From positions 62,001-126,000 of the forward strand of contig JAPLJF010000006.1 in NCBI GenBank assembly GCA_026388715.1: a stretch of 64,000 bases of DNA, given 5' to 3'. Source of the stretch: Deltaproteobacteria bacterium (lineage in GTDB: Bacteria; Desulfobacterota; Desulfobulbia; Desulfobulbales; Desulfocapsaceae). This document shows positions 1 through 64,000 of this stretch, one piece after another. The stretch's first letter is position 1. Each line of letters starts with the position of its first letter. The notes under the pieces were generated by a model. That model saw only the letters and a program-made list of their open reading frames with translations, had not been told where the DNA came from and searched no databases. A program made the translations under genes and the position numbers.

Positions 1-2
1 CT

Positions 3-209
3 GAAAACGTTTTCTGGCAAAAATGGGGCGTGACACTCTTTGGCACGCAACAACATGCCCGATTTATCCATCATAGCCTGATGTGGTATTTCATCATCTT
101 TGCCTTTATCCATATTTATCTGGTGATATGGAATGACCTGAGGAACCCGGACGGAATCACCTCCTCCATCTTTACCGGCAACAAATTCAGACCACGCAGT
201 ATTAAATGA
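3..209 (+). CDS. Ni/Fe-hydrogenase b-type cytochrome subunit, C-terminal fragment
   Basis: Only the last 68 residues are inside the window; the gene begins upstream. In the frame that ends in TGA at 207-209 the peptide has an aromatic membrane helix (HHSLMWYFIIFAFIHIY), then a short polar tail containing WNDLRNPDG. This is the C-terminal signature of the HyaC/HydC cytochrome b that anchors periplasmic uptake [NiFe]-hydrogenases and passes electrons to quinone. The stop overlaps the hypF start as ATGA, so structural and maturation genes look translationally coupled. The family call rests on a short fragment plus context. Confidence 0.75.
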   Translation, partial: ENVFWQKWGVTLFGTQQHARFIHHSLMWYFIIFAFIHIYLVIWNDLRNPDGITSSIFTGNKFRPRSIK

Positions 210-2584
210 CGGCTTTGTCCTGCCTCGGGACAGAGCCGCATTCTCTTCCACAAGAAAAAAAAGGAGTGGAGCTCACCATCCAGGGCACAGTTCAGGGCGT
301 AGGATTCCGCCCTTTTGTTTATCGTCTGGCCAGAAACTTCAAGATAGGCGGAACCATTGCCAACACCGGCCAGGGCGTCGTAATTCAGGCCGAGGGATTG
401 GCCGCCGATCTTGACAGTTTTCTGCAAGCCCTGACCGAGGAGGCCCCGCCTCTGGCCCGCATCTCCTCTATCAGCCAAAAAAGGCTCCCGGCAGTTACAG
501 ACAGACAAACCTTCACTATTCTTGAAAGCAGCAGCAAACACGCTACCCAGACAATGATCCCGGCTGACATCGCCCTCTGTGACGATTGTCTGCAGGAACT
601 CCTGGACCCGGCAGACCGGCGCTATCGATACCCCTTTATCAACTGCACCAACTGCGGCCCTCGTTTTACCATCGTCAGCTCCATCCCCTATGATCGCCCC
701 TGTACCTCCATGCACTCCTTCCCCATGTGCAAGAGCTGTCAGGCCGAATATGACGATCCTGACAACCGGCGTTTTCATGCCCAGCCCAATGCCTGCCCCC
801 AATGCGGACCGCAGATCAGCTGGCACGCAGCCAGTGGTGAACAGCTTCCCTGCTATGACCCCATAACTGAAACGATCCAAGCCCTTAACGATGGCCGTAT
901 TGTCGCCATCCGGGGAATGGGTGGTTTTCACCTGGTCGTTGATGCCGGCTCCGAATCGGCAGTGGCGCTCCTCAGAAAGCGAAAACAACGTCGGAGCAAG
1001 CCCCTGGCCATCATGGTGGCCGACCTTGAGGCCGCAGCCTTGATCTGTCACCTTTCTCCCGTTGCCAGCCAGGCCCTGACCAGCCTGGCTCACCCCATTG
1101 TCCTGCTGTCCAGAAAAGAGACGGCATCTCTTGCCGCCAATCTGGCGCCGGGCATGGGAGAGATCGGGATCATGCTGCCCTACACCCCGCTGCACCACCT
1201 GCTGTTCGCCACCTCCGGCTGCCCGCAGGCCCTGGTCATGACCAGCGGCAACCGCAACGGTGAGCCCCTGTGCACCGGCAATGATGAGGCAGTATCCCGC
1301 CTTGGCGATATCACCGATTTCTTTCTCCTCCATAATCGTGAGATTGTGACCCGAATTGATGACTCCGTTATCCGCATCATGCAGGGCCGCCCCAGAGTCC
1401 TGCGCCGGGCCCGGGGCTATGTGCCAAACCCCATCCCGCTCACCCAATCCCTGCCGCCTCTCATTGCCTGCGGCAGTGGCCTGAAAAATACCTTCTGTCT
1501 GGTGCGGGACAATATGGCCTTTATCAGCCAGCATATTGGCGATCTTGCCAATATGGAATCATTGGCTTTTTTCAAAGAAAGCATCTATCATTTCCAGGAG
1601 CTTCTGGAGACCCGGCCACAACTCGTGGTCTGCGACCTCCATCCTGATTATCTGAGCAGCCGACATGGGCTGGAGCTGGAACGGACGCTGGGACTGCCGC
1701 GAGTCCTGGTCCAACATCACCACGCCCATGCCGTGGCCGTGATGGCCGAACATGGGTTGCAGGGAAAAGCACTGGCCATTATCCTTGACGGCACAGGTCT
1801 TGGCCCCGATGGCACCATCTGGGGCGGCGAGATCCTGGAGGTGACGCGCACCGATTTTATCCGGCGCGGCTGTCTGGCACCCCTGCCCCTGCCGGGTGGA
1901 GATGCCGCCGCCGAGCAACCATGGCGCATGGGGCTTGCGGCCTTGTATCACACCTATGGCAAAAAAGGGTTAGAAGAGTCACAACTGCCGGCCGCACTTC
2001 TGGACATCGCCGAAGAAAAAAGGTCAGCCGTCCTTACCATGATGCAGAGCGGGTTCAACAGCCCGCTCACCTCAAGTTGCGGGCGTTTGTTTGATGCGGT
2101 GGCCGCCCTGCTTGGCATCCGCCTTGACTCCGATTTTGAGGGTCAGGCCGCCATGGAGCTGGAGGCCATCACCCGGCAATGGCAAGGGACGGAAGAGCAC
2201 AGACAAAGAGCAGAGGAGCCAGTGGAAGAGAATGGACTTTTCATCATTGACAGCAGTCCGTTCATCCGGAGAATGCTCCGTGATCTGGAAGCCGGGAAAT
2301 CAATTCCCGAGCTGGCCATGGGGTTTCATTCCTGGCTGATCGAAAGTTTTGCCATCACCATTAACAGGCTTGCGGCCACCAGCGGTATCCGTACCGTTGT
2401 GCTCTCCGGAGGCTGTCTGCAGAACAGGATTATCATGGAAGGTCTTTTTCAGGCCTTGGAACAGGACGGTTTTCAGGTCTTCACCGGTCAGGAAGTCCCG
2501 GTGAACGACGGGGGAATCTCTCTGGGACAGGCAGTTATTGGAGGATTACGGTATGTGTCTGGCAATACCCATGCAGGTCATTGA
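206..2584 (+). CDS. hypF: Carbamoyltransferase HypF
   Basis: HypF makes thiocarboxamide on the C-terminal cysteine of HypE from carbamoyl phosphate and ATP, the precursor of the CN ligands of the [NiFe] site. At 792 aa the length fits the family. Domains in order: acylphosphatase-like (about 21-110, with GTVQGVGFRPFVYR), two CxxC zinc-finger pairs (about 125-202, beginning CDDC and CTNC), a YrdC-like domain (about 215-400) and a Kae1-like domain (about 415-790) with the metal motif HHHAHA near residue 500. ATG at 206 overlaps the upstream stop. An in-frame GTG at 266 sits on its own AAGGAG and is less likely. A long antisense reading frame across the 5' half is a shadow. Confidence 0.97.
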   Translation: MTALSCLGTEPHSLPQEKKGVELTIQGTVQGVGFRPFVYRLARNFKIGGTIANTGQGVVIQAEGLAADLDSFLQALTEEAPPLARISSISQKRLPAVTDRQTFTILESSSKHATQTMIPADIALCDDCLQELLDPADRRYRYPFINCTNCGPRFTIVSSIPYDRPCTSMHSFPMCKSCQAEYDDPDNRRFHAQPNACPQCGPQISWHAASGEQLPCYDPITETIQALNDGRIVAIRGMGGFHLVVDAGSESAVALLRKRKQRRSKPLAIMVADLEAAALICHLSPVASQALTSLAHPIVLLSRKETASLAANLAPGMGEIGIMLPYTPLHHLLFATSGCPQALVMTSGNRNGEPLCTGNDEAVSRLGDITDFFLLHNREIVTRIDDSVIRIMQGRPRVLRRARGYVPNPIPLTQSLPPLIACGSGLKNTFCLVRDNMAFISQHIGDLANMESLAFFKESIYHFQELLETRPQLVVCDLHPDYLSSRHGLELERTLGLPRVLVQHHHAHAVAVMAEHGLQGKALAIILDGTGLGPDGTIWGGEILEVTRTDFIRRGCLAPLPLPGGDAAAEQPWRMGLAALYHTYGKKGLEESQLPAALLDIAEEKRSAVLTMMQSGFNSPLTSSCGRLFDAVAALLGIRLDSDFEGQAAMELEAITRQWQGTEEHRQRAEEPVEENGLFIIDSSPFIRRMLRDLEAGKSIPELAMGFHSWLIESFAITINRLAATSGIRTVVLSGGCLQNRIIMEGLFQALEQDGFQVFTGQEVPVNDGGISLGQAVIGGLRYVSGNTHAGH

Positions 2585-2819
2585 AATCAGAGGTGACGCC
2601 GATGATTTTCTCACAGAACAGATCGCCGTGGTGGACGCCGACGGCATCCGCCGGGAGACCCGTCTCGATATCGTTGACCGCTGGCCGCAGGTTGGCGACT
2701 ATCTCATCATCCACGCCGGCTTTGCCATCCACACCCTTGACCCCGGTGAGGCGGAGATCAACCTGAAACTGATGCGGGAAATGGCCGACGGGCTTTCCCG
2801 GACAGATCAAGTTCCCTGA
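2553..2819 (+). CDS. hypC: Hydrogenase maturation chaperone HypC
   Basis: HypC/HybG-type chaperone that carries the Fe(CN)2CO unit with HypD and delivers it to the large-subunit precursor. The start is ATG at 2553, giving the obligatory N-terminus MCLAIP with the functional cysteine at position 2; GGAGG lies about 7 bases upstream. An ATG 15 bases earlier would bury that cysteine. The 88-residue length is normal. It overlaps the end of hypF by 32 bases. In most clusters hypD follows directly; here about 1.9 kb of cassette-like DNA separates them. Confidence 0.95.
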   Translation: MCLAIPMQVIEIRGDADDFLTEQIAVVDADGIRRETRLDIVDRWPQVGDYLIIHAGFAIHTLDPGEAEINLKLMREMADGLSRTDQVP

Positions 2820-2882
2820 AAGAGTGCCGTCTTTCTGTATAACATTCTTTAGGGATGATATACAGAACTGGATAATTACTTG

Positions 2883-3274
2883 TTGGGTACATAAAAAAAC
2901 GAGAGCATCATGACCAAAGAAAGAGACATCCCGCATCGTGAAGCATTTGAAAATCAAGGTGAAACTTACGTGCGCTATACATTCTTCAACCGTGAAGATG
3001 ATGTCGGGATGGCCGCTCGTGCCTGGCTTTCCGAAAAGCAAGTAGAGCGCGAAGAGGTTGCAGCATCCAAGCGAGATGCACGGGAAGATAAAACTCTTGC
3101 CCTTGCTTCTCGGGCCAATCGGATAGCGTGGATAGCCGCAGCTATTGCAGCTATATCAAGTATTAAAGAAATCAAGTGGATTATAAATTCTGTCATTTCA
3201 TTGCTAAAATAAAGTTCCCAACAATCGGCTGCACTCTGACCCCGCAAACAGCGCGGGGCAGGTGAGCCTTAGCG
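2883..3274 (+). mobile_element. Integron-like gene cassette 1 (no integrase nearby)
   Basis: The left edge is GTTGGGT at 2882-2888, matching the GTTRRRY core. The right edge is the attC at 3216-3280, whose first core TCCCAAC is complementary to GTTGGGT at 6 of 7 positions. That match is expected between the start of an integrated cassette and its own attC. The unit of about 392 bp holds one gene in the same orientation. No attI and no second attC could be recognised between hypC and 2882. Confidence 0.6.
2910..3212 (+). CDS. Hypothetical protein with C-terminal membrane helix (cassette gene)
   Basis: A 100-residue protein I do not recognise. Residues 1-65 are highly charged with many Glu/Arg/Lys and look helical, possibly coiled coil; about residues 70-96 are hydrophobic (AWIAAAIAAISSI and following) and would form one membrane helix with the charged part in the cytoplasm. 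It nearly fills the proposed cassette, beginning 22 bases after the GTTGGGT core and ending just before the attC, as usual for cassette genes. A weak GAGAG lies ahead of the ATG. Function unknown. Confidence 0.6.
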   Translation: MTKERDIPHREAFENQGETYVRYTFFNREDDVGMAARAWLSEKQVEREEVAASKRDAREDKTLALASRANRIAWIAAAIAAISSIKEIKWIINSVISLLK

Positions 3275-3280
3275 TTATCT
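3216..3280 (+). other. attC recombination site
   Basis: The bottom strand would fold as a classical attC. Outer core TCCCAAC (3216-3222) pairs through AAC with GTT of GTTATCT (3274-3280). After a short unpaired spacer, GGCTGCAC pairs with GTGAGCC, leaving exactly one extra G unpaired in the left arm, the hallmark of attC sites. An inner stem follows, CTG-A-CCCCGC against GCGGGG-CAG around a 7-base loop. Length 65 bp. The outer cores pair poorly beyond AAC, as expected when the last six bases come from the next cassette. Confidence 0.75.
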
Positions 3281-4230
3281 GTCCAAAACAATTGAGGAGT
3301 AATCAAAATTGAACCCAAGATCTAAAAGTATCGATCACAACGGAGTGACAGTTGATTTACCATTTATTGTGCATCAGGGAAGATCAGTTAGTTTGTACTC
3401 ACTTCTGGATTATGAAGTAGCGTGCAAGTTATGCGAAAATGAAAGTTTCGCTCCAGTTACTGTAATAGCACCTAATGGCGTGAAAAAAGCTGCAGGTGTT
3501 GTTTCTGCTATCGAATATAAAAAAACATCATTGGTTCCTTATATTGAATGGAGCTTTGGTGTTTTTGTTGCTTCTAATGACGCAATTATACCAGAAATAA
3601 AATTTATCAATGAGACTTCACTTTTCTTTCAAAGCATTTTAGATGATCCCCAAATAGGAAATTCTGTTTTTTGTCCAGAACTAATTCTAAATCATATCTT
3701 GCCAACAGAAGTTGGAGTGGATCATTATGGTTACCCAAAAGAACTTGGAAATATAGAATTTAATTGTAACGGGAAAGAAATTTATTTCATGACATCACCA
3801 AAAGAAGATCCATGGATTATGAAAGCTACAGTTCCAACTAAACGGGGTGTTTTATCTAAATTCTCTTTTCTGTTTGCAATGATAAAAGCTTATGGCATAA
3901 GCAAATCAATGCAGGCTTTGACAAAAAAAGAATTTACCGTAACACTTCTAGGCTCTGCAAAAATTCTTGCCAAGAAAGCTTATATGAAAGTAAAAAATGA
4001 CCCCAGTACAGAAATGTTTCCCTGGGACAATAAAGATTGCAAGTTAGAGATCAATCCAGATAGTAAGTGGGGGAGAATACTCATAGACTCAAATTTTGAA
4101 CCACAACTTATTTGCCATGTGCCAAGATTGAAAGTTGAATTCTCAGAGCCAATAGATCAGTAATGAAAACAAACAGATAACAATGCGCTACACCAGACCA
4201 GGTTCACGTTTGCGAGTTAAAATCTGCAAG
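3275..4230 (+). mobile_element. Integron-like gene cassette 2, attC right half degenerate
   Basis: The cassette would start with TTATCT at 3275. After its gene, AGATAAC (4175-4181) is the exact reverse complement of GTTATCT at 3274-3280, followed by AATGCGC as in many attC left arms. A normal right arm is missing. A weak fold uses GCG, GTTA and TCTG around 4212-4226 to pair with the left arm, so the site is either very degenerate or truncated. The right boundary is approximate. Confidence 0.5.
3309..4163 (+). CDS. Acetoacetate decarboxylase-like fold protein (cassette gene)
   Basis: A 284-residue protein read from TTG at 3309 with a good GAGGAG nine bases upstream. The centre holds GYPKELG (about residues 140-146) in a context like the YPKKLG active site of acetoacetate decarboxylase. 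The Schiff-base lysine is kept, but the second lysine that lowers its pKa is Glu here. Decarboxylase activity is therefore doubtful; related proteins include lyases and proteins of unknown role. Codon use is clearly AT-richer than the hyp genes on either side, consistent with transfer. The family call is by eye. Confidence 0.5.
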   Translation: MNPRSKSIDHNGVTVDLPFIVHQGRSVSLYSLLDYEVACKLCENESFAPVTVIAPNGVKKAAGVVSAIEYKKTSLVPYIEWSFGVFVASNDAIIPEIKFINETSLFFQSILDDPQIGNSVFCPELILNHILPTEVGVDHYGYPKELGNIEFNCNGKEIYFMTSPKEDPWIMKATVPTKRGVLSKFSFLFAMIKAYGISKSMQALTKKEFTVTLLGSAKILAKKAYMKVKNDPSTEMFPWDNKDCKLEINPDSKWGRILIDSNFEPQLICHVPRLKVEFSEPIDQ

Positions 4231-4253
4231 CACGGGGCTGGCTGGAAAGAATA

Positions 4254-4272
4254 GGGGACAGACCCCGTTTTT
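4254..4272 (+). terminator. Short GC hairpin with T-run (repeat-associated)
   Basis: GGGG-ACAGA-CCCC followed by GTTTTT. It could terminate transcription leaving cassette 2. The same GGGGACAGACCCC phrase is common in REP-type repeats mobilised by IS200-like transposases, so it may instead be a fragment of such a repeat. A 4-bp stem is weak. Confidence 0.3.
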
Positions 4273-4329
4273 CACTTCGGCAAGAAAAGCCACGAAAAAC
4301 GAGAGCAACCATTACCAAGGGATCAGGCT

Positions 4330-4554
4330 ATGAAAACCGAATACGATCTGTCAAAAATGAAATCCCGTAAAAACCCTTATGCGGTTAAACTCAAAAAATC
4401 CGTCACGATGCGGTTGAGTGAAGATGTTATTGGCTATTTCAAACAGATGGCCGATGAAAAAGGCGTCCCCTATCAAAGTCTCATCAATCTTTATTTGCGA
4501 GACTGTGTTGCAAATCATAGAAAGATTGATATTTCCTGGCAAACGACGCCCTGA
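4330..4554 (+). CDS. Ribbon-helix-helix (BrnA/CopG-type) antitoxin-like protein, orphan
   Basis: A 74-residue basic protein. The segment from KKSVTMRLSEDVIGYFKQMA through PYQSLINLYLRDCV fits a ribbon-helix-helix DNA-binding fold as in BrnA/CopG antitoxins: a beta strand with alternating side chains (TMRL), two helices, and a loop before the second helix. No toxin gene (BrnT or RelE type) lies within 250 bases on either side. It may be an orphan antitoxin or a relic of the inserted block between hypC and hypD. The start ATG has AAGGGA about ten bases upstream. Confidence 0.6.
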   Translation: MKTEYDLSKMKSRKNPYAVKLKKSVTMRLSEDVIGYFKQMADEKGVPYQSLINLYLRDCVANHRKIDISWQTTP

Positions 4555-4769
4555 TCCATGATTCAAGATGGGCGCAGAAAAGATGTGTAAACGATATGTT
4601 ACCAAGCGCTTCCAATCTGGAACGCAGTGCGTACCGAATTAAACTCGACCCATTACCGCCTGTTATCCCAGATTGAAGATGAGGGCAAACGCCGCTTTTA
4701 CCCAGGATCGGGAACGATTTGCTTTGGGTGCGGAATCGGAGATGGATGAGGAATGAGAGATTATAGTCC
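4555..4769. other. Non-coding stretch before hypD
   Basis: Holds no convincing gene. It contains a few short inverted motifs (for example around 4606-4640) but no recognisable attC, promoter or repeat copy. It may be eroded cassette or repeat DNA. Confidence 0.3.
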
Positions 4770-5864
4770 ATGAAATATGTTGACGAATTCCGGGATCCTG
4801 AGCTGACCGCGCATCTGCTGCGCGAGCTGACCGCGGCCACCACCAGGCCGTTTCGGGTCATGGAGGTGTGCGGCACCCACACCATGGCCATCTTCCGCAG
4901 CGGCCTGCGCGGCCTGCTGCCGCCGGAAATTGAGCTCATCTCCGGCCCCGGCTGCCCGGTCTGTGTCACCTCGGCATCCCATATTGACGCCTTCCTGCAG
5001 ATGGCCGAGCTGCCGGGAACTCACCTTGCCGTCTTTGGCGATCTGTTCCGGGTGCCCGGTAGCAATGGCACAACGCTTGCCCATGCCCGCGCCCAGGGCG
5101 CGAAGATTGATGTGGTCTATTCGGCCATGAATGGCCTGGAGCTGGCGCGCAAAAATCCGGCCGAGCAGGTGATCTTTCCCGGCATAGGATTTGAGACCAC
5201 CACCCCCGGCATTGCCGCCACCATCCTCGCCGCCAGGCAGCAGAATATTGACAATTTCATGGTCTTTTCCACCCACAAGACCATGCTTCCGCCGCTCATG
5301 GCCCTGCTCGGCGATCCGGCCCTGAGGCTTGACGGCCTGATCTGTCCCGGACACGTGAGCAGTATCATCGGTGCGGCTGCCTACCAGCCTCTGGCGGAAC
5401 AGAACCACCTGGCCTGCGTGGTCGCCGGTTTTGAACCCACCGATATCCTCCAGGCCCTGATCCTTATGGCCAGACAAATCAGTGAAGACCGGGCCGAAGT
5501 TGAAAACGCCTACACTCGGGCCGTAACCTGGGAAGGCAACGCCCGCGCCAGAGCGATGGTGGCGACTATCTTTGAGCCGGTGGACATGGAATGGCGCGGA
5601 CTTGGGACAATTGGAGGCAGTGGTCTTGCCATCAGGAAGGAATTTACCGGGTTTGACGCCCACTCACGTCTGTCGATCACCGTACCGGAGTCCAAGGAAC
5701 CCCCGGGCTGCCTCTGCGGACAGATTCTCAAGGGGATCACTACGCCGCCATCCTGCCCGCTCTTTGGCAGGCGCTGCACCCCATCAAGCCCCATTGGCCC
5801 CTGCATGGTCTCAAGCGAAGGGACCTGCAGCGCCTGGTTTAACTATGGGAATGATTCGCATTAG
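4770..5864 (+). CDS. hypD: Hydrogenase maturation protein HypD
   Basis: HypD is the [4Fe-4S] scaffold on which, with HypC, the Fe(CN)2CO group is assembled. The 364 residues show the family motifs in order: MEVCGTHT (Cys about 34), GPGCPVC (Cys about 66 and 69), GFETTTP, and a C-terminal cysteine set (CLCG, then CPLFGRRC, PCMVS, GTC) for the cluster. It starts after the cassette block, so it may depend on read-through from hypFC or on its own unidentified promoter. A palindromic repeat separates it from hypE. Confidence 0.95.
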   Translation: MKYVDEFRDPELTAHLLRELTAATTRPFRVMEVCGTHTMAIFRSGLRGLLPPEIELISGPGCPVCVTSASHIDAFLQMAELPGTHLAVFGDLFRVPGSNGTTLAHARAQGAKIDVVYSAMNGLELARKNPAEQVIFPGIGFETTTPGIAATILAARQQNIDNFMVFSTHKTMLPPLMALLGDPALRLDGLICPGHVSSIIGAAAYQPLAEQNHLACVVAGFEPTDILQALILMARQISEDRAEVENAYTRAVTWEGNARARAMVATIFEPVDMEWRGLGTIGGSGLAIRKEFTGFDAHSRLSITVPESKEPPGCLCGQILKGITTPPSCPLFGRRCTPSSPIGPCMVSSEGTCSAWFNYGNDSH

Positions 5865-5882
5865 AGTCTCTTCCAGATATGT

Positions 5883-5989
5883 CCCCCTCCCTTGACGGAA
5901 GGGGGCTAGGGGGAGGGTGAAACATGCAGCGTGATGATTTCATGGCTATTTTCCTCCCACCCTAACCCTCCCCCTCCAGGGGGGAGGGA
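5883..5989. repeat. C/G-rich palindromic intergenic repeat
   Basis: Two mirrored blocks: CCCCCTCCC ... GGGGGAGGG at 5883-5917, and a second block rich in CCCTCCCCC near 5958-5989 complementary to the first. The whole forms a nested inverted repeat of about 107 bp between hypD and hypE. It looks like a REP/MITE-type element with no coding capacity. Confidence 0.6.
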
Positions 5990-6041
5990 ATTTATTGCTA
6001 CTTTTGCAAAAGACTCATTAACAAGTTATTATAAACACAAT

Positions 6042-7067
6042 ATGTCACCCAAAATACCAGAGACCATCCTTCTTGACCACGGCAGCGGCGGACTGGCCAG
6101 CCAGGAACTGATCAGCACTCTTTTCCTGAAGCACCTGGGCAACAAGGTCCTGTCAGCCCTGGAAGACAGCGCTGTCATGGACAACCAGCCGGGCCGGCTC
6201 GCCTTTACCACCGACAGCTATGTGGTGGATCCCATCTTCTTTCCCGGCGGCGATATCGGCACCCTCGCCGTGCACGGCACCATCAACGACCTGGCCATGC
6301 GCGGCGCCAGGCCGCTCTGCCTGAGCCTGGGGCTTATCCTGGAAGAAGGGCTGCCGCTCGCTGACCTGGAACGGATCATCATCTCGATCCGAGACGCCTC
6401 GCTTGCCGGCGGCGTGCCCATTGTCACCGGCGACACCAAGGTTGTGCCCAGGGGCAAGGCCGACAAGATCTTCATCAACACCTCGGGGATCGGTCTGGTG
6501 GCCGACGGGGTAGAGATCTCTGCCACTAGGGCTCAAGCGGGAGACAAGATCATCCTTTCCGGCTCCATGGGCGACCATGGGATCACCATCATGACCCGCC
6601 GGGCCGGCATTGCCCTGGCCGGAGATCTACGCAGCGACTCCATGGCCCTGCACGCGATGGTCCAGAAACTGCTTGCCGGTCTACCTCCAGGCAGCATCCA
6701 CACCCTGCGCGACCCGACCCGGGGCGGTGTCACCACCTCCCTCTGTGAGATTGCCGGAAGCTGCGGCCACATGATTGAAATCGAAGAATCCCGCATCCCG
6801 GTGCGCCCGGAAGTGCGGGCCGCCTGCGAGATCCTGGGCCTTGACCCGCTCTATCTGGCCAATGAAGGAAAATGCCTGGCCCTGGTCGCCCCCGACATCG
6901 CCGATCAGGCCCTGGCTCTAATGCGTGCCTGTCCGGAGGGCGCAGAGGCTGCCATTATCGGCACAGTTACATCCGGCAATACTGGCCGGGTCGTACTCAA
7001 AACAACCATTGGGGGGACCAGGGTGATAACCCCCTTGCACGGCGCCCCCCTACCACGGATATGCTAA
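6042..7067 (+). CDS. hypE: Hydrogenase maturation protein HypE
   Basis: HypE (PurM/AIR-synthase superfamily) dehydrates the thiocarboxamide placed on its C-terminal cysteine by HypF to thiocyanate, the cyanide donor. The protein ends in PRIC, exactly as required. Other motifs: DHGSGG near the start, FTTDSYVV, and DPTRGG. ATG at 6042 (MSPKIPETILLDHGSGG) gives 341 residues, typical of the family. Starting earlier would translate the palindromic repeat. No strong ribosome site is visible. Confidence 0.95.
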   Translation: MSPKIPETILLDHGSGGLASQELISTLFLKHLGNKVLSALEDSAVMDNQPGRLAFTTDSYVVDPIFFPGGDIGTLAVHGTINDLAMRGARPLCLSLGLILEEGLPLADLERIIISIRDASLAGGVPIVTGDTKVVPRGKADKIFINTSGIGLVADGVEISATRAQAGDKIILSGSMGDHGITIMTRRAGIALAGDLRSDSMALHAMVQKLLAGLPPGSIHTLRDPTRGGVTTSLCEIAGSCGHMIEIEESRIPVRPEVRAACEILGLDPLYLANEGKCLALVAPDIADQALALMRACPEGAEAAIIGTVTSGNTGRVVLKTTIGGTRVITPLHGAPLPRIC

Positions 7068-7140
7068 AAAAGGTATTTAGGCTGAAGGCTGAAGAATATA
7101 TCTCTGGTTCCCATGCGCCGCATCCAGTTAAATTGAACTT

Positions 7141-7683
7141 ATGGAAATAATGCAAGAAATGACAAAACAAAAAAAGGCGGGGATTCTCGGGATTGGCAAT
7201 CTGCTGCTCTCGGACGAAGGTTTTGGTATCCATACGATCCATTATCTGGAACAAAATTATACCTTTCCGGAAACTATCCGGCTCAACGATGCCGGCACCG
7301 CAGGTATCTACATGGCCCCCTTTCTCGAGGAATGTGACCCGATTCTGGTCATTGATGTGGTGGCCCTGAACGCAGAGCCAGGCTCCGTCCACTGTTTCAG
7401 CAGCAAGGATATCGGCGCCGGCACCATACCGAGCAAGATGTCCCCGCACCAGCTGGGTCTGCTCGAGATGCTGGAGATCTGCAAACTGCGCGAATGCCAA
7501 CCGGAGACCGTAGAGTTTTTCTGCGTCGTACCCGCCGACCTGCAGACCTCCATGGAGCTGTCGCCCCAGGTGGCCCCACGAGTCAAAGAGATTGCCGAAC
7601 GGATAGTCAACTGGCTGCGTCGGGCCGGTCACACCATCCCCGAAAAGCTCGAGGCAACACCGAAGGTCCTGCACCATGCATGA
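7141..7683 (+). CDS. Hydrogenase maturation endopeptidase (HyaD/HybD family)
   Basis: Cleaves the C-terminal tail of the hydrogenase large subunit once the NiFe centre is in place. Residues 12-30 hold the family start GILGIGNLLLSDEGFGIH, with the metal-binding Glu. The Asp lies in VIDVV (about 63) and the His in SPHQLG (about 100), matching the three nickel ligands of HybD. Length 180 aa. Three in-frame ATG codons (7141, 7150, 7159) are possible and no clear ribosome site separates them. It overlaps hypA by 8 bases. As a dedicated protease it implies one cognate hydrogenase, probably that of the upstream cytochrome. Confidence 0.9.
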   Translation: MEIMQEMTKQKKAGILGIGNLLLSDEGFGIHTIHYLEQNYTFPETIRLNDAGTAGIYMAPFLEECDPILVIDVVALNAEPGSVHCFSSKDIGAGTIPSKMSPHQLGLLEMLEICKLRECQPETVEFFCVVPADLQTSMELSPQVAPRVKEIAERIVNWLRRAGHTIPEKLEATPKVLHHA

Positions 7684-8020
7684 GATGTCGCTGGTCCAGG
7701 CCCTGCTCGCGCAACTGACAACGCTCGCCGCCGAACATGACAAGAAACGGGTTATCACCGTAACCCTCGATATCGGCCCGCTCTCCGGGGTGGTGATTGA
7801 CTCATTCCAGTTTGGTTTTGATATCCTCTCAGCAGAAACCAGCCTGACCAAAGGGGCAAAACTGATCATCATCAATCCGCCGGCGACCTATCAATGCATC
7901 CGTTGTGGCCACCGACAATCCGCAGCCGTTCGACCCGACCATTGCCCGGAATGCAATGAAACCCTCCTCATTCCCGAGGGAGGAGACGCCATCATCCTCA
8001 ATCAGGTGGAGATGGAGTAG
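7676..8020 (+). CDS. hypA: Nickel metallochaperone HypA
   Basis: Works with HypB to insert nickel. The protein starts MHEMSL, with His2 as nickel ligand, and carries the zinc site as CIRCG (about 63-67) and CPEC (about 80-83). 114 residues, standard length. It overlaps the upstream protease gene, indicating coupled translation. A 160-bp gap containing a hairpin repeat separates it from hypB. Confidence 0.95.
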   Translation: MHEMSLVQALLAQLTTLAAEHDKKRVITVTLDIGPLSGVVIDSFQFGFDILSAETSLTKGAKLIIINPPATYQCIRCGHRQSAAVRPDHCPECNETLLIPEGGDAIILNQVEME

Positions 8021-8053
8021 GCAGGCTACCACAGGACGACAGATAAAAACATT

Positions 8054-8119
8054 TCTCGCGCTGAGACGCAGAGACGCTGAGAGAGGAAAAAAATCTTTGC
8101 TCTGCGCCTCTGCGCGAGA
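8054..8119. repeat. Inverted repeat between hypA and hypB
   Basis: Outer arms TCTCGCGC (8054-8061) and GCGCGAGA (8112-8119), with a further inner region of GCAGAG against CTCTGC around an A-rich centre. Repeats with this gacgcagag/ctctgcg flavour are frequent in deltaproteobacterial intergenic DNA. No gene in the 160-bp gap. Confidence 0.55.
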
Positions 8120-8180
8120 TCAAAAGTTTAGTTTTACTTTTAATGGTTCCATAATCTCTCTTCAACAAAAGGTACCCCCC

Positions 8181-8945
8181 ATGTGTGATTCCTGCGGATG
8201 CGATCTTACAGATAACCACAGCCACAAGACAGACTCCCGCGTCATCGAAGTCCACCAGAGCCTGCTAGCGGCCAATGATGCCATAGCCGCCGAGAACAGG
8301 GCCCACTTTGAGGCCATGGGGGTCGTGGCCATCAATATGATCTCCAGTCCGGGTTCCGGCAAGACCACCCTGCTCGAAAAGACCATTGAACGGCTGAAAG
8401 GAAAAATCAGGATAGGGGTGATTGAAGGGGATATCGAGACCGACCGCGACGCCCAGCGGATCAGGGCCAAGGGAGTGCCGGTGGTGCAGATGACCACCGG
8501 CGGCGCCTGTCATCTCGATGCGGCCCAGATCCACAAGGGACTGCACCTGCTGGAAAAGGAGCCGGGCGGCGACCAGCTGGATCTGCTCTTTATTGAAAAT
8601 GTGGGCAATCTGGTTTGTCCGGCCACCTTTGACCTGGGAGAACATCAGCGGGTCGTCCTGGTTTCAGTACCGGAGGGCCCTGACAAACCGGCCAAATATC
8701 CCAAGGCCTTTATCAGCTCCCAGATCTTTGTAATCACCAAGACCGACCTGCTTCCCTACTTTGACTTTCCCGTGGCCGAGGCCAAGGCCGATGCCCTGCA
8801 CCTCAACCCGAGGTTACAGGTTATGGCCCTCTCCGCCACCAGCGGTGAGGGATTTGAGGCGTGGATTGAATATTTGCAGGAAGTTACCGAGAATAAGGGA
8901 TCAGGCGTTCAGGCTGGAGGCAGAAAGGAAGGAACTTACCCCTGA
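8181..8945 (+). CDS. hypB: Hydrogenase nickel incorporation GTPase HypB
   Basis: GTPase that loads nickel into the large subunit with HypA. ATG at 8181 gives MCDSCGCD, a high-affinity nickel-binding N-terminus; an upstream extension of the frame would translate the hairpin repeat and is rejected. Walker A is SSPGSGKTTL (about 54-63); GDIETDRDAQRI and the NVGNLVCP switch/metal motif follow. There is no long histidine stretch, so storage of nickel is limited. 254 residues. The end overlaps the convergent hemC by 10 bases. Confidence 0.95.
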   Translation: MCDSCGCDLTDNHSHKTDSRVIEVHQSLLAANDAIAAENRAHFEAMGVVAINMISSPGSGKTTLLEKTIERLKGKIRIGVIEGDIETDRDAQRIRAKGVPVVQMTTGGACHLDAAQIHKGLHLLEKEPGGDQLDLLFIENVGNLVCPATFDLGEHQRVVLVSVPEGPDKPAKYPKAFISSQIFVITKTDLLPYFDFPVAEAKADALHLNPRLQVMALSATSGEGFEAWIEYLQEVTENKGSGVQAGGRKEGTYP

Positions 8946-9868
8946 TGCTTGCGGATCTCCGCCAGCATCTCCCGACCACCATTTTCCAAGATATAATCCC
9001 CCAATCGTTCTCCCAGTTTTTCCGCATCCTGGCGGGGAGCCTGTTCGGTCTTTCTGAGGATGGTGCTTCCATCGAGGCTGGCCAGGCCGACGGTCAGGGT
9101 CAGAATATCGTTATCCAGCACCGCCAGACCAAAGGCCGGGATGGAGCAGCCCCCTTCCAGCTTGCGCAGATAGGCCCGTTCGGCAAGAAGACAAGACTCA
9201 CTGTCCGGGTTATTCAGACAGGCACGGACCATGGCCTTCTTCTCGGCAGACAGCCCGTCTGAGGACTCAATGGCGATGCAGCCCTGACCCACCGGCGGTA
9301 CAAACTCATCCTCCGGAAAGACCTTAACGATCATCTCTTCATACTCCATGCGCTTGACCCCGGCATAGGCAAGCATCAGGGCATCACAGGCCCCATCCCG
9401 CAGCTTCTGGATCCTGGTCTGCAGGTTGCCGCGCATCTCAACGGTCTGGATATGGGGATAATAATGTTTAAGCAAGGCGATACGGCGCACCGAAGAGGTG
9501 CCGATGCGGATCTTTTTCGCCGGGTCATCGAGATCGAGCCCCTTATCGAGGGCCAGCAGAACATCATTGACCTTTTCCCTGGCGGTAAAGGCAATCAGGC
9601 CAAACCCTTCCGGCAACATCGACTGCATGTCCTTGGCGCTGTGCACGGCAATATCGGTGGCGCCGCTCTGCAACTGCTCCTCAAGTTCTTCGGTGAAGAC
9701 CCCCTTGCTGCCGATCTTGGCAATGGACACATCCAGGATCTTGTCACCCTTGGTCTCCATGGAGCTGATCACCGTCTCCATCCCCTGTTCATTCAACATG
9801 CCGGCAACGGTCTCTGTCTGCCACATGGCCAGCCTGCTCTTCCGTGATCCGATCTTTATGGTGGTCAT
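8936..9868 (-). CDS. hemC: Hydroxymethylbilane synthase
   Basis: Porphobilinogen deaminase, which polymerises four porphobilinogens for the tetrapyrrole pathway (siroheme, heme, cobamides). Motifs: GSRKSRLA at the N-terminus, VHSAKDM, GTSSVRR, and the dipyrromethane-cofactor cysteine in EGGCSIP (about 242 of 310). ATG at 9868 with GAGAG upstream is preferred over one seven codons earlier, since family members start at MTTIKIGSR or similar. No other hem gene is adjacent in the window. Confidence 0.95.
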   Translation of the reverse strand: MTTIKIGSRKSRLAMWQTETVAGMLNEQGMETVISSMETKGDKILDVSIAKIGSKGVFTEELEEQLQSGATDIAVHSAKDMQSMLPEGFGLIAFTAREKVNDVLLALDKGLDLDDPAKKIRIGTSSVRRIALLKHYYPHIQTVEMRGNLQTRIQKLRDGACDALMLAYAGVKRMEYEEMIVKVFPEDEFVPPVGQGCIAIESSDGLSAEKKAMVRACLNNPDSESCLLAERAYLRKLEGGCSIPAFGLAVLDNDILTLTVGLASLDGSTILRKTEQAPRQDAEKLGERLGDYILENGGREMLAEIRKHQG

Positions 9869-9924
9869 GCTCTCTTCCCTGATTTGCACTTATTTATTTG
9901 TTTCATTTCCGCAATCTGCCAGGC

Positions 9925-10031
9925 GCCGCTTAAAGGCAACAGCCGGAAAAGATTGGATTTTGCCTTTAAGCGGCATAAGGTGCTATAAAAGAAAAGAGCG
10001 AAAAAAACTTGCTCTTTTCTTAACGGCACCT
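9925..10031. repeat. Dispersed two-hairpin repeat, family A copy 1
   Basis: Hairpin 2: GCCGCTTAAAGGCAA (9925-9939) against its perfect complement at 9960-9974. Then GGCATAAGG, then hairpin 1: AGGTGC at 9978 against GCACCT ending at 10031, with an inner GAAAAGAGC/GCTCTTTTC stem. The same order, spacing and flanks recur near 14882, 16459, 19261, 27055 and 61766. No coding capacity. Confidence 0.7.
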
Positions 10032-10070
10032 AAATATTGCCACGCCACCAAGAAAGCTGTATCATGTGCC

Positions 10071-10823
10071 ATGCGCTTCCTCCTCTATAACATACGTTAT
10101 GCCACCGGCCACGGTGTGGGCTACCATCTGCCGCTGCCTTTTTCTGGATTTTTCAGACACACGAGCAATATCCTGACCCAGATCGTCGAATTCATCGAAT
10201 CGGTCAAACCGGATATCATTGCCTTAATCGAGGTGGACTCAGGATCGTATCGATCTGCAAGATGTTGCCAGGCCGATATTATCGCCAAAAAACTTCATCA
10301 ATTTCATATTGTTGAAACGAAATACGCCAACAATTCACTGGCCAGCAAAGTGCCGGTACTCAACAAGCAATCCAACGCCCTGCTTACCAGCGAAACAATT
10401 ATCGCTCATCACTTTCATTACTTTGATGAAGGGGTTAAACGACTAGTCATCGAAGTGGAGCTTCCTGATATTGTTGTCTTTATCGTCCACCTGTCACTGA
10501 AATACCGGCACCGTCAACAGCAGCTTGAGCACCTGCACCGCTTGCTTCAAAAGAGTACCAAACCAATGATCGTGGCCGGAGATTTCAACACCTTTGGCGG
10601 CGGCAGAGAATTAGAACTCTTTAAGGCAGCCACAGGTCTGCAAGATGCAAACCCCATGCACCACCCCTCACACCCCAGTCATGCCCCACATCGTCAACTC
10701 GACTTTATCCTGCACAGCCCGGAGCTCGAGGCCGTCAATTTTTATATCCCTGACATCCGGCTCTCAGACCACGCCCCACTGATCTGCGATTTTAACTATG
10801 TGAAGACACACAGGGAAAAATGA
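10071..10823 (+). CDS. Endonuclease/exonuclease/phosphatase (EEP) family protein
   Basis: A 250-residue protein of the DNase I-like fold. N-terminal MRFLLYNIRYATG gives the metal-site Asn; PDIIALIEVDSG holds the catalytic Glu; AGDFNTF (about 165-171) and SDHAPL (about 237-242) supply the Asp/Asn and final Asp-His. Such proteins hydrolyse phosphodiesters or phosphomonoesters; the substrate cannot be read from sequence. ATG at 10071 begins the conserved core; longer in-frame starts run through hemC and the repeat. Followed closely by a convergent hypothetical gene. Confidence 0.85.
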   Translation: MRFLLYNIRYATGHGVGYHLPLPFSGFFRHTSNILTQIVEFIESVKPDIIALIEVDSGSYRSARCCQADIIAKKLHQFHIVETKYANNSLASKVPVLNKQSNALLTSETIIAHHFHYFDEGVKRLVIEVELPDIVVFIVHLSLKYRHRQQQLEHLHRLLQKSTKPMIVAGDFNTFGGGRELELFKAATGLQDANPMHHPSHPSHAPHRQLDFILHSPELEAVNFYIPDIRLSDHAPLICDFNYVKTHREK

Positions 10824-10850
10824 AAGGGATGGAGAATAAATTCACGCCAC

Positions 10851-11276
10851 TCAATCCCCGGCATATTCATTGATAAAGCGAAGATACTCATCGCCCCCTT
10901 TGGTTCTCCGCTGGATGGCACGATGGATAAAGGCCATGACCCGCACCAGATCATCTTTCGGGATATCTGACAAATCCTCCTCAATAACCTTGCTGAGAAG
11001 GGCGTGGTCTTTTTCCTGCGCAGTATCAGCAAACGCCAGATTCGTATCCTTGAAATGATATTGATCAAAAAATAACTCCAGAAGTCTGGCCGCTTCCTTA
11101 TCCATAAAGTTCACGTCCGGATCTGAGAATCCAAGATGACACAAGGTGGACTCGATGGTACTGGCAATGAATTCCAGCTCGGGCGACCGAGAAATGATCT
11201 GAATTTCATAATGGGGAACATTTCGATAGTTTCTGACAGGCTTGCAGCTGTTATCACCGGGAATACACGTTGCCAT
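10851..11276 (-). CDS. Conserved-looking hypothetical protein, acidic and soluble
   Basis: 141 residues, no family recognised. Codon use matches its neighbours, supporting a real gene. The first 17 residues contain two cysteines (CIPGDNSC); the remainder is mostly helical, with YEIQIISRSPELEFIASTIES and an acidic middle rich in Asp/Glu. No signal peptide or membrane helix. It faces the EEP gene and stands alone. Confidence 0.55.
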   Translation of the reverse strand: MATCIPGDNSCKPVRNYRNVPHYEIQIISRSPELEFIASTIESTLCHLGFSDPDVNFMDKEAARLLELFFDQYHFKDTNLAFADTAQEKDHALLSKVIEEDLSDIPKDDLVRVMAFIHRAIQRRTKGGDEYLRFINEYAGD

Positions 11277-11451
11277 GATGTCGTCTGATAAAAAAGAGAT
11301 GGATGATTCAAAAGTTTTTTCTTATCTTTTCTGACGCCTCGCCTTCAGAAAAGAGCTTCGCACGAAAACCTCAAGTGCAGAACAGGACTATTATGTTATC
11401 GTATTTATCCTTCTCTGCATATTTTTTCAACCAATAAGGAACGCCCTCTTT

Positions 11452-13116
11452 TTAATTAGGTTCCAGCTCATCTTCGACGGATTTGCTCAGATAATAGCCG
11501 TAATCACCCTCATAGGTGTGCAGAGCGCCGTGGTCTATGGCAAAGACCCGATCCACCAGCAGGCGCAGGAAGTGCCGGTCATGACTGACAAGGATAACCG
11601 TGCCGGTAAACTTCTGCAGGGCCTCAAGGAGAACCTCCCGGGACTGGATATCAAGGTGGTTGGTCGGTTCATCCAGAATCAGGAAGTTCAGGGGCTGGGC
11701 CAGGAGGGTGGCAAGCACCACCCGGCTTTTTTCCCCGCCGGAGAGATTGGCAATCCGCTTGTCCACATCGTCACCCTGAAAGAGAAAAGCGGCGCACAGG
11801 TTGCGAATCACTCCGATATTGCCGGTGGGGATGACCGCCTGGACCGTCTCAAAGACGGTGAAATCAGGGTTGAGCAGTTCCATGGAATGCTGGCTGAAAT
11901 AACCAGGCAACACATTGGCGCCGATACTCACCGTGCCATTTGACGGCGCGACCTGGCCGGCCAGCACCTTGAGAAAGGTTGACTTGCCGGCCCCGTTCAC
12001 CCCGACCACCGCAATCTTTTCCTGCCTGCGGATCACCCCTGACACCCCGCCGAAGACCGACCTTTCCTGGCCGGTCGCTCCTGAACCGTCCATGGATTCC
12101 GCGACACTGGGCCAGACCTTGGACAGAGTTTCCATGCGCACCACATCATCGCCGCTGCGCGGGGGTTCCGTAAACTCAAAGCGCACGACCTTCTGCTCGG
12201 GCGGCAACTGGATGCGCTCGATCTTCTCCAGCTTCTTGATCCGGGACTGCACCTGGGCGGCATGGGAGACCCTGGCGGCAAAGCGGGCGATAAAGTCCTC
12301 TTCCTTGGCCAGCATCTCCTGCTGGCGGCGGTAACTGGCCAGGAGCTGCTCCCGCCGGATCTCCCGTTCGCGCAGATAAAAATCGTAATCGCCACTGTAG
12401 GTGGTCACGGTCTGGCCAGCCACCTCAATGATCCGGTTGACAATCCGGTTCATGAACTCGCGGTCATGGCAGGTCATGAGCAGCGCCCCTTTAAACTCAC
12501 TGGCCAGCCACTCCTCCAGCCAGATAATCGACTCCACATCCAGATGGTTGGTCGGCTCGTCTAAAAGCAGCACATCGGGGTTGACGGTCAGGATCCGGGC
12601 CAGACCAATCCGCATCTTCCAGCCGCCGCTGAAGGACTCCACCGGCCGCAGGTATGCATCCGGCCCAATGCCGAGACCGGTCAGCACCGCCTGGGCCCTG
12701 GCCTCCAGATCATACCCGCCCCGATGCTCAAACTCCTCCACCGCATTGCCATACCGCTCGAGCAGGGCGGCCATTGCCTCATCGTCCATGGGTAAGCTCA
12801 TAGATGCTTCCATTTCCCGCATCTGCTCACCCAGTTCGGTGACCTCGCCGGCCGCCGCCATCACCTCGGCCAGGGCCGTGCGCCCTGCCATCTCCCCCAC
12901 ATCCTGGGAAAAATAGCCGATCACGGTCTTTTTGGCGCAGGAGATCTCGCCCTTATCCGCCTCTTCCTCCCTGGTAATCAGGCGGAATATCGTTGACTTG
13001 CCGGCGCCATTGGGACCCACCAGCCCGGCACGACTGGAGGCGAGGATCTGCAGGCTGGCGTCCTGGAAAAGAATCTGGGAGCCATGTTGTTTCGTAATAT
13101 TGGTAAGATGAATCAT
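11452..13116 (-). CDS. ABC-F family ATPase (ribosome-associated type)
   Basis: Two ABC cassettes in one chain without membrane segments. First Walker A GPNGAGKST, signature FSGGWKMR, Walker B LLLDEPTNHLD; second Walker A GVNGAGKST, signature LSGGEKSR, LILDEPTNHLD. The linker (about 240-310) is the ABC-F interdomain helix pair, which in EttA/YbiT-like proteins reaches the ribosomal E site. 554 aa. A Gly/Ser-rich stretch between linker and second cassette (about 335-360) matches repeat family B and looks like an in-frame insertion. The subfamily (Uup, YbiT or YheS) is not resolved. Confidence 0.92.
   Translation of the reverse strand: MIHLTNITKQHGSQILFQDASLQILASSRAGLVGPNGAGKSTIFRLITREEEADKGEISCAKKTVIGYFSQDVGEMAGRTALAEVMAAAGEVTELGEQMREMEASMSLPMDDEAMAALLERYGNAVEEFEHRGGYDLEARAQAVLTGLGIGPDAYLRPVESFSGGWKMRIGLARILTVNPDVLLLDEPTNHLDVESIIWLEEWLASEFKGALLMTCHDREFMNRIVNRIIEVAGQTVTTYSGDYDFYLREREIRREQLLASYRRQQEMLAKEEDFIARFAARVSHAAQVQSRIKKLEKIERIQLPPEQKVVRFEFTEPPRSGDDVVRMETLSKVWPSVAESMDGSGATGQERSVFGGVSGVIRRQEKIAVVGVNGAGKSTFLKVLAGQVAPSNGTVSIGANVLPGYFSQHSMELLNPDFTVFETVQAVIPTGNIGVIRNLCAAFLFQGDDVDKRIANLSGGEKSRVVLATLLAQPLNFLILDEPTNHLDIQSREVLLEALQKFTGTVILVSHDRHFLRLLVDRVFAIDHGALHTYEGDYGYYLSKSVEDELEPN
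12057..12094 (-). repeat. Family B repeat inside ABC-F gene
   Basis: On the coding strand this reads CATGGACGGTTCAGGAGC then GACCGGCCAGGAAAGGTCGG. It shares CAGGAGCGACCG exactly with the copy in batD and the CATGGACGG core with the rhlE copy. It encodes DGSGATGQERSV-type residues in a loop where ABC-F proteins vary. Confidence 0.55.
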
Positions 13117-13123
13117 GAATACT

Positions 13124-13178
13124 TAGGAGCCGTTACGAAATAACTTGGCCTTGTATGACTTTTTCGTTACGGCTCCTT
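13124..13178. repeat. Family A hairpin between abc-F and rhlE
   Basis: AGGAGCCGTTACGAAA on the left and CGTTACGGCTCCT on the right, followed by TATGCCG, as in other family A copies. A downstream part, CCATGTTATTTATTTACAACGGC (13202-13224), matches the copy ahead of htrA. It lies in the only space between the start of the ABC-F gene and the end of the helicase gene. Confidence 0.65.
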
Positions 13179-13225
13179 ATGCCGTTTCGAATATCTATTG
13201 GGCCATGTTATTTATTTACAACGGC

Positions 13226-14800
13226 TTATTTCCTTCTCCCTTTGTACGATCCACTCCTTGCTCCTGATCCACCCCTGCTTCCCGCACCACTGGACCGTCC
13301 ATGGCCTGCGGTCGTTCGTGAGCCATCCCTGTCGCCCGCGCCACTCGGCCTGGCCTGGCCTGCCGGTACGGCAACCAACAGAGACTCATCCGGCTGGATA
13401 CAGTGCAAGGTCTCCCCGATATAGGCCTCAATCTCGGGCAGGACAAAGGCATCTTCCTCGCAGGCAAAACTAATTGAAATCCCCGAGACCCCGGCCCGTC
13501 CGGTGCGGCCGATCCGGTGCACATAGTCCTCCGGTTCATAAGGCAGGGTGTAGTTGATGACATGGCTGATGCCGGTAATATGAATGCCGCGCCCGGCCAC
13601 ATCGGTTGCAATCATCACCTTGACCCGCCCTTCACGGAAGGCCTCCAGCCGCGACGTCCTTTTTTCCTGCGGGACATCACCGGTGAGCAGGGTGCATTTG
13701 ACACCGTGACGCTCCAGACGCTCACTGAGCCGTCTGGCCTCATTCTTCATATTGGCAAAGATCATAATCCGCTCATGTTCCTTGTGAGCGATCAGATTGT
13801 AGAGCAACGTAAATTTCTCGGCAGTCGTGGTCAGATAGACAATCTGCTGCACCGTGTCGACTGCCACCTGATCAGATTCGGTCTCAACGGTAATCGGCTC
13901 TCGACACCATTGGGCCGAGAGCTGCTTGACCTCATCGGTAAAGGTCGCCGAAAAGAGCATGGTCTGGCGCTTCTCTTTTGGGGGAGTTTTGTAGATAATC
14001 CGGCGCACATCGGGGATAAAACCCATATCGAGCATCCGGTCGGCCTCATCAATGACCATGATGGCGGCCCGATTCAGGTTGATGATCTTCTTACTTTCAT
14101 AATCAAGGAGCCGACCAGGGGTGGCTACCACCACGTCCACAGCCTGCTCGGTCAAACTTTTTTCTTGTTTACGATAATCGGTGCCGCCATAAGCCGAGAC
14201 GATCCTCAGGGAGGTATATTTGGCCAGGTCCTTGGCATCTTTGGCAATCTGGATGACCAGCTCACGGGTCGGGGCAATGATCAGGGCCCGCGGCGTACCC
14301 ACTGGTGCCGCTTTGCCCCGTTCTTGTTCCTGCAATAATCTGGTGAAAATGGCGATCAGAAAGACCGCGCTTTTGCCGGTGCCGGTGCTGGCTCGACCGA
14401 TAAGATCCTTGCCAAGAAGGGCATCAGGCAGGGCCTGGGCCTGAATAGGGGTACAGAATTGAAACTCCAGATCAGCAATGGCGTGCATCAGGGAAAGGGG
14501 TAGATCAAGATCATGGAACCTGGTCTTGCCCGCAACCGGCTCAACAGGAAACTGGGCAAGGTCCCACTCGGGTTCCTGCCGCTCTCTCTTTGGACGGGGA
14601 CGACGCAGCCGGGATCCGGCCTCTCCTGCCGGAGATTCTAACTGCTGCTCTGACAAGGCGGCCTGGTCCGGCAGTAATTCCTGGTGGGCAGCAGGTTGGG
14701 ACACAGGCTGCACGATGGCCGGATTTCCATGCTCTTTTTTGCCGGATCTGGCAATATTCCTGAGTTTGTTTCCGGCCTTTTTAAGAAATGCTTTTATCAT
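13226..14800 (-). CDS. DEAD-box RNA helicase, RhlE/RhlB type
   Basis: ATP-dependent RNA helicase of 524 aa. A basic N-terminal extension (1-100) precedes the Q motif (CTPIQAQALP), motif I ASTGTGKS, Ia PTRELV, DEAD (motif II), SAT (motif III), and motif VI HRIGRTGR. The C-terminal tail is Gly/Arg/Ser-rich (GSRGGSGARSGS), as in RhlE-like RNA-binding tails, but part of it coincides with a family B repeat (13277-13318). Likely in RNA decay or ribosome assembly. Start ATG at 14800 gives MIKAFLKKAG. Confidence 0.92.
   Translation of the reverse strand: MIKAFLKKAGNKLRNIARSGKKEHGNPAIVQPVSQPAAHQELLPDQAALSEQQLESPAGEAGSRLRRPRPKRERQEPEWDLAQFPVEPVAGKTRFHDLDLPLSLMHAIADLEFQFCTPIQAQALPDALLGKDLIGRASTGTGKSAVFLIAIFTRLLQEQERGKAAPVGTPRALIIAPTRELVIQIAKDAKDLAKYTSLRIVSAYGGTDYRKQEKSLTEQAVDVVVATPGRLLDYESKKIINLNRAAIMVIDEADRMLDMGFIPDVRRIIYKTPPKEKRQTMLFSATFTDEVKQLSAQWCREPITVETESDQVAVDTVQQIVYLTTTAEKFTLLYNLIAHKEHERIMIFANMKNEARRLSERLERHGVKCTLLTGDVPQEKRTSRLEAFREGRVKVMIATDVAGRGIHITGISHVINYTLPYEPEDYVHRIGRTGRAGVSGISISFACEEDAFVLPEIEAYIGETLHCIQPDESLLVAVPAGQARPSGAGDRDGSRTTAGHGRSSGAGSRGGSGARSGSYKGRRK
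13277..13318 (-). repeat. Family B repeat inside the helicase C-terminal tail
   Basis: The coding strand carries CGAACGACCGCAGGCCATGG followed by ACGGTCCAGTGGTGCGGGAAG. A 27-base part agrees with the non-coding copy at 16344-16370 at about 22 positions by hand alignment. Confidence 0.55.
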
Positions 14801-15480
14801 TCAATGCCTTACGGTGATGTTAAATTTATCAGATCATTCCAGCGTACCGATGGGAAAACCAATCGGGACGCCCCTGTGTTTAAGTGCCGTTATGAAATAA
14901 GCAGTGCTTTTTTGCTTATGTTATTACAGCACCTTATGCCGCTTCAAAGAAACAGCCAATCTTTACTGGCTGTTTCTTTGAGTGGCGTCTGGCAGATAAA
15001 ATACAAGGAGCCACGTTACTAAATAACTGTTCCATTTTTAACGATTTCGTTACGGCTCCTTATGCCGTTCTTGCCATATAAATGTAACAGTTATTTTATT
15101 CCAACAGCTTAAGGAGAGAAACTATACCATTTTAAGGTTGCAAACTCCAGATTATTAGGAGCCGTTACAAATAACCATTCCATTCGCAGACCATGACCGG
15201 AGTCTTCACTTACCTCCCCCAGTGTCGCTGACGCCAAGGATCGCCCCGGCACTATTCCTGACAAGATCATTGAAAAGAGATTGATTTCCATGGGGGGGTC
15301 GGCTAAAGAGTGACAATCATTGGATAGCTACAGCGGTCGCTTTTGCAAGTGCAGAAGAGATGGGTCTGAAGGCATCAACCCTGGTTTTCCGCATTACCTG
15401 CCTTTCGGATCAATAAAATATAAAATTTGCCCAAGGCCATGAGACCTTTTCCTGGTTCTGGCCGAGACCACAAAAAGCAA
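14801..15480. repeat. Gene-free 680-bp repeat cluster (family A x2, family A fragment, family B)
   Basis: No gene is supported here. Family A copy 14882-15000: AAGTGCCGTTATGAAATAAG ... CAGCACCTTATGCCG, then a hairpin of AAGAAACAGCCA against TGGCTGTTTCTT. A second copy is at 15005-15115 (AGGAGCCACGTTAC ... CGTTACGGCTCCTTATGCCG). A fragment TTAGGAGCCGTTACAAATAA lies near 15157-15176. At about 15190-15250 a family B-like segment contains AGTGTCGCT and GGAGTCTTCACTTACC. Short reading frames across it are repeat translations. Confidence 0.6.
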
Positions 15481-16284
15481 ATGCTCATCCTCAGACAAAT
15501 ACAGCTTGGAGAGATCAACGACCAGCCCTGGTGTCCCAGGGTGATCCGCAACGCTGTGACCGATTTTCTCCAATACTCCACCAACCACTGGTGGCAGTAC
15601 ACGCCTCTTTTGCCGACACTCTGCTATTTCCTGCAAAGGGTTGACGCCCGACAGGTCATAGACCTTTGTTCCGGTGGCTGCGGGCCCTGGCAAGGACTTT
15701 ATGGAACAATCAACCGTGCCTTCGGGGGGTCATTCCGGATCATTCTGACCGACCGCTACCCGAATCTGGCGGCCTTTCGCCTGAGCCGCGATCTTTCCGG
15801 CGGGGTAATCGACTTCAGGGAAGGACCTCTTGATGCCTGCGCCCTCCCGAAGGAACTCACCGGCTTTAGAACACTGTTCGGTTCGTTCCACCATTTTTCC
15901 CCAATCCAGGCTCATCAGGTGCTTCAGGACGCGGTGGACTCCGGACAAGGAATCGGCATCTTCGAGATGACCGACCGGCGGCTCGTCACCGTTCTCACCA
16001 TGCTCACAGCTCCCTTTTTCGTCCTGCTGCATACACCAAAGATCCGCCCCTTTCGCTGGTCGCGGCTCCTGCTAACCTATCTGTTGCCGGTGGTTCCGCT
16101 CATCGTCATGGTCGATGGCATCATCTCCTGCCTGCGCTCCTATACCACCGAGGAATTGACGGCGATGACCGAATCCCTCACAGGAGCCCCCTACGAATGG
16201 GAAATACGAAGACGTGGCTCGCCTCGTTCGCCGTTCCCGATCATCTACGCCATCGGCTGTCCAAAACGGCATATCGAGCCGTAA
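15481..16284 (+). CDS. Class I SAM-dependent methyltransferase-like protein
   Basis: 267 residues from ATG at 15481; a TTG 54 bases earlier in frame is possible but has no ribosome site. The glycine-rich SAM loop is VIDLCSGGCGPW (about 60-71); an acidic residue in LTDRYPN follows at the end of strand 2, and GSFHHFSP is in the position of motif IV. About residues 175-215 are hydrophobic (LTMLTAPFFVLLH, LLLTYLLPVVPLIVMV), suggesting membrane association or a lipid-like substrate. Substrate not identifiable. It stands alone between two repeat clusters. Confidence 0.65.
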   Translation: MLILRQIQLGEINDQPWCPRVIRNAVTDFLQYSTNHWWQYTPLLPTLCYFLQRVDARQVIDLCSGGCGPWQGLYGTINRAFGGSFRIILTDRYPNLAAFRLSRDLSGGVIDFREGPLDACALPKELTGFRTLFGSFHHFSPIQAHQVLQDAVDSGQGIGIFEMTDRRLVTVLTMLTAPFFVLLHTPKIRPFRWSRLLLTYLLPVVPLIVMVDGIISCLRSYTTEELTAMTESLTGAPYEWEIRRRGSPRSPFPIIYAIGCPKRHIEP

Positions 16285-16556
16285 CAAAATGGTCAGAAAT
16301 GTAATAGTTATTTCGTAACGGCTCCTTGTAGGTTATCTGCCAGGCGCCGCTGGGCCATCCCTGGCCTGCGTAATAAAATAAGCAAAAAAGCACCACTGTT
16401 TATTTCGTAACGGTCTCTTGTATGATCTCCGGCAGATGTAATTTGATAGACGCCACACCAAGAAACAGCAGTAAAGATTACTGTTTCTTGGATGCGGCAT
16501 AAGAGGCCGTAAATAAAAAGAGCAAGAAAAGCTTTGCTCTTTTTATAACGGCCTCT
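16285..16556. repeat. Repeat cluster: family A copies with an embedded family B segment
   Basis: Contains TTATTTCGTAACGGCTCCTT (near 16306-16326). A family B core is at 16344-16370. A CCAAGAAACAG/CTGTTTCTTGG hairpin is at 16458-16491. Then GCGGCATAAG is followed by a hairpin AGAGGCCGT (16502-16510) against ACGGCCTCT (16548-16556). The last hairpin overlaps and supplies the stop codon of the adjacent Nudix gene. Confidence 0.65.
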
Positions 16557-17046
16557 AAATTTGTTGCAGAATGAGAAGGCCATCAGGGGTGAAGGGTTCA
16601 CGCAGACTGGATTCCAGGATCTGCGGGACTGACATGAAGCGCCCATCAGCAACCTCTTCCGGCTGCAAAGTGAACGGGCCTTCATGGGTACAGCGAAAGA
16701 CCCGCCCCCAGACCCGGTTGGTGGCGTCTTCAAAATAGTGATCAAAAAGCGGGATGAGGGAAATCCCGGAGATGCCAAGCTCTTCCGCCAGCTCCCGGGA
16801 CGCGGACTGCTCATAGGACTCCGAAGCCAGAACCACACCGCCGGCGGCCACATCCCAGTATCCAGGATAGATATCCTTGGTGGTGGTTCTTTTCTGGACA
16901 AAGAGTTGCTGCTTGTTATTGAAGACCAGGATATAGCTCGCCCGATGGATCAGGCCACGACTGCGCATGAGATGACGGGGCAGGACATCCGTCATCTTGT
17001 TGTCCCGATCAACAATCTGCACGATCTCTTCGGCTGGCGCATACAT
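16555..17046 (-). CDS. Nudix hydrolase (YfcD/IPP isomerase-like)
   Basis: 163 residues with a Nudix box GGVVLASESYEQSASRELAE-EL (about 90-111), fitting GX5EX7REUXEEXGU with GISG after it. The N-terminal part (VDRDNKMTDVLPRHLMRSRGLIHRA) is typical of YfcD-type proteins related to isopentenyl-diphosphate isomerase. Such enzymes cleave nucleoside diphosphate or related pyrophosphates; substrate unknown. The stop codon falls inside a family A repeat. It heads into the oxygen-defence block on the same strand but may be independent. Confidence 0.88.
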   Translation of the reverse strand: MYAPAEEIVQIVDRDNKMTDVLPRHLMRSRGLIHRASYILVFNNKQQLFVQKRTTTKDIYPGYWDVAAGGVVLASESYEQSASRELAEELGISGISLIPLFDHYFEDATNRVWGRVFRCTHEGPFTLQPEEVADGRFMSVPQILESSLREPFTPDGLLILQQI

Positions 17047-17063
17047 GTTGGATAGGAAGTCTT

Positions 17064-17387
17064 TTAATCAGCCGTTTCCATGGGACGTCCGCAACACATT
17101 GGCACCAAGTCTCCACCTTTGAGCCGCATGTATTTATTACAGGTGGTACAGATCACCGTGCACTTCTCTGCCGCCTTGTCCTCAGTATAGGTAGTTGCGC
17201 CAGGAGCTCCCTCAATCACAAATCTGGCCAGATTCTGCTTCATCGGAATATATTCGCCAATGGCGTTCAACCGCTTGTTGTCATGGGCGCAATCGACCAC
17301 CATCCGCCACAGGGTCTCCAGGGATGCGGTCTCCTGCTCATTTTCCGGCAGGAATTCAACAACATTTTTATCTATCTGTATTTTCAT
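17064..17387 (-). CDS. Small metal-site protein with CxxC and CCGRPM motif
   Basis: About 107 residues. The C-terminal third holds CTVICTTCNKYM (two cysteines three apart) and VPMCCGRPME; CxxC plus CCG is the cysteine spacing of desulforedoxin and the Fe(SCys)4 domain of desulfoferrodoxin. Iron or zinc binding is likely; no catalytic role can be assigned. ATG at 17387 has AAGGAG five bases upstream; the GTG two codons earlier overlaps that site. Sits 90 bases downstream of the flavodiiron gene on the same strand, fitting a role in redox stress. Confidence 0.65.
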   Translation of the reverse strand: MKIQIDKNVVEFLPENEQETASLETLWRMVVDCAHDNKRLNAIGEYIPMKQNLARFVIEGAPGATTYTEDKAAEKCTVICTTCNKYMRLKGGDLVPMCCGRPMETAD

Positions 17388-17475
17388 ACTCACTCCTTAG
17401 GGGCCGTTACGGCCCTTTTGCCGTTCTGGCTTTCAGATGTCGATATTGTTTTTTACCGGCTTGGATTAAAAATCA

Positions 17476-18675
17476 TCAAACCACCATTTTGGCCTTCAGG
17501 GCCTGACCAACCTTACGGCCAAGCTCAACACAGGTGGCCAGATCACTGGCCTCAGGGACATATTTCACCTTGATGCCCCCATCAACCAGATCAAACTTCA
17601 TCTCGGTCATCGCCTCATTGAGCAGTTTCACCGATTCACCCGACCAGCCATAGGAGCCAAAAGCAGCGCCGATCTTGTTTGTGGGCCGCAGACCGCGCAT
17701 ATACATAAGGAACCCGGCCATTCTCGGCAACAACCCATTATTGAGAGTGGGACAACCGAGGATAATGGCGCTGGCATCAAGCACCTCCTTCATAACATCA
17801 CTGCGATGATTGTACCGCAGGTTAAGCAGCTTCACCGAGATCCCTTCATCCTGCAGGCCAAGTGACACCTCTTTCGCCATCTTCTCGGTGGAATGCCACA
17901 TGGTATCATAAATGATCAGGGCATTGCCCTTACCCTCATTCCGACTCCAGCAATCGTAGGCCTCAATGGCCATCATGGGGTTGCTTCTCCAGACGACACC
18001 ATGATCAGGGGCGATCATCTTGACATCAAGTCCGATCTCTTTGATCTTGGCGATCAGTTTATTCACCAGGGGTGAATAAAGGGTCAGGATATTGGCGTAA
18101 TATTTGGTCAGTTCGTCCAGCAGAATGGCCGGATCAACCTCATCATCAAAACGCTCACTGGTCGCAAGATGCATGCCAAAGGCATCACTGGAGAAGAGGA
18201 GTTTATCCTCTTTCACATAGGTGAACATGGAATCCGGCCAGTGCAGCATCCGGGTCTCAAGAAATGACAGGGTTTTAGCGCCCAGGCTGATATCCTTGCC
18301 CGGCGTGGCAATCTCATAGGGCCAGTCTTCCCGGTGAAAATGCTGCACCAGGGCCTTCTGCCCCATGGTGGAACAGAAGATCTTCTCCGGTTTGATCAGC
18401 TCAATCATATCAGGAAGAGAACCGGAATGATCCATCTCCACATGATTGACCACGATATAGTCAATCTTTTCCGGATCAACAATCTCACTGATACGGGCGA
18501 TAAGGTCGGATTTATGGGAACTCTTGACCGTGTCAATGAGGGTAATCTTCTCATCCATGATCAGAAAGGCATTATATGTACTCCCCCTGTTGGTGGAATA
18601 TCCGTGAAAATCACGAATATCCCAGTCAATGGCCCCAACCCAGTAAATATTTTCGGCAATTTTAATCGGCTTCAA
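17476..18675 (-). CDS. roo: Flavodiiron protein, rubredoxin:oxygen oxidoreductase
   Basis: A 399-residue A-type flavoprotein. The N-terminal metallo-beta-lactamase domain has the diiron motif HVEMDHSG (about 79-86), then further His/Asp ligands (LHWPDS, SSDAFG, APDHGVVW). The C-terminal flavodoxin domain begins at ALIIYDTMWHSTEKMA (about 250) and binds FMN. It reduces O2 to water (or NO to N2O) with electrons from rubredoxin, here encoded next door. Start is TTG at 18675, with GGAGGG seven bases upstream, and matches the family N-terminus. Part of the minus-strand oxygen-defence block. Confidence 0.95.
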   Translation of the reverse strand: MKPIKIAENIYWVGAIDWDIRDFHGYSTNRGSTYNAFLIMDEKITLIDTVKSSHKSDLIARISEIVDPEKIDYIVVNHVEMDHSGSLPDMIELIKPEKIFCSTMGQKALVQHFHREDWPYEIATPGKDISLGAKTLSFLETRMLHWPDSMFTYVKEDKLLFSSDAFGMHLATSERFDDEVDPAILLDELTKYYANILTLYSPLVNKLIAKIKEIGLDVKMIAPDHGVVWRSNPMMAIEAYDCWSRNEGKGNALIIYDTMWHSTEKMAKEVSLGLQDEGISVKLLNLRYNHRSDVMKEVLDASAIILGCPTLNNGLLPRMAGFLMYMRGLRPTNKIGAAFGSYGWSGESVKLLNEAMTEMKFDLVDGGIKVKYVPEASDLATCVELGRKVGQALKAKMVV

Positions 18676-18824
18676 CGTCTTGCCCTCCTGTCAGAAATTT
18701 ATAATTGCAAACCCTTGTTCAATATATTTCGCCGTCCCCGGATGCCCTGACATATCATCAGGAGGGGAAGGCCTTCTTTTTTTATATCTTCCAGCACCAG
18801 CATCTTGGAGGAACAGACGCGAGA

Positions 18825-19238
18825 TCAAATTGCGGTAAAATCGTTCTTTGTTGCCCCACAGACCGGACACTCATAGTCATCGGGAACATCCTCAAAAGCT
18901 GTCCCGGGAGCAATCCCGGCGGCGGGCTCGCCCACTGCCGGATCATAAACATACCCACATATATTGCATCGATATTTTTGCATGGCACCTGTACTCCCTG
19001 AAGATTGCGCAGAGGCCGCCTGGGCCTGTGCATTTTCCGCGTGAACAGAACCCGGGCCGGCCAAGGGTCTGAACGCCTTTTTACTTGCCCCACAGACCGG
19101 ACAGCGCCAATCATCGGGGAGATCCTTGAATTGAGTGCCAGCGGCAATCTTTCCCTTCCGATCACCCTTGTCCGGATTGTAAATATACCCACAATTTACC
19201 ATCTGGCACTGATACATTTCCTCCGGCGCTGCCATCAT
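18825..19238 (-). CDS. Tandem double-domain rubredoxin
   Basis: Two rubredoxin domains in one 137-residue chain. Domain 1 (about 9-55) has an unusual CX4C first pair (CQMVNC) and CPVC second pair. Domain 2 (about 88-137) has the standard CNIC and CPVC. An Ala/Ser/Gln-rich linker (about 65-87) joins them. Each would bind one Fe(SCys)4 and carry one electron to the neighbouring flavodiiron protein or superoxide reductase. Two adjacent ATG codons (19238, 19235) follow AAGGAG; the second has the better spacing. Confidence 0.92.
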
Positions 19239-19260
19239 ATTCTCCTTGAAGATAAGAAAT

Positions 19261-19370
19261 TTAGGGGCCGTAACGAAATAACCATTACATTTTGGTCCAT
19301 TTCATTACGGCCCCTTATGCCATTCATGGTGTTACAATGTTACAGTTATTTTTGAACGACGGCTTAGGAA
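19261..19370. repeat. Family A repeat between rubredoxin and desulfoferrodoxin genes
   Basis: TTAGGGGCCGTAACGAAATA ... CATTTCATTACGGCCCCTTA, then TGCC and a second part with GTTACAGTTATTTTTGAACG. Nearly the same sequence lies at 61766-61870, 42 kb away, making these the two closest copies in the window. Confidence 0.7.
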
Positions 19371-19393
19371 ACTACGAAACACTCAAACCACAA

Positions 19394-19774
19394 TCAAGCC
19401 TTCCAGTGCCCATGCAGATTACAATATTCCCTGGCAACAACCTTGTCTGTCGTTATGGGGAAAAAAGCCTCCGGGGCATCACCGGGATTCAGAAACTGAC
19501 GATAACAGGAATCCCCGGCAATCAGTTCAATCCATTCAATATAATGTTTGGCATCCATAGGATGGGCAACACTGCCGACATTCACCTTATAGCCACCATC
19601 CACCTTGGTAATTACCGGCACATGCTTTTCTTTGGCAGCATCGACGGTATTTTCAGCCTGGAGAACCATGGGCGCACCGCAACAACTGAGATCTCCAGCT
19701 CCAGCGTGGAGGACTTCAACGATATTGCCGCAGATTTCACATTTATAAACATTCAATTTATCAGCCACAATCAT
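19394..19774 (-). CDS. dfx: Desulfoferrodoxin (superoxide reductase)
   Basis: 126 residues. N-terminal desulforedoxin-type domain with CEIC (about 12-15) and CCGAP (about 31-35), then the SOR domain. Center II ligands are visible as EKHVPV (His about 49), VGSVAHPM (His about 69), HYIEW (His about 75), and near the end CNLHGHW (Cys and His). It reduces superoxide to peroxide with electrons from rubredoxin. The ATG is only two bases after GGAG; a GTG two codons on has better spacing, so the exact start is open. Confidence 0.95.
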
Positions 19775-19909
19775 GTCTCCATAAAAAAGTTTTTTCGATC
19801 AGACAGCGCCCCCGGAGAAAAAAGTCCTTATCCCCGCCAGCGCTGCCCACACCTGACACCATCAATCATTCACGATCTTGTAAAAAAATCATTAACGGGA
19901 TGGCCGCCA

Positions 19910-20506
19910 TCAATCATTGGCATGATCAGTAAGATAACGGGCCACACCGGCAGCCGTCGGGGTCATGGCATCATCACCCTTTTTCCAGTTAGCCGGACAG
20001 ACCTCGCCATGCTGCTCGGTAAACTGCAGGGCATCAAGGACCCGCAGGGCCTCATCCACACTTCTGCCCAGCGGCAGGTCATTGACCACCTGACTGCGGA
20101 TCACACCTTCCTTGTCAATAACAAACAGACCGCGCAGGGCAATGCCCATGGGCAGCAAAACCCCATAGTTCAGGGCAATGCTTTTATCCAAATCAGCGAC
20201 CAGAGGAAACTGGACATTGCCGATACCACCGTCATTCACAGCCGTATTTTTCCAGGCCAGATGGGTAAAATGAGAGTCAACCGACACACCCACCACCTGA
20301 CAGTTGCGCTCCTTAAACTGGCCAAGGGCCTTGTTAAAGGCCAGGATCTCGGAAGGACAGACAAAGGTGAAATCCAGGGGATAAAAAAACAGCAGCACAT
20401 ATTGGCCACGCAGGGCGGAGAGGGTGAACGCCTCATTGAAAGAATTATCCGGCATTACGGCAATAGCTTTAAAATCAGGGGCTTCATTGGTTACAAGTGG
20501 GTTCAT
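19910..20506 (-). CDS. Peroxiredoxin, 2-Cys AhpC/Prx type
   Basis: 198 residues, thioredoxin fold. Peroxidatic Cys in PLDFTFVCPSE (about 50) and resolving Cys in GEVCPANW (about 170), so a typical 2-Cys enzyme reducing H2O2 and alkyl peroxides, often with NADH-dependent or thioredoxin partners not encoded here. It lies just downstream of the perR-like gene on the same strand, with a 65-bp gap holding an AT-rich palindrome that could be a second operator. Confidence 0.95.
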   Translation of the reverse strand: MNPLVTNEAPDFKAIAVMPDNSFNEAFTLSALRGQYVLLFFYPLDFTFVCPSEILAFNKALGQFKERNCQVVGVSVDSHFTHLAWKNTAVNDGGIGNVQFPLVADLDKSIALNYGVLLPMGIALRGLFVIDKEGVIRSQVVNDLPLGRSVDEALRVLDALQFTEQHGEVCPANWKKGDDAMTPTAAGVARYLTDHAND

Positions 20507-20538
20507 TGTCTTTTTTCCTTATTTTATTGATGAGTAGT

Positions 20539-20552
20539 TGATTAATTTATCA
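20539..20552. promoter_or_regulatory. AT-rich palindrome upstream of peroxiredoxin (possible PerR box)
   Basis: TGATTAATTTATCA, an imperfect dyad, in the 65-bp space between the perR-like gene and the peroxiredoxin start. It shares TAGTTGATWA with the stronger dyad in the perR promoter. Tentative. Confidence 0.35.
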
Positions 20553-20571
20553 GTTTTTATCAGGGTCCTGC

Positions 20572-20811
20572 TCAACCCTTCATGGCCGTCCGCCCTTCAG
20601 CGGTAATGCCATATTTGCAACGCTCAGGACTGTCAACATAGCCTTGCTTCTTGAGATCAGCGATCTTGCCACTGACCATCTTGGTATCAAGACCGGTGGC
20701 TGCCGCAATATCCTTGGCGGCACAAGGGCCAACACAATCAGCCATGGCCTGCAAAACCTTTTTCTGCTCATCTGTCAGCTCTTTTTTCGCACATCCGCAT
20801 CCACATCCCAT
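20572..20811 (-). CDS. Possible internal start: separate 79-aa Cys-rich winged-helix protein
   Basis: ATG at 20811 with AAAGGAG eight bases upstream would give MGCGCGCAKKELTDEQKKVL onward: an N-terminal cluster of cysteines, a further pair in CVGPC, and a winged helix (AKDIAAATGLDTKMVSGKIADL). Stand-alone proteins of this kind are familiar in sulfate reducers, which makes independent translation credible. A role as a metal- or redox-sensing DNA-binding protein is inference. Confidence 0.5.
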   Translation of the reverse strand: MGCGCGCAKKELTDEQKKVLQAMADCVGPCAAKDIAAATGLDTKMVSGKIADLKKQGYVDSPERCKYGITAEGRTAMKG

Positions 20812-21219
20812 CGTCTTGTCTCCTTTCATTACTCTGTTTTTTTTCTGACATTGGGGACACAGCCCAAAAAATTCTAACCTGCGTCCTTTTATAATATACC
20901 CATCCATCACACCATGTGAAGGACAATCTTCTTTTATCACCTCTAAAAGCACATTCTCCACTTTGTGACATTGCACACAAGTGACATGATCATGACCAGC
21001 CACGTCACTGTCAAAATGCCTCTGACGGCCACTCACCTCAAGCTTGGCGATCACACCGGTCCCAGACAGGACCTCAAGATTCCGGTAAACCGTAGCCAGG
21101 CTGATCTTTGGCATTTTTTTTCTGACGATCCCATAGAGCTCATCAGCGGTCATATGCTGTCTGCTTTTTTTTAATTCCTCAAATATTATTATCCGCTGGT
21201 TGGTCATTCGCAATGGCAT
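20572..21219 (-). CDS. PerR/Fur-family peroxide regulator fused to a Cys-rich winged-helix domain
   Basis: Residues 1-130 are a complete Fur-family repressor: TNQRIIIFEEL and SLATVYRNLEVL (DNA-recognition helix), HFDSDVAGHDHVTC metal region, and zinc cysteines CVQC and CPQC. The frame then continues through an A8 run (20837-20844 on the plus strand) into MGCGCGCAKKELTDEQKK and a small winged helix ending TAEGRTAMKG. The second part has its own AAAGGAG and ATG at 20811, and a one-base slip in the A8 run would give a stop at once. So this may be one fused protein, two proteins, or both. Likely represses the neighbouring oxidative-stress genes. Confidence 0.85.
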   Translation of the reverse strand: MPLRMTNQRIIIFEELKKSRQHMTADELYGIVRKKMPKISLATVYRNLEVLSGTGVIAKLEVSGRQRHFDSDVAGHDHVTCVQCHKVENVLLEVIKEDCPSHGVMDGYIIKGRRLEFFGLCPQCQKKNRVMKGDKTMGCGCGCAKKELTDEQKKVLQAMADCVGPCAAKDIAAATGLDTKMVSGKIADLKKQGYVDSPERCKYGITAEGRTAMKG

Positions 21220-21247
21220 CGTCCCTCCTTATCAGGAATAAATATCA

Positions 21248-21276
21248 TTAATAGTTGATAACTATTCCCATGTCAA
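21248..21276 (-). promoter_or_regulatory. Promoter of perR-like gene with internal dyad operator
   Basis: Reading the minus strand: TTGACA (21276-21271), exactly 17 bases, then TATTAA (21253-21248). Within the spacer and entering the -10 is a perfect dyad AATAGTT-GAT-AACTATT (21250-21266), AT-rich and about the size of a PerR/Fur box. A regulator bound here would block RNA polymerase, so autoregulation is the simplest reading. Confidence 0.65.
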
Positions 21277-21399
21277 GCATAAATCCTTCTTTTTCCCAAT
21301 GTCCAAAAAACATTGGCTATTTCGTAACGGCTCCCAAGATGGTATAAAGTGTCTTCATGAAAATAATTGCCACCCCAATGCGTAATGGACAATCTGCAT

Positions 21400-22284
21400 A
21401 TGAATCAAATAATTGAAGTAATAAATCTCAAAAAAGTCTTCGGAGAGAATGCAGCGGTAACCGATGCCTCGTTTACCGTCAAAGAGGGAATCTGCTTTGG
21501 CCTGCTGGGGCCAAACGGCGCCGGCAAGACCACCACCATGGAGATCGTCGAGGATATTATTGCCGCCAGCAGTGGTGAGATCCTGTACCAGGGACAGCCA
21601 CGGGGCGCATCATTCCGCGAAGAGATCGGGATCCAGTTCCAGCACACCTCACTGCTCAATTTTCTGACGGTAGAAGAAACCCTGCTCTCGTTCCACAAAC
21701 TGTATCAGCATCCTGAAGATCTTGACCTTCTGATCCAGCGCTGCGACCTGACTCCCATTCTCAAAAGACGGAACAACCAGCTCTCCGGCGGCCAACTGCA
21801 ACGACTGATGCTGGCCCTCGCCCTGATCAACAAGCCGCGTCTGGTCTTCCTCGATGAACCGTCAACCGGCCTTGATCCGCAGTCGCGCCGGAATCTGTGG
21901 GATATTGTCCGCAACATAAAAGCGGAAGGAAAGACCATTATCATGACCACCCACTCCATGGAAGAGGCGGAATACCTCTGCGACGAAGTGGCAATCATGG
22001 ATATGGGCAGCATCATTGCCTGGGACACCCCGGCCCGCATGATCCAGACCCATTGCAAGGGAAGCTCCATTCTCCTGCCCGAATCAGCCTTCAAAATGAA
22101 CCTGGATGCCCTGCCCTTTACCTGGAAGCGGCGCGACAAGACCATTGTCCTGGAAACCACCCATGTCCCGGACGGACTCAGCAAATTGCTGAGTTTGGAT
22201 ATTGACCTGACCGAAATGGCAGTTCACTCACCCAACCTGGAAGATGTTTTTCTGTGTCTGACCGGCAAAGGACTGCGGGATTGA
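21400..22284 (+). CDS. ABC transporter ATP-binding protein (ABC-2 exporter type)
   Basis: Nucleotide-binding subunit of a type ABC-2 exporter; 294 aa from ATG at 21400 (MNQIIEVINLKKVFG). Walker A GPNGAGKTTT, signature LSGGQLQR, Walker B LVFLDEPSTGLD, and H-loop TTHSMEEAE. The first residues of longer alternatives (TTG 21367, ATG 21385) are not family-like. The C-terminal 80 residues resemble the extra domain of DrrA/CcmA-type exporters. Pairs with the permease 57 bases downstream; substrate (drug, lipid or polysaccharide) not determinable. Confidence 0.92.
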   Translation: MNQIIEVINLKKVFGENAAVTDASFTVKEGICFGLLGPNGAGKTTTMEIVEDIIAASSGEILYQGQPRGASFREEIGIQFQHTSLLNFLTVEETLLSFHKLYQHPEDLDLLIQRCDLTPILKRRNNQLSGGQLQRLMLALALINKPRLVFLDEPSTGLDPQSRRNLWDIVRNIKAEGKTIIMTTHSMEEAEYLCDEVAIMDMGSIIAWDTPARMIQTHCKGSSILLPESAFKMNLDALPFTWKRRDKTIVLETTHVPDGLSKLLSLDIDLTEMAVHSPNLEDVFLCLTGKGLRD

Positions 22285-22341
22285 AATGCAGGGAAAAAGC
22301 TGCATGAAAGATACCTCAAACATTTACACGCTCTTTTTATT

Positions 22342-23385
22342 ATGAACTTCAAACGCATGTGGGCCATGTTTACGGCCAGAAATCACGAATTCTTCCGCGA
22401 CCGGGCCGCCTTTGGCTGGAACTTTGCCTTTCCCTTCCTGATTATTGTCGGATTTGGTCTCATCTTTGGGGGCAAGGAGCATCAACAGTTCAAGATCGGC
22501 GTCTGGTCTGCCAAGGCCCAGATTGATTTCACGGGAAGCACGGTGCCCCTCTCTTTTCAACAGGGGAAATACCTCCAGTTCATCAATTTCACCAGTCAGG
22601 CAGCGGGTGAGGAGAAACTGCAGCACCACAAGATTGACCTGCTGCTCGACACCCAGTCACCGGGACACCGCTACTGGATCAATGATTCTTCCCCTCAAGG
22701 CTATATTGCGGAACAACTCTTCCTCGCCTCTTTTCTGGACAGCAGCCAGCATCTGGCCGATAAACAGGTGGTCAAAGGGGTGCAGATCCGCTACATCGAT
22801 TGGTTCTTCCCCGGAATCCTGGCCATGAACATGATGTTTTCCGCCCTCTGGGGGGTCGGGTATGTGGTGGTGCAATATCGTAAAAACGGGACCCTGAAAC
22901 GACTCAAGGCCACGCCCCTCACCCCTCTGGAATACCTGAGCGCCCAGATGCTCTCCCGCATCTTTCTCATCATGTTCACCATTATTGTGGTCTGGATTGG
23001 CTCCAACCTGATCTTCCACTTTCAGGTGCACGGCAGTTATGGCGCCCTGGCCCTGATCTTTTTCCTGGGGGGCCTCAGTCTCTGTTCCATGGGCCTGGTC
23101 CTGGCCGCCCGCGGCACCAGCGAAGAGTTCACCAGCGGCATCCTCAACTTCATCACCTGGCCGATGATGTTTCTCTCGGAGGTCTGGTTTTCCCTCGAAG
23201 GCTCTCCCGCCTGGATTCAGGCCATCGCCAAGATCTTCCCCCTGACCCACCTGTTGACCGGGGCCCGCAAGATCATGAATGACGGGGCAACACTCGCCGA
23301 TGTCCAGAGCGAATGTCTTATACTCATCGCCACCACCCTCATCTGCCTGACCATCGCCGCCAAAATCTTCTCCTGGAATGAATGA
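22342..23385 (+). CDS. ABC-2 type transport permease
   Basis: 347 residues. One N-terminal membrane helix (FAFPFLIIVGFGLIFGG, about 29-45), a large extracytoplasmic domain (about 46-150), then five helices from FFPGILAMNMMFSALWGVGY onward. The KRLKATPLTPLEYLSAQ cytoplasmic loop is typical of ABC-2 permeases. Forms the exporter with the preceding ATPase. The stop overlaps the tatD start as ATGA. Confidence 0.9.
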   Translation: MNFKRMWAMFTARNHEFFRDRAAFGWNFAFPFLIIVGFGLIFGGKEHQQFKIGVWSAKAQIDFTGSTVPLSFQQGKYLQFINFTSQAAGEEKLQHHKIDLLLDTQSPGHRYWINDSSPQGYIAEQLFLASFLDSSQHLADKQVVKGVQIRYIDWFFPGILAMNMMFSALWGVGYVVVQYRKNGTLKRLKATPLTPLEYLSAQMLSRIFLIMFTIIVVWIGSNLIFHFQVHGSYGALALIFFLGGLSLCSMGLVLAARGTSEEFTSGILNFITWPMMFLSEVWFSLEGSPAWIQAIAKIFPLTHLLTGARKIMNDGATLADVQSECLILIATTLICLTIAAKIFSWNE

Positions 23386-24185
23386 CAGCCACAGCCGCCA
23401 GATACCTTGACAGCCACCTCCACCTGCAGGAGAAACACCTGGCCCCGCAGATTGATATCATTATGGAGCGGGCCAGAAACGCCGGGGTTGCCAGAATGCT
23501 CTGCAACGCCACCCGTGAAAAAGACTGGCAGGCGGTGGTTGATCTGGCAGCAGAAGCGCCCGAGATCATCCCTTTCCTGGGCATCCATCCCTGGTTTGCG
23601 GAAACTGCGGTGACCGGATGGGAGGAAAGACTCCTGTCCCTGCTGCAGCAGGTGCCGGCAGGAATTGGCGAGACCGGACTGGATAAATGCTGCCGGGCTG
23701 ATTTTGGCAGGCAACAACAGATCTTCCTGACCCAGCTCAAGATGGCCTCGGAGCTGCAACGGCCTCTGGTCATCCACTGCGTCAAGGCCTGGGGCAGACT
23801 GCTGGAGATGCTGGAACAATTCGCAGCCCCGCTGCCACCGATCATGATTCATTCCTTTACCGGCTCGCGCGAGACCCTGCAACGGCTGCTCAGACTTGGT
23901 TGTTTCATCTCCTTTTCCGGCTGGCTGGCCACCGACGGCAAACTCCACCTCCGCTTTCTGGAAACCCCGCTTGCCAACCTGCTCCTGGAAACAGACGCGC
24001 CAGCTCAACCCAACAGACAACTGCCCCCTGGCTCTCATGACCAAACAGTGATTTGCGACGAACCTGCCGCCATCACCCAACTTTACAAGTTGGCAGCCAC
24101 GATGCGGAAAATGCCCCTCGACGAATTCCGCCAGGAGATATGGAAAAATGGAGAGATTTTCACGGATACAATCATTCCTCGGTGA
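23382..24185 (+). CDS. TatD family metal-dependent hydrolase
   Basis: 267 residues. Metal motif DSHLHLQ (about 9-15), GIHPWF (about 66), GETGLD (about 92-97), HCVKAWG (about 128), HSFTGS (about 152) and a late ETDAP (about 205) match TatD-type 3'-5' DNA/RNA exonucleases with a TIM-barrel. It is coupled to the upstream permease by a 4-base overlap and overlaps the next gene by 38 bases, but no functional link to the exporter is evident. Confidence 0.92.
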   Translation: MTATAARYLDSHLHLQEKHLAPQIDIIMERARNAGVARMLCNATREKDWQAVVDLAAEAPEIIPFLGIHPWFAETAVTGWEERLLSLLQQVPAGIGETGLDKCCRADFGRQQQIFLTQLKMASELQRPLVIHCVKAWGRLLEMLEQFAAPLPPIMIHSFTGSRETLQRLLRLGCFISFSGWLATDGKLHLRFLETPLANLLLETDAPAQPNRQLPPGSHDQTVICDEPAAITQLYKLAATMRKMPLDEFRQEIWKNGEIFTDTIIPR

Positions 24186-24897
24186 GGAACGATTCCAGAT
24201 ACTGCAGCAAAGTTTCATCACCATCGTCGGGGTCGGCGCGGTCGGCGGTCATGTCACCGAGGGGTTGGCCCGGGCCGGGATCGGCCGGCTGCGCCTAGTT
24301 GACTTTGATACTATCCAGCCATCAGACATCAACCGCCAGATCATGGCACTCGACACCACACTCGGCCGCCCCAAAGTCGAGGTGGCCAGGGAACGGATTG
24401 CGGCCATCAACCCCCGATGCCAGGTGGAGGCCCTGCAACTGTTTGCCGGTGATGAAACCCTGGATCAGATCCTGACCCCGGCGCCCGACATCCTGATCGA
24501 TGCCATCGACTCCATGAACCCCAAGGTGCAACTGCTGACCGCGGCCCACACCCGCCGCATCCCCACTATCTCGTCGATGGGGGCGGCCCTGCGCAGCGAT
24601 CCCACCCAGATCCGGCTCGCCGATCTCATGGACACCAAAAACTGCCCCCTGGCCAAACGTCTGCGCCAGCGACTCAGGCGCGCCGGGATCGAACGGGGCA
24701 TCTCCTGCGTCTTTTCCACGGAAGCCGTTACCTACCATTACCAGGAACCGGAAGAGCTGCCGCCGGACACGGACACGCCCTTTGGTGACCGGGGACGGCA
24801 GCGGCGCAGCCTCGGCAGTCTGCCCACCCTGACCGGCATCTTCGGTCTCATCATCGCCAATGCCGTTATCCTCAGACTTACCGATCAGCATCTTTAA
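24148..24897 (+). CDS. tcdA: tRNA threonylcarbamoyladenosine dehydratase (TcdA/CsdL-like, E1 family)
   Basis: 249 residues of the ThiF/MoeB superfamily. N-terminal RIQSFLGEERFQIL is the TcdA/YgdL signature; nucleotide loop GVGAVGGH (about 29-36), DFDTIQPSDINRQ (Asp and Arg contacts, about 52-64), and KVEVARERI. It converts t6A37 of tRNA to the cyclic form using ATP. The start overlaps tatD and is preceded by AGGAG about 11 bases away. The C-terminal LPTLTGIFGLIIANAVI is also family-typical. Confidence 0.85.
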   Translation: MERFSRIQSFLGEERFQILQQSFITIVGVGAVGGHVTEGLARAGIGRLRLVDFDTIQPSDINRQIMALDTTLGRPKVEVARERIAAINPRCQVEALQLFAGDETLDQILTPAPDILIDAIDSMNPKVQLLTAAHTRRIPTISSMGAALRSDPTQIRLADLMDTKNCPLAKRLRQRLRRAGIERGISCVFSTEAVTYHYQEPEELPPDTDTPFGDRGRQRRSLGSLPTLTGIFGLIIANAVILRLTDQHL

Positions 24898-24932
24898 CAC
24901 GATATACCGGCTGTCCCCTCCAGCTATTTTTC

Positions 24933-25056
24933 TTGACACTCAAATTGAAACAGCGTATTCACGCCGTATGACGTTATTTAAATTTGTAATATTTCTATTG
25001 ACACTCAAACTCAAATAACGTACTCAGAAAGTATGACATTATCTTAATTTGTAATA
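24933..25056 (+). promoter_or_regulatory. 65-bp tandem duplication of promoter plus NikR-like operator upstream of nikMN
   Basis: Two copies of the same module, offset by exactly 65 bp. Each has TTGACA (24933 and 24998), a -10-like TATTCA/TACTCA 17 bases on, and a dyad TATGAC-N13-GTAATA (24967-24991 and 25032-25056). Half-sites with a 13-base spacer ahead of a nickel permease suggest NikR. A good AGGAGG precedes the gene. No cobalamin-riboswitch features are seen. Confidence 0.6.
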
Positions 25057-25087
25057 CTTAAAATGCACAATTCAGGAGGCACCTACT

Positions 25088-26149
25088 ATGCATATGGCTG
25101 ACGCTCTTTTATCGCCTGCGGTGGGAATAACAATGTGGGGTGTGACAGCGGGGACGATTGCCTATTGTTCCACAAAGATCAAAAAGGATCTGGATGATCG
25201 TAAGATCCCGCTGATGGGGGTGCTGGGCGCCTTTATCTTTGCCGCCCAGATGATCAACTTCACCATTCCCGCCACCGGATCCAGCGGCCATATCGGTGGT
25301 GGACTCCTGCTGGCGATCCTGCTCGGACCGCATGCGGCCTTCCTGACGATAGCGTCGGTTCTGGTAATCCAGGCCCTGTTCTTTGCCGATGGCGGAATCC
25401 TGGCCCTTGGCTGCAATATCTTCAATATGGGGATATTCCCCGCTTTTATCGCGTACCCCCTTATCTACAAGAAAATAATCGGCCACCAGCCGTCACCGAC
25501 GAGGCTGTCAATCGCCTCGATTATCGGGGTTATCGTCGCGCTCCAGCTCGGGGCCTTCTCCGTGGTTCTCGAAACAGTCGCCTCAGGCATCTCTGCTCTG
25601 CCTTTCACCACCTTTGTTATCCTCATGCAGCCGATCCACCTTGCCATCGGGTTTGTCGAGGGACTCGTCACCGCGACAGTAGTCTCTTTCGTCTATACGG
25701 CACGACCGGAGATACCGCAAAGCGCCATGGAGACCCGGCCTCTTGGCAATATCTCCGTGCGCAATATCGTCCTGGCCTTTCTCACGCTAACCTTCTTAAC
25801 AGGGGGCGTCCTCTCCTGGTATGCCTCGGAAAATCCGGATGGCCTGGAATGGTCGATTGCCAAAGTCACAGGCGCTGGCGAGGTGACCGGGACAGAACAA
25901 TCCCTGCATCATGTCCTGGCAGCCATCCAGGGGAAAACCGCCTTTCTTGCCAATTATTCCTTTCCATCAAAACAGGGTGAGAAGGCGGCAACCGAAGTAG
26001 CCACGGCCGGCAAGGAAGGGCAGGATACCAGTGGGCGACTTGGCACCAGTGTATCAGGAGGCGTCGGTTCCCTGCTTACCCTTACCATGGTCGTCCTCAT
26101 CGGCTTCTTCCTGAGAAGAAAAAAATCCTGTAAAGGGGCTGAAGGCTGA
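25088..26149 (+). CDS. Nickel/cobalt ECF transporter, fused CbiM-CbiN-like S component
   Basis: 353 residues. Begins MHMADALLSP: the N-terminal Met-His-x-Ala-Asp of CbiM/NikM supplies the metal ligands, fixing the start. Seven or so helices of the CbiM domain (1-215), then a PDGLE domain (NPDGLEWSIAKV, about 257) and a C-terminal helix with a basic end, i.e. the CbiN/NikN-like part in one chain. Brings Ni2+ in with NikQ and NikO downstream. Context (hydrogenase maturation in the same window, NikR-like sites) favours nickel over cobalt. Probably NikMN. Confidence 0.88.
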   Translation: MHMADALLSPAVGITMWGVTAGTIAYCSTKIKKDLDDRKIPLMGVLGAFIFAAQMINFTIPATGSSGHIGGGLLLAILLGPHAAFLTIASVLVIQALFFADGGILALGCNIFNMGIFPAFIAYPLIYKKIIGHQPSPTRLSIASIIGVIVALQLGAFSVVLETVASGISALPFTTFVILMQPIHLAIGFVEGLVTATVVSFVYTARPEIPQSAMETRPLGNISVRNIVLAFLTLTFLTGGVLSWYASENPDGLEWSIAKVTGAGEVTGTEQSLHHVLAAIQGKTAFLANYSFPSKQGEKAATEVATAGKEGQDTSGRLGTSVSGGVGSLLTLTMVVLIGFFLRRKKSCKGAEG

Positions 26150-26259
26150 AGATTTTCAGGGACAATCATCATATCAAATAGTTGGGGCAAGTTGTCAGCA
26201 CCTCTCTGTTATCACAGATTCTGCTGACACAGCCTGTTCAGGGAACACCGGAGCAACTA

Positions 26260-27057
26260 ATGAAATTTCCACATGGTTCTACAGTATCACACAGCATCCA
26301 CCCTCTGTCGGTGTATGTCCTCTTCTGCAGCATCCTCTCCTGTCCAGCTGCTGCTTTTGCCGCCCACCCGCTGATTACCGACGACGCGGGCACCATAGGC
26401 GGCGGCAAGGCCCAACTGGAAATGAACGGCGAGTATGAACATGAAAAGGAAGATGGGGTTACCACAGAAACAACGCAGGGAGCCGCAAGCCTCTCCTATG
26501 GGCTGAACGAATCAATGGATCTTATTGTCGGCCTCCCCTATCAACATATCAGGACCACGGATGACACAACCATCATGACCGATAATGGCTTCTCCGATAC
26601 CTCCATCGAGATGAAATGGCGGTTCTATGAGCATGACGACTTGAGCCTTGCCATCAAACCAGGAATCACCCTGCCCACCGGGGACGACGAAACGGAATTC
26701 GGCGCAGGAAAGGTGTCCTACCGCCTCTTTTCCATTATCTCCAAGGAAATGAATCCGTGGGCCTTCCATCTCAACCTCGGCTATATCAGAAATGAAAACA
26801 CCCTGAATGAAGAGAAGGACATCTGGCATGCATCCATCGCTTCCACTTTTGCCATGACTGATAATCTCAAGGCGGTTGCCAACCTCGGCGTTGAAAGCAA
26901 CACAGACGAACTTGCCGGCAACGACCCCGCATTCTTCCTGGCAGGCATGATCTACGCCCTGTCAGAGGAGCTTGATCTCGATTGCGGAATCAAATACGGG
27001 CTTAATGGTGCCGAGACCGACTACACTGCGCTTGCAGGGGTCACTTGGAGATTTTAG
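26260..27057 (+). CDS. Putative outer-membrane beta-barrel protein within the nickel operon
   Basis: 265 residues from ATG at 26260, with GGAG six bases upstream. Hydrophobic signal segment VYVLFCSILSCPAAAFA, with cleavage likely at AFA-AHP. The mature part opens HPLITDDAGTIGGGKAQLEMN, alternates polar and hydrophobic residues throughout and ends in WRF, the terminal Phe expected for Omp assembly. It resembles the phenol-degradation-type transporter fold (MetA-pathway family). Placed between nikMN and nikQ, it may be a nickel porin, but that is inference from position alone. The TAG stop merges with a family A repeat. Confidence 0.7.
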   Translation: MKFPHGSTVSHSIHPLSVYVLFCSILSCPAAAFAAHPLITDDAGTIGGGKAQLEMNGEYEHEKEDGVTTETTQGAASLSYGLNESMDLIVGLPYQHIRTTDDTTIMTDNGFSDTSIEMKWRFYEHDDLSLAIKPGITLPTGDDETEFGAGKVSYRLFSIISKEMNPWAFHLNLGYIRNENTLNEEKDIWHASIASTFAMTDNLKAVANLGVESNTDELAGNDPAFFLAGMIYALSEELDLDCGIKYGLNGAETDYTALAGVTWRF

Positions 27058-27150
27058 GTGCCGTTATGAAATGAGCAATGCTTTTTTGCTTATTTTACTA
27101 CGGCACCTTATGCCACTTCAAAGAAACAGCCAATCTTTTCCGGCTGTTTC
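27055..27150. repeat. Family A repeat inside the nickel operon
   Basis: TTTAGGTGCCGTTATGAAAT ... CTACGGCACCTTATGCCACTTCAAAG, then an AACAGCC/GGCTGTT hairpin. Closely similar to the copy at 14882-15000, including the GCAATGCTTTTTTGCTTAT centre. It separates the outer-membrane gene from nikQ and could act as an mRNA processing or attenuation hairpin. Confidence 0.65.
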
Positions 27151-27241
27151 TGAATGGCTTGAGGTCAACTTTCCACTTGCGCTTCCGCCTTCAACCTTCA
27201 ACCTTCAACCTAAACCCCTCTCTTCTGAATAAAGGAAAGGA

Positions 27242-28054
27242 ATGCGCTCCATTGATGGTACTGTACTTGATCTAAAACGCCTTGATCTCCTGGCAACAGG
27301 TGATTCAATAATCCATCGCCTTGATGCAAGGGCCAAGGTTGTCACCACCCTGTTTTTTATTATTATGGTGGTTTCTTATAATCGATATGCCTTGGCAGAG
27401 TTGACCCCTTTTCTGTTTTTCCCGGTCATCACCCTGGCCCTCAGCAACCTGCCGATCAGCTATATCCTTAAAAAAATAGCGACAATCCTGCCGCTTGCCC
27501 TTTTCGTGGGCTTGTTCAATCCCCTGTTTGATCGAGAAATCCAGGTGATACTCGGCCCTGTCGCCATCTCAGGGGGATGGATTTCTCTTGTTTCCATCAT
27601 GGGCAGAAGCGCCCTGACCGTTGGCAGCGCCATTATCCTGATCGCCACGACCGGATTCATCTCTGTCTGTCACGCCCTCAATCGCCTGGGCATGCCCAGG
27701 GTCTTTACCATCCAGCTCCTTTTCCTCTACCGGTATATCTTTGTGCTCACCGAAGAGGCCGCCCGCACCACACGGGCCAGGGAGCTCAGGGCCTGCGGCA
27801 AAAAAGGTTTGGGCTTCAGCAGCTTCGGCCCCCTGATCGGTCATCTCCTGATCAGGACCTGGGCCCGGGCCGAGCGTATCCATATGGCCATGGTGGTGCG
27901 TGGGTTTTCCGGAGAATTTCACTCCCGGCAGATAAACAGATTCGGCTGCAATGAGTATCTCTATGTCATCGGCTGGTCCCTGGTTTTTATCATTCTACGC
28001 ACCGAGGATGTAACCGGGATACTCGGCGCTGCTTTTACAGGATTATTTTCATGA
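27242..28054 (+). CDS. ECF transporter T component (CbiQ/NikQ)
   Basis: 270 residues, about six helices. Contains HRLDARAKVVTT near the N-terminus and the coupling motifs TTRARELRAC (ARE region, about 176) and ERIHMAMVVRGFSGE (second Arg-rich motif, about 215) that engage the ATPase. Transmembrane scaffold joining the substrate component to NikO. Overlaps nikO by 4 bases (ATGA). Confidence 0.92.
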   Translation: MRSIDGTVLDLKRLDLLATGDSIIHRLDARAKVVTTLFFIIMVVSYNRYALAELTPFLFFPVITLALSNLPISYILKKIATILPLALFVGLFNPLFDREIQVILGPVAISGGWISLVSIMGRSALTVGSAIILIATTGFISVCHALNRLGMPRVFTIQLLFLYRYIFVLTEEAARTTRARELRACGKKGLGFSSFGPLIGHLLIRTWARAERIHMAMVVRGFSGEFHSRQINRFGCNEYLYVIGWSLVFIILRTEDVTGILGAAFTGLFS

Positions 28055-28815
28055 GTCATCATATTGTTGAGGTGAAAGGCCTCAAGCATGTCTATGCCGA
28101 TAGCACCGTTGCCCTGGATGATCTGTCTTTTACCATTCATCACGGGGAATCAGTGGCGATTATCGGCGCCAACGGTGCCGGCAAATCAACGCTCCTGCTG
28201 CACCTCAATGGCTATCTGGCCCCAACTGTCGGGGAGGTAAGGATCGGTGGCTTCCCGCTAACCCAGGCGACCCTGCCGGAGATCAGACGGACCGTGGGGA
28301 TGGTGTTCCAGGATCCGGATGACCAGCTCTTCATGCCCACTGTTTATGAGGACGTCGCCTTCGGTCCCTGCAACCTCGGACTTCCGGAAGAGGAGGTGCG
28401 ACAACGGGTAAATGAGGCCCTGGGAAAAGTAGGGGCCAGACACCTCGCCCAAAAACCGCCCTATCATCTTTCCGGCGGCGAGAAGAAACGGGTGGCCATT
28501 GCCACTGTGCTGTCGATGTCACCGGATATCCTGGTCATGGATGAACCGACAAACGGTCTCGATCCGTTTTCGCGGCGCCAGCTGATCCGTTTACTCAAAG
28601 ACTTTCAACATACCCGGATTTTTACCAGTCATGATCTTGACATGGTCATCGAACTGTGCGAACGCACGATTGTTCTTCATCAGGGAGAGGTCAAGGCGGA
28701 CGGACCAACGGTTGAAATATTCAATAATGAACAACTGCTGGCGGAATGCCGGCTGGAAAAACCGCTGTCGATGCAAGGATGCCCCATCTGTGGCGCCTCA
28801 AGCAAAAGATTGTAA
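28051..28815 (+). CDS. ECF transporter ATPase (CbiO/NikO)
   Basis: 254 residues. Walker A GANGAGKSTL (about 38-47), Q-loop VFQDPDDQLF, signature LSGGEKKRV (about 140), Walker B ILVMDEPTNGLD and TSHDLD. Powers nickel uptake with NikQ and NikMN. The extreme C-terminus has CPICGASSKRL, a CxxC pair unusual for CbiO and possibly a metal site. Ends 7 bases before the tetR promoter. Confidence 0.92.
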   Translation: MSHHIVEVKGLKHVYADSTVALDDLSFTIHHGESVAIIGANGAGKSTLLLHLNGYLAPTVGEVRIGGFPLTQATLPEIRRTVGMVFQDPDDQLFMPTVYEDVAFGPCNLGLPEEEVRQRVNEALGKVGARHLAQKPPYHLSGGEKKRVAIATVLSMSPDILVMDEPTNGLDPFSRRQLIRLLKDFQHTRIFTSHDLDMVIELCERTIVLHQGEVKADGPTVEIFNNEQLLAECRLEKPLSMQGCPICGASSKRL

Positions 28816-28822
28816 AATACAC

Positions 28823-28851
28823 TTGACAGACAAGTCTGTCTGGTTTATATT
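28823..28851 (+). promoter_or_regulatory. tetR promoter with palindromic operator; transcript probably leaderless
   Basis: TTGACA (28823-28828), 17-base spacer, TATATT (28846-28851). The dyad GACAGAC-AA-GTCTGTC (28825-28840) overlaps the -35 and fills the spacer. The gene's ATG at 28858 falls 7 bases after the -10, i.e. at the expected first transcribed base, with no room for a ribosome site. Confidence 0.7.
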
Positions 28852-28857
28852 CATGCC

Positions 28858-29439
28858 ATGTCTGAAATCGAAAAAAATCCCCGGCAGCGCATCATTGAAA
28901 CCGCCCTGCGCCTCTTTTACCAGCAGGGATTTCGCGCCACCGGCATCAACCAGATCATTGCCGAATCCAACGTTGCCAAGGCGACCTTTTACAATCATTT
29001 TCCTTCCAAGGAACAACTCTGTGTCGCTTATCTCCAGGCTCGGCATACCATCTGGATGGACTGGCTCAAGAAAAGCGTCGACAGCCGACCAACCCCATTG
29101 GCTCGTCTTTTAGGGATATTTGACTTTATCCGGGACTGGATGAGCAATTGTGATTTCCGGGGATGCGCCTTTTTAAACATCGCCTCAGAGATCCCCTGTC
29201 TGGACTCGGATATCCGCAACGAGGTTGTCCGGCACAAGGATTCTCTTAAAGGGTATATCAGCCGTCTACTGGCCGAGGTTGAGGATTCCGGCACCACCCC
29301 GCTGGACACTGATCGGCAGCAGATCGTCGATATGCTCTATGTCCTGGTGGAAGGCGCTATTGTCGCCAGTCAAAACTACGGTCAGATTTGGCCCATTGAT
29401 GCCGCCCGTCAGGCCGCAGATCGCCTGGTTAAACACTGA
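28858..29439 (+). CDS. TetR/AcrR family transcriptional regulator
   Basis: 193 residues. N-terminal helix-turn-helix: RQRIIETALRLFYQQGFRATGINQIIAESNVAKATFYNHF-type arrangement (about 9-47), with KATFYNHFPSKEQL as the recognition helix and its follow-on. The C-terminal ligand domain (50-193) is helical, with two nearby cysteines (CDFRGC). Three copies of the same dyad, one in its own promoter and two ahead of the DJ-1 gene, argue that it represses both. The inducer is unknown; the controlled gene hints at reactive small molecules. Confidence 0.9.
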   Translation: MSEIEKNPRQRIIETALRLFYQQGFRATGINQIIAESNVAKATFYNHFPSKEQLCVAYLQARHTIWMDWLKKSVDSRPTPLARLLGIFDFIRDWMSNCDFRGCAFLNIASEIPCLDSDIRNEVVRHKDSLKGYISRLLAEVEDSGTTPLDTDRQQIVDMLYVLVEGAIVASQNYGQIWPIDAARQAADRLVKH

Positions 29440-29459
29440 TATTTTTTTGACCGCCACAG

Positions 29460-29475
29460 GACAGACCTGTCTGTC
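29460..29475. promoter_or_regulatory. Second TetR operator
   Basis: GACAGAC-CT-GTCTGTC, the same half-sites and 2-base spacing as the dyad in the tetR promoter. It lies 20 bases past the tetR stop, about 115 bases ahead of the DJ-1 family start. Confidence 0.65.
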
Positions 29476-29541
29476 TTTAAGCCGTCACGCAAGGTAAATA
29501 TTCTGCAACCATGCAGCAAAATTTGCTGCTCTTTCACTCAA

Positions 29542-29565
29542 CCAAGACAGACCTTTCTGTCTTGG
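29542..29565. promoter_or_regulatory. Third TetR operator, extended dyad
   Basis: CCAAGACAGA-CCTT-TCTGTCTTGG, a perfect 10-bp-arm inverted repeat containing GACAGAC-CT-TTCTGTC. One base differs from the other two operators in the right half. It ends 24 bases before the DJ-1 family ATG, well placed to block transcription. Confidence 0.65.
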
Positions 29566-29588
29566 TAATTTCAAAAAAGGAGTCTATC

Positions 29589-30224
29589 ATGAAAAAACGT
29601 TTAGGAATCTACATCTTTGACGGAGCTGAGGTTATCGACTGGGCAGGCCCTACCGGGGTATTTGCCGTGGCCCGCCGCATGGACCCGGAGCTTGAGACCT
29701 TCCTGGTCGGCGATTCGTTGCAGCCAGCCGTAGCAACGGGCAGCCTGCGGGTAACACCAAAGTACGAACTGGACCATAATCCAGCCATGGACGCCTTTCT
29801 TATCCCCGGCGGCATTGGCACCCGGGCTGAGATGCACAACACAAGGCTGCTTTCATTTGTCAAAAATCTGCCCGAATCAATGCTGTTGGTCAGCGTCTGC
29901 ACTGGCTCCTGGATCTATGGTGCCGCAGGACTGCTTGACAATATCGCCGCTACCAACCGCAAAAACGGCGACCCGAACGAACCCATGGTGCCAATAGACC
30001 GACTGGCCCTGATTGCCCCCAAGTGCAGGATCGACAAGCATCGGGTGGTGGACAGCGGCCGTATAATCACCGGCGGGGGCATCACCTCGGGAATCGAGGT
30101 CGGCTTTCACCTTCTCAGACGTTTCGGCTACACCCCGGAATTTGTTGATAAGGTTGCCTATATCATGGAATATGAAAAGCAATGGGAGCTTATGAAAGAC
30201 GATATTTTCTTCGCCTCTGTCTGA
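29589..30224 (+). CDS. DJ-1/PfpI (class I glutamine amidotransferase-like) protein
   Basis: 211 residues from ATG at 29589, with AAAGGAG upstream. The nucleophile elbow is SVCTGSWIYGAAGLL, with Cys about 101. An acidic residue in DGAEVIDWAGPTGVF (about 14) is placed as in isonitrile hydratase-like and ThiJ/PfpI proteins; SGRIITGGGITSGIEVGFHL is also typical of that branch. Possible isonitrile hydratase, glyoxalase III or deglycase; sequence alone does not decide. Under apparent TetR control, followed by a strong hairpin terminator. Confidence 0.85.
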   Translation: MKKRLGIYIFDGAEVIDWAGPTGVFAVARRMDPELETFLVGDSLQPAVATGSLRVTPKYELDHNPAMDAFLIPGGIGTRAEMHNTRLLSFVKNLPESMLLVSVCTGSWIYGAAGLLDNIAATNRKNGDPNEPMVPIDRLALIAPKCRIDKHRVVDSGRIITGGGITSGIEVGFHLLRRFGYTPEFVDKVAYIMEYEKQWELMKDDIFFASV

Positions 30225-30261
30225 ACAGGCAAAACTGACCAAGAAATCAAGAGATACCCAT

Positions 30262-30301
30262 GGTTCCTTTGGCGGCGCATCCCCGCCAAAGGAACCATTT
30301 T
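30262..30301 (+). terminator. Rho-independent terminator after the DJ-1 gene
   Basis: Perfect 14-bp stem GGTTCCTTTGGCGG / CCGCCAAAGGAACC with a 7-base loop, followed by ATTTTA. The T-run is short but the stem is very stable. It closes the tetR-DJ-1 unit. Confidence 0.7.
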
Positions 30302-30625
30302 ACCGAGGTACGTTATCGCCTTGCTTGGTTTATGTCTACACCACTGTGTTCTTAACACTCGCAATAGCCTACCCGCTTTTTTTATACTCTCATGCGTCCC
30401 TTTCATTCTCCTTTCCGCCTCCTCTTCCGTAATTTATTCGCACTCCGCAATTAAAATTTTATTTCCCGCTGATGATGCGCTACAATAAAAGTATAGCCTG
30501 GGAATGATCCTTGAATCCATAGGCCGTCATTCAAAAATTACTGTAACAATCGAAAGAGGCTCAAGAAACACGTTATTTCGTAACGGCTTGTATGTGTTAT
30601 CTGGCGGACGCAAGAAGAGGTCACT
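30302..30625. other. Gene-free stretch with a family A fragment
   Basis: No gene seen. AT-rich, with a family A remnant GTTATTTCGTAACGGCTTGT near 30569 and ATCTGGCGGACGC just before the next gene, sequences that flank other family A copies. Confidence 0.4.
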
Positions 30626-31582
30626 ATGCAATTCATACTCTCCAAGCAGATTGAACCGACTCTGGCCTTTCATCTCATGAAGTTTGCTTTTCAGGCTTTT
30701 GAGAAAGAGGTTATTGAACTTACCCCAGAAGAATATGCGGAGGCATATCAACAGGCCTACCATCAGATAACCCTGCATGAACAGATCCTCCTGTCTGAGG
30801 CGGCCTGTGGGGTTGTAATTCCTGATAAACTGATTCAAACCATCTTTCGCTCAATCCAGACAGAGCATGGAGGTGAAGAAAATTTTTTCCTCCACCTCCA
30901 AAAAAACAACCTGCGACCAGATGAATTCTTCACCGTCCTGGGTAATGACCTGAAGGTAGAGACTATTTTAGCCAGAGTTGCCTATTATGCCCCACCCGTA
31001 AGCCATCAAGAAATACAAGACTATTACAATAGCCATCAAGGATCATTTTTTTTCCCAGAACAACGCAGTGCCCGTCATATCCTCATCAGTACCGAGAACA
31101 GATACTCGCATCTGCCGAAAGATGCGCTGCTGTACCGCACAATGCGCATTCACTCCCGCCTGCAAAACAAGCAGAAGGGCATGGACGATCAGGCAAGCGA
31201 ACCGGAAGCGAGACTCCGCGTGCCGCTCCCGCCAAAAATAGTAGAAGAGCGGCCCCAGAGCTTTATCCGGGAGGCCCAACTTCATTCTGACTGTACAACC
31301 GCGAGCGATGGCGGCGATCTAGGCCGAATCAGCCCCGGTGAGCTCTGTCCCACCCTCGATCATGCCCTTTTTCAACTTGCCGCAGGAGAGATCAGTCCAA
31401 TCATCCAGACAACACAAGGTTTTCATATCCTCTTCTGTGAGGCGATCCACCCCGGACAACGCTTAAACTTTCAGGAGGCCGCGCCCCAGATTCACCAGAT
31501 CCTGACCAGAGAAGCAAGGATCGATGCGTGCCGGATCTGGCTCAGATCTTTATTCCCTATCAATACCCATAACCTCAAATAG
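30626..31582 (+). CDS. NifM-like parvulin peptidyl-prolyl isomerase carrying an in-frame repeat insertion
   Basis: 318 residues. A helical N-terminal half (1-130) resembles NifM/SurA-type chaperone regions. The parvulin domain begins RSARHILIS (about 149) and resumes at GGDLGRISPGEL ... LAAGEISPIIQTTQGFHILF. Between them about 30 residues (around 181-213, DDQASEPEARLRVPLPP and following) are encoded by a family B repeat and interrupt the normal spacing. No signal peptide, so cytoplasmic, as for NifM, which matures nitrogenase Fe protein. No nif gene is in the window, so the client is unknown. Confidence 0.8.
   Translation: MQFILSKQIEPTLAFHLMKFAFQAFEKEVIELTPEEYAEAYQQAYHQITLHEQILLSEAACGVVIPDKLIQTIFRSIQTEHGGEENFFLHLQKNNLRPDEFFTVLGNDLKVETILARVAYYAPPVSHQEIQDYYNSHQGSFFFPEQRSARHILISTENRYSHLPKDALLYRTMRIHSRLQNKQKGMDDQASEPEARLRVPLPPKIVEERPQSFIREAQLHSDCTTASDGGDLGRISPGELCPTLDHALFQLAAGEISPIIQTTQGFHILFCEAIHPGQRLNFQEAAPQIHQILTREARIDACRIWLRSLFPINTHNLK
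31177..31256 (+). repeat. Family B repeat inside the NifM-like gene
   Basis: This 80-bp block aligns without gaps to the reverse complement of the block inside the lysR gene (32834-32913), about 59 of 80 bases identical by hand count. Contains GGGCATGGACGATCAGG at its left and GAAGAGCGGCC at its right end. Read in frame, no stop. Confidence 0.75.
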
Positions 31583-31852
31583 AGAGTCCAGCCCAGGCTC
31601 AAACCCGCTGAACCAGCGCCAAACGCCATCACCATCTGCTTCGCCACCAAAACGATCTACCTTGAAAAAGATGGCGCAGTGGAGCCGGTGGAGACCATCG
31701 AGCTATCTTGCGCGCCCTGACCGAGATTCTGGGTGCAGGAAGAAACGGGGCGCGTGTCGAGCTGAAAACAGGACATGACCCCAAAGACATCTTTCAGGTC
31801 GTCAGGATCATGCGGTTTGATGAAAAGAAGGAACGGTTGAGAGCTGAAGGGA
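31583..31852 (+). pseudogene. Possible decayed gene between nifM-like and yedF
   Basis: One frame reads ICFATKTIYLEKDGAVEPVE before a stop, somewhat like the start of small CooT-type nickel proteins (MCxATVYLEKDG). A second frame then runs LTEILGAGRNGARVELKTGH and on to MRFDEKKERLRAEGIRKD before a stop near 31866. The two do not join without frameshifts. Could be a broken small gene or chance; no intact gene is supported. Confidence 0.25.
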
Positions 31853-32482
31853 TCAGAAAGGACTGACGACCCTGTCGGCGCTGGCCATGCTGTCCATGAT
31901 CTCATACATATTCGTGGTCGTCCCCACCTGCAGATTCTTTGCAAGTTTGAAGAAATCAAGACAGGTGCCACAGGATAAGATCTTCACCCCTTTCTTCTCC
32001 AGGGCCTGCAGGGCCTCCAGGGCCTTGCCCGCAGTCGCCACCAGCTTGACCCCGCCGTTATAAAAAAGAATCCGGCTGGGTTGGGGGGAGACATCTTTTA
32101 TCGTGGCGACATAGGTCTGCAACAGGGCCCAGCCCAGCTCGTCGCTGCCCCGTCCCATGCAGTCCGAGGCAATCACATAAACCAGATTGCTACCAACCGG
32201 CAGCCCGCCTGGAATCTCACACCGGTAATCAGCCTCGTCAAAAGGGACAGACGGCCCGGCATCTTCCCTGGTATCTGCCGAAAAACTCAATCGAAAGGAG
32301 CCACCTGGAAGCGTTGTCAACTCCACCATGCAGTTTCGGCTGTGACCAAAACGTACCACATTATCCCTGGCGGCCTCATTATCGACAAGAATCTCAAAAG
32401 ATTTTGCCCCCTGTTCCAGCGCAGCCTTGGCCCGCAACACCGGCTCCGGACAACCCAACCCTCTACAATCTATCTGGTTCAT
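31853..32482 (-). CDS. yedF: YedF, selenium-metabolism sulfurtransferase-like protein
   Basis: 209 residues. N-terminal TusA/SirA-like domain with DCRGLGCPEPV (about 5-15, cysteine in CPxP position), and a C-terminal DsrE-like half with FYNGGVKLV and LSCGTCLDFF. This two-domain form is the YedF of selenium-using organisms. ATG at 32482 has AGGAG nine bases upstream; a start seven codons earlier is less likely. Divergent from a LysR gene of the type found next to yedF, supporting the pairing. Confidence 0.88.
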   Translation of the reverse strand: MNQIDCRGLGCPEPVLRAKAALEQGAKSFEILVDNEAARDNVVRFGHSRNCMVELTTLPGGSFRLSFSADTREDAGPSVPFDEADYRCEIPGGLPVGSNLVYVIASDCMGRGSDELGWALLQTYVATIKDVSPQPSRILFYNGGVKLVATAGKALEALQALEKKGVKILSCGTCLDFFKLAKNLQVGTTTNMYEIMDSMASADRVVSPF

Positions 32483-32682
32483 CGCAACTTCACTCCTTTC
32501 CAAGACACGAACAGCTGGAACTTTTTTTCAAAATAGCCCATGCCATCCTATTGGTCAAATAGATAATTCCTATCCGACAAGGCCTTTTTATGGTAAAATT
32601 TTATAAAAAAATAATTTTCTGGAAAGAAAAAACATCGTGAGAATCACAACCACCATCAAACCCGATAGCCCAAGGAAAAATC

Positions 32683-33672
32683 ATGGATCTCCATAAACTT
32701 GCCGTCTTCTGCAAGGTCATTGAGTTAAAAAGTTTTACCAGGGCCGCTACGGCCATGTCTCTTTCCCAGCCAACCATCAGTGAACATATCCGCGCCCTGG
32801 AACAGGAAACCGGACAGCGCCTGATCAACCGGCTTGGCCGCTCTTCCGCCACCCCTGGCTCGAGCGACACTCGGAGTTTCCCGTCCAGCTCGCTTACCTG
32901 GTCGTCCCTGCCCGGCGGCCGTGAGATCAGGACTTCTGAGTCCGGCAAAATCCTCTATTCGTATGCCAGAAAAATGCTCCGTTTGCAACAGGAGGCATTA
33001 GAGGCACTGGGACACTATTCGGGAAATCTGGCCGGACGGATGGCCATAGGCGCCGGCACCATTCCCGGGGCCTACATCCTGCCGGAAAAGATTGGCGCCT
33101 TCAAGAAAAGCCATCCTGATATCACCATCACCCTCCACATTGCGGGCTCCAGGACTATTGCCGGTGAGATCCTTTCCGGTGAGCTTGAAATGGGAATTCT
33201 CGGGGCCCAATGGCGGGAAAACGGCCTGATCTGGCAGGAGATCTTCAGCGATGAACTGATCCTGACCGTGGCCGCAGGGCATCCATGGGCCAAACTGCGG
33301 GAAATTTCTCTGGAACAACTGAGGGCAGAACCGTTTATCATGCGGGATGAATCCTCAGGGACAAGGCGTGCCCTCTCTCAGATTCTGGAGCAGCACGGCC
33401 TGAATCCGGCCCACCTGAATGTGGTGGCGGAAATGGGAACTACCGAGGCGATACGGCAATCGGTAAAGGCCGCCATCGGCATCTCCATCCTCTCATCTCA
33501 GGCCGTCAGGGAGGATATCGCTCATGGCAGCCTGGTAGAAGTCGCCATGCAAGGGATAAAAATGATCCGTCCTTTTTATATGGTCACCCGCAAAAACCAG
33601 GACCTGTCCCCTCTCTGCACGGCCTTCATCCAGACCCTGACAGTTACCAGCGACAAGAACGCTGAGACCTAA
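32683..33672 (+). CDS. LysR regulator of the selenium-metabolism type with an in-frame repeat insertion in its DNA-binding wing
   Basis: 329 residues against about 300 for the family. The helix-turn-helix is normal (ATAMSLSQPTISEHIRALEQ, about 22-41). After RLINRLGR (about 46-53) the usual four or so residues before TESGK are replaced by about 30 Ser/Pro-rich residues (SSATPGSSDTRSFPSSSL and following) encoded by a family B repeat. Normal LysR sequence resumes at SESGKILYSYARKML. The effector domain (about 120-310) is intact. The insertion falls in the beta-hairpin wing, so DNA binding may be altered. Next to yedF. Confidence 0.88.
   Translation: MDLHKLAVFCKVIELKSFTRAATAMSLSQPTISEHIRALEQETGQRLINRLGRSSATPGSSDTRSFPSSSLTWSSLPGGREIRTSESGKILYSYARKMLRLQQEALEALGHYSGNLAGRMAIGAGTIPGAYILPEKIGAFKKSHPDITITLHIAGSRTIAGEILSGELEMGILGAQWRENGLIWQEIFSDELILTVAAGHPWAKLREISLEQLRAEPFIMRDESSGTRRALSQILEQHGLNPAHLNVVAEMGTTEAIRQSVKAAIGISILSSQAVREDIAHGSLVEVAMQGIKMIRPFYMVTRKNQDLSPLCTAFIQTLTVTSDKNAET
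32834..32913 (-). repeat. Family B repeat inside lysR
   Basis: Gap-free counterpart of 31177-31256, in opposite orientation relative to the host gene. The minus strand contains GGGCAGGGACGACCAGG and AGTGTCGCTCGAGCCAGG. The host reads the other strand, so the element is open on both strands. Confidence 0.75.
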
Positions 33673-33685
33673 AAAGACGTCCTGC

Positions 33686-35530
33686 TCACACAAGCTCTTC
33701 AGGCAAAATACGCACCGCCCCTTTATCTGCCGAGGCCGCAAGCAGGGCATAGGCCCTCAGCGCCGGTGACACCTTCCGGTCGCGGTCGGTTGGCTGAAAG
33801 GCCCGCCTGCCCTTCTGTTCTTCCTGCTGTCGTCTCGCGGCCAGTTCCTGCTCAGACACCAGGACATTGATACTCCGCTTGGGAATATCAATGTCGATGA
33901 TATCTCCAGCCATAACCAGGCCAATAGCCCCGCCAGCCGCAGCCTCGGGCGAGACATGGCCGATCGACAGCCCTGAGGTGCCGCCGGAGAAACGGCCGTC
34001 GGTGACCAGGGCACATTCCTTACCCAGATGGACCGATTTGAGATAGGAGGTGGGATACAGCATCTCCTGCATCCCCGGCCCCCCTCTAGGTCCCTCATAG
34101 CGGATAATCACGACATCACCGGCCTTGATCACCCCATCAAGAATGGCCTCACAGGCAGCCTCCTGTGAGGAAAAGACCCTGGCAGTTCCGGTAAAATGAA
34201 AGATGGAGGGATCAACCCCGGCCGTCTTGACGATACATCCTGTGGCCGCAATATTGCCATAGAGGACGGCCAGCCCACCATCCTTACTATAACAATGAGC
34301 CACATCGCGGATGCAGCCGTTGGTCCGATCAAGGTCCGGCTCCGCGTACATGGTTGTCTGCGACCCCATCACCAGATTGCGGCCACTGGAGGCCGGGGCG
34401 CTCAGATAGAGTTGCCTGGCCGCCTCGCTGGCGGCACCACCGGCAATATCCCAGAGTTGCAGTGTTTCTCTGAGTGTTGGCGCATCCACCCGGCACACCG
34501 AGGTGTCAACCAATCCGGCCCGGGCCAGCTCACCAAGAATCCCCATGATTCCGCCCGCCCGGTTCACATCCTCCATATGATAATGCGACGAAGGAGCGAC
34601 CTTGCACAGATTGGGCACCTTCCGCGACAGGGCGTCAATATCCTCCATGCTGAAATCCACCTCAGCGGCATGGGCGATGGCCAGCAGATGGAGCACGGTA
34701 TTGCTTGATCCACCCATGGCAATATCAAGGGTCATGGCATTCAAGAAAGCGGCGCGGCTGGCAATGGACCTGGGCAGAACCGTGGCGTCTTCCCGGTCAT
34801 ACCAGGCGTGGGCCATCTCGACAATCCGCTCTGCCGCGCGAACAAAAAGGCCGGTACGGCTGCCATGGGTGGCCACCACGGTGCCGTTGCCGGGCAGGGC
34901 CAGACCCAGCGCCTCATTGAGACAATTCATGGAGTTGGCCGTAAACATCCCGGAGCACGATCCGCAGGTGGGACAGGCGCAGCGCTCAACCATAGCAATC
35001 TCCGCATCCGAGACCGCCTGATCGCCGGCCATAACCATGGCATCAACCAGATCGTAGCGCTTGTCCCCATCAACACCAGCCTCCATGGGTCCGCCGGAGA
35101 CAAAGATGGTGGGGATATTAAGACGCATGGCTGCCATGAGCATCCCGGGGGTGATCTTGTCGCAGTTGCTGATGCAGATCATGGCATCTACCGTGTGGGC
35201 GTTGCACATATATTCAACGCTGTCGGCAATCAGCTCCCGGGAAGGCAGGGAGTAAAGCATGCCGGCGTGGCCCATGGCAATCCCGTCATCAATGGCAATG
35301 GTATTGAACTCGGCCGCGAAACATCCAAGTTCAGCGATCTGTTTTTTAATTTGCTGACCAATTTCATGAAGATGCACATGGCCGGGAACAAACTGTGTAA
35401 AAGAATTGACGATAGCAATGACGGGGTGGCCAAACTGCTCTTCTGTCATGCCGTTGGCCCGCCAGAGACTGCGAGCCCCGGCCATCCGACGACCTTGTGT
35501 GGTGGTTGCGCTGCGTAAGGAAATTGCCAT
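33686..35530 (-). CDS. ilvD: Dihydroxy-acid dehydratase
   Basis: Fe-S dehydratase of valine, isoleucine and pantothenate synthesis. 614 residues, the long IlvD form. Cluster cysteines: [10 protein letters not shown] (about 122) and [15 protein letters not shown] (about 190-205). [10 protein letters not shown] near the C-terminus and [10 protein letters not shown] near residue 80 are family motifs. No other ilv gene is adjacent. It converges on the lysR gene with a 13-base gap. Confidence 0.96.
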
Positions 35531-35574
35531 CTTGTTTCACCAGGGAGAAAAGAATCAATCAAAAGAGTCGGTGC

Positions 35575-35624
35575 AAAATAACCAAAAAAGCAGAAGTTAT
35601 TTTACAACAGCTCCTAAAAAACGT
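35575..35624. repeat. Family A fragment upstream of ilvD
   Basis: AAAATAACCAAAAAAGCAGA ... TTATTTTACAACAGCTCCTA, the decayed right half of a family A hairpin, in the space between divergent ilvD and pilU-like genes. Confidence 0.45.
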
Positions 35625-35699
35625 TTGAATTTCTTGTTACTTTTGTGCCAATATACTATGAAAATAAATACGATTACACCTTTTTTCTGGAGAAAACTT

Positions 35700-36869
35700 A
35701 TGAAACAATCAGATATTGATTACTGGATCACCGTCATGCTCACGTCGTACGAGAATGTCTCGGACCTGAACCTGACGGTAGGCAAGCCATTGCAGGTAGA
35801 AGCCTCTGGCGTGCTCATGCCGGTGCAGGTACAGCCTCCCGTCGACCAGCTCACCCCCTTTCAGACCGAGGTCTTCGCCCTGAACCTGATTGGCAACAAC
35901 AAACGACTTATAACAGACCTGCTGCACACCGGTTCCTGTGATCTTTCTTACGCTCTTGGCGACAAGGCCCGCTTCCGGGTTAATATCTTCTCCCAGAAAG
36001 GCCTCTACTCCATTGTATTGCGGAAACTGGAGACCGTCATCCCGACCATCGAAGGCATGAAATTTCCGGAGGTCTTCCATAAAATCGCCAGCGAACGAAA
36101 CGGCCTTGTCCTCTTTACCGGGTCCACGGGCAGCGGCAAGACTACCTCCCTTGCCGCCCTGCTGCATGAGATCAACCACGAACGTCAGGTACATGTGGTC
36201 ACTCTTGAAGACCCCATTGAATATGTCCACCCGCACGACAAGGCCACCTTCAATCAGCGGGAGCTGGGCAAAGACTTTGACACCTTTGCCTCAGGCGTCC
36301 GCGCGGCGCTGCGTCAGGCACCCAAGGTCATCCTGATAGGCGAAATGCGCGACCGGGAAACCTTGGAAACCGCCATAGCCGCCGCCGAAACCGGACATCT
36401 TGTGTTCTCAACCCTGCACACCATTGACGCCGGCCAGGCCATCAACCGTATTCTCGGTTTTTATGAGCTGGAAGAACAACCACAGATCAGGAATCGCTTG
36501 ATTGACACTTTGCGCTGGGTTGTCGGGCAACGCTTATTGCCGAAGGTCACAGGAGGACGGGTGGCCGCCATTGAGATCCTCTGCACCAGTCTGCGGGCCA
36601 AGGATCTGATTCTCAATGGCGAAAGAGAGGAAAAAACATTTTACAAGGTCATTGAGGCTGGCTCCGCCGTCGGCATGCGCACCTTTGATCAGCATATTAT
36701 TGAACTCTACGAGCAGGGAATCATCTCCGAGAAAACTGCCATGTCCTACTGCACCCAACGTACCGAAGTCGCAAGAAAACTCGACACCCTCAAGGCGGCA
36801 CGCGGCGAGGCAACCTCCACCCTCTCCGGGCTTGCCATGGAAGAGGAAGAACAAGATCGACGCTGGTAA
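35700..36869 (+). CDS. Type IV pilus retraction ATPase, PilT/PilU family
   Basis: 389 residues from ATG at 35700 with TGGAG upstream. Walker A GSTGSGKTTS (about 141-150), LEDPIEYVH (Asp box), Walker B VILIGEMRD (about 211-219) and His box GHLVFSTLHT. The N-terminal PAS-like domain starts SDLNLTVGKP. The acidic tail EEEEQDRRW is reminiscent of PilU. Hexameric motor that retracts pili for twitching; no other pil gene is in the window. Confidence 0.92.
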   Translation: MKQSDIDYWITVMLTSYENVSDLNLTVGKPLQVEASGVLMPVQVQPPVDQLTPFQTEVFALNLIGNNKRLITDLLHTGSCDLSYALGDKARFRVNIFSQKGLYSIVLRKLETVIPTIEGMKFPEVFHKIASERNGLVLFTGSTGSGKTTSLAALLHEINHERQVHVVTLEDPIEYVHPHDKATFNQRELGKDFDTFASGVRAALRQAPKVILIGEMRDRETLETAIAAAETGHLVFSTLHTIDAGQAINRILGFYELEEQPQIRNRLIDTLRWVVGQRLLPKVTGGRVAAIEILCTSLRAKDLILNGEREEKTFYKVIEAGSAVGMRTFDQHIIELYEQGIISEKTAMSYCTQRTEVARKLDTLKAARGEATSTLSGLAMEEEEQDRRW

Positions 36870-36883
36870 TATGAATAGGCTGA

Positions 36884-36993
36884 AGACTGAAGGATATCAA
36901 TCATCATGCAACGCTCGGGTCAAGCCGGCTTATAAAAAATTCCGGCACGTTGCATGATCACGCATTATTTGTCCCTAAAAGCCTTCAGCCTTC
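36884..36993. repeat. Inverted-repeat element with nested arms
   Basis: Outer arms GGCTGAAGACTGAAGG and CCTTCAGCC; inner arms ATCATGCAACG (about 36902) and CGTTGCATGAT (about 36950) around a CCGG-containing core. GGCTGAAGGCTGAAG motifs also occur near 7079 and 26142. Probably a small non-autonomous repeat. Confidence 0.5.
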
Positions 36994-37051
36994 CGTCTAT
37001 CTGGCTTGCACATTTACACGACTCAACAACCTAAAAAATGAGACAATAATC

Positions 37052-37765
37052 ATGATAGCAGCCTGCCCCCATTGTCAAAAAAAACTCAAACTCGGCCCCA
37101 AAGTTGAAAGCAGTCTCAGGATGCTCAGCCCAGGCAAATCACTCCGTATCAACTGTCCTCAATGCGGAAGCGCAATCCTGCTTGATGCCGGCAGCATGCT
37201 GACGGAACCTCAAGCACCAGCTAAAATGGCAAATTCTCCAATGCCGCGCCCCACCAACCAACAGATCACACCACCACCTCCTCCTGATCTCTCTGGCCTG
37301 AGCAATAATGCATATGAAGGCAAAGGAGTGATCGAAGACACTCCCAAGGTACTCGTCCTGATGCCAGATTCTCCCAACTGCCGCCTGATAACAGAGGCCA
37401 TGGAGGCCTTGGGGTACCAGCTCTCTTTTGTCCAATCTGCTGAAGACGCTATGGAGAAGATGCAGTTTGTCAATTACGCCAGTGTTATCCTCCACTCTCA
37501 TTATGAAGGTTCTGCTTTGGAAAACGGGGTCTTTCATCAGTTTATGCGCGCCATGAATATGAGCAAGCGCCGATATATCTTTTACATCCTCATAGGCCCT
37601 GAATTTCACACCCTGTATGACCTCGAGGCCCTTGCCTATTCCGCTAATCTTGTGGTCAATGACCAGGATCTCTCGCAATTTGCCATCATTCTCCGCACGG
37701 CCATTCCTAAACACGAAGGAATGTTCGGGGCAATCATGCAAGAGATGAGTGCATTGGGACGATAA
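37052..37765 (+). CDS. Zinc-ribbon protein with receiver-like C-terminal domain
   Basis: 237 residues from ATG at 37052. N-terminal zinc ribbon MIAACPHCQKKLKLG ... INCPQCGS (two CxxC, as in MJ0042-type fingers), a Pro-rich linker (about 55-85, PPPPPDLSG), then a domain from about 97 that looks like a response-regulator receiver fold (KVLVLMPDSPNCRLITEAME) but lacks a clear phospho-acceptor Asp. Such chimeras occur in deltaproteobacteria next to pilus or gliding genes; here it follows the pilus ATPase. Function unknown. Confidence 0.6.
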   Translation: MIAACPHCQKKLKLGPKVESSLRMLSPGKSLRINCPQCGSAILLDAGSMLTEPQAPAKMANSPMPRPTNQQITPPPPPDLSGLSNNAYEGKGVIEDTPKVLVLMPDSPNCRLITEAMEALGYQLSFVQSAEDAMEKMQFVNYASVILHSHYEGSALENGVFHQFMRAMNMSKRRYIFYILIGPEFHTLYDLEALAYSANLVVNDQDLSQFAIILRTAIPKHEGMFGAIMQEMSALGR

Positions 37766-37816
37766 CCTCAACATCAAAGGGCCGGGATCAAGCAACCGTA
37801 ACTGCTCAGGTAGATA

Positions 37817-37872
37817 GACTGAAGGCTGAAGGTTTTTAGGGGCAAATACTTCAGTCTTCAGCCTTCAGCCTA
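37817..37872. repeat. Inverted repeat of GGCTGAAG type
   Basis: GACTGAAGGCTGAAG on the left and CTTCAGCCTTCAGCC on the right, flanking TTTTTAGGGGCAAATA. Second copy of the 36884 outer-arm type, forming a hairpin between the zinc-ribbon gene and the aldolase gene. Confidence 0.5.
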
Positions 37873-37898
37873 AACACCTAAATAATTACAAAGCGAAA

Positions 37899-40007
37899 AT
37901 GAACAACCGTTACAATGGCAGCGATGCCCAGAACTTTATCACCGCCCATCCTCATTGTCAGCCGGAGCTGGCATTACGAGTGTACACCTCACGACTGATT
38001 GGCCAGGAGGCATCTCTGCTCTTACATGGTGGCGGCAACACCTCGGCCAAGGCCCAGGTGACAACCATCCTGGGTGACCAGACTGACGTGCTGTTCATTA
38101 AGGGCAGCGGCTGGGATCTGGAAACCATTGAGCCCCAGGGCTTTCCGGCCCTCGATCTTGGTTACCTGCGCCGCCTGCGCGCACTCGAAACGCTCAGCGA
38201 CGAAGAGATGGTCAATCAGTTCAAGACCCACATGATGGACAGCTCCGCTCCCAGCCCTTCCATCGAAACACTGGTTCACGCCTTTCTGCCCCACCGTTAT
38301 ATTGACCATACCCATGCCGATGCCATCGTCACCCTGACCAACATGGCTGACCCGGAGGCACGCCTGCTGAGTATCCTGGGGGACAGAATCGCCATTCTTC
38401 CCTGGATCATGCCGGGTTTTCCTCTGGCGCAAGCGATTGCCGAATGCTATGAAAATCGCCCTGACCTGGAGGCCATTATCCTGCGCAACCATGGGATCTT
38501 CACCTTCGCCTCGGAGGCTGAGGTGGCATACAATCGCATGATCCACTACGTCACGCTGGCAGAAGAGTATCTTCAGGCCAGTCAACCGGCCAGTCAATAC
38601 CAGCCAGCAATGATCACTGATTCCAGGCTTGATGTGACAATGATCCTGCCATTACTGCGTGGCGCCCTGACCATTGATTCCGCAGTGCCTGGCAACACGC
38701 CCCCTTTTCTGCTGCATTTACATGACAATGAGGCTATCCTGCGCTGCCTGAACAGGGATAATGCCCAGGCCATTTATACCACCGGCGTTCTCACCCCGGA
38801 TCATGTGATCCGCACCAAAAATTATCCGCTCTGGCTTGACCTGCAAGGCCGTGATGAAGAGCAGACGGCCCAGGCCATCTCTGTTGCCATGGCTGAGTAT
38901 GAGCAGCGGTATCACCATTACTTTCACTCCCAGGCCACAACCAAAGAGGTGACACGAACCTGTCTTGACCTTAAACCACGGGTGATCCTGATTCCGGGAC
39001 TGGGCATTGTCACCGCCGGGGTCACAGAAAAAGCAGCCGGCATGGCCGCCGATATTGCGGAACATACCCTCCTGGCCAAGGCGCTCGGCGCGGCCATTGC
39101 CCCCTATCAGGAGCTGGCCGAAGAACATATCTTTGACATGGAATACTGGAGCCTGGAACAGGCCAAACTGAAAAAGGGAAACACCTTGCCGCTTTCCGGA
39201 CGCAGCGCTTTGGTGACCGGCGGCGGCGGGGCTATTGCCTGCGGCATTGGCCGCAAACTCCTGGCCGCTGGGGCCAGGGTCTTTCTCTCCGACATTGACA
39301 GCCAGCGCCTGCAACGGGTCTGTGGACTTCTGGCTCAGGAGTTTGATCCGGATCGAATCAGCGGCGTCATCATGGATGTGACTGACAGCGCCTCGGTGCG
39401 CCAGGGCTTGCAGGAAATCATCCTTGGCTGTGGTGGCCTGGATATCCTGGTGCCCAATGCCGGGCTCGCCCATGTCGCCACCCTGGCCGACCTTGACGAG
39501 GCCATATTCAGAAAGGTACTTGATGTCAACCTGCTAGGGGTCTTTCAGGTGATCAAGGCTGCCATTCCCATTTTCAAACGACAGGCACGGACCGGACACA
39601 TTCCCGCCCAGATCATCATCAACAGTTCCAAAAATGTCTTTGCCCCCGGCGTCGCCTTTGGCGCCTATTCGACCTCCAAGGCCGGGGCCCACCAGTTAGG
39701 CAAGATCGCTGCTCTGGAACTGGCCGAGATTGGCGCCCGGGTCAACATGATCAATGCCGACGGCATCTTCGATGATCACGGTATCTCCTCCGGCCTCTGG
39801 GATGTGGTGGGACCTGACCGAATGCGCTCCCGCAATCTCGACCCTCAGGGGCTGAAAGAGTACTATCGCAACCGCAATCTTCTCAAGACCGAGGTCCTCG
39901 CCGACCATGTGGGCAATGCCGTGGTCTTTTTTGCCTCAGGCCTCACCCCCACCACCGGCGCCACCCTGCCCGTTGACGGCGGCGTGGCCAGCGCCTTTCC
40001 CCGCTGA
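37899..40007 (+). CDS. Bifunctional class II aldolase / short-chain dehydrogenase
   Basis: 702 residues. The N-terminal aldolase part has LLHGGGNTSAK (about 41-51), zinc histidines in HTHADA (about 138) and RNHGIF (about 199). The C-terminal Rossmann part has GGGGAIACGIGRKL (about 444), NAGLAH, and the catalytic YSTSKAG (about 589). This architecture is that of the rhamnulose-1-phosphate-aldolase/lactaldehyde dehydrogenase type, but substrate is not fixed by sequence. The dTDP-rhamnose genes 20 kb away make rhamnose or a related deoxysugar plausible, only as inference. No sugar transporter is adjacent. Confidence 0.85.
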   Translation: MNNRYNGSDAQNFITAHPHCQPELALRVYTSRLIGQEASLLLHGGGNTSAKAQVTTILGDQTDVLFIKGSGWDLETIEPQGFPALDLGYLRRLRALETLSDEEMVNQFKTHMMDSSAPSPSIETLVHAFLPHRYIDHTHADAIVTLTNMADPEARLLSILGDRIAILPWIMPGFPLAQAIAECYENRPDLEAIILRNHGIFTFASEAEVAYNRMIHYVTLAEEYLQASQPASQYQPAMITDSRLDVTMILPLLRGALTIDSAVPGNTPPFLLHLHDNEAILRCLNRDNAQAIYTTGVLTPDHVIRTKNYPLWLDLQGRDEEQTAQAISVAMAEYEQRYHHYFHSQATTKEVTRTCLDLKPRVILIPGLGIVTAGVTEKAAGMAADIAEHTLLAKALGAAIAPYQELAEEHIFDMEYWSLEQAKLKKGNTLPLSGRSALVTGGGGAIACGIGRKLLAAGARVFLSDIDSQRLQRVCGLLAQEFDPDRISGVIMDVTDSASVRQGLQEIILGCGGLDILVPNAGLAHVATLADLDEAIFRKVLDVNLLGVFQVIKAAIPIFKRQARTGHIPAQIIINSSKNVFAPGVAFGAYSTSKAGAHQLGKIAALELAEIGARVNMINADGIFDDHGISSGLWDVVGPDRMRSRNLDPQGLKEYYRNRNLLKTEVLADHVGNAVVFFASGLTPTTGATLPVDGGVASAFPR

Positions 40008-40107
40008 CTATCGCCTGAAAACACACATCCCTGCCTTATGCTGCAATGATATTCGTATATCTGCGGACAGGGATGATCCCGCGATAAGCCATAGGCGACG
40101 TAGGATC

Positions 40108-41007
40108 TCACGACGCACAAACCTCCCAACCCAGCATCGCCTTTTTTCGGCTGCTGCCCCAACGATAATGATGGATCTCACCTGATTTGCGGATCACCCG
40201 GTGACAGGGGATCAGGTAGCCCACAGGATTGGCGGCCACAGCGCTGGCCACGGCCCGACAGGCAGTGGGGTGGCCTATATAAGCGGCCAGATCCTGATAA
40301 CTGATCATGGTGCCCCTGGGAAGAGTCAGCAGCGCCTGCCAAACCCTGATCTGAAAAGGCGTTCCCTTGAGCAGTAATGAGATGGGATCAATGGGCTCAA
40401 CCCCGGCGGGCGTAAATATCCGCGCCACCACCTGCCTGCCACTCTGTCCCTCATCAGCAATGATCGTTGCCTGGGGCCAGTTATGGCGCAACTCTTCCAG
40501 GTGCACCTGCAATTTCCCCTCATCCACAAAGGAAAGATGACAGATTTCCCTGCCGATCATGGCCAGAAGGCAATCACCAAATGGGCTGGGATATAAACCG
40601 TAGGTGATAGTCAGCCCCGAAGTCTTCACTTCGCTGCGCTTACCAGTCCCCTGCCCTTTTTCCTGTCCAGAGGGCAGCAACCGCACCTGACAACAGATCC
40701 AGAAATCATGATGACCAGTCCCGGCAGGTCCTGGTTGCGGCCAACCCGCCAGCTGGCCTCTGGTCTCCAGCAACCTCTTCCGGGTCTGGCTCAAGGTCAG
40801 GGATTGCATGAACCGGGTCAGGCCGACACCTGCCCACCGTGCAAACACTGTATCCAGGCAATCTTTGCTCAAGCCCACCCTGGCCGCAATTTCCTCCGCT
40901 CCTGAGTATTCCCACACCCTCTCATCAAGGGCATGAATGACCATTTCAATGGTTCGATAATCCGCAGTATTTTTCAAAGTATCCTCAAGGCTCCCAGAAA
41001 AGAACAA
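40108..41007 (-). CDS. Ada/Ogt-like methylated-DNA-cysteine methyltransferase with AraC-type HTH
   Basis: 299 residues. An AraC-like helix-turn-helix (about 35-90, GAEEIAARVGLSKDCLDTVF) precedes the methyltransferase, whose active site PCHRV (about 267-271) and SYQDLAAYIGHP helix are intact. The N-terminal zinc domain of Ada is absent. Between the two (about 95-130) the sequence is divergent and includes GKRSEVKTSG, from a stretch matching family B repeats (40614-40646). It repairs O6-methylguanine by transferring the methyl to Cys; whether it also regulates is unclear. Confidence 0.85.
   Translation of the reverse strand: MFFSGSLEDTLKNTADYRTIEMVIHALDERVWEYSGAEEIAARVGLSKDCLDTVFARWAGVGLTRFMQSLTLSQTRKRLLETRGQLAGWPQPGPAGTGHHDFWICCQVRLLPSGQEKGQGTGKRSEVKTSGLTITYGLYPSPFGDCLLAMIGREICHLSFVDEGKLQVHLEELRHNWPQATIIADEGQSGRQVVARIFTPAGVEPIDPISLLLKGTPFQIRVWQALLTLPRGTMISYQDLAAYIGHPTACRAVASAVAANPVGYLIPCHRVIRKSGEIHHYRWGSSRKKAMLGWEVCAS
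40614..40646 (-). repeat. Family B-like segment inside the Ada-like gene
   Basis: The minus strand reads GGTAAGCGCAGCGAAGTGAA then GACTTCGGGG. Compare GGTAAGCGAGC...ACTCCG in lysR and GGTAAGTGAAGACTCCGG in the non-coding copy near 15200-15220. Shorter and less sure than the other copies. Confidence 0.4.
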
Positions 41008-41245
41008 GGGATAACCAACCGATCAGAAAGGATATTCCCTCTTTTATACATTTTGTTGACACTATCACATTTATCATCACAATACTACCATTGTGCTCAC
41101 TGACGGGAGCCATTACGACCGATACCACAGGCCTTTTTTATAGAAATTTCCTATTTTACATATCGTCATTCTTGTATTAATGAGTCTCTGCACATTGAAT
41201 CTGTTTTTGTTTGTTTTCTATAAAAAAGAACAAGGAGAAAAAATC

Positions 41246-41668
41246 ATGAAAAAAGGAATGGCGGTTCTTGCAGTTCTGGTGATCGGGATGCTCAATATGG
41301 CGGCCCTGTTTGAAAATTTTAATTATGTCACGGCAGAGGATTTCAAACAGTGGCTTGATTCCGGCAAGGCCATGGTTCTTGTGGATATCCAGGTTAAGGA
41401 TGAATTCTCGCGCCATCATTTTAAAGATTCCATTGAGACCAACTCCTTTCCTGTGGACACTGAAGAACAGCGGCAGATGATCAACCCTGCGGTCGCCGCA
41501 AGCAAAGCAGCCGGCACTGATGTGGTGGTGATCTGTCCACGCGGTGGTGGCGGCGCCAAGAAATGCTATAATTATCTCAAGGCCCAGGGGATTCCGGAGA
41601 CAAAACTCTTTATTCTCGAAGGCGGCGTCGAAAAATGGCCCCACAAGGAAATGCTGGTGAGCCGTTAA
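41246..41668 (+). CDS. Exported rhodanese-like protein
   Basis: 140 residues from ATG at 41246 with AAGGAG upstream. N-terminal hydrophobic stretch (AVLAVLVIGMLNMAALF) acts as signal or anchor. The rhodanese fold follows: VLVDIQVKDEF, then the active-site loop VVVICPRGGGGAKK (Cys about 99) and EGGVEKWPHK. It would transfer sulfane sulfur or bind persulfide in the periplasm. The loop is Gly-rich and not the CRxGxR of thiosulfate enzymes. The 18-base gap to the next gene suggests an operon. Confidence 0.8.
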   Translation: MKKGMAVLAVLVIGMLNMAALFENFNYVTAEDFKQWLDSGKAMVLVDIQVKDEFSRHHFKDSIETNSFPVDTEEQRQMINPAVAASKAAGTDVVVICPRGGGGAKKCYNYLKAQGIPETKLFILEGGVEKWPHKEMLVSR

Positions 41669-41686
41669 CAACGGTTTTCCCCTTCC

Positions 41687-42847
41687 ATGAAGAAATCTGA
41701 AACCAGTTTGTTCTGTGCTGATACCAAGATGAAAGGTGCCGTTTATCATCAGGCAGAGATCTTGCACCAGAAGTGCACCCGTTGCCAGGCCTGTGTCAGC
41801 CAGTGCGCTTTTCTACAAAAATATGGAGCGCCCGGTGACATTGCCGCCTCCCTGCTGGCTGGAGATTCGACGATTGATCCCTTTGCATGCAGCCTGTGTA
41901 ATCTGTGCACAGCGGTCTGCCCGGCCCAAATTGCCCCAGGGGCTTTTTTTCTGGAGATGCGCCGTCAGGTCATGACCCGTGACAAGCTTCCATCCAAGCG
42001 TTATAACCCCATCCTCAAATACGAACGGCGCGGCAGCTCCCGGCTCTTTTCCTGGTATGGCCTGCCGACTGGCTGCGACACCGTCTTTTTCCCGGGCTGC
42101 ACCCTGCCTGGCACCAGACCCGAGACCACCTGGTCAATCTATCAACAGCTCAAGAAGGACATCCCGCATCTTGGCATGGTCCTGGATTGCTGCCATAAAC
42201 CCTCCCATGATCTTGGACGGCAGCACTATTTCCTGACCTGGTTCGAAGATATGCGAGACTGGTTGATCAGGCAGGGCGTCCGCCACATCATTGTCGCCTG
42301 CCCCAACTGTTACAAGATTTTCCAGGGGTATGGTCAAGGACTAACCGTGCGAACGGCCTGGGAGGTTCTGGCTGAAATAAAAATCGAATTTACCTATCCT
42401 ACCGTTCCGCATGGCCGGATTACCGTGCATGACCCATGCCCCTTGCGTGATCACCAGGATGTGCAGCAGGCAGTGCGGACGATCTTGCTTCGCCTTGGGC
42501 TGAAGGTGCGGGAGATGCGACATTCCGGAAAAAACACTATCTGTTGCGGAGAAGGAGGTTCTGTCGATTGTGTCAACCCCGACATGGCCGGGAAATGGGG
42601 CGCAATCCGCAAACTTGAGGCCGGCCGGGATCTGGTTATTACTTACTGCGCCGGATGCGCCGGCTTTCTGGCCAAGGCTGGAATAAAAGTAGTCCATCTG
42701 GGTGATCTCTTGGTCAACCCTGAAAAGGCCCTGACCGGGAAGGCATCGGTGGCCAAAACGCCCAGGACTTATCTCAACCGGATCAGCTTGAAAAGAAGAC
42801 TACAAAAGGCTATGAAAACGTACCATGAAAAATTCCGGCATGGATAA
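41687..42847 (+). CDS. (Fe-S)-binding protein, HdrD/GlpC-like with CCG domains
   Basis: 386 residues. Two [4Fe-4S] ferredoxin sites: CTRCQACVSQC (about 30-40) and CSLCNLCTAVC (about 67-77), each followed by Pro or hydrophobic. Two CCG-type cysteine clusters follow (LDCCHKPSHDL, CPNC, and NTICCGEGGSVDC, YCAGCAG) as in heterodisulfide reductase subunit D and glycolate oxidase iron-sulfur subunits. Cytoplasmic electron-transfer or thiol/disulfide role; the partner is not encoded here. The rhodanese upstream suggests sulfur metabolism. Confidence 0.85.
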   Translation: MKKSETSLFCADTKMKGAVYHQAEILHQKCTRCQACVSQCAFLQKYGAPGDIAASLLAGDSTIDPFACSLCNLCTAVCPAQIAPGAFFLEMRRQVMTRDKLPSKRYNPILKYERRGSSRLFSWYGLPTGCDTVFFPGCTLPGTRPETTWSIYQQLKKDIPHLGMVLDCCHKPSHDLGRQHYFLTWFEDMRDWLIRQGVRHIIVACPNCYKIFQGYGQGLTVRTAWEVLAEIKIEFTYPTVPHGRITVHDPCPLRDHQDVQQAVRTILLRLGLKVREMRHSGKNTICCGEGGSVDCVNPDMAGKWGAIRKLEAGRDLVITYCAGCAGFLAKAGIKVVHLGDLLVNPEKALTGKASVAKTPRTYLNRISLKRRLQKAMKTYHEKFRHG

Positions 42848-42939
42848 TGAAAACCTGACACACCATCCGCGAGGTCTTGGCAATAAAGGCCCAGATCACG
42901 AGATCAATGGCATTCCTGTAGCGCTCCCTGGAGCTGACA

Positions 42940-42993
42940 GATAGTTGAAACGCGGTTGCAGAAAGTTATTGTTTGTTTCGCGTTTCAACTATC
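42940..42993. terminator. Bidirectional terminator-like hairpin
   Basis: GATAGTTGAAACGCG (42940-42954) and its perfect complement (42979-42993), loop of 24 bases, followed by TCTTTC. It sits between the Fe-S gene and the convergent htrA gene. Confidence 0.55.
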
Positions 42994-43012
42994 TCTTTCA
43001 TCCGGACTTATC

Positions 43013-44473
43013 CTACTTCACCCCCAGCACCACATACTGACTGCGATTGCCGGTGCGGATCAGCAGCAGAATATTCTCGGCGCTGCTGGTTTGCTGCACA
43101 GCCTGTTGCAGTTCCTTGAGATTATGCACCGGCTGCCGGTTGACCTCTTCGATCAGGCCACCAGCCTGAATACGGGCCAGTGCCGCCGGAGTGCCGGGGG
43201 CAACTCCGGCAATGAGCACCCCTTGACCTAAAGCGTAGCCAAACTGACGAGCCAGATCAGCATTCAAATCCTGGAGTGACATACCCATTTTTTGAAAAAT
43301 CTGAGGTTGCTGCGGAGTTCCCAACTGGGTCATCATATCAACTGGTTGCTCCTCAACCTGGATGGTCAACTTCTGTTGCTTTTCATTGCGCACAAAGGTG
43401 AGATCAACCTTGGTTCCCGGAGGGGTCATGGCCACCCGGTTGCGCAGATCCGAAACATCCGTCACCGGTTTTCCATCATAGAGAATAATCACATCACCCT
43501 GTTTAATTCCAGCCTTGTCTGCCGGAGAATCCTTGCTGACCTCCGTCACCAGGGCTCCGGATTTCTGGGTTATCTTGAAGGAACGGGCAAGCTCACTATT
43601 CATATCCTGGATCGCAACCCCCATCCAGCTTCGAGTGACCTTGCCATGGGCCAACAACTGACTTTTCACCGTCTTGGCCATATTAACCGGAATGGCAAAG
43701 CCTATGCCCATATAGCCGCCATTGCGGGAAAAGATAGCCGTATTGATCCCGATAACCTGTCCATGGATATTGAGCAGCGGCCCCCCTGAATTGCCGGGAT
43801 TGATGGCAGCATCAGTCTGGATAAAATTTTCATACTCATTGATACCCATGTGGTTCCTGCCCTTGGCGCTCACGACTCCTACCGTCACCGTGTGATCCAG
43901 GCCAAAGGGGCTGCCAATGGCAATAGCCCATTCCCCGACCTCCAGTTGATCAGAATCACCCAGAGAAAGATAGGGGAATTTCCGCCCGTCACTGACCTTG
44001 ATCAGGGCCACATCGGACTGCGGATCAGTGCCGATCACCTTTCCCTCCAGCTCCTGATCACCTTCCAGGCGCACGGTGATCTTGTCAGCATTTTCAATGA
44101 CATGATTGTTGGTCAGGATATATCCGTCCTCACTGATGAGAAACCCTGACCCCGCCGCCTGTGGTTTAACTTGCTCGGGGGATTGAGGCAATTTAAAGGA
44201 TGGCCCAAAAAAGTACTTGAAGACAGGATCATCGGAAGGATCGAACTGATTATCAGGGCTCATCCCAACTTTTTTCTCAACCCGCACATGCACCACCGCT
44301 GGCTCTGCTTTCTTGACCACAGAAGAAAAAGCCTTGGCCGATTTATCAAGAAACTGAATATTTTCATCCTCGACAGCCATACCGGTGGCCGGGAACCAGG
44401 AAAGGCCAAGCAAAAAGACCAGGAAGAGAGAAGAAATCAAGGGTGAAACTCGTTGTCGCATTCCTCTGTTCAT
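43013..44473 (-). CDS. Periplasmic Do-family serine protease (HtrA/DegP)
   Basis: 486 residues from ATG at 44473 with AAGGAGG upstream; the longer frame would lack a proper signal start. Signal peptide SLFLVFLLGLSWFPATGMA. Catalytic triad: His in TNNHVIEN, Asp in SDVALIKV, Ser in GNSGGPLL. Two PDZ domains follow: the first with SGALVTEVSKDSPADKAG and the second ending near YVVLGVK. Degrades or refolds damaged envelope proteins. Adjacent to, and in the same orientation as, the Bat operon. Confidence 0.95.
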   Translation of the reverse strand: MNRGMRQRVSPLISSLFLVFLLGLSWFPATGMAVEDENIQFLDKSAKAFSSVVKKAEPAVVHVRVEKKVGMSPDNQFDPSDDPVFKYFFGPSFKLPQSPEQVKPQAAGSGFLISEDGYILTNNHVIENADKITVRLEGDQELEGKVIGTDPQSDVALIKVSDGRKFPYLSLGDSDQLEVGEWAIAIGSPFGLDHTVTVGVVSAKGRNHMGINEYENFIQTDAAINPGNSGGPLLNIHGQVIGINTAIFSRNGGYMGIGFAIPVNMAKTVKSQLLAHGKVTRSWMGVAIQDMNSELARSFKITQKSGALVTEVSKDSPADKAGIKQGDVIILYDGKPVTDVSDLRNRVAMTPPGTKVDLTFVRNEKQQKLTIQVEEQPVDMMTQLGTPQQPQIFQKMGMSLQDLNADLARQFGYALGQGVLIAGVAPGTPAALARIQAGGLIEEVNRQPVHNLKELQQAVQQTSSAENILLLIRTGNRSQYVVLGVK

Positions 44474-44512
44474 GATGTTGTGTCCTCCTTGTACAAATGA
44501 GTAAAGATTCTT

Positions 44513-44570
44513 ATTAGGAGCCGCTCTGGTCATTCAGACGGCAATGTTATTTATTTACAGCGTATTACCT
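44513..44570. repeat. Family A copy between htrA and batE
   Basis: ATTAGGAGCCGCTCTGGTCA ... GTTATTTATTTACAGCGTAT, matching the downstream part of the copy at 13124-13224. The batE stop codon lies inside its right edge. Confidence 0.5.
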
Positions 44571-45404
44571 GCTATTTTTAGCTGCCATTGTCATGGCAAT
44601 GGGTTCAAAAGATGTATCTGGAATCCAACCGCTCCCGCCTTCCCTGGCTCCCACGCTATTCGGCCGTCCCTGGCCGTCGCCGCTCCCACTGCGCCCGTTT
44701 TCATCTTTGATCAAGGCATAATTGTCGTGTCTTTTGATGATTCGGACCAGACGGCCTTCCTCGATGAGACCCGTGCTTGCAGCCCCGTCAAAAGGAGAGA
44801 TCAGCAGAGAAGTCTTCGCAAGAATAACAGCCTCCTGCCACTTCTGGTACTGGATCGCAATCCCGACGGAACTGATACCAAGCAACAGCAGGCAGGCACC
44901 GGTAAGGGAATACGAAAGCCTGGTTGAGAGGGTAAAATGCCAGGTCGCAAGATGGAGCAGGGCAAGCGCGGCCAGCAGAATCGCCACCAGCACGGCCCAC
45001 TGGTTGAGTCCCAGCAGGGTGCCTGCCTGGTGAACAAGGGGGACATCCTCTGGCAGAAGTCCTTTATCTTTGCGCAGCATCTCCAGATTGTGGCGAATAT
45101 CGACATCACCTGGGGCCAAACGCAGGGCCCGCTCGTATTCCAGAACCGCCTTGCCGGTCTGCCCGTTTCGGGCATAGCTGTTTGCCAAATTATAGCACAG
45201 TGATGCTGAAAAACCCGCACGGGCGATCAATGCCTCATAGAGCTGGATGGCCTTGGCCAAATCACCAGCTTCATAGGCCTTGTTGGCCTCAAGAAAATCC
45301 TGATTGCTATTCTCTTGTGCCGAGCAAGGGACAAACAGACCGCATGACATCACCAAAAGCACCAATGCCGTGACTGATATTTTCAGTTTCAGAATACCCT
45401 TCAT
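44565..45404 (-). CDS. batE: BatE-like TPR/SH3 membrane protein
   Basis: 279 residues. Signal/anchor at the N-terminus, TPR-like repeats (about 33-105, AGDLAKAIQLYEALI and following), two membrane helices (about 130-185), then a bacterial SH3 domain (LIEEGRLVRIIKRHDNYALI). Its last strand is split: after KDEN comes GRSGSGDGQGRPNSVGAREG from a family B repeat, then GWIPDTSFEPI, the normal SH3 ending. Last gene of the Bat operon; it overlaps batD by 4 bases. Bat proteins are linked to aerotolerance and stress in Bacteroides and spirochetes; the mechanism is unclear. Confidence 0.82.
   Translation of the reverse strand: MKGILKLKISVTALVLLVMSCGLFVPCSAQENSNQDFLEANKAYEAGDLAKAIQLYEALIARAGFSASLCYNLANSYARNGQTGKAVLEYERALRLAPGDVDIRHNLEMLRKDKGLLPEDVPLVHQAGTLLGLNQWAVLVAILLAALALLHLATWHFTLSTRLSYSLTGACLLLLGISSVGIAIQYQKWQEAVILAKTSLLISPFDGAASTGLIEEGRLVRIIKRHDNYALIKDENGRSGSGDGQGRPNSVGAREGGSGWIPDTSFEPIAMTMAAKNSR
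44629..44692 (-). repeat. Family B repeat inside batE SH3 domain
   Basis: The coding strand reads GTGGGAGCGGCGACGGCCAG then GGACGGCCGAATAGCGTGGG and AGCCAGGGAAGG. It aligns with the batD copy over about 50 bases with one 3-base gap. The flanking Asn-Gly/Gly-Trp of the SH3 strand would join directly without it. Confidence 0.65.
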
Positions 45405-47350
45405 CGCAACTGCCTCAGCGCATGTTCCAGTTTTCCGGCATACTCAGCCAGTTCCTGACTGCTGAGAATATTCCCCACATAGGCGCCGCTTTCGGCCGTG
45501 GCAAAGAGGGCAATCAGTTCCGAATCAGTTGCCAGACGCTGGCGCAGATCAGCAAGCGTGATAGCCGCTGGCCCTGTCTGCCAGAGCAATCCCAACTGTT
45601 CCTGAATAGTCCGACGGCAGATGGCAAGAAAATCGCGGCTGTTGCCCTGTTCCTGGGCCTTCTTGATCTCCCGTAATCTGAGTTCAAGAAAACGCGCCAT
45701 CTCCCGCTGTCGGCAAAGGACAGGATTGCTGGTCAGTCGCCTTGCCCGGATCTTGAACAGGGTCACCGCGACAAGCAACAGGAGCAAGATCAGGACGACC
45801 ATCTGAAAGCCGGTCTGGCTAATGAGCGGAATAAACCCCTGCTGAAGGGAACCCATTTGCTGATGCAGGGGGGCCAAGAGGCTTGCCGCAGCATCAGACC
45901 GTCCTGACTGATCACCGTTACTCTTTTGTGGCATTGTTTTCCCGGCTCCCACATCAGGCCGTCCTTGACCCTCGGTCGCTCCTGCGCCATCATCGGCGCT
46001 CACGTTTTCACTTTTTTCCGAACCCTCTGTCTTATTGTGGCGCAGAGGAATGGGATCAGTGTGCAAGGTTTGATATTTTTTGGTCTCCGGATCAAAGAAA
46101 CTGAAAGAGAGAGATGGGATCGAAGTCTTGTCTCCACTCCTGGCAATAATAGCCTGTTCAAAGACCTTCTCCCCTTGCCCCAGACCCCCCCCTGGCGTAA
46201 ATTTAGCAGAGGGTGGATAGCTCTTCCACCCCTCGGCCTGACTCAAAACCGGGGCCTCAACCCGATCAAAATTCCCTGTGCCGGCAACAGTCATGGTCAG
46301 GGTAATCGGATCGCCAGGCCCCACATCTGTCGGTTGAGCCTTTACCTGCAGCTCAAACTTGCCAATGGCCCCGCTGAAATCTGCCGGTTTTCCCTCTGAC
46401 GGCAAGGACAGCACCTGAAGGGTCATATCCTTGCTGACAATCTGTATCTTTTTTTCCTGCACCTGTTGCTGATTAAAAAAATCGGCAAAGAGATCATTGC
46501 CAAAAAACGGGTCACCTCCCATGGGTGCGCTCCGGCGGCGGTTGTCAGGGAGGAGCAGAGTGGCCTCAATGGCAACACTGACGCTGTGCCTGCCCTCTTT
46601 AATACCGGACAAGGTTCCGGGCCAGGTGAGAACGGAATAGGGAATATTGCCGACCATCTCTTCAGTCTGCACCGGTTCCTGCTTGGACTCGGTGAGGACA
46701 AAACCGTCACCATTCAGACGGGGCTGGCTATTGAGAGTGGCCCTGAGTCCCCTGCGAAAATAGGCCTTGATCTCGATGGGAAGGACCTCGCCAGTATAAC
46801 TTTCTTCCTTAACCGGACTGATCCGCAGAAAGGCCATCTGCTCCTTCTCCCCTGCGGTCTGAATTTTGCTCTGGGATGGCGGAGCAATTCCCCCTCCCTG
46901 CTGGTTTAGCAGGGAGGGGATACCTGCAGCAGCAGGAGTGACTTCAAAGGTGATTGCCTGGGTCAGCAATTGCTTGCCGTCAACCGTTATGGCAATGGGT
47001 GGAATGGTAAAGGGCCCAGGCCGTAAGGCCATAACTTGAAAAAGAAAGGACTTCATTGAAGATGAAGACCAATTAACAATCTGTGTCTGTTTAAACTCTC
47101 CCCCTTTCACAAAATCAAGGCCATCCACCGACGGCAACTCGGCAATAGTTCCGTCTGCGTCATTGATGATGATGGTCAGGGTAGCTGTTTGATCAACGGA
47201 GAAACGCCTGGCATCAAGAGACGCGGAAACAGACGGGGCGCCATGGGAGACCGTGGCAAAACCCAGAATAGCCAGGGTCAGCAAAAGGGCCATGCAGCGG
47301 ATTCGGCCAATGGTTCTGTTTTGTCGTGTACGTCTTACCAGTCTTTCCAT
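45401..47350 (-). CDS. batD: BatD-like oxygen-tolerance protein
   Basis: 649 residues. Signal peptide (LLLTLAILGFATVSHG), three Ig-like beta domains (VSASLDARRFSVDQTATLTI start; QVKAQPTDVGPGDPITLTM), a low-complexity stretch (about 450-500) that includes a family B segment, one membrane helix (MVVLILLLLLVAVTLF, about 535) and a cytoplasmic tail. This matches the BatD family. Overlaps the batBC gene by 16 bases and batE by 4. Confidence 0.88.
   Translation of the reverse strand: MERLVRRTRQNRTIGRIRCMALLLTLAILGFATVSHGAPSVSASLDARRFSVDQTATLTIIINDADGTIAELPSVDGLDFVKGGEFKQTQIVNWSSSSMKSFLFQVMALRPGPFTIPPIAITVDGKQLLTQAITFEVTPAAAGIPSLLNQQGGGIAPPSQSKIQTAGEKEQMAFLRISPVKEESYTGEVLPIEIKAYFRRGLRATLNSQPRLNGDGFVLTESKQEPVQTEEMVGNIPYSVLTWPGTLSGIKEGRHSVSVAIEATLLLPDNRRRSAPMGGDPFFGNDLFADFFNQQQVQEKKIQIVSKDMTLQVLSLPSEGKPADFSGAIGKFELQVKAQPTDVGPGDPITLTMTVAGTGNFDRVEAPVLSQAEGWKSYPPSAKFTPGGGLGQGEKVFEQAIIARSGDKTSIPSLSFSFFDPETKKYQTLHTDPIPLRHNKTEGSEKSENVSADDGAGATEGQGRPDVGAGKTMPQKSNGDQSGRSDAAASLLAPLHQQMGSLQQGFIPLISQTGFQMVVLILLLLLVAVTLFKIRARRLTSNPVLCRQREMARFLELRLREIKKAQEQGNSRDFLAICRRTIQEQLGLLWQTGPAAITLADLRQRLATDSELIALFATAESGAYVGNILSSQELAEYAGKLEHALRQLR
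45941..45985 (-). repeat. Family B repeat inside batD
   Basis: The coding strand reads GGAGCGACCGAGGGTCAAGG then ACGGCCTGATGTGGGAGCCG GG. Encodes GATEGQGRPDVGAG in the linker before the membrane helix; shares GQGRP.. and ..VGA with the batE copy in the same reading frame. Confidence 0.6.
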
Positions 47351-49365
47351 GTTCTTTCTTTTCCTGTTGCCTCTCCATTTTCTTCTTTGGGGACAAAATT
47401 CAGCTTGCCTTCTTCATCCTTGAGGCGGCTCAGAAGCTGCCTGGCCTCTTCACCCGTCATCTTGCCGGACTGGCTCCGCTGCCTGGCCTTATCAGCAGCG
47501 GTCTCTTTCTGCTGCTTTTCATCATTTTGGGCCTCAGTAGCTTGACCAGCCTCTGTTTGCTCGGGATGCTGCTCCTTCCCGGCAAGCTTCTCTGCCGATT
47601 GTTCTTTGGAACCAGCCTGATCACCAGATTTTTTTTCTGGTGGGGATGATTCATTCTGGGTAGCAGCGGGATCCTTTCCTTGCTTCTGGCCCTGATTATC
47701 CTGCTTTTCCGGCTGCCCCTGCTTCCCTTCCTGGCCCTGCTGATCGCCTGCCTGTGGCTTTTCCTTTTGTTGTTCCTGCTGTTTTTCCTGCTTCTGTTTG
47801 TCGTTTTTATCCTGTTGCTGCTTCTCCTGCTTCTGCTTATCCTGCTGCTGTTTCTTCAGCTCTTCCAGCCTTCTGGTAACCAAATCCCGATTTTCCTTGC
47901 TGTCCCTGCCCTGCGGGTGCAGCTTGAGGCTGCCCTCATAGGCATCAAGCGCCTGCTGCCATATCTTTGCCGCCTGCTGCGGCTCCTTCGGCAGGATCTC
48001 TTCCCCTTTTTTAAACAGGGCGTTGCCCAGATTATAATAGGTCTGTTCCTGCAGACCAAGGTCTTCACTCTTGAGGGCCTGAGTAAATGAGGTAATGGCA
48101 TCATCAAACAGATTATTTTTATAGGCCGCCGTCCCGGCATTATAATTTAACCTGGGATCATCAGGATTTTTTTTCAAGGCCTCGGTATAAAATTTCGAGG
48201 CAGCAAGAAAATCCCCGTCGGCAAAGGCCTTTTCTCCTTTTGAGGCAGAGGCCGGATCAACTCCTGCCAAGGTGATCAACACGATCAGGGCCACAGTATT
48301 CCGCTTCATCCCCCTGCGCCCCGCGGTCTTTATAAATGGCAGACGCAAAGAACGTTCCGATTTACGACCGCTGATGATAAATTCCACCATAAGCAGCAGG
48401 ATGGCCACACCAAGTGGCCAACTGAAGCGCTCCAGGGGTTCCTTGTGCTTCTTTTCTGCCAGTTCTTTTTTAGGAATAAGGGAGAGTTTCTGCTGGTAAA
48501 TGTGCTCCAGCCCCTCGCCATTTTTACCCAATGGCACATAAAGTCCGCCTGTAGCCTCGGCTATGGCAATGAGAGCTTTTTCATCCAGCCGTGAAGTGAT
48601 GAATTTGCCGGACTCGTCCTTGACAAAATTACCCGGACCGCCAGCCGGTAGCGGAATCAGTTCCCCTTCGGTCGTGCCCACGCCCACCGTAAAAATGGTC
48701 ATGCCATTCCGGGCGGCCTTGGTGGCCGCCGCCAGGGCATCACCTTCCAGATTTTCCCCATCAGTGAGCAGAATCAGGATCTTGTAATTGGCGTTTCTTC
48801 CTGCAAGAGAAGATTCAGCCTCGGCAATGGCCTTGCCCAGATCCGTCCCGCCCTTGGGAATAGTGGTAGTATTAACGGTGGTCAGCGACTCCTCAAAGGC
48901 GCTGTAATCGATGGTCAACGGACACATGAGAAAAGCCGATCCGGCAAAGGGCAGCAGACCGACCCGATCCCCATCCAACTGGCCCACAAAATCAATGATG
49001 GCCAACTTGGCCCGCTCCAGCCGGTTGGGACGGATATCCTCGGTCAGCATACTTTTGGAGGTATCAAGGGCAAAAAGGATGTCAATGCCCTTGCGTTTGA
49101 CCTCTACCCACTTGAATCCGTATTGCGGCCGGGCCAGAGCCAGAAAACAGCAGAACAGGGCCAGTAGCCACAGCCCTTTTTTCAGCAGCCGTCGCCGGGG
49201 AGAGATGTTACGGGTCAGACGACCCAGAAGATGGGCGGCAACAAAACGCTCCATCTGGACCTGTCGTTGCTGTTGCAGCGTGCGCAAGAAAAAGATGATC
49301 CCAAGACAGAGCGTCAGACCGGCCAGAATCCAGAATGGTTGGGCAAAGTGTATCACTTGGTTCAT
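47335..49365 (-). CDS. BatB-BatC fusion: vWA membrane protein with TPR and Q/K-rich tail
   Basis: 676 residues. Residues 1-330 are BatB: two N-terminal helices, vWA with MIDAS DTSKSM (about 99-104), then PKGGTDLG and LTDGENLEG, and a helix near 315. At about 350 a second signal-like segment starts the BatC part with TPRs (GDFLAASKFYTEALKKNP, LNYNAGTAAYKNNLF). About 490-600 is a Lys/Gln/Glu low-complexity region, with a charged tail (MTGEEARQLLSRL). In many genomes these are two genes, so fusion or a missed internal start at MKRNTVALIVL is possible. Confidence 0.88.
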   Translation of the reverse strand: MNQVIHFAQPFWILAGLTLCLGIIFFLRTLQQQRQVQMERFVAAHLLGRLTRNISPRRRLLKKGLWLLALFCCFLALARPQYGFKWVEVKRKGIDILFALDTSKSMLTEDIRPNRLERAKLAIIDFVGQLDGDRVGLLPFAGSAFLMCPLTIDYSAFEESLTTVNTTTIPKGGTDLGKAIAEAESSLAGRNANYKILILLTDGENLEGDALAAATKAARNGMTIFTVGVGTTEGELIPLPAGGPGNFVKDESGKFITSRLDEKALIAIAEATGGLYVPLGKNGEGLEHIYQQKLSLIPKKELAEKKHKEPLERFSWPLGVAILLLMVEFIISGRKSERSLRLPFIKTAGRRGMKRNTVALIVLITLAGVDPASASKGEKAFADGDFLAASKFYTEALKKNPDDPRLNYNAGTAAYKNNLFDDAITSFTQALKSEDLGLQEQTYYNLGNALFKKGEEILPKEPQQAAKIWQQALDAYEGSLKLHPQGRDSKENRDLVTRRLEELKKQQQDKQKQEKQQQDKNDKQKQEKQQEQQKEKPQAGDQQGQEGKQGQPEKQDNQGQKQGKDPAATQNESSPPEKKSGDQAGSKEQSAEKLAGKEQHPEQTEAGQATEAQNDEKQQKETAADKARQRSQSGKMTGEEARQLLSRLKDEEGKLNFVPKEENGEATGKERTWKDW

Positions 49366-49405
49366 TAGACGTTAAAGATTGAATCAAACCTTGATGGCTT
49401 GCTGA

Positions 49406-50395
49406 TCATGGCAGCCGCTTCCGGCTGCCCACAAGTTCAAACCCAAGAAAAATAAGAGCCGCACCCACAAACCAGGGAAAAAGCTCCCGATAATGTTCAA
49501 ATTTTTTAATGGTCCTAGTGGTAGTCTCCATACTATTGATCTCGGCATAGACCTTTTCAAGAGACTTAGTATCGGTTGCCCGAAAATAGCGCGCTCCGGT
49601 CATTGCGGCCACCTTGCCCAGGGTCTCGTCATCAATATCCACCTTCATCCGCATCAGTCGTTTCCTGCCGAATGAATCCACTACCGGTATGGGAGCCTCG
49701 CCTTTGGTGCCGGCGCCAATGGTATAAACCTTTATCCCCAGTGCCTCCGCGGCCTCAGCCGCCACCAGCGGCGGCACGGCGCCGGCGTTATTCATGCCAT
49801 CGGTAAGCAGGATGAGGATATGCGATTTCGCCTTCGGGTCCTGCAGCCGGTTCACCCCAACACCAATGGCCGAACCGATGGCAGTCCCATCCTCCACCAT
49901 ACCGATGGCAAGTGAACCCAGCCGCTGCAACAGCCAGTCATGATCAAGGGTCAGGGGACTGACCATATAGGGTCTGCCACTGAAGGCCAGAAGGCCGATA
50001 CGGTCATTGGGCCGCTGTTCGACAAATTGCTGGATCACGGATTTAACCACATCCAGCCGATTGACAGGTTTACCTTGCAGGGTAAAATCGAGCGCCTCCA
50101 TGGAGCCGGAGACATCCACCGCCAGCAGGAGATCAATGCCGCTGGCCTCGATCTCGGTGGTGGTATTGCCCAGTTGCGGCCGAGCAAAGGCCAGGATCAG
50201 CAGGGCAAGAACCAGGAGTCTGAGGACTGCCAGCAGACGACCGGGTCGGACCTTGCGACCTTCAGCCAGAAAGGCAACCAAAGATATTGTGGAAAAGACC
50301 AGGGCCGGGGCCGCCCCTTTTTTCCCTCTGATAAGCGCCAAAAGGGGCAGCAGGGCCAGCAGCCATAACAGTTGCGGATAGAGAAAACGCATCAT
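49406..50395 (-). CDS. batA: BatA vWA-domain membrane protein
   Basis: 329 residues. Helices at 5-20 and 55-75, vWA with MIDAS motif DVSGSMEAL (about 93-101), DGTAIGSAIG, and LTDGMNNAG, and a C-terminal helix (FVGAALIFLGFEL). It pairs with BatB. Part of the minus-strand operon moxR-DUF58-DUF4381-batA-batBC-batD-batE; its start overlaps the end of the upstream gene by 4 bases. Confidence 0.92.
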   Translation of the reverse strand: MMRFLYPQLLWLLALLPLLALIRGKKGAAPALVFSTISLVAFLAEGRKVRPGRLLAVLRLLVLALLILAFARPQLGNTTTEIEASGIDLLLAVDVSGSMEALDFTLQGKPVNRLDVVKSVIQQFVEQRPNDRIGLLAFSGRPYMVSPLTLDHDWLLQRLGSLAIGMVEDGTAIGSAIGVGVNRLQDPKAKSHILILLTDGMNNAGAVPPLVAAEAAEALGIKVYTIGAGTKGEAPIPVVDSFGRKRLMRMKVDIDDETLGKVAAMTGARYFRATDTKSLEKVYAEINSMETTTRTIKKFEHYRELFPWFVGAALIFLGFELVGSRKRLP

Positions 50396-51063
50396 CCTTT
50401 TCCTTTTTCATCTACGGGCTGAACAGTGGCCTCGATAAAGCCACGCACTGCCTGTTCCATGGCCTCCATGCCCTGCTGGTCGGGAACACAATGAGCAAAC
50501 TTGGCCATATCGCATTGCTCCAAACACTCTTGCAGGTGGTCGTGGTGTTCGGCCATGCTGCGCACAGCCTGAGGATTGCTAATGAAACCTGCAAAAAATT
50601 CCCGGGTGGTCTGCCGGGTAGAAGGAATAAGAAAACGGGCCTCGACATACCGACGCAGGATCTCTGAGAGTTGCGCGGCATAGATCAGCGCCTGCTCCGG
50701 GTTCATCATCGGCCGCAAACGGGCGAGCTCGATCAGGGCGAGCTCATACGGTCGAGGCGGTTTCTGGCCTTTCTTCCGTCGTTTCCAGAAGTACAGCAAC
50801 AGCCCGATAATCACCACGACCGCAAGACCGATCAGGAGCCAGACCAGCACCCCCAATGAATCAGGCAGTTCAACCGGCCCGCGGATATCATGAAATGTGT
50901 CAGTTGCAGGCGCCATGTTCTGGGGCATGGGGATAGCTTGCCCCTGTTGCAAGTCAGGGACGAGCTTCAGGGGAGGATTGTTCTCGACACAAAAACCCGG
51001 GATAGTAACTCCCCAGAGACCAAGAACCAGCGCCAGCAGCAGGCAGAATATTCGTCCGCTCAT
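50392..51063 (-). CDS. DUF4381-like membrane protein of the Bat operon
   Basis: 223 residues. Signal peptide (FCLLLALVLGLWGVTIPGFC), a short periplasmic part, one membrane helix (LVWLLIGLAVVVIIGLLLYFW, about 73-93), then a basic segment KRRKKGQKPPRP and a helical cytoplasmic domain with LSEILRRYVEARF and TTREFFAGF. This is the small membrane protein usually found between DUF58 and BatA genes. Function unknown; position suggests it helps couple the MoxR ATPase to the vWA proteins. Confidence 0.8.
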   Translation of the reverse strand: MSGRIFCLLLALVLGLWGVTIPGFCVENNPPLKLVPDLQQGQAIPMPQNMAPATDTFHDIRGPVELPDSLGVLVWLLIGLAVVVIIGLLLYFWKRRKKGQKPPRPYELALIELARLRPMMNPEQALIYAAQLSEILRRYVEARFLIPSTRQTTREFFAGFISNPQAVRSMAEHHDHLQECLEQCDMAKFAHCVPDQQGMEAMEQAVRGFIEATVQPVDEKGKG

Positions 51064-51971
51064 CTCTGCTTCCTTTGCCTGGCCTTGAAAAAATTGAGCA
51101 GGGCCGGGAGATAGGGTTGATCCGTGGACAAATCAAGCAGATCGAGACCGGCAGAACGGATGGCGCGGCGCAGCCTTTTCTGCTGGCTGGCCGCAAGCTC
51201 AACATAGCCCTGGCGGATAACAGGATCAGAGGTGTTCACCTCCACCTGGGCGCCGCTTTCCGCGTCTTCAAGGGTCAGCCAGCCCACATCCGGGAGTTGA
51301 TGCTCACGCGGATCGGAGACAATCATGGAGATCAGGTCATGGCGTCGATTGGTGATCTGCAGCTTTGGCTGCAACCGGCTCAAGGTCTCTTCAAACACGC
51401 CGGGAAGGCAGAAATCAGAGAGGAGAAAGGTGACACAACGGCGTTTGGCCACCCGGTTGATAAAATCCAAGGGAAGAAGCAGATCTGTTTTGGTCCCCTG
51501 TGGCTGGAAAAACAAGATCTCGCGGATAACCCGCAGGATATGGGAACGGCCCTTTTTCGGCGGAATATACAACTCGACAAAGTCAGTGAACAGGATCAGC
51601 CCCACTCGATCATTGTTGCGCCTTGCGGAAAAGGCAAGGATAGAACCGAGTTCCGCCATCATCTCCCGTTTGGAACTGGCGCCGGAACCAAAATCACCAG
51701 AACCGCTGATATCAATGATCAGCATGATGGTCAGCTCCCGTTCCTCCGTGAATTTCTTAATATGGGGGATACCGGTCCGGGCGGTCACATTCCAGTCGAT
51801 GGCCCGGATATCATCGCCAGGCACATACTCCCGTACCTCGTCAAAATTCATGCCCCGGCCCTTGAATACCGAGTGGTAATTACCGGCCAGGGTGTCATTG
51901 ACAAGGCGGCTGGTTCGCACCTCCACCTGTCTGACTTTTTTAAGAATTTCTTTGGTGATCTGGGCTTCCAT
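51060..51971 (-). CDS. DUF58 protein (vWA-like) of the Bat operon
   Basis: 303 residues. Family motifs: FKGRGMNFDEVREYVPGDDIRAIDWN (about 35-61) and ARTGIPHIKKFTEERELTIMLIIDISGS with a MIDAS-type DISGS (about 90-94). No membrane segment. Typical partner of MoxR AAA+ ATPases, which remodel vWA proteins. Overlaps the next gene by 4 bases. Confidence 0.92.
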   Translation of the reverse strand: MEAQITKEILKKVRQVEVRTSRLVNDTLAGNYHSVFKGRGMNFDEVREYVPGDDIRAIDWNVTARTGIPHIKKFTEERELTIMLIIDISGSGDFGSGASSKREMMAELGSILAFSARRNNDRVGLILFTDFVELYIPPKKGRSHILRVIREILFFQPQGTKTDLLLPLDFINRVAKRRCVTFLLSDFCLPGVFEETLSRLQPKLQITNRRHDLISMIVSDPREHQLPDVGWLTLEDAESGAQVEVNTSDPVIRQGYVELAASQQKRLRRAIRSAGLDLLDLSTDQPYLPALLNFFKARQRKQR

Positions 51972-52011
51972 GGCAATAATGGACTAATTAATTTTCAATC
52001 ATCAACGTAAC

Positions 52012-52141
52012 GGGAATGGCTAAGCGAAAAGCCCCAAAGACAAGGCGCTCCCATCCTGAGGAATGCGGCGTACTTGGGTACGCCGCAGTAACGAAGGAGG
52101 GGTCGCAACGCAGTATTTGGGCCTTTGCGCGACGCCATTCA
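52012..52141. repeat. Palindromic intergenic repeat between moxR and DUF58 genes
   Basis: AATGGCTAAGCGAAAAGCCC ... GGGCCTTTGCGCGACGCCATT as outer mirrored ends, with a central hairpin GCGGCGTAC-TTGG-GTACGCCGC (about 52067-52089). Different from families A and B. It could act as a processing or attenuation hairpin inside the operon. Confidence 0.6.
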
Positions 52142-53203
52142 AGGTACCGGCACGGTATCCAGTATCTTTCTGATGATCTCTTCGCTGGTGATCCCCTCGG
52201 CCTCGGCCTCGTAGCTGATCCGCAAGCGATGCCGCATCACGTCCATGGCCGCTGACTTCACGTCATCGGGGGTCACATAACCGCGACCTGCCAGAAAGGC
52301 CAGGGCCCGGGAGACGGCCTTCAGGTTGATGGTGGCCCGGGGCGAGACGCCGGTCTCGATATAGTCATGGAGGTCAAGCTGGAAGCTCTTCGGGTCGCGG
52401 GTGGCAAAGACCAGGGAAATGATATAGTCCTTGATCTTGTCATCCATGTAGATGGAATCCACCACCTGACGTGAGGCAAAGATATCCGCCGGGTGGGCGA
52501 CCGGATTGACCTGGATCGCCGAATCCGTATGATTGACCGCATCGAGGATCATCCGCTCCTGAATCCTGCTGGGGTAATCAACCACGACCTTGAGCATAAA
52601 CCGGTCGATCTGGGCCTCGGGCAGGGGATAGGTACCCTCCTGTTCAATGGGGTTCTGGGTGGCCAGGACCAGAAAGAGGTCCGGCAGCCGGAAGGTGGAG
52701 TCGCCAATGGTCACCTGCCGCTCCTGCATGGCCTCAAGCAGGGCGGACTGCACCTTGGCCGGGGCCCGGTTGATCTCATCGGCCAGGATCAGAGAAGAGA
52801 AGATCGGCCCCTTCTTGATTTCAAAGGCAATGTCTTTCGGGTTGTAGATCTGGGTGCCGAGGATGTCGGCTGGCAGCATGTCCGGGGTAAACTGAATCCG
52901 CCGGAAGTCACTGTGCACGGCCATGGCCAGGGTCTTGACCGCCAGGGTCTTGGCCAGACCGGGCAGACCTTCCAGCAGGATATGACCGCCGGTGAGCAGG
53001 CCCACCAGTAAACGTTCAATCAGATGTTCCTGGCCAATGATAACCTTGGCCATCTCCTGGCGCAGGAGCCCCAGCCAGGCAGAACTGTGTCGAACCTTTT
53101 CGTTGATGGCCTGGATGGAGGTAAAGGTATCCTCTGTCTGGTGAGAAACTGGCGAAGATGCTGACAGAGGAGGAAAGAGTGCAGGATTTATCTGAGTGGT
53201 CAT
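52139..53203 (-). CDS. MoxR-type AAA+ ATPase
   Basis: 354 residues from ATG at 53203 with AAAGGAG five bases upstream. Walker A GLPGLAKT (about 81-88), Walker B LILADEINRA, sensor 1 LATQNPIEQEGTYPLPEAQ with the Arg finger in QIDRFMLKV, and the C-terminal lid. The altered Walker A (GxPGxxKT) is MoxR-typical. It is the first gene of the Bat operon and likely acts as chaperone for the vWA proteins downstream. Confidence 0.95.
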   Translation of the reverse strand: MTTQINPALFPPLSASSPVSHQTEDTFTSIQAINEKVRHSSAWLGLLRQEMAKVIIGQEHLIERLLVGLLTGGHILLEGLPGLAKTLAVKTLAMAVHSDFRRIQFTPDMLPADILGTQIYNPKDIAFEIKKGPIFSSLILADEINRAPAKVQSALLEAMQERQVTIGDSTFRLPDLFLVLATQNPIEQEGTYPLPEAQIDRFMLKVVVDYPSRIQERMILDAVNHTDSAIQVNPVAHPADIFASRQVVDSIYMDDKIKDYIISLVFATRDPKSFQLDLHDYIETGVSPRATINLKAVSRALAFLAGRGYVTPDDVKSAAMDVMRHRLRISYEAEAEGITSEEIIRKILDTVPVP

Positions 53204-53393
53204 GGAAACTCCTTTTTTGAGAAGAAGAAACACGACAGCCAGTCTTCAACTATCAATGGACGACTTGACGTCTGCCGCTTATTACGGAATATGATATAAT
53301 CATTCCGATCTCAACTGGCAACGTACTCTGTGCTGATAACAATAATTATAAATATATTTGTTTCATGTTTCGTTTTTAATAGATAACGATTAC

Positions 53394-53428
53394 AGAATGA
53401 TTATTCTAATGGTAGAATATTTTATTCT
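53394..53428. promoter_or_regulatory. Tandem AGAAT/ATTCT dyads between moxR and thiF
   Basis: AGAAT-GATT-ATTCT (53394-53407) and AGAAT-ATTTT-ATTCT (53414-53428), 20 bases apart start to start, about two helical turns. Just ahead of the thiF gene in a 243-bp AT-rich divergent promoter region. Looks like a paired operator for an unidentified regulator; no certain promoter boxes were assigned. Confidence 0.45.
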
Positions 53429-53446
53429 GAGGACAAGAGATGGTCT

Positions 53447-54076
53447 ATGGAAAAAGAACGCTATCTGAGAGAGTTGTATACAAGAAATCCACCTGAATCC
53501 TTAGACAAGCTGCAAAACAAAGTGGTGGGCATTACCGGTGCCGGGGGCCTGGGATCAAATATTGCGATCAGCCTGCTTCGGGCCGGGGTCCAGCGATTCA
53601 TCATTGCTGATTATGACCGGGTGGAACTGAGCAATCTCAATCGGCAATATTACTTCCTTGATCAAGTGGGAATGACAAAGACCGCAGCTCTGCATCAGAA
53701 CCTGCTGCGAATTAATCCCTATATTCAGACAACATTGCATTGTACCCGGATCACGGCTGACAATCTGACCGATCTCTTTGCGGAAGCCCATCTCCTGATT
53801 GAGGCATTTGATGACCCCGAGATGAAGGCCATGGCCGCGAATCGTTGGCTGCAATCTTTTCCGGATCGCTTTATTATTACGGGTTCAGGGATCTCCGGGT
53901 ACGGCATGAATAGCACCCTTGACATCACCGTCTACGGCAAACTGGTTATTTGCGGCGACCAGAAAACTCAATACACGAAAGAGATTGGCCTGACCGCCCC
54001 TCGCATAGGGCTTGTCGCCCAGATGCAGGCCAATGCCGCCCTGGAAATTCTCCTCGATGGCAAAATAACCTATTGA
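53447..54076 (+). CDS. ThiF-family adenylyltransferase, short form
   Basis: 209 residues. Nucleotide motif ITGAGGLGSNIA (about 29-40), DYDRVELSNLNRQY (about 54-67) with the Asp and Arg contacts, and KTAALHQNLLRINP. The shortened C-terminus, without CxxC zinc pairs, fits the small ThiF that charges ThiS in anaerobes. No thiS, thiG or thiH gene is in the window, so the thiamine assignment is by family only. It is followed at 43 bases by a membrane enzyme gene of unrelated type. Confidence 0.8.
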   Translation: MEKERYLRELYTRNPPESLDKLQNKVVGITGAGGLGSNIAISLLRAGVQRFIIADYDRVELSNLNRQYYFLDQVGMTKTAALHQNLLRINPYIQTTLHCTRITADNLTDLFAEAHLLIEAFDDPEMKAMAANRWLQSFPDRFIITGSGISGYGMNSTLDITVYGKLVICGDQKTQYTKEIGLTAPRIGLVAQMQANAALEILLDGKITY

Positions 54077-54119
54077 TTTGCAGGGTACAGCCCTGAAAAC
54101 AAACCGATCCAATGTGATC

Positions 54120-55823
54120 ATGAACAAGCAAAATTTATCTCCATTAACATTTTTCTGCAATCGCTACCTGGCCTTTTTCCTCTTTCTGCTGGCCTATTCC
54201 TTTGTGCTGTCTCTATGGGGAGGCCTGCCGCCGCTGTGGTCCAGCCTGCGCCTGGAGGCCCCCCTGCTCCTGTACGGCTATTTCCTCTGTAACTATCTGC
54301 TGAAAAAATCACGATGGCAACCCTGGCTGGCCGCCCTGCCAATAGTGACCGCCTATGCCATTGCCGACGCCTATCATATGGCGTACGGCCGCTTTGGCCG
54401 GATAGTGGAATTTGGCGAGATCCCTGAGCTTCTGGAGGTTCTGCCTTTTTATTATGTCGCCCTTATTGGTCTTGTTGGCGCCATTTCTTTTCTGGTCCTG
54501 ATTGTCTCCCTGGACTGGAGAAATTGGCGCCGAGGCCTGATTGCATCCTTACCGGCACTGGCGCTGATCTTGGTCGTTGAACTTGCTCCCGGCAGCTTCC
54601 TGACTGCCTTCCAATCCTTGGGCAGTGATGTGGTGGAGTGGTCAGATGCGCTCAGCGTAGGCAATAACGGACGATTCACCATGGTGGCCTACTTTGAGGC
54701 CCTGCGTAAAAATTCCATTCAGAAGACGCTGGCCTTCCGCCAAAGACATGAATATATCGACCAGATGGCCGTGCTTTCCCAACAGATCAAGGCCTCAGCC
54801 AAGAATCGAAACGTGCATCTGATCGTTCTCGAAAGTTTTCTTGACCCCAAGCTTTTTTCCGGGCTGAAGTTTTCTCAACCCCCGACAGCCCCGGCCTTCA
54901 GCAAACTGGTCGGCAAGACTGATACCTATTCCATTTCTCCGGTTTTTGGCGGTGGCACGGCCCAGGCCGAGTTTGAGGTTCTCTGTGGAGTGCCTGCCTT
55001 CAGGGCCCTCTCCGGGGTTGAATTTACTGTCTTTACCGGCGTCAAGACATCATGCCTGCCATCAGTTCTTGATGATGCCGGATATCACACTATGGCCTCC
55101 AACGCCTCCAAACCCAATTTTTTTAATGCTATTCCGGGCTACAAGGGAACAGGTTTTCAAAATATCTTTTTCCCCAAAGAAAATGCCCCTGACATGGACA
55201 CTTATCTGAGCACCGGCGACGTCAAAAAGGAATGGTACATGTTTGATGGGAATCTTTTCAGCCAGAATCTTGCGTATGTCAGCAAATACCTCAAAGATCA
55301 TCCGGGGCAGCCGATATTCAATTATATCATGAGTATTTACGGCCACACCCCCCATTACATGGATGAAACCATCCGTCCCATATTCATCAAACTCCTGTCT
55401 AAGCAGAAAGATGAGCAGCTTGAGAGGGCCGTCAACCAGCATTACTACCGCACCGAGGCAATCGCCAAGTACGTCCAGGGCCTGCAGAAGATTGACCCGC
55501 ACAGCCTTATCATCCTGGTCAGCGATCATGTCCCGCCCCTCTCTTTTGGCCCGGACACCTATAAAAAATTCCAATACATGAATAACATTGAAAACAGCAT
55601 CTACTACAATCGCATTGTTATTATCGAAAACGGTAAAACCATGCAATACGACACCATTCACCATTATGACGTGCCCAAACTTATTGCCAATTATCTGACC
55701 GATGGCGCCTATTGCCGTACCAAGCAATGCAGCTTCGCAAAAAACACTATCGCCGGCCACGACCAAACCCCCACCAATAGCATGGATGATTACATGGCGA
55801 TCATGGCCCATGCCACCATGTAA
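54120..55823 (+). CDS. LTA synthase-like membrane sulfatase/phosphoglycerol transferase
   Basis: 567 residues from ATG at 54120. Five or so membrane helices in 1-170, then a periplasmic sulfatase-fold domain: VHLIVLESFLDPKLF (metal Glu), GGTAQAEFEVLCGVPAF with the Thr nucleophile position, YGHTPHYM, and VSDHVPPL (metal Asp-His). Gram-negative members of this family make phosphoglycerol decorations such as OPG or LPS modifications; the substrate is not known here. Downstream genes are of different classes. Confidence 0.85.
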   Translation: MNKQNLSPLTFFCNRYLAFFLFLLAYSFVLSLWGGLPPLWSSLRLEAPLLLYGYFLCNYLLKKSRWQPWLAALPIVTAYAIADAYHMAYGRFGRIVEFGEIPELLEVLPFYYVALIGLVGAISFLVLIVSLDWRNWRRGLIASLPALALILVVELAPGSFLTAFQSLGSDVVEWSDALSVGNNGRFTMVAYFEALRKNSIQKTLAFRQRHEYIDQMAVLSQQIKASAKNRNVHLIVLESFLDPKLFSGLKFSQPPTAPAFSKLVGKTDTYSISPVFGGGTAQAEFEVLCGVPAFRALSGVEFTVFTGVKTSCLPSVLDDAGYHTMASNASKPNFFNAIPGYKGTGFQNIFFPKENAPDMDTYLSTGDVKKEWYMFDGNLFSQNLAYVSKYLKDHPGQPIFNYIMSIYGHTPHYMDETIRPIFIKLLSKQKDEQLERAVNQHYYRTEAIAKYVQGLQKIDPHSLIILVSDHVPPLSFGPDTYKKFQYMNNIENSIYYNRIVIIENGKTMQYDTIHHYDVPKLIANYLTDGAYCRTKQCSFAKNTIAGHDQTPTNSMDDYMAIMAHATM

Positions 55824-55874
55824 AAAAATCAAGGCCAGTCTTCACATAAAATTCATACCAGGAGTAAATAACAG

Positions 55875-56432
55875 ATGGGCAAACAGATGGTCATGTCAGT
55901 CATGTCCAAGGACAGACCAGGCATTGTCGCCGATATCACCGGGGTCATTTATCAATTGCAGGGGGATCTGGCGGACCTGAACCAGTCCGTTCTCTGTGAT
56001 TATTTTACCATGATCCTTATTGCCACCTTTGATGACTCGGTAACCCCTGAGGACGTAGTGGCCGGTTTTTCCCATATCCAGCCTGAGACCAAACTGGAGG
56101 TAGTAGTCAAGGAAATGGACACCCCCATGGAGATCGCCAAGGCCAAAAGGGTAAAAGAAACCTATATCCTGACCGCCCAAGGAAAGAACAGAAGTGGCCT
56201 GGTATACCGGATTGGGCTCTTCTGCTGTCAGCATGGGATCAATATTCTCGATCTGGCCACCACCCTCAGTGGCGATCAGTACACCATGATCCTGCAACTT
56301 GATCTCAGCCGCGTGGCATCGGTTGACACGATCCGCACCAGTCTTACCGGTTATGCCGAAGAAAGCGGCCTGACCGTCGTTCTCCAGCATGAAGATATCT
56401 TCAAAGCCACCAGCGAAATCACCCTGTTTTAA
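55875..56432 (+). CDS. Double ACT-domain protein (GcvR-like)
   Basis: 185 residues, two ACT domains: first MVMSVMSKDRPGIVADITGVI (about 5-25), second TYILTAQGKNRSGLVYRIGLF (about 96-116). ACT pairs of this form bind amino acids and regulate, as in GcvR of the glycine cleavage system. AGGAG lies upstream of the ATG. A 57-base gap to the next gene suggests one transcript; ACT plus DUF711 protein is a common neighbour pair. Confidence 0.88.
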   Translation: MGKQMVMSVMSKDRPGIVADITGVIYQLQGDLADLNQSVLCDYFTMILIATFDDSVTPEDVVAGFSHIQPETKLEVVVKEMDTPMEIAKAKRVKETYILTAQGKNRSGLVYRIGLFCCQHGINILDLATTLSGDQYTMILQLDLSRVASVDTIRTSLTGYAEESGLTVVLQHEDIFKATSEITLF

Positions 56433-56489
56433 TCCTGTTATCTCCCTTGTGTTGACGTTTTTCTTCTAAAAAACCGGAGTCAGACCACT

Positions 56490-57869
56490 ATGTTACGATC
56501 AGACCATATTCTTGCCACCGTTGAGATGATTCAAAAGGAAAATCTTGATGTGCGCGCTGTGACCATGGGCATCAATCTTCTCGACTGCCGGGGTGGTGAT
56601 GTCCGGGAGACCTGCCGCCGGGTGGAAGAAAAAATAGGCATGGCAGCAGCACATTTTGTTGCCACCTGCGATCAGGTAAGCAAAAAATATGGGATTCCAG
56701 TGGTCAATAAACGGATATCAGTCACTCCCATAGCCTTTGTCGGGGCCGGCTTTGACCGCCATGGATTTGTGGAACTGGCCCTGGCCCTTGACCGTGCCGC
56801 CTCAGCCGTTGGCGTCGATATCCTCGGCGGCTTCTCGGCCCAGGTGGAAAAGGGGATGACGGCCACTGACCGGGAATATATTGCCGCAATCCCGGAGGCC
56901 CTGGCCAGGACGGAAAAGATCTGCGCCTCCATCAATATTGCCAGCAGCCAGAAGGGGATCAATATGGACGCCCTGGCCCTGATCGGGCAGACGGTGAAGG
57001 ACCTGGCTGAGATCACCAAAGATCAAGGCGGTTTCGGCGCCGCCAAGTTTGTGGTCTTCTGCAATCAGCCGGGGGATAACCCTTTTATGGCCGGTGCCAT
57101 CCATGGGCTGGAAGAGGCGGATCTGGTGCTCAACGTTGGAGTCAGCGGGCCAGGGGTTATTGCCCGAGCCCTGGACAGGCTGATCCACGCCAAGGGACGG
57201 GAAAATCTGGGACTCGATGATATTGCCGAAGAAATCAAGCAGACCACCTTCCGGGTGACCCGTTGCGGGGAACTAATCGGCCGTCAGGTTTCAAAGGAGT
57301 TGGGGATTGAGTTCGGGGTGGTTGACCTGTCACTGGCCCCGACCCCGACCGTTGGCGACAGTGTCGGCGAAATCCTGCAGATTCTGGGCGTGGATGTTGT
57401 GGGCGCCCCCGGATCAACTGCCATCCTCGCCATGCTCAATGACGCCGTGAAAAAAGGAGGCATCTTTGCCAGCAAGGCCGTCGGCGGTCTGAGCGGGGCC
57501 TTTATTCCGGTGATGGAGGATGCGGTGCTGGCGGAGGCGGTTGGCAGCGGGGCGCTGTGTCTGGAAAAACTGGAAGCCATGACCTGTGTCTGTTCGGTTG
57601 GCCTTGACATGGTCCCTATTCCCGGTTCGGTAGATGCCGACACCATCTCGGCGATCATTGCCGATGAAATGGCCCTGGGGATGATCAACAACAAGACCAC
57701 AGCCGCCCGTCTGATCCCGGTTCCCGGAAAAGAGGCCGGGGAGATGGTCAGCTTCGGCGGACTCTTCGGGGCCAGCCCGATCATGCCGGTGCGCAATGTA
57801 GGCAAATCCAGCCGCTTCATCGCCTGGGGCGGCAGAATCCCGGCGCCGCTGCATAGTTTCAAGAACTGA
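56490..57869 (+). CDS. PFL/DUF711 (UPF0210) family protein
   Basis: 459 residues, the full family length. Motifs: TVEMIQKENLDVRAVTMGINLLDC near the start, GGFSAQVEKGMT (about 112-123), LVLNVGVSGPGVIARAL (about 213-229), GDSVGEILQILGVDVVGAPG and a conserved Cys in EKLEAMTCVCSVG. Structures of this family resemble glycyl-radical enzymes without the radical glycine; the reaction is unknown. It regularly follows an ACT protein, suggesting the ACT protein regulates it. Confidence 0.9.
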   Translation: MLRSDHILATVEMIQKENLDVRAVTMGINLLDCRGGDVRETCRRVEEKIGMAAAHFVATCDQVSKKYGIPVVNKRISVTPIAFVGAGFDRHGFVELALALDRAASAVGVDILGGFSAQVEKGMTATDREYIAAIPEALARTEKICASINIASSQKGINMDALALIGQTVKDLAEITKDQGGFGAAKFVVFCNQPGDNPFMAGAIHGLEEADLVLNVGVSGPGVIARALDRLIHAKGRENLGLDDIAEEIKQTTFRVTRCGELIGRQVSKELGIEFGVVDLSLAPTPTVGDSVGEILQILGVDVVGAPGSTAILAMLNDAVKKGGIFASKAVGGLSGAFIPVMEDAVLAEAVGSGALCLEKLEAMTCVCSVGLDMVPIPGSVDADTISAIIADEMALGMINNKTTAARLIPVPGKEAGEMVSFGGLFGASPIMPVRNVGKSSRFIAWGGRIPAPLHSFKN

Positions 57870-58084
57870 TCCAATCCCGCCAAAAAATAAATTGCTACAA
57901 TTTTAAACTGCATGCTTTTTATGCTACAATATAAAATCTCTAACTTGCCTTGCTGTCGTTTTATTCCATTTCTCACTCAAGATGGAAACGCGGAAACAAA
58001 CGAGCGGTGACAATACTGACGTTTGACTGAGAAATGATATTACTTCGCAAGGTCCACATCATTCTCATCACCGGAGGAAAGACC

Positions 58085-59035
58085 ATGCAAAAAACGATCA
58101 ATTTAAAAACGACGTTGCTGTTGGCTGGACTTTTATGTTTCTGGCTGTCATCTAGCGCACAGGCAACTGACAGAGTGGTGGTAATTCCCATGGGAGGTGG
58201 CACGCTGAAGAACGTCGTCACGGTGGCCAAGGCCAACGGCAAGTTTACCGATCCGTTGGCGGCGGTGAATTCGATCACCGACGCGAGCGCGACCAACCCC
58301 TACCTTGTCCTTATCGCTCCCGGGCAATATACACTGACAACAACCCTGGTGATGAAGCCCTACGTTGATATCACCGGCAGCGGTGAAAACGTCACCCTGC
58401 TGACCGGCGCAATCAGCACCACTAACCCCGATGCAACCTCGGCGGTCGTCAAAGGGGCCAATCATGCCACCTTGTCTAATCTCAGTATCAGCAACACTGG
58501 CGGCAATCAGTATTCGCTCGGCATCTACACCACAGGACTTGGCATCTCAGCCCGGCTGCAACAGGTGCTCGCAACCGCGACAGGAGGAACGTTCAACTTT
58601 GGTGTCCTCAACGTCACCAACTCCTCACCGATAATGACCGACATGAATGTAATCGCGGGGGGTGGAGGAACGGCCAACGCTGGTGTAGTTAACAACATAA
58701 ACTCCTCACCGATAATGACCGAGGTGAATATAGTCGTGTTGGGAGGAACAATTATTAACTATGGTGTGTACAACATCGCCAGCTCCTCACCGATAATGAC
58801 CGGGCTGAATACAGTTGTATCGGGAGGAACAACTAATTATGGTGTATACAACGACTCTTCCTCCCCAATAATTCGACGCAGCTCAATAGCAGGTGCCACG
58901 GACGGTCTTGCTAATTCTAGCGCTACGGCAACAATCAGTCAGTCCACCATCCTCAATGGTGTCTCTGGCGGAGGATACACGTGTGTGGCCTGCGATAACG
59001 GCGCTGGTGGTGCACTTAATGCGGCCTGTCTGTAA
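58085..59035 (+). CDS. Exported parallel beta-helix protein with internal repeats
   Basis: 316 residues from ATG at 58085 with GGAGG upstream. Signal peptide TLLLAGLLCFWLSSSAQA. The body is a pectin-lyase-like right-handed beta-helix (LIAPGQYTLTTTLVMKPYVDITGSG and coils after). About 178-262 holds three near-repeats of SSPIMTxxNxVxxGGTxxxYGVYN, 24-28 residues each. The extreme C-terminus has CVACDNGAGGALNAACL, with three cysteines. Likely a surface or secreted protein; catalytic residues of polysaccharide lyases were not identified. Confidence 0.75.
   Translation: MQKTINLKTTLLLAGLLCFWLSSSAQATDRVVVIPMGGGTLKNVVTVAKANGKFTDPLAAVNSITDASATNPYLVLIAPGQYTLTTTLVMKPYVDITGSGENVTLLTGAISTTNPDATSAVVKGANHATLSNLSISNTGGNQYSLGIYTTGLGISARLQQVLATATGGTFNFGVLNVTNSSPIMTDMNVIAGGGGTANAGVVNNINSSPIMTEVNIVVLGGTIINYGVYNIASSSPIMTGLNTVVSGGTTNYGVYNDSSSPIIRRSSIAGATDGLANSSATATISQSTILNGVSGGGYTCVACDNGAGGALNAACL
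58617..58870 (+). repeat. Tandem coding repeats in the beta-helix gene
   Basis: Three diverged units beginning at CTCCTCACCGATAATGACCG (about 58621, 58702, 58786), spaced 81 and 84 bases, multiples of three, with a partial fourth at 58858. The first 19 bases of each unit are identical, a substrate for in-frame gain or loss. Confidence 0.7.
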
Positions 59036-59454
59036 CACCATAAAGCAGAAAGTTCGAAAGATAGAACTCAGAGTACCCTTCAATCCACTGGAAAAGTGGG
59101 ACAAGAGGACATAGTTGATGTATGTTTGTTCTCTGAATGCCGGACTTGATCCAGCATTCAGAGAACTCACAGATATCACTAATGCTTGATTCTGGCTAAC
59201 AACATGCCGGAATGACGACCGTTGACAATATCATATAATTTACAATTTCAATCAGTTGTCCCACCTCAAAAAATTGAGTCACAAAATAAACACCATTGCT
59301 GAAAAGTTATCCCAAGAGTACTTGTTGAACAGCCTGCAAGATTGTATAGTTACTTACCGGCTGTTAACTGTGCCCAGAGATAACCGTAATCTTAAAATGG
59401 TGTAACCAGCCCCTTAGTTTGTAACAATTCCCCCATAATATATAACAGGACATT
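59036..59454. other. Gene-free stretch ahead of rfbA
   Basis: No gene supported. It contains a hairpin of 13-bp arms (59128-59166, GTTCTCTGAATGC and complement) and a GCCGGAATGACG phrase typical of another dispersed repeat class. The rest is AT-rich; the rfb promoter is presumably near 59300-59440, but no clear boxes could be fixed. Confidence 0.4.
59128..59166. terminator. Hairpin downstream of the beta-helix gene
   Basis: GTTCTCTGAATGC (59128-59140) and GCATTCAGAGAAC (59154-59166), perfect 13-bp stem, loop of 13. No T-run follows, so it may be a repeat hairpin rather than an intrinsic terminator. Confidence 0.4.
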
Positions 59455-60336
59455 ATGCGCAAAGGTATCATACTGGCCGGCGGCTCCGGCACCAGGCTGC
59501 ACCCCCTTACCCATTCCGTGAGCAAGCAGCTCATGCCGATCTATGACAAGCCGATGATCTATTACCCCCTGTCCACCCTGATGCTGACCGGGATCCGGGA
59601 GATCCTCATCATTACCACCCCGGCAGACAGGCCCCTGTTCCAGAATCTGCTGGGTGACGGCAGCCAGTGGGGCCTGAAACTGAGTTACGCGGTGCAGCCC
59701 AGCCCGGATGGTCTGGCACAGGCCTTCCTGATCGGCGAGGATTTTATCGGCGACAGTCCGGTCACCCTGATCCTGGGCGATAATATCTTTCATGCCGAAG
59801 GGCTGTCCCATAAACTGCAGCACGTCAGTCAGCAGGAGCATGGGGCCACGGTCTTCGGCTATTATGTACAACGGCCTGAACGCTACGGCGTGGTGGTCTT
59901 TGACAAGGATGGCAAGGTCATTGACCTCGAAGAAAAACCAGCGCAGCCCAAATCATTCTATGCCGTCACCGGCCTTTATTTTTATGACAATGCGGTGGTG
60001 GAGATTGCCAAGACCATCCGTCCATCAGAACGGGGCGAGCTGGAGATCACCGATGTCAATCGGGAATATCTTAAGCGTGGCGCCTTGCAGGTCGAGATCC
60101 TCAGCCGCGGCACGGCCTGGCTGGATACCGGCACCCACGCCTCGCTTCTGGATGCCGCCAATTTTGTCCGGGTCATTGAGGATCGGCAGGGACTGAAGAT
60201 CGCCTGCCCCGAAGAGATCGCCTTCCGCATGGGATACATCAACCTGCAGGATCTGGAGGCGCTGGCCGCCCCCTTATCCAAAAACGGCTACGGCACCTAT
60301 CTGCGCTCCATCTGCCACATGGAGGGTCAGCCATGA
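59455..60336 (+). CDS. rfbA: Glucose-1-phosphate thymidylyltransferase
   Basis: 293 residues. First enzyme of dTDP-L-rhamnose synthesis, joining dTTP and glucose-1-phosphate. [13 protein letters not shown] (about 7-19), [21 protein letters not shown] (about 109) and TGLYFYDN are family motifs. First gene of the tight rfbA-rfbC-rfbD run, with 4-base overlaps. Confidence 0.96.
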
Positions 60337-60896
60337 AGGTGATTGAGACGCCCCTGGCCGGACTGCTGGTCATTGAACCCAAGGTCTTTGGCGACGCACG
60401 GGGATTTTTTGTGGAGACCTGGTCGCGTAAGCGGTATCAGGAGATGGGAATCAACGTTGATTTTGTGCAGGACAATCTTTCTTTTTCCAGCCGCGGCGTC
60501 CTGCGCGGACTGCACTTTCAGAACCCCCAACCCCAGGGTAAGCTTGTCTATGTCCTCCAGGGTGAGGTCTTTGATGTGGCGGTGGATATCCGCAAAGGCT
60601 CCCCCACCTTCGGCCGCTGGCACGGGATTGTCCTCTCGGATAACAACAAATGCCAGTTCTGGGTACCCGCCGGCTTTGCCCATGGCTTCTGTGTGACCAG
60701 CGAGACCGCCCTTTTTGCCTATAAATGTACGGAGCTGTATGCCCCGCAGCATGAGAAATCAATCCGCTGGGATGATCCCGCCCTGGCCATTGACTGGCCG
60801 ATAACTGAACCGCAGGTCTCAGATAAAGACCGTCTGGCCCCGCTGCTGGCTGATATTGATCCAACCCATCTCTATGATTTTAATGGCGGAAGATGA
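60333..60896 (+). CDS. rfbC: dTDP-4-dehydrorhamnose 3,5-epimerase
   Basis: 187 residues, cupin fold. [10 protein letters not shown] (about 22-31), LRGLHFQNP with the catalytic His (about 63), [18 protein letters not shown] and the Tyr in KCTELYAP (about 133). Third reaction of the rhamnose pathway. Overlaps rfbA and rfbD by 4 bases each, so translation is coupled. Confidence 0.96.
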
Positions 60897-61786
60897 AGGA
60901 TACCTTCCCCATCCTGCTGACCGGGGCCAATGGCCAGGTCGGGTATGAGCTGAATCGTCTGGCCGCGGCAAGGGGCTGCGCCCTGAAGGGATTGACCCGT
61001 CAGCAGCTCGATATCGGGGACGGTGAGGCGGTGGAGCAGATCGTGAGCCGATTGCAGCCCTCCCTTGTCATCAACGGCGCCGCCTACACTGCAGTGGACA
61101 AGGCTGAACAGGAAGTAGATGCCGCCATGCGGGCCAACCGGCAGGGGCCAGCCAATCTGGCAGCCACCTGCCAGGCGCACCGCATCCCCCTGATCCATCT
61201 CTCCACCGATTATGTCTTTGATGGCAATAAATCCGGGGCCTACCATGAAGAGGATCCGGTCGCCCCCACCGGTGTGTACGGCCGGAGCAAGTGGGAGGGA
61301 GAAGAGGAGGTGCGCGCCAGGCTGAGGCAGCATCTGATCATCCGGGTCAGCTGGGTCTTCGGACCACACGGCAATAACTTTGTCAAGACCATGCTCCGAC
61401 TGGCCGCCGAGCGGGACGAGTTGCGGGTGGTTGCTGATCAGCACGGATGTCCGACCTACGCCACCCATATTGCCGAGACCCTGCTGACCCTGGCAGACAG
61501 GATCAGGGAAGGGATTGATGTTGCCTGGGGCACCTATCATTTTTGCGGCATGCCGGAGACCACCTGGCACGGCTTTGCGGAAACAATCATCAGAGAGGGC
61601 CTGGCCATGGGTCTTCTGGATCACGTGATACCCGTGCATCCCATCACCACCAGCGATTATCCGACGCCCGCGCAACGACCCCAGAATTCAGTCCTCGATT
61701 GCCGCAGGATCATAAAGACCTTTGACATGAAACTCCCCAGTTGGCAGGAAGGATTAACCACCATGTTAGGGGCCGTTACGAAATAA
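60893..61786 (+). CDS. rfbD: dTDP-4-dehydrorhamnose reductase, C-terminus inside a repeat
   Basis: 297 residues. NAD(P) loop TGANGQVGYEL (about 9-19), STDYVFDG, YGRSKWEGE with the catalytic Tyr-x3-Lys (about 128-132). Makes dTDP-L-rhamnose. The last codons and the stop (LGAVTK then TAA) are translated from the left end of a family A repeat, so the original C-terminus has probably been changed by repeat insertion. The catalytic core is unaffected. Confidence 0.95.
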   Translation: MKDTFPILLTGANGQVGYELNRLAAARGCALKGLTRQQLDIGDGEAVEQIVSRLQPSLVINGAAYTAVDKAEQEVDAAMRANRQGPANLAATCQAHRIPLIHLSTDYVFDGNKSGAYHEEDPVAPTGVYGRSKWEGEEEVRARLRQHLIIRVSWVFGPHGNNFVKTMLRLAAERDELRVVADQHGCPTYATHIAETLLTLADRIREGIDVAWGTYHFCGMPETTWHGFAETIIREGLAMGLLDHVIPVHPITTSDYPTPAQRPQNSVLDCRRIIKTFDMKLPSWQEGLTTMLGAVTK

Positions 61787-61870
61787 CCATTAGCTTTTTA
61801 TCCATTTCATTACGGCCCCTTATGCCGTCCACGGTGTCCTGATGTTACGATTATTTTTCAACGAAGGCCT
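61766..61870. repeat. Family A repeat at the rfbD/rfbB junction
   Basis: TTAGGGGCCGTTACGAAATA ... CATTTCATTACGGCCCCTTA, then TGCCGTCCACGG and a TTACGATTATTTTTCAACG tail. Nearest relative of the copy at 19261-19370. It overlaps the rfbD stop and separates rfbB from the other three rfb genes. Confidence 0.7.
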
Positions 61871-61902
61871 AGCCCTGATAAAACAAGAAAAAAGGAAATA
61901 AA

Positions 61903-63015
61903 ATGCCCTACCAGCCCGAAAAAATCCTGGTAACCGGAGGCGCTGGTTTTATCGGCGCCAATTTTGTCCACTTCTGGCTGCAGAAATACCCTGACAACCG
62001 GATTGTGGTCCTTGACGCCCTGACCTATGCCGGCAACCGGGCCAACCTCCTCTCCGTTGAGAATCAAGAAAATTTTCGTTTTGTCCATGGCGATATCAGG
62101 GATTACGATCTGGTACGCGGATTACTGCGGGAAGAACAGATTGACACCCTGGTCCATTTTGCCGCCGAATCCCATGTCGACCGCTCCATCCATGGCCCGG
62201 ATGAGTTTATCGCCACCAATGTGATCGGCACCCATGTCCTGCTCAAGGCGGCCAAGGCGGTATGGCTGGATGGTTCCCAGACGCCCAGGCCGCACCGGTT
62301 TCATCATGTCTCCACTGATGAGGTGTACGGCACCCTGCGGCCGAATGAACCGCCCTTTACCGAGGCCAACCAGTACGCGCCCAATTCTCCCTACGCCGCC
62401 TCCAAGGCCTCTTCCGATCATCTGGTGCGGGCCTATCATGAAACCTATGGCCTGCAGGTGACGACCAGTAACTGTTCCAACAATTACGGCCCCTACCAGT
62501 TCCCGGAAAAACTCATCCCCCTGATCATCACCAATATCCTTGATGGCAGGCCCCTGCCCATCTACGGTGATGGGCTGCAGATCCGCGACTGGCTCTATGT
62601 GGATGATCACAACCGGGGTATTGATCTGGTGATCCGCCAGGGAAAGGTGGGTGAGACCTATAATATCGGGGGCAATAATGAATGGACCAATATCGATATC
62701 GTCAGATTGATCTGTAATCTCCTGGATGAGAAATTTGCCGGCAATGAAGCAATGAAGAAAAGATTTCCCCAGGCCCCGCAGGTCTCCGGCTCAAAGGCAG
62801 AAGGGTTGATCACCCATGTCAAGGACCGCCTTGGCCATGATCGACGCTATGCCATTGATGCCGCCAAGATTAGCACTGAGCTGGGCTATTCTCCCCTGGA
62901 ATCCTTTGAGACCGGGATTCGCAAGACACTCGACTGGTATCTGGACAATGAAAGCTGGTGGCGGGCGGTTATGGATGGAAGCTACCGGCAGTGGGTGGAA
63001 CTGAACTATGCTTAA
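61903..63015 (+). CDS. rfbB: dTDP-glucose 4,6-dehydratase
   Basis: 370 residues. Short-chain dehydrogenase with TGGAGFIGANFVH (about 10-22), DALTYAGNRANL, AESHVDRSI, STDEVYG (Thr/Asp/Glu of catalysis) and YAASKASSDHLV (Tyr-Lys). Second enzyme of the dTDP-rhamnose route. Separate from rfbACD by a repeat and 117 bases, with its own GGAAATAAA site before the ATG. Confidence 0.96.
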   Translation: MPYQPEKILVTGGAGFIGANFVHFWLQKYPDNRIVVLDALTYAGNRANLLSVENQENFRFVHGDIRDYDLVRGLLREEQIDTLVHFAAESHVDRSIHGPDEFIATNVIGTHVLLKAAKAVWLDGSQTPRPHRFHHVSTDEVYGTLRPNEPPFTEANQYAPNSPYAASKASSDHLVRAYHETYGLQVTTSNCSNNYGPYQFPEKLIPLIITNILDGRPLPIYGDGLQIRDWLYVDDHNRGIDLVIRQGKVGETYNIGGNNEWTNIDIVRLICNLLDEKFAGNEAMKKRFPQAPQVSGSKAEGLITHVKDRLGHDRRYAIDAAKISTELGYSPLESFETGIRKTLDWYLDNESWWRAVMDGSYRQWVELNYA

Positions 63016-63021
63016 GAGCCG

Positions 63022-64000
63022 TTAAATACTGGCTTCCGGCGATACCTTTCGCGCATAGAGCACCGCACTGAAAAGGGAGAAGAGAAAGCCGGTCTGGGCA
63101 ATGACCAGATACGACTCAGTACACATGATGATCAGGAAAAACAGGGGAAAGGCCAGACGAATCCTCTCCCAGCCATCCGGCCGCACAAAGGCCTGACGAA
63201 TCTGGGTCCCAAAGATACCCAGCAATCCAGCCAGCCCCAGCAAGCCCAGTTGACAGAGAACAAAAATATACTGGTTATGGGGATTGTCTGTTGCCCCCAT
63301 CCGTGGCGATTGTTGTTTATTGACCTCGGCATAGGCTTGCGGGAAATCACCCGTTCCCACCCCGATCCAGGGATTCTTCTTTATAATCTCCCAGGAATTC
63401 TGCCAGAAGAGTAACCGCAATCCCACAGAGGAATTGGGGTTGCTCTTAAAATAAAAAATTTCATAACGGGCCCGATCAACCCGCCCGTGAAAAACTGGGC
63501 TAAGCTGATATCCGGTTATGAAAATTGACGGAAGAAGAAAAGTGACGATCAACCCGGCGCGCAGGATATTTTTCCTGAAGATCTGCAGAAAAAGCAGACC
63601 CAGCAGGACAAAAAATACTATCTGTCCGCTCCGCCCTTCGGTGATAAACATGTTGAAAGTCATCAGGGAGACCAACCCCAGCAGGAGCCAACGTAGTGCA
63701 GCTCTGATCTTCCCCCACACCACCTCGTGACACAGGAGATAAATGGCAAAAGCGAGCAGGGGATTGTAAATGACATGAAAGGTGCCGCAGGTGAGATGTT
63801 TCGTAGTAACATCCGCATAATGTAAAAATCCAAACCAGGCCAGATAGGTCATGGTCATGGCAATGGTCATCCCTGTCAGAAAAAAACCCACATATACCCG
63901 TCGCATCTCCCAACGCACAGCCGTCAAGAAAATGGGCAACAGCATGAGTTTCCAGTATTTGCTCAAGACCTCAATACCATTGGCCAGGTCTTCAGTCCAG
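63022..64000 (-). CDS. O-antigen ligase/polymerase (WaaL/Wzy-C family), N-terminus cut by the window edge
   Basis: The frame is open to the last base of the window: upstream of the first TTG codon it reads WTEDLANGIEVLSKYWKLML, a typical loop of this family, so the gene begins beyond 64000. At least seven helices are visible, and the large periplasmic loop has NPWIGVGTGDFPQAY and DNPHNQYIFVLCQLG, the Wzy_C motif with the His used in ligation. Joins or polymerises O-antigen onto lipid A core or undecaprenyl carriers. Convergent with rfbB, 6 bases apart; fits an envelope polysaccharide locus. Confidence 0.88.
   Translation of the reverse strand, partial: WTEDLANGIEVLSKYWKLMLLPIFLTAVRWEMRRVYVGFFLTGMTIAMTMTYLAWFGFLHYADVTTKHLTCGTFHVIYNPLLAFAIYLLCHEVVWGKIRAALRWLLLGLVSLMTFNMFITEGRSGQIVFFVLLGLLFLQIFRKNILRAGLIVTFLLPSIFITGYQLSPVFHGRVDRARYEIFYFKSNPNSSVGLRLLFWQNSWEIIKKNPWIGVGTGDFPQAYAEVNKQQSPRMGATDNPHNQYIFVLCQLGLLGLAGLLGIFGTQIRQAFVRPDGWERIRLAFPLFFLIIMCTESYLVIAQTGFLFSLFSAVLYARKVSPEASI

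Follow-up and report, generated by a model that had tools for sequence, protein, structure and literature searches.

A 54-nt two-hairpin unit, probably mobile, inserted in frame in unrelated genes of Desulfocapsaceae

Two neighboring genes in a 64,000-nucleotide stretch of a Desulfocapsaceae genome (contig JAPLJF010000006.1; hereafter, the window) contain related in-frame blocks. Our comparison of species suggests that each block derives from a short mobile DNA element of the non-autonomous kind, whose 54-nt unit (18 codons) comprises two hairpins, a reading to which we assign a probability of roughly 0.6. Such a unit would insert in 54-nt steps and on either strand, with a C as its usual neighbor; local amplification would generate head-to-tail arrays, and a second module of 27 nt could be gained or lost inside the unit. 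Both lengths, 54 and 27, are divisible by three, and stops are absent from most frames of the unit; an insertion would therefore add a peptide segment and leave the gene unbroken, which would allow copies to persist inside genes. Selection acting on host proteins would then retain frames that read as polar, linker-like peptides, and GRSSSIPGASDTGPSLAC-type peptides, joined to host residues, would represent unit-encoded segments in Desulfocapsaceae proteins.

Two in-frame insertions and their host genes

A preliminary description of the window had reported a gap-free likeness between two 80-bp blocks on opposite strands, and our recount gave the same value, 59 of 80 identical bases. Specifically, 31177-31254 (+) and 32836-32913 (-) are 76% identical in a gap-free alignment of 78 nt. 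This is the only inverted pair of at least 20 nt reported in the 3.5-kb region, and within its own 2.97-Mb genome the match has a BLAST E value of ∼4e-9. Both host genes (Table 1) are under purifying selection, with dN/dS values of 0.15-0.27 for the NifM-like gene (against four orthologues) and 0.12-0.25 for the LysR gene (against five). The inserts keep the frame in both genes and the unit is read in sense in one and in antisense in the other; hence, both strands are open, as had been proposed.

Table 1. Positions of host genes, insertions, modules and unit-free MITE copies in the window
Feature	Position	Strand	Basis or remark
Host gene 1: NifM-like PpiC/parvulin-type peptidyl-prolyl isomerase, 318 aa	30626..31582	+	Pfam Rotamase, E 1.8e-16
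In-frame insertion in NifM-like gene, 81 nt = 27 aa, residues 184-210, unit sense	about 31175..31255	+	Orthologue alignment
Module A, 27 nt, inside NifM-like insertion	31190..31218	+	Limits approximate, by eye
Covariance model R1 match, NifM-like copy	31204..31254	+	E 3.6e-10; copy among the 12 model-building sequences
Host gene 2: LysR-type regulator, 329 aa	32683..33672	+	Pfam HTH_1 and LysR_substrate
In-frame insertion in LysR gene, 81 nt = 27 aa, residues 53-79, unit antisense to gene	32836..32916	-	Orthologue alignment
Module A, 27 nt, inside LysR insertion	32872..32900	-	Limits approximate, by eye; missing from G009 copy
Covariance model R1 match, LysR copy	32836..32886	-	E 3.8e-13; copy among the 12 model-building sequences
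Unit-free 107-bp MITE copy	13123..13229	+	Repeat family D1; TTTCGTTACG/GCTCCTTATG uninterrupted
Unit-free 107-bp MITE copy	15006..15112	+	Repeat family D1; TTTCGTTACG/GCTCCTTATG uninterrupted
Unit-free 107-bp MITE copy	19261..19367	+	Repeat family D1; TTTCGTTACG/GCTCCTTATG uninterrupted
Unit-free 107-bp MITE copy	61766..61872	+	Repeat family D1; TTTCGTTACG/GCTCCTTATG uninterrupted

In a test set beforehand, the residues of both blocks were missing from most aligned orthologues, in agreement with the claim that they are extra inserts. The NifM-like insert was wholly missing in 11 of 12 aligned orthologues, the twelfth (G001) having a shorter remnant, and the LysR insert was missing in 15 of 18, with three congeners carrying shorter in-frame versions at the same site; the aligned rows represent 12 and 18, respectively, of 29 loci from other genomes, the remainder being more distant. 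The LysR insertion is present in genomes G000, G009, G014 and G015, with shorter in-frame copies in the last two. Its absence from G004 and G008, which fall inside the G000/G009 clade, counts against the mobile-element reading. In G009 the insertion lies at the same site but lacks 27 of its nucleotides, which indicates that the block is not the single 80-bp element first described but a composite of the 54-nt unit and a 27-nt module. Presence or absence of the 27 nt was seen at another locus too, and modules resembling module A of the NifM-like insertion were found in loci L005-L008, L025 and L031.

Apart from residues 52-79, no internal stretch longer than four residues falls below pLDDT 50 in the predicted LysR model, and this one low-confidence loop agrees with the earlier placement of the insert in the wing of the DNA-binding domain. 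For the NifM-like protein, the quality of the AlphaFold model was too low for use (mean pLDDT 49.3).

Structure and distribution of the 54-nt unit

The two hairpins of the unit have unlike stems and similar tips (C-ANGGAN-G), and they are maintained through compensatory changes. Over 73 distinct copies (alignment A2, in which helices 2 and 3 belonged to the aligning model and helix 1 did not), 89.9% of cells were paired, compared to 83.4% in shuffled and 29-47% in slid alignments, and cells changed on both sides numbered 61, compared to 17.9 in shuffles. Two of five covariation measures fail to separate the copies from shuffles; those with a change on each side of the pair numbered 6 versus 5.6 shuffled (257 of 500) and further pair types 23 versus 20.0 (26 of 500). 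No covariation was found between the two loops of one unit. The hairpin structure rests on the comparison of copies, since the single window copies fold no better than shuffles (z of 0.22 and -0.40); z was -2.29 for one MITE-borne copy and 1.58 for module A. The consensus of 104 gap-free copies, a set that, like the 105-copy set used below, excludes copies with indels, starts with (C)GCAGG and finishes with GCGACC, and the two ends are not inverted copies of each other.

Many further copies were found in the own genome and in congeners, in agreement with the second test set beforehand. The own genome has 52 matches at E ≤ 1, of which 31 have E < 0.002 (12 copies built the model), and the unit was matched in 15 of the 17 genus genomes, G015 having the most matches (103). 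Beyond the genus its distribution is patchy in the order and phylum, with copies inside genes also in families f3 and f4. Plasmid and phage records, searched with one 191-bp query, and viral contigs, searched with one exact pattern, gave no copies. For the analyses of loci, 164 hits were reduced to 139 distinct hits and 110 loci, which were chosen for strong matches and are not all matches per genome.

The unit inserts in either orientation, usually adjoining a C, and tandem copies at 54-nt spacing run head to tail in arrays that lie in genes and in a MITE. Each clean insertion adds 54 or 108 nt exactly, with a target duplication never greater than 1 nt. The murG gene has gained 54 nt in G000, G006 and G016, 108 nt in G002 and 99 nt in G012, the remaining nine rows with sequence having no unit; murD has gained 54 nt in G009, and ilvD contains two units (108 nt). 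Lengths off multiples of 54 were also observed (99 nt at L217:9190, a 60-column gap at L217:7016 and 51 nt at L216:6822), as were shorter pieces at murD in five further genomes; we take such copies to be older, altered ones.

By a simple codon score, which left 50 of the 110 loci non-coding or doubtful, 60 loci are embedded in coding ORFs, 24 in sense and 36 in antisense, a bias that is not significant (24/60, p = 0.16). Some of these positives are weak; the L139 unit, for instance, lies before the likely start codon of its Pfam-matched gene. A coding test with short flanks had failed to separate sense from antisense and was replaced by a later test. The products of the host genes include readings as MurG, MutL, HsdR, the ATP synthase gamma subunit and thymidylate kinase. 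Stand-alone units fall within genes at about the rate of random intervals (58 of 86 loci versus 70.7% of 2,971 intervals). The frames in use differ from the expectation set by stops and target base (44 merged sites, p = 0.0016) in a test that was devised after the counts were seen and that includes L202, a probably non-coding MITE array and the sole +2 case, and one merged site with two frames (L189, L312). We infer that frames are sorted at the protein level.

Origin and mobilization of the unit

Elsewhere in the genome, a 107-bp MITE carries the unit, which could be the cargo of this BOX-like modular element, stand-alone units being left after loss of the MITE ends or recombination. Indeed, MITE flanks were recognized at 24 of the 110 loci, the inspected copies have the unit at a single point of the MITE, and unit-free MITE copies exist, four of them within the window. 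However, clean stand-alone gains come to 54 or 108 nt exactly, and no MITE remnant accompanies them; tandem arrays are present both in genes and in a MITE, and of the 24 MITE-borne copies 22 lie outside genes. The unit itself has neither terminal inverted repeats nor a target duplication above 1 nt and so does not qualify as a MITE. We therefore consider a cargo origin unlikely.

An origin as a minisatellite-like repeat, arising by slippage, template switching and gene conversion with no dedicated enzyme, also appears improbable. The constant-period arrays, the junction trinucleotides that are alike within an array (by eye) and the shorter in-frame LysR copies of G014 and G015 are consistent with it. 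Single units are nevertheless found in unrelated genes whose empty orthologues have no neighboring unit, and slippage does not need the compensatory change seen in the hairpins.

The unit might instead be an RNA element, its paired GGA hairpins being spread or kept through binding of CsrA, for which the available sections of one study give the consensus CANGGANG (PMC6692469). This motif, noticed post hoc, is present in both loops of 83 of 105 gap-free copies (as hexaloops in hairpins), and CsrA was found in 11 of 17 genus genomes. Yet CsrA was not found in the own genome or in G015, the genome richest in matches, and four genomes without it (G000, G005, G008 and G015, 94-97% complete) all carry units. 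Among genic copies, moreover, 34 of 41 in antisense but only 11 of 18 in sense retain the motif in both loops. Rfam searches of seven unit loci gave six chance-level matches, all below the gathering score, and the window had no Rfam match at that score. This explanation is thus very unlikely. Finally, ordinary divergence, in which the extra residues are old protein parts alike in DNA by chance, is ruled out by orthologues mostly without the insert, by the E value of ∼4e-9 within the genome and by copies across the genus, with nothing found in its favor.

With a mobile element preferred, we infer that movement takes place as single-stranded hairpin DNA, on which an enzyme would act in trans; this enzyme may, tentatively, behave like HUH/Y1 transposases. 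The unit shares with non-autonomous elements of the IS200/IS605 type (HUH/Y1) the hairpins near both ends and a target duplication of at most 1 nt. Y1 matches are present in 17 of 17 genus genomes, the own genome having only a Y1 fragment. The search did not find the mobilizing enzyme; a unit was present at none of the 30 Y1 loci examined (of 75 genus matches; ∼1.5 kb on each side). A link between unit and Y1/RAYT genes was rejected, there being none by proximity and unit copy number being unrelated to Y1 number (rho = 0.13, p = 0.61). It is conceivable, though we hold it doubtful, that the units form a new class of element: a translatable 18-codon twin-hairpin unit without target duplication, moved by an uncharacterized enzyme, that lands in genes no less freely than elsewhere and acts as a host-sorted natural linker insertion in essential proteins across Desulfobacterota.

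Comparison with known repeat systems

Peptide-adding selfish DNA has its best-known examples in Rickettsia, whose genomes are reduced; the system found here is a large one in free-living sulfur bacteria. Since empty and filled sites of one gene occur in sister species, repeat movement and protein tolerance are directly testable, including how proteins as constrained as those read as MurG, MutL or ATP synthase gamma accept at least 18 extra residues.

In the available sections of two reports, the Rickettsia palindromic elements (RPEs) are palindromic repeats of 105-146 bp or about 150 bp that occur between genes as well as in frame within unrelated conserved ones, and one tested host protein was still active with changed substrate affinity (PMC2229807, PMC10969869). 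The likeness to RPEs first suggested for the blocks holds for in-frame insertion in many unrelated conserved genes. It does not extend to size and structure, the unit having two hairpins in 54 nt where RPEs are described as long palindromes of 105-150 bp. The first description is further amended in that the unit is 54 nt and not 80, forms tandem arrays and is partly MITE-borne; head-to-tail arrays are a feature of the unit and are not mentioned for RPEs in those sections. The hosts of the unit are free-living Desulfobacterota, with both strands read.

The preliminary description was aware of no published family, and our literature search found no description of the 54-nt unit; however, intragenic palindromic repeats outside Rickettsia are already known as REPs. 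According to the available sections of that work, REPs are short dispersed hairpins, sometimes in genes, including repair and tRNA synthetase genes, where clusters code 43 to 82 residues; CGTC REPs have no adjacent transposase, and REP dimers are predominantly head-to-head (PMC3733652). As so described, REPs resemble the 54-nt unit, which is likewise short and dispersed, with a hairpin kept by pairing and no adjacent transposase. Unlike REPs, the unit has two unlike stems and no GTAG or CGTC tag before the stem (in copies starting GACGG, CGTC appears solely on the opposite strand, at its 3' end), is arranged head to tail and is not mainly intergenic. Nor do units flank Y1 (RAYT) genes (0 of 30 loci), unlike the REP/RAYT system.

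BOX-type MITEs contain a variable-number module within an element with inverted ends. The 54-nt unit is similarly a variable-number module, but it stands alone in genes with a duplication of at most 1 nt. The mycobacterial interspersed repetitive units (MIRUs) are dispersed repeats of ∼50 bp that form tandem arrays and keep the frame, mostly between genes of operons. In size, tandem arrays and frame-keeping, the 54-nt unit is similar to MIRUs by description only.

The repeat within the NifM-like and LysR genes

The two window copies lie in inverted orientation within genes for a NifM-like PpiC/parvulin-type isomerase and a LysR-type regulator, and are 76% identical over 78 nt. A recount agreed with the 59 of 80 ungapped identities reported for the opposite strands in the preliminary description, and each copy retrieves the other at E ~4e-9 in a search of the own genome (G000, 2.97 Mb), which also retrieved copies on other contigs; in that genome the window corresponds to C35:62001-126000. 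Alignment of orthologues supported the earlier claim that the blocks are in-frame insertions. The whole block is missing from 11 of 12 NifM-like orthologues, with G001, the twelfth, keeping a short remnant there, and from 15 of 18 LysR orthologues; in the other three, the congeners G009, G014 and G015, the same position is occupied by in-frame versions of reduced length. Purifying selection still acts on both host genes, with dN/dS values of 0.15-0.27 for the NifM-like gene (against four orthologues) and 0.12-0.25 for LysR (against five); one empty-empty pair for each gave 0.18 and 0.15, respectively. In an AlphaFold model, the LysR insert (residues 52-79, pLDDT <50) falls in the DNA-binding wing, flanked by its two short strands, the predicted location being that proposed earlier; elsewhere in the first 100 residues the mean pLDDT per ten-residue block is 77-89. 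The model of the NifM-like protein was uninformative.

Each own insert measures 81 nt. The element is indeed a repeat, but not the single 80-bp block first described: because the G009 LysR copy lacks 27 nt, the 81 nt resolve into a 54-nt unit (consensus GCAGGCCAGGGATGGCCCAGTGTCGCTCGCTCCAGGGATGGATGAAGAGCGACC from 104 gap-free copies, and recognised by eye among further copies) and a 27-nt module A. By eye, module A lies inside or beside the unit in either orientation. At a second locus G004 and G009 have the 27 nt, which all other covering rows lack, and one variant-unit copy (L189) apparently contains, by eye, an A module plus a complete second unit.

In a mur-cluster tree, G004 and G008 fall within the G000/G009 clade, yet are without the LysR insertion, which is present in the distant G014 and G015. 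The LysR dS between the own genome and G015 is 0.40, versus 1.05 for G014, which makes it plausible that a LysR allele passed from the own lineage to that of G015 or the reverse; the distribution could also reflect precise loss, or insertion more than once at a single LysR site.

Structure and insertion of the 54-nt unit

Among 73 distinct copies, 89.9% of cells are paired in the two-hairpin structure, compared to 83.4% in shuffled and 29-47% in slid controls. Compensatory change was found in 61 cells against a shuffled mean of 17.9 (0 of 500 shuffles as high), with a covariation score of 0.212 versus 0.109, although such counts can be inflated by relatedness of the copies. Pairs changed on both sides (6; 257/500) and further pair types (23; 26/500) were not clearly above shuffles in these copies. 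The slid control and the differing stems of other families (GCCGGGC/GCCCGGC, GTCGCGC/GCGCGAC) point the same way, toward a predicted paired two-hairpin structure. Both hairpins have the tip C-ANGGAN-G, and in 83 of 105 copies each of the two loops conforms to CANGGANG. CsrA was found in 11 of 17 genus genomes and not in G000, G005, G008 and G015 (94-97% complete); two more negative genomes are only 55-63% complete.

Insertion lengths were read from alignments. murG gained 54 nt in G000, G006 and G016, 108 in G002 and 99 in G012, the nine remaining rows with sequence (+0 to +6) containing no unit. murD gained 54 nt in G009, with shorter pieces at the unit site of +39 in G016, G006, G002 and G012 and +33 in G001. 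Gains were 108 nt in ilvD of L102, 54 at L217:7929, 99 at L217:9190 and 51 at L216:6822, with a 60-column gap at L217:7016. No target duplication >1 nt was seen in clean cases. A C directly precedes the unit in 51 of 62 distinct stand-alone left ends, whose flanks otherwise keep nothing strongly. Tandem copies have a 54-nt period, whether they lie in genes (L188, L195, L210, L223) or, like the three units of L202, in a MITE. One 675-aa ORF of G000 (C30, L217:6434-8461) contains four units in both orientations, and an adjoining 568-aa ORF has a 99-nt insertion.

The 107-bp MITE, with ends TTAGGAGCCGTTACGAAATAAC and GTTATTT...ACGGCTTA, occurs with and without the unit, which sits at one point in all copies inspected; the simplest account is a single insertion into one MITE that later multiplied. 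Copies of a second MITE-like family in G016 (L196), G004 (L203) and G003 (L213) also bear the unit, by eye.

Repeats in the window
Feature	Positions	Remarks
Inverted repeat copy, NifM-like gene	31177-31254 (+)	
Inverted repeat copy, LysR gene	32836-32913 (-)	
107-bp MITE, imperfect inverted ends	13123-13229, 15006-15112, 19261-19367, 61766-61872	four copies, unit-free; carries the unit elsewhere in the genome
Second MITE-like family (TTTAGGTGCCGTTATGAAAT...)	14879-14977, 27053-27151, 9933-10034, ~16494-16580, 35562-35619	extra hairpin AAACAGCCAATC..GGCTGTTTC in some copies
Three direct repeats	58582-58833	spaced by 81 nt (27 codons if in frame); may belong to a repetitive protein
65-bp tandem duplication	24925-25054	78% alike, TTGACA in each; perhaps a doubled promoter

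Coding context and distribution

The further genomic copies that the preliminary description had left to a search were found: R1, a covariance model from 12 copies, hits the own genome 52 times at E<=1. At E<=0.001 it matches 15 of 17 genus genomes, including 11 of 11 good ones, with 9 to 103 matches where there are any. The 139 distinct copies at fetched loci represent 110 loci, which a coding-ORF test divided into 60 embedded, 13 doubtful and 37 not coding. MITE flanks occur at 24, of which 22 are not coding, and the 86 stand-alone loci comprise 58 embedded (67%), 13 doubtful and 15 not coding. Since 2,971 random 54-nt intervals from the same loci were 70.7% embedded (10.4% doubtful, 18.8% not coding), genes show no depletion of stand-alone units. 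Pfam matches were obtained for 29 of 30 host ORFs scanned; judged by their labels, the hosts include MurG, MurE, MurD, MutL, ATP synthase gamma and alpha, thymidylate kinase, HsdR, TetR, class II tRNA synthetase, RlmL-like methylase and RecD-like helicase, gene names beyond the Pfam labels being our reading. At L139 the unit lies upstream of the matched gene's likely start.

Genic copies are sense in 24 cases and antisense in 36, bearing out the claim that both strands are open. Five frames are used repeatedly and the sixth once, doubtfully. At 44 merged sites, frames -0, +1, +0, -1, -2 and +2 were observed 21, 9, 7, 3, 3 and 1 times. Stop-free frames and the codon position of the C target would predict 11.3, 7.2, 4.8, 9.8, 4.8 and 6.0, from which the observed counts differ at p 0.0016. 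The favoured frames give polar, Gly/Ser/Pro-rich or charged peptides (GRSSSIPGASDTGPSLAC, QARDGPVSLAPGMDEERP), and Trp, Leu or Met is commoner in those from the rarer frames (VALHPSLERATLGHPWPA, SLFIHPWSERHWAIPGLR, RPGMAQCRSLQGWMKSDR). We read this bias as selection at the protein level.

By named records, the genus falls among uncultured Desulfocapsaceae/Desulfobulbaceae. At E<=1e-5, R1 matches 24 of 257 genomes of the order, of which 15 belong to the own genus, nine to families f3, f4 and f5, and none to other genera of the own family; filtering was stricter in any search of more than 40 genomes, and weak matches are lost by it. A second model, R2, matches 14 of 395 phylum genomes, eight outside the order (f41, f100, f109). 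This patchy distribution suggests horizontal spread. In f4 (L295), three tandem units lie in an ATP synthase gamma-matching gene and one in an alpha-matching gene; an f3 TetR gene has two units, the second cut short; two f5 copies sit in MITEs; and one R2 match (L327) lies in a gene that we read as acetylglutamate kinase. In two f3 genera (L274 and L297; genomes G226 and G038), an HsdR-like type I restriction gene bears the unit at an identical position in its N-terminal part.

Mobilisation and comparison with known repeats

The unit may be moved by an enzyme of the HUH/Y1 class, to which we give perhaps one chance in three; such an enzyme would handle the unit in trans as single-stranded DNA. 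The end-proximal hairpins, lack of target duplication and head-to-tail arrays fit such handling, by comparison with IS200/IS605 elements. Counting against the link, none of the 30 Y1 loci fetched, from 75 Y1 matches across the genus, has a unit, only a Y1 fragment was found in the own genome, and unit and Y1 counts do not correlate across genus genomes.

In agreement with the preliminary description, which knew of no described family, literature searches found no description of the 54-nt unit, most subscription papers lying outside their coverage. As described, Geobacter metallireducens has multicopy sequences, some even inside genes (PMC2700814), and a palindromic amphipathic repeat is also on record (PMC2996958). 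In having no adjacent transposase, the unit resembles the CGTC-type REPs, as these are presented in PMC3733652.
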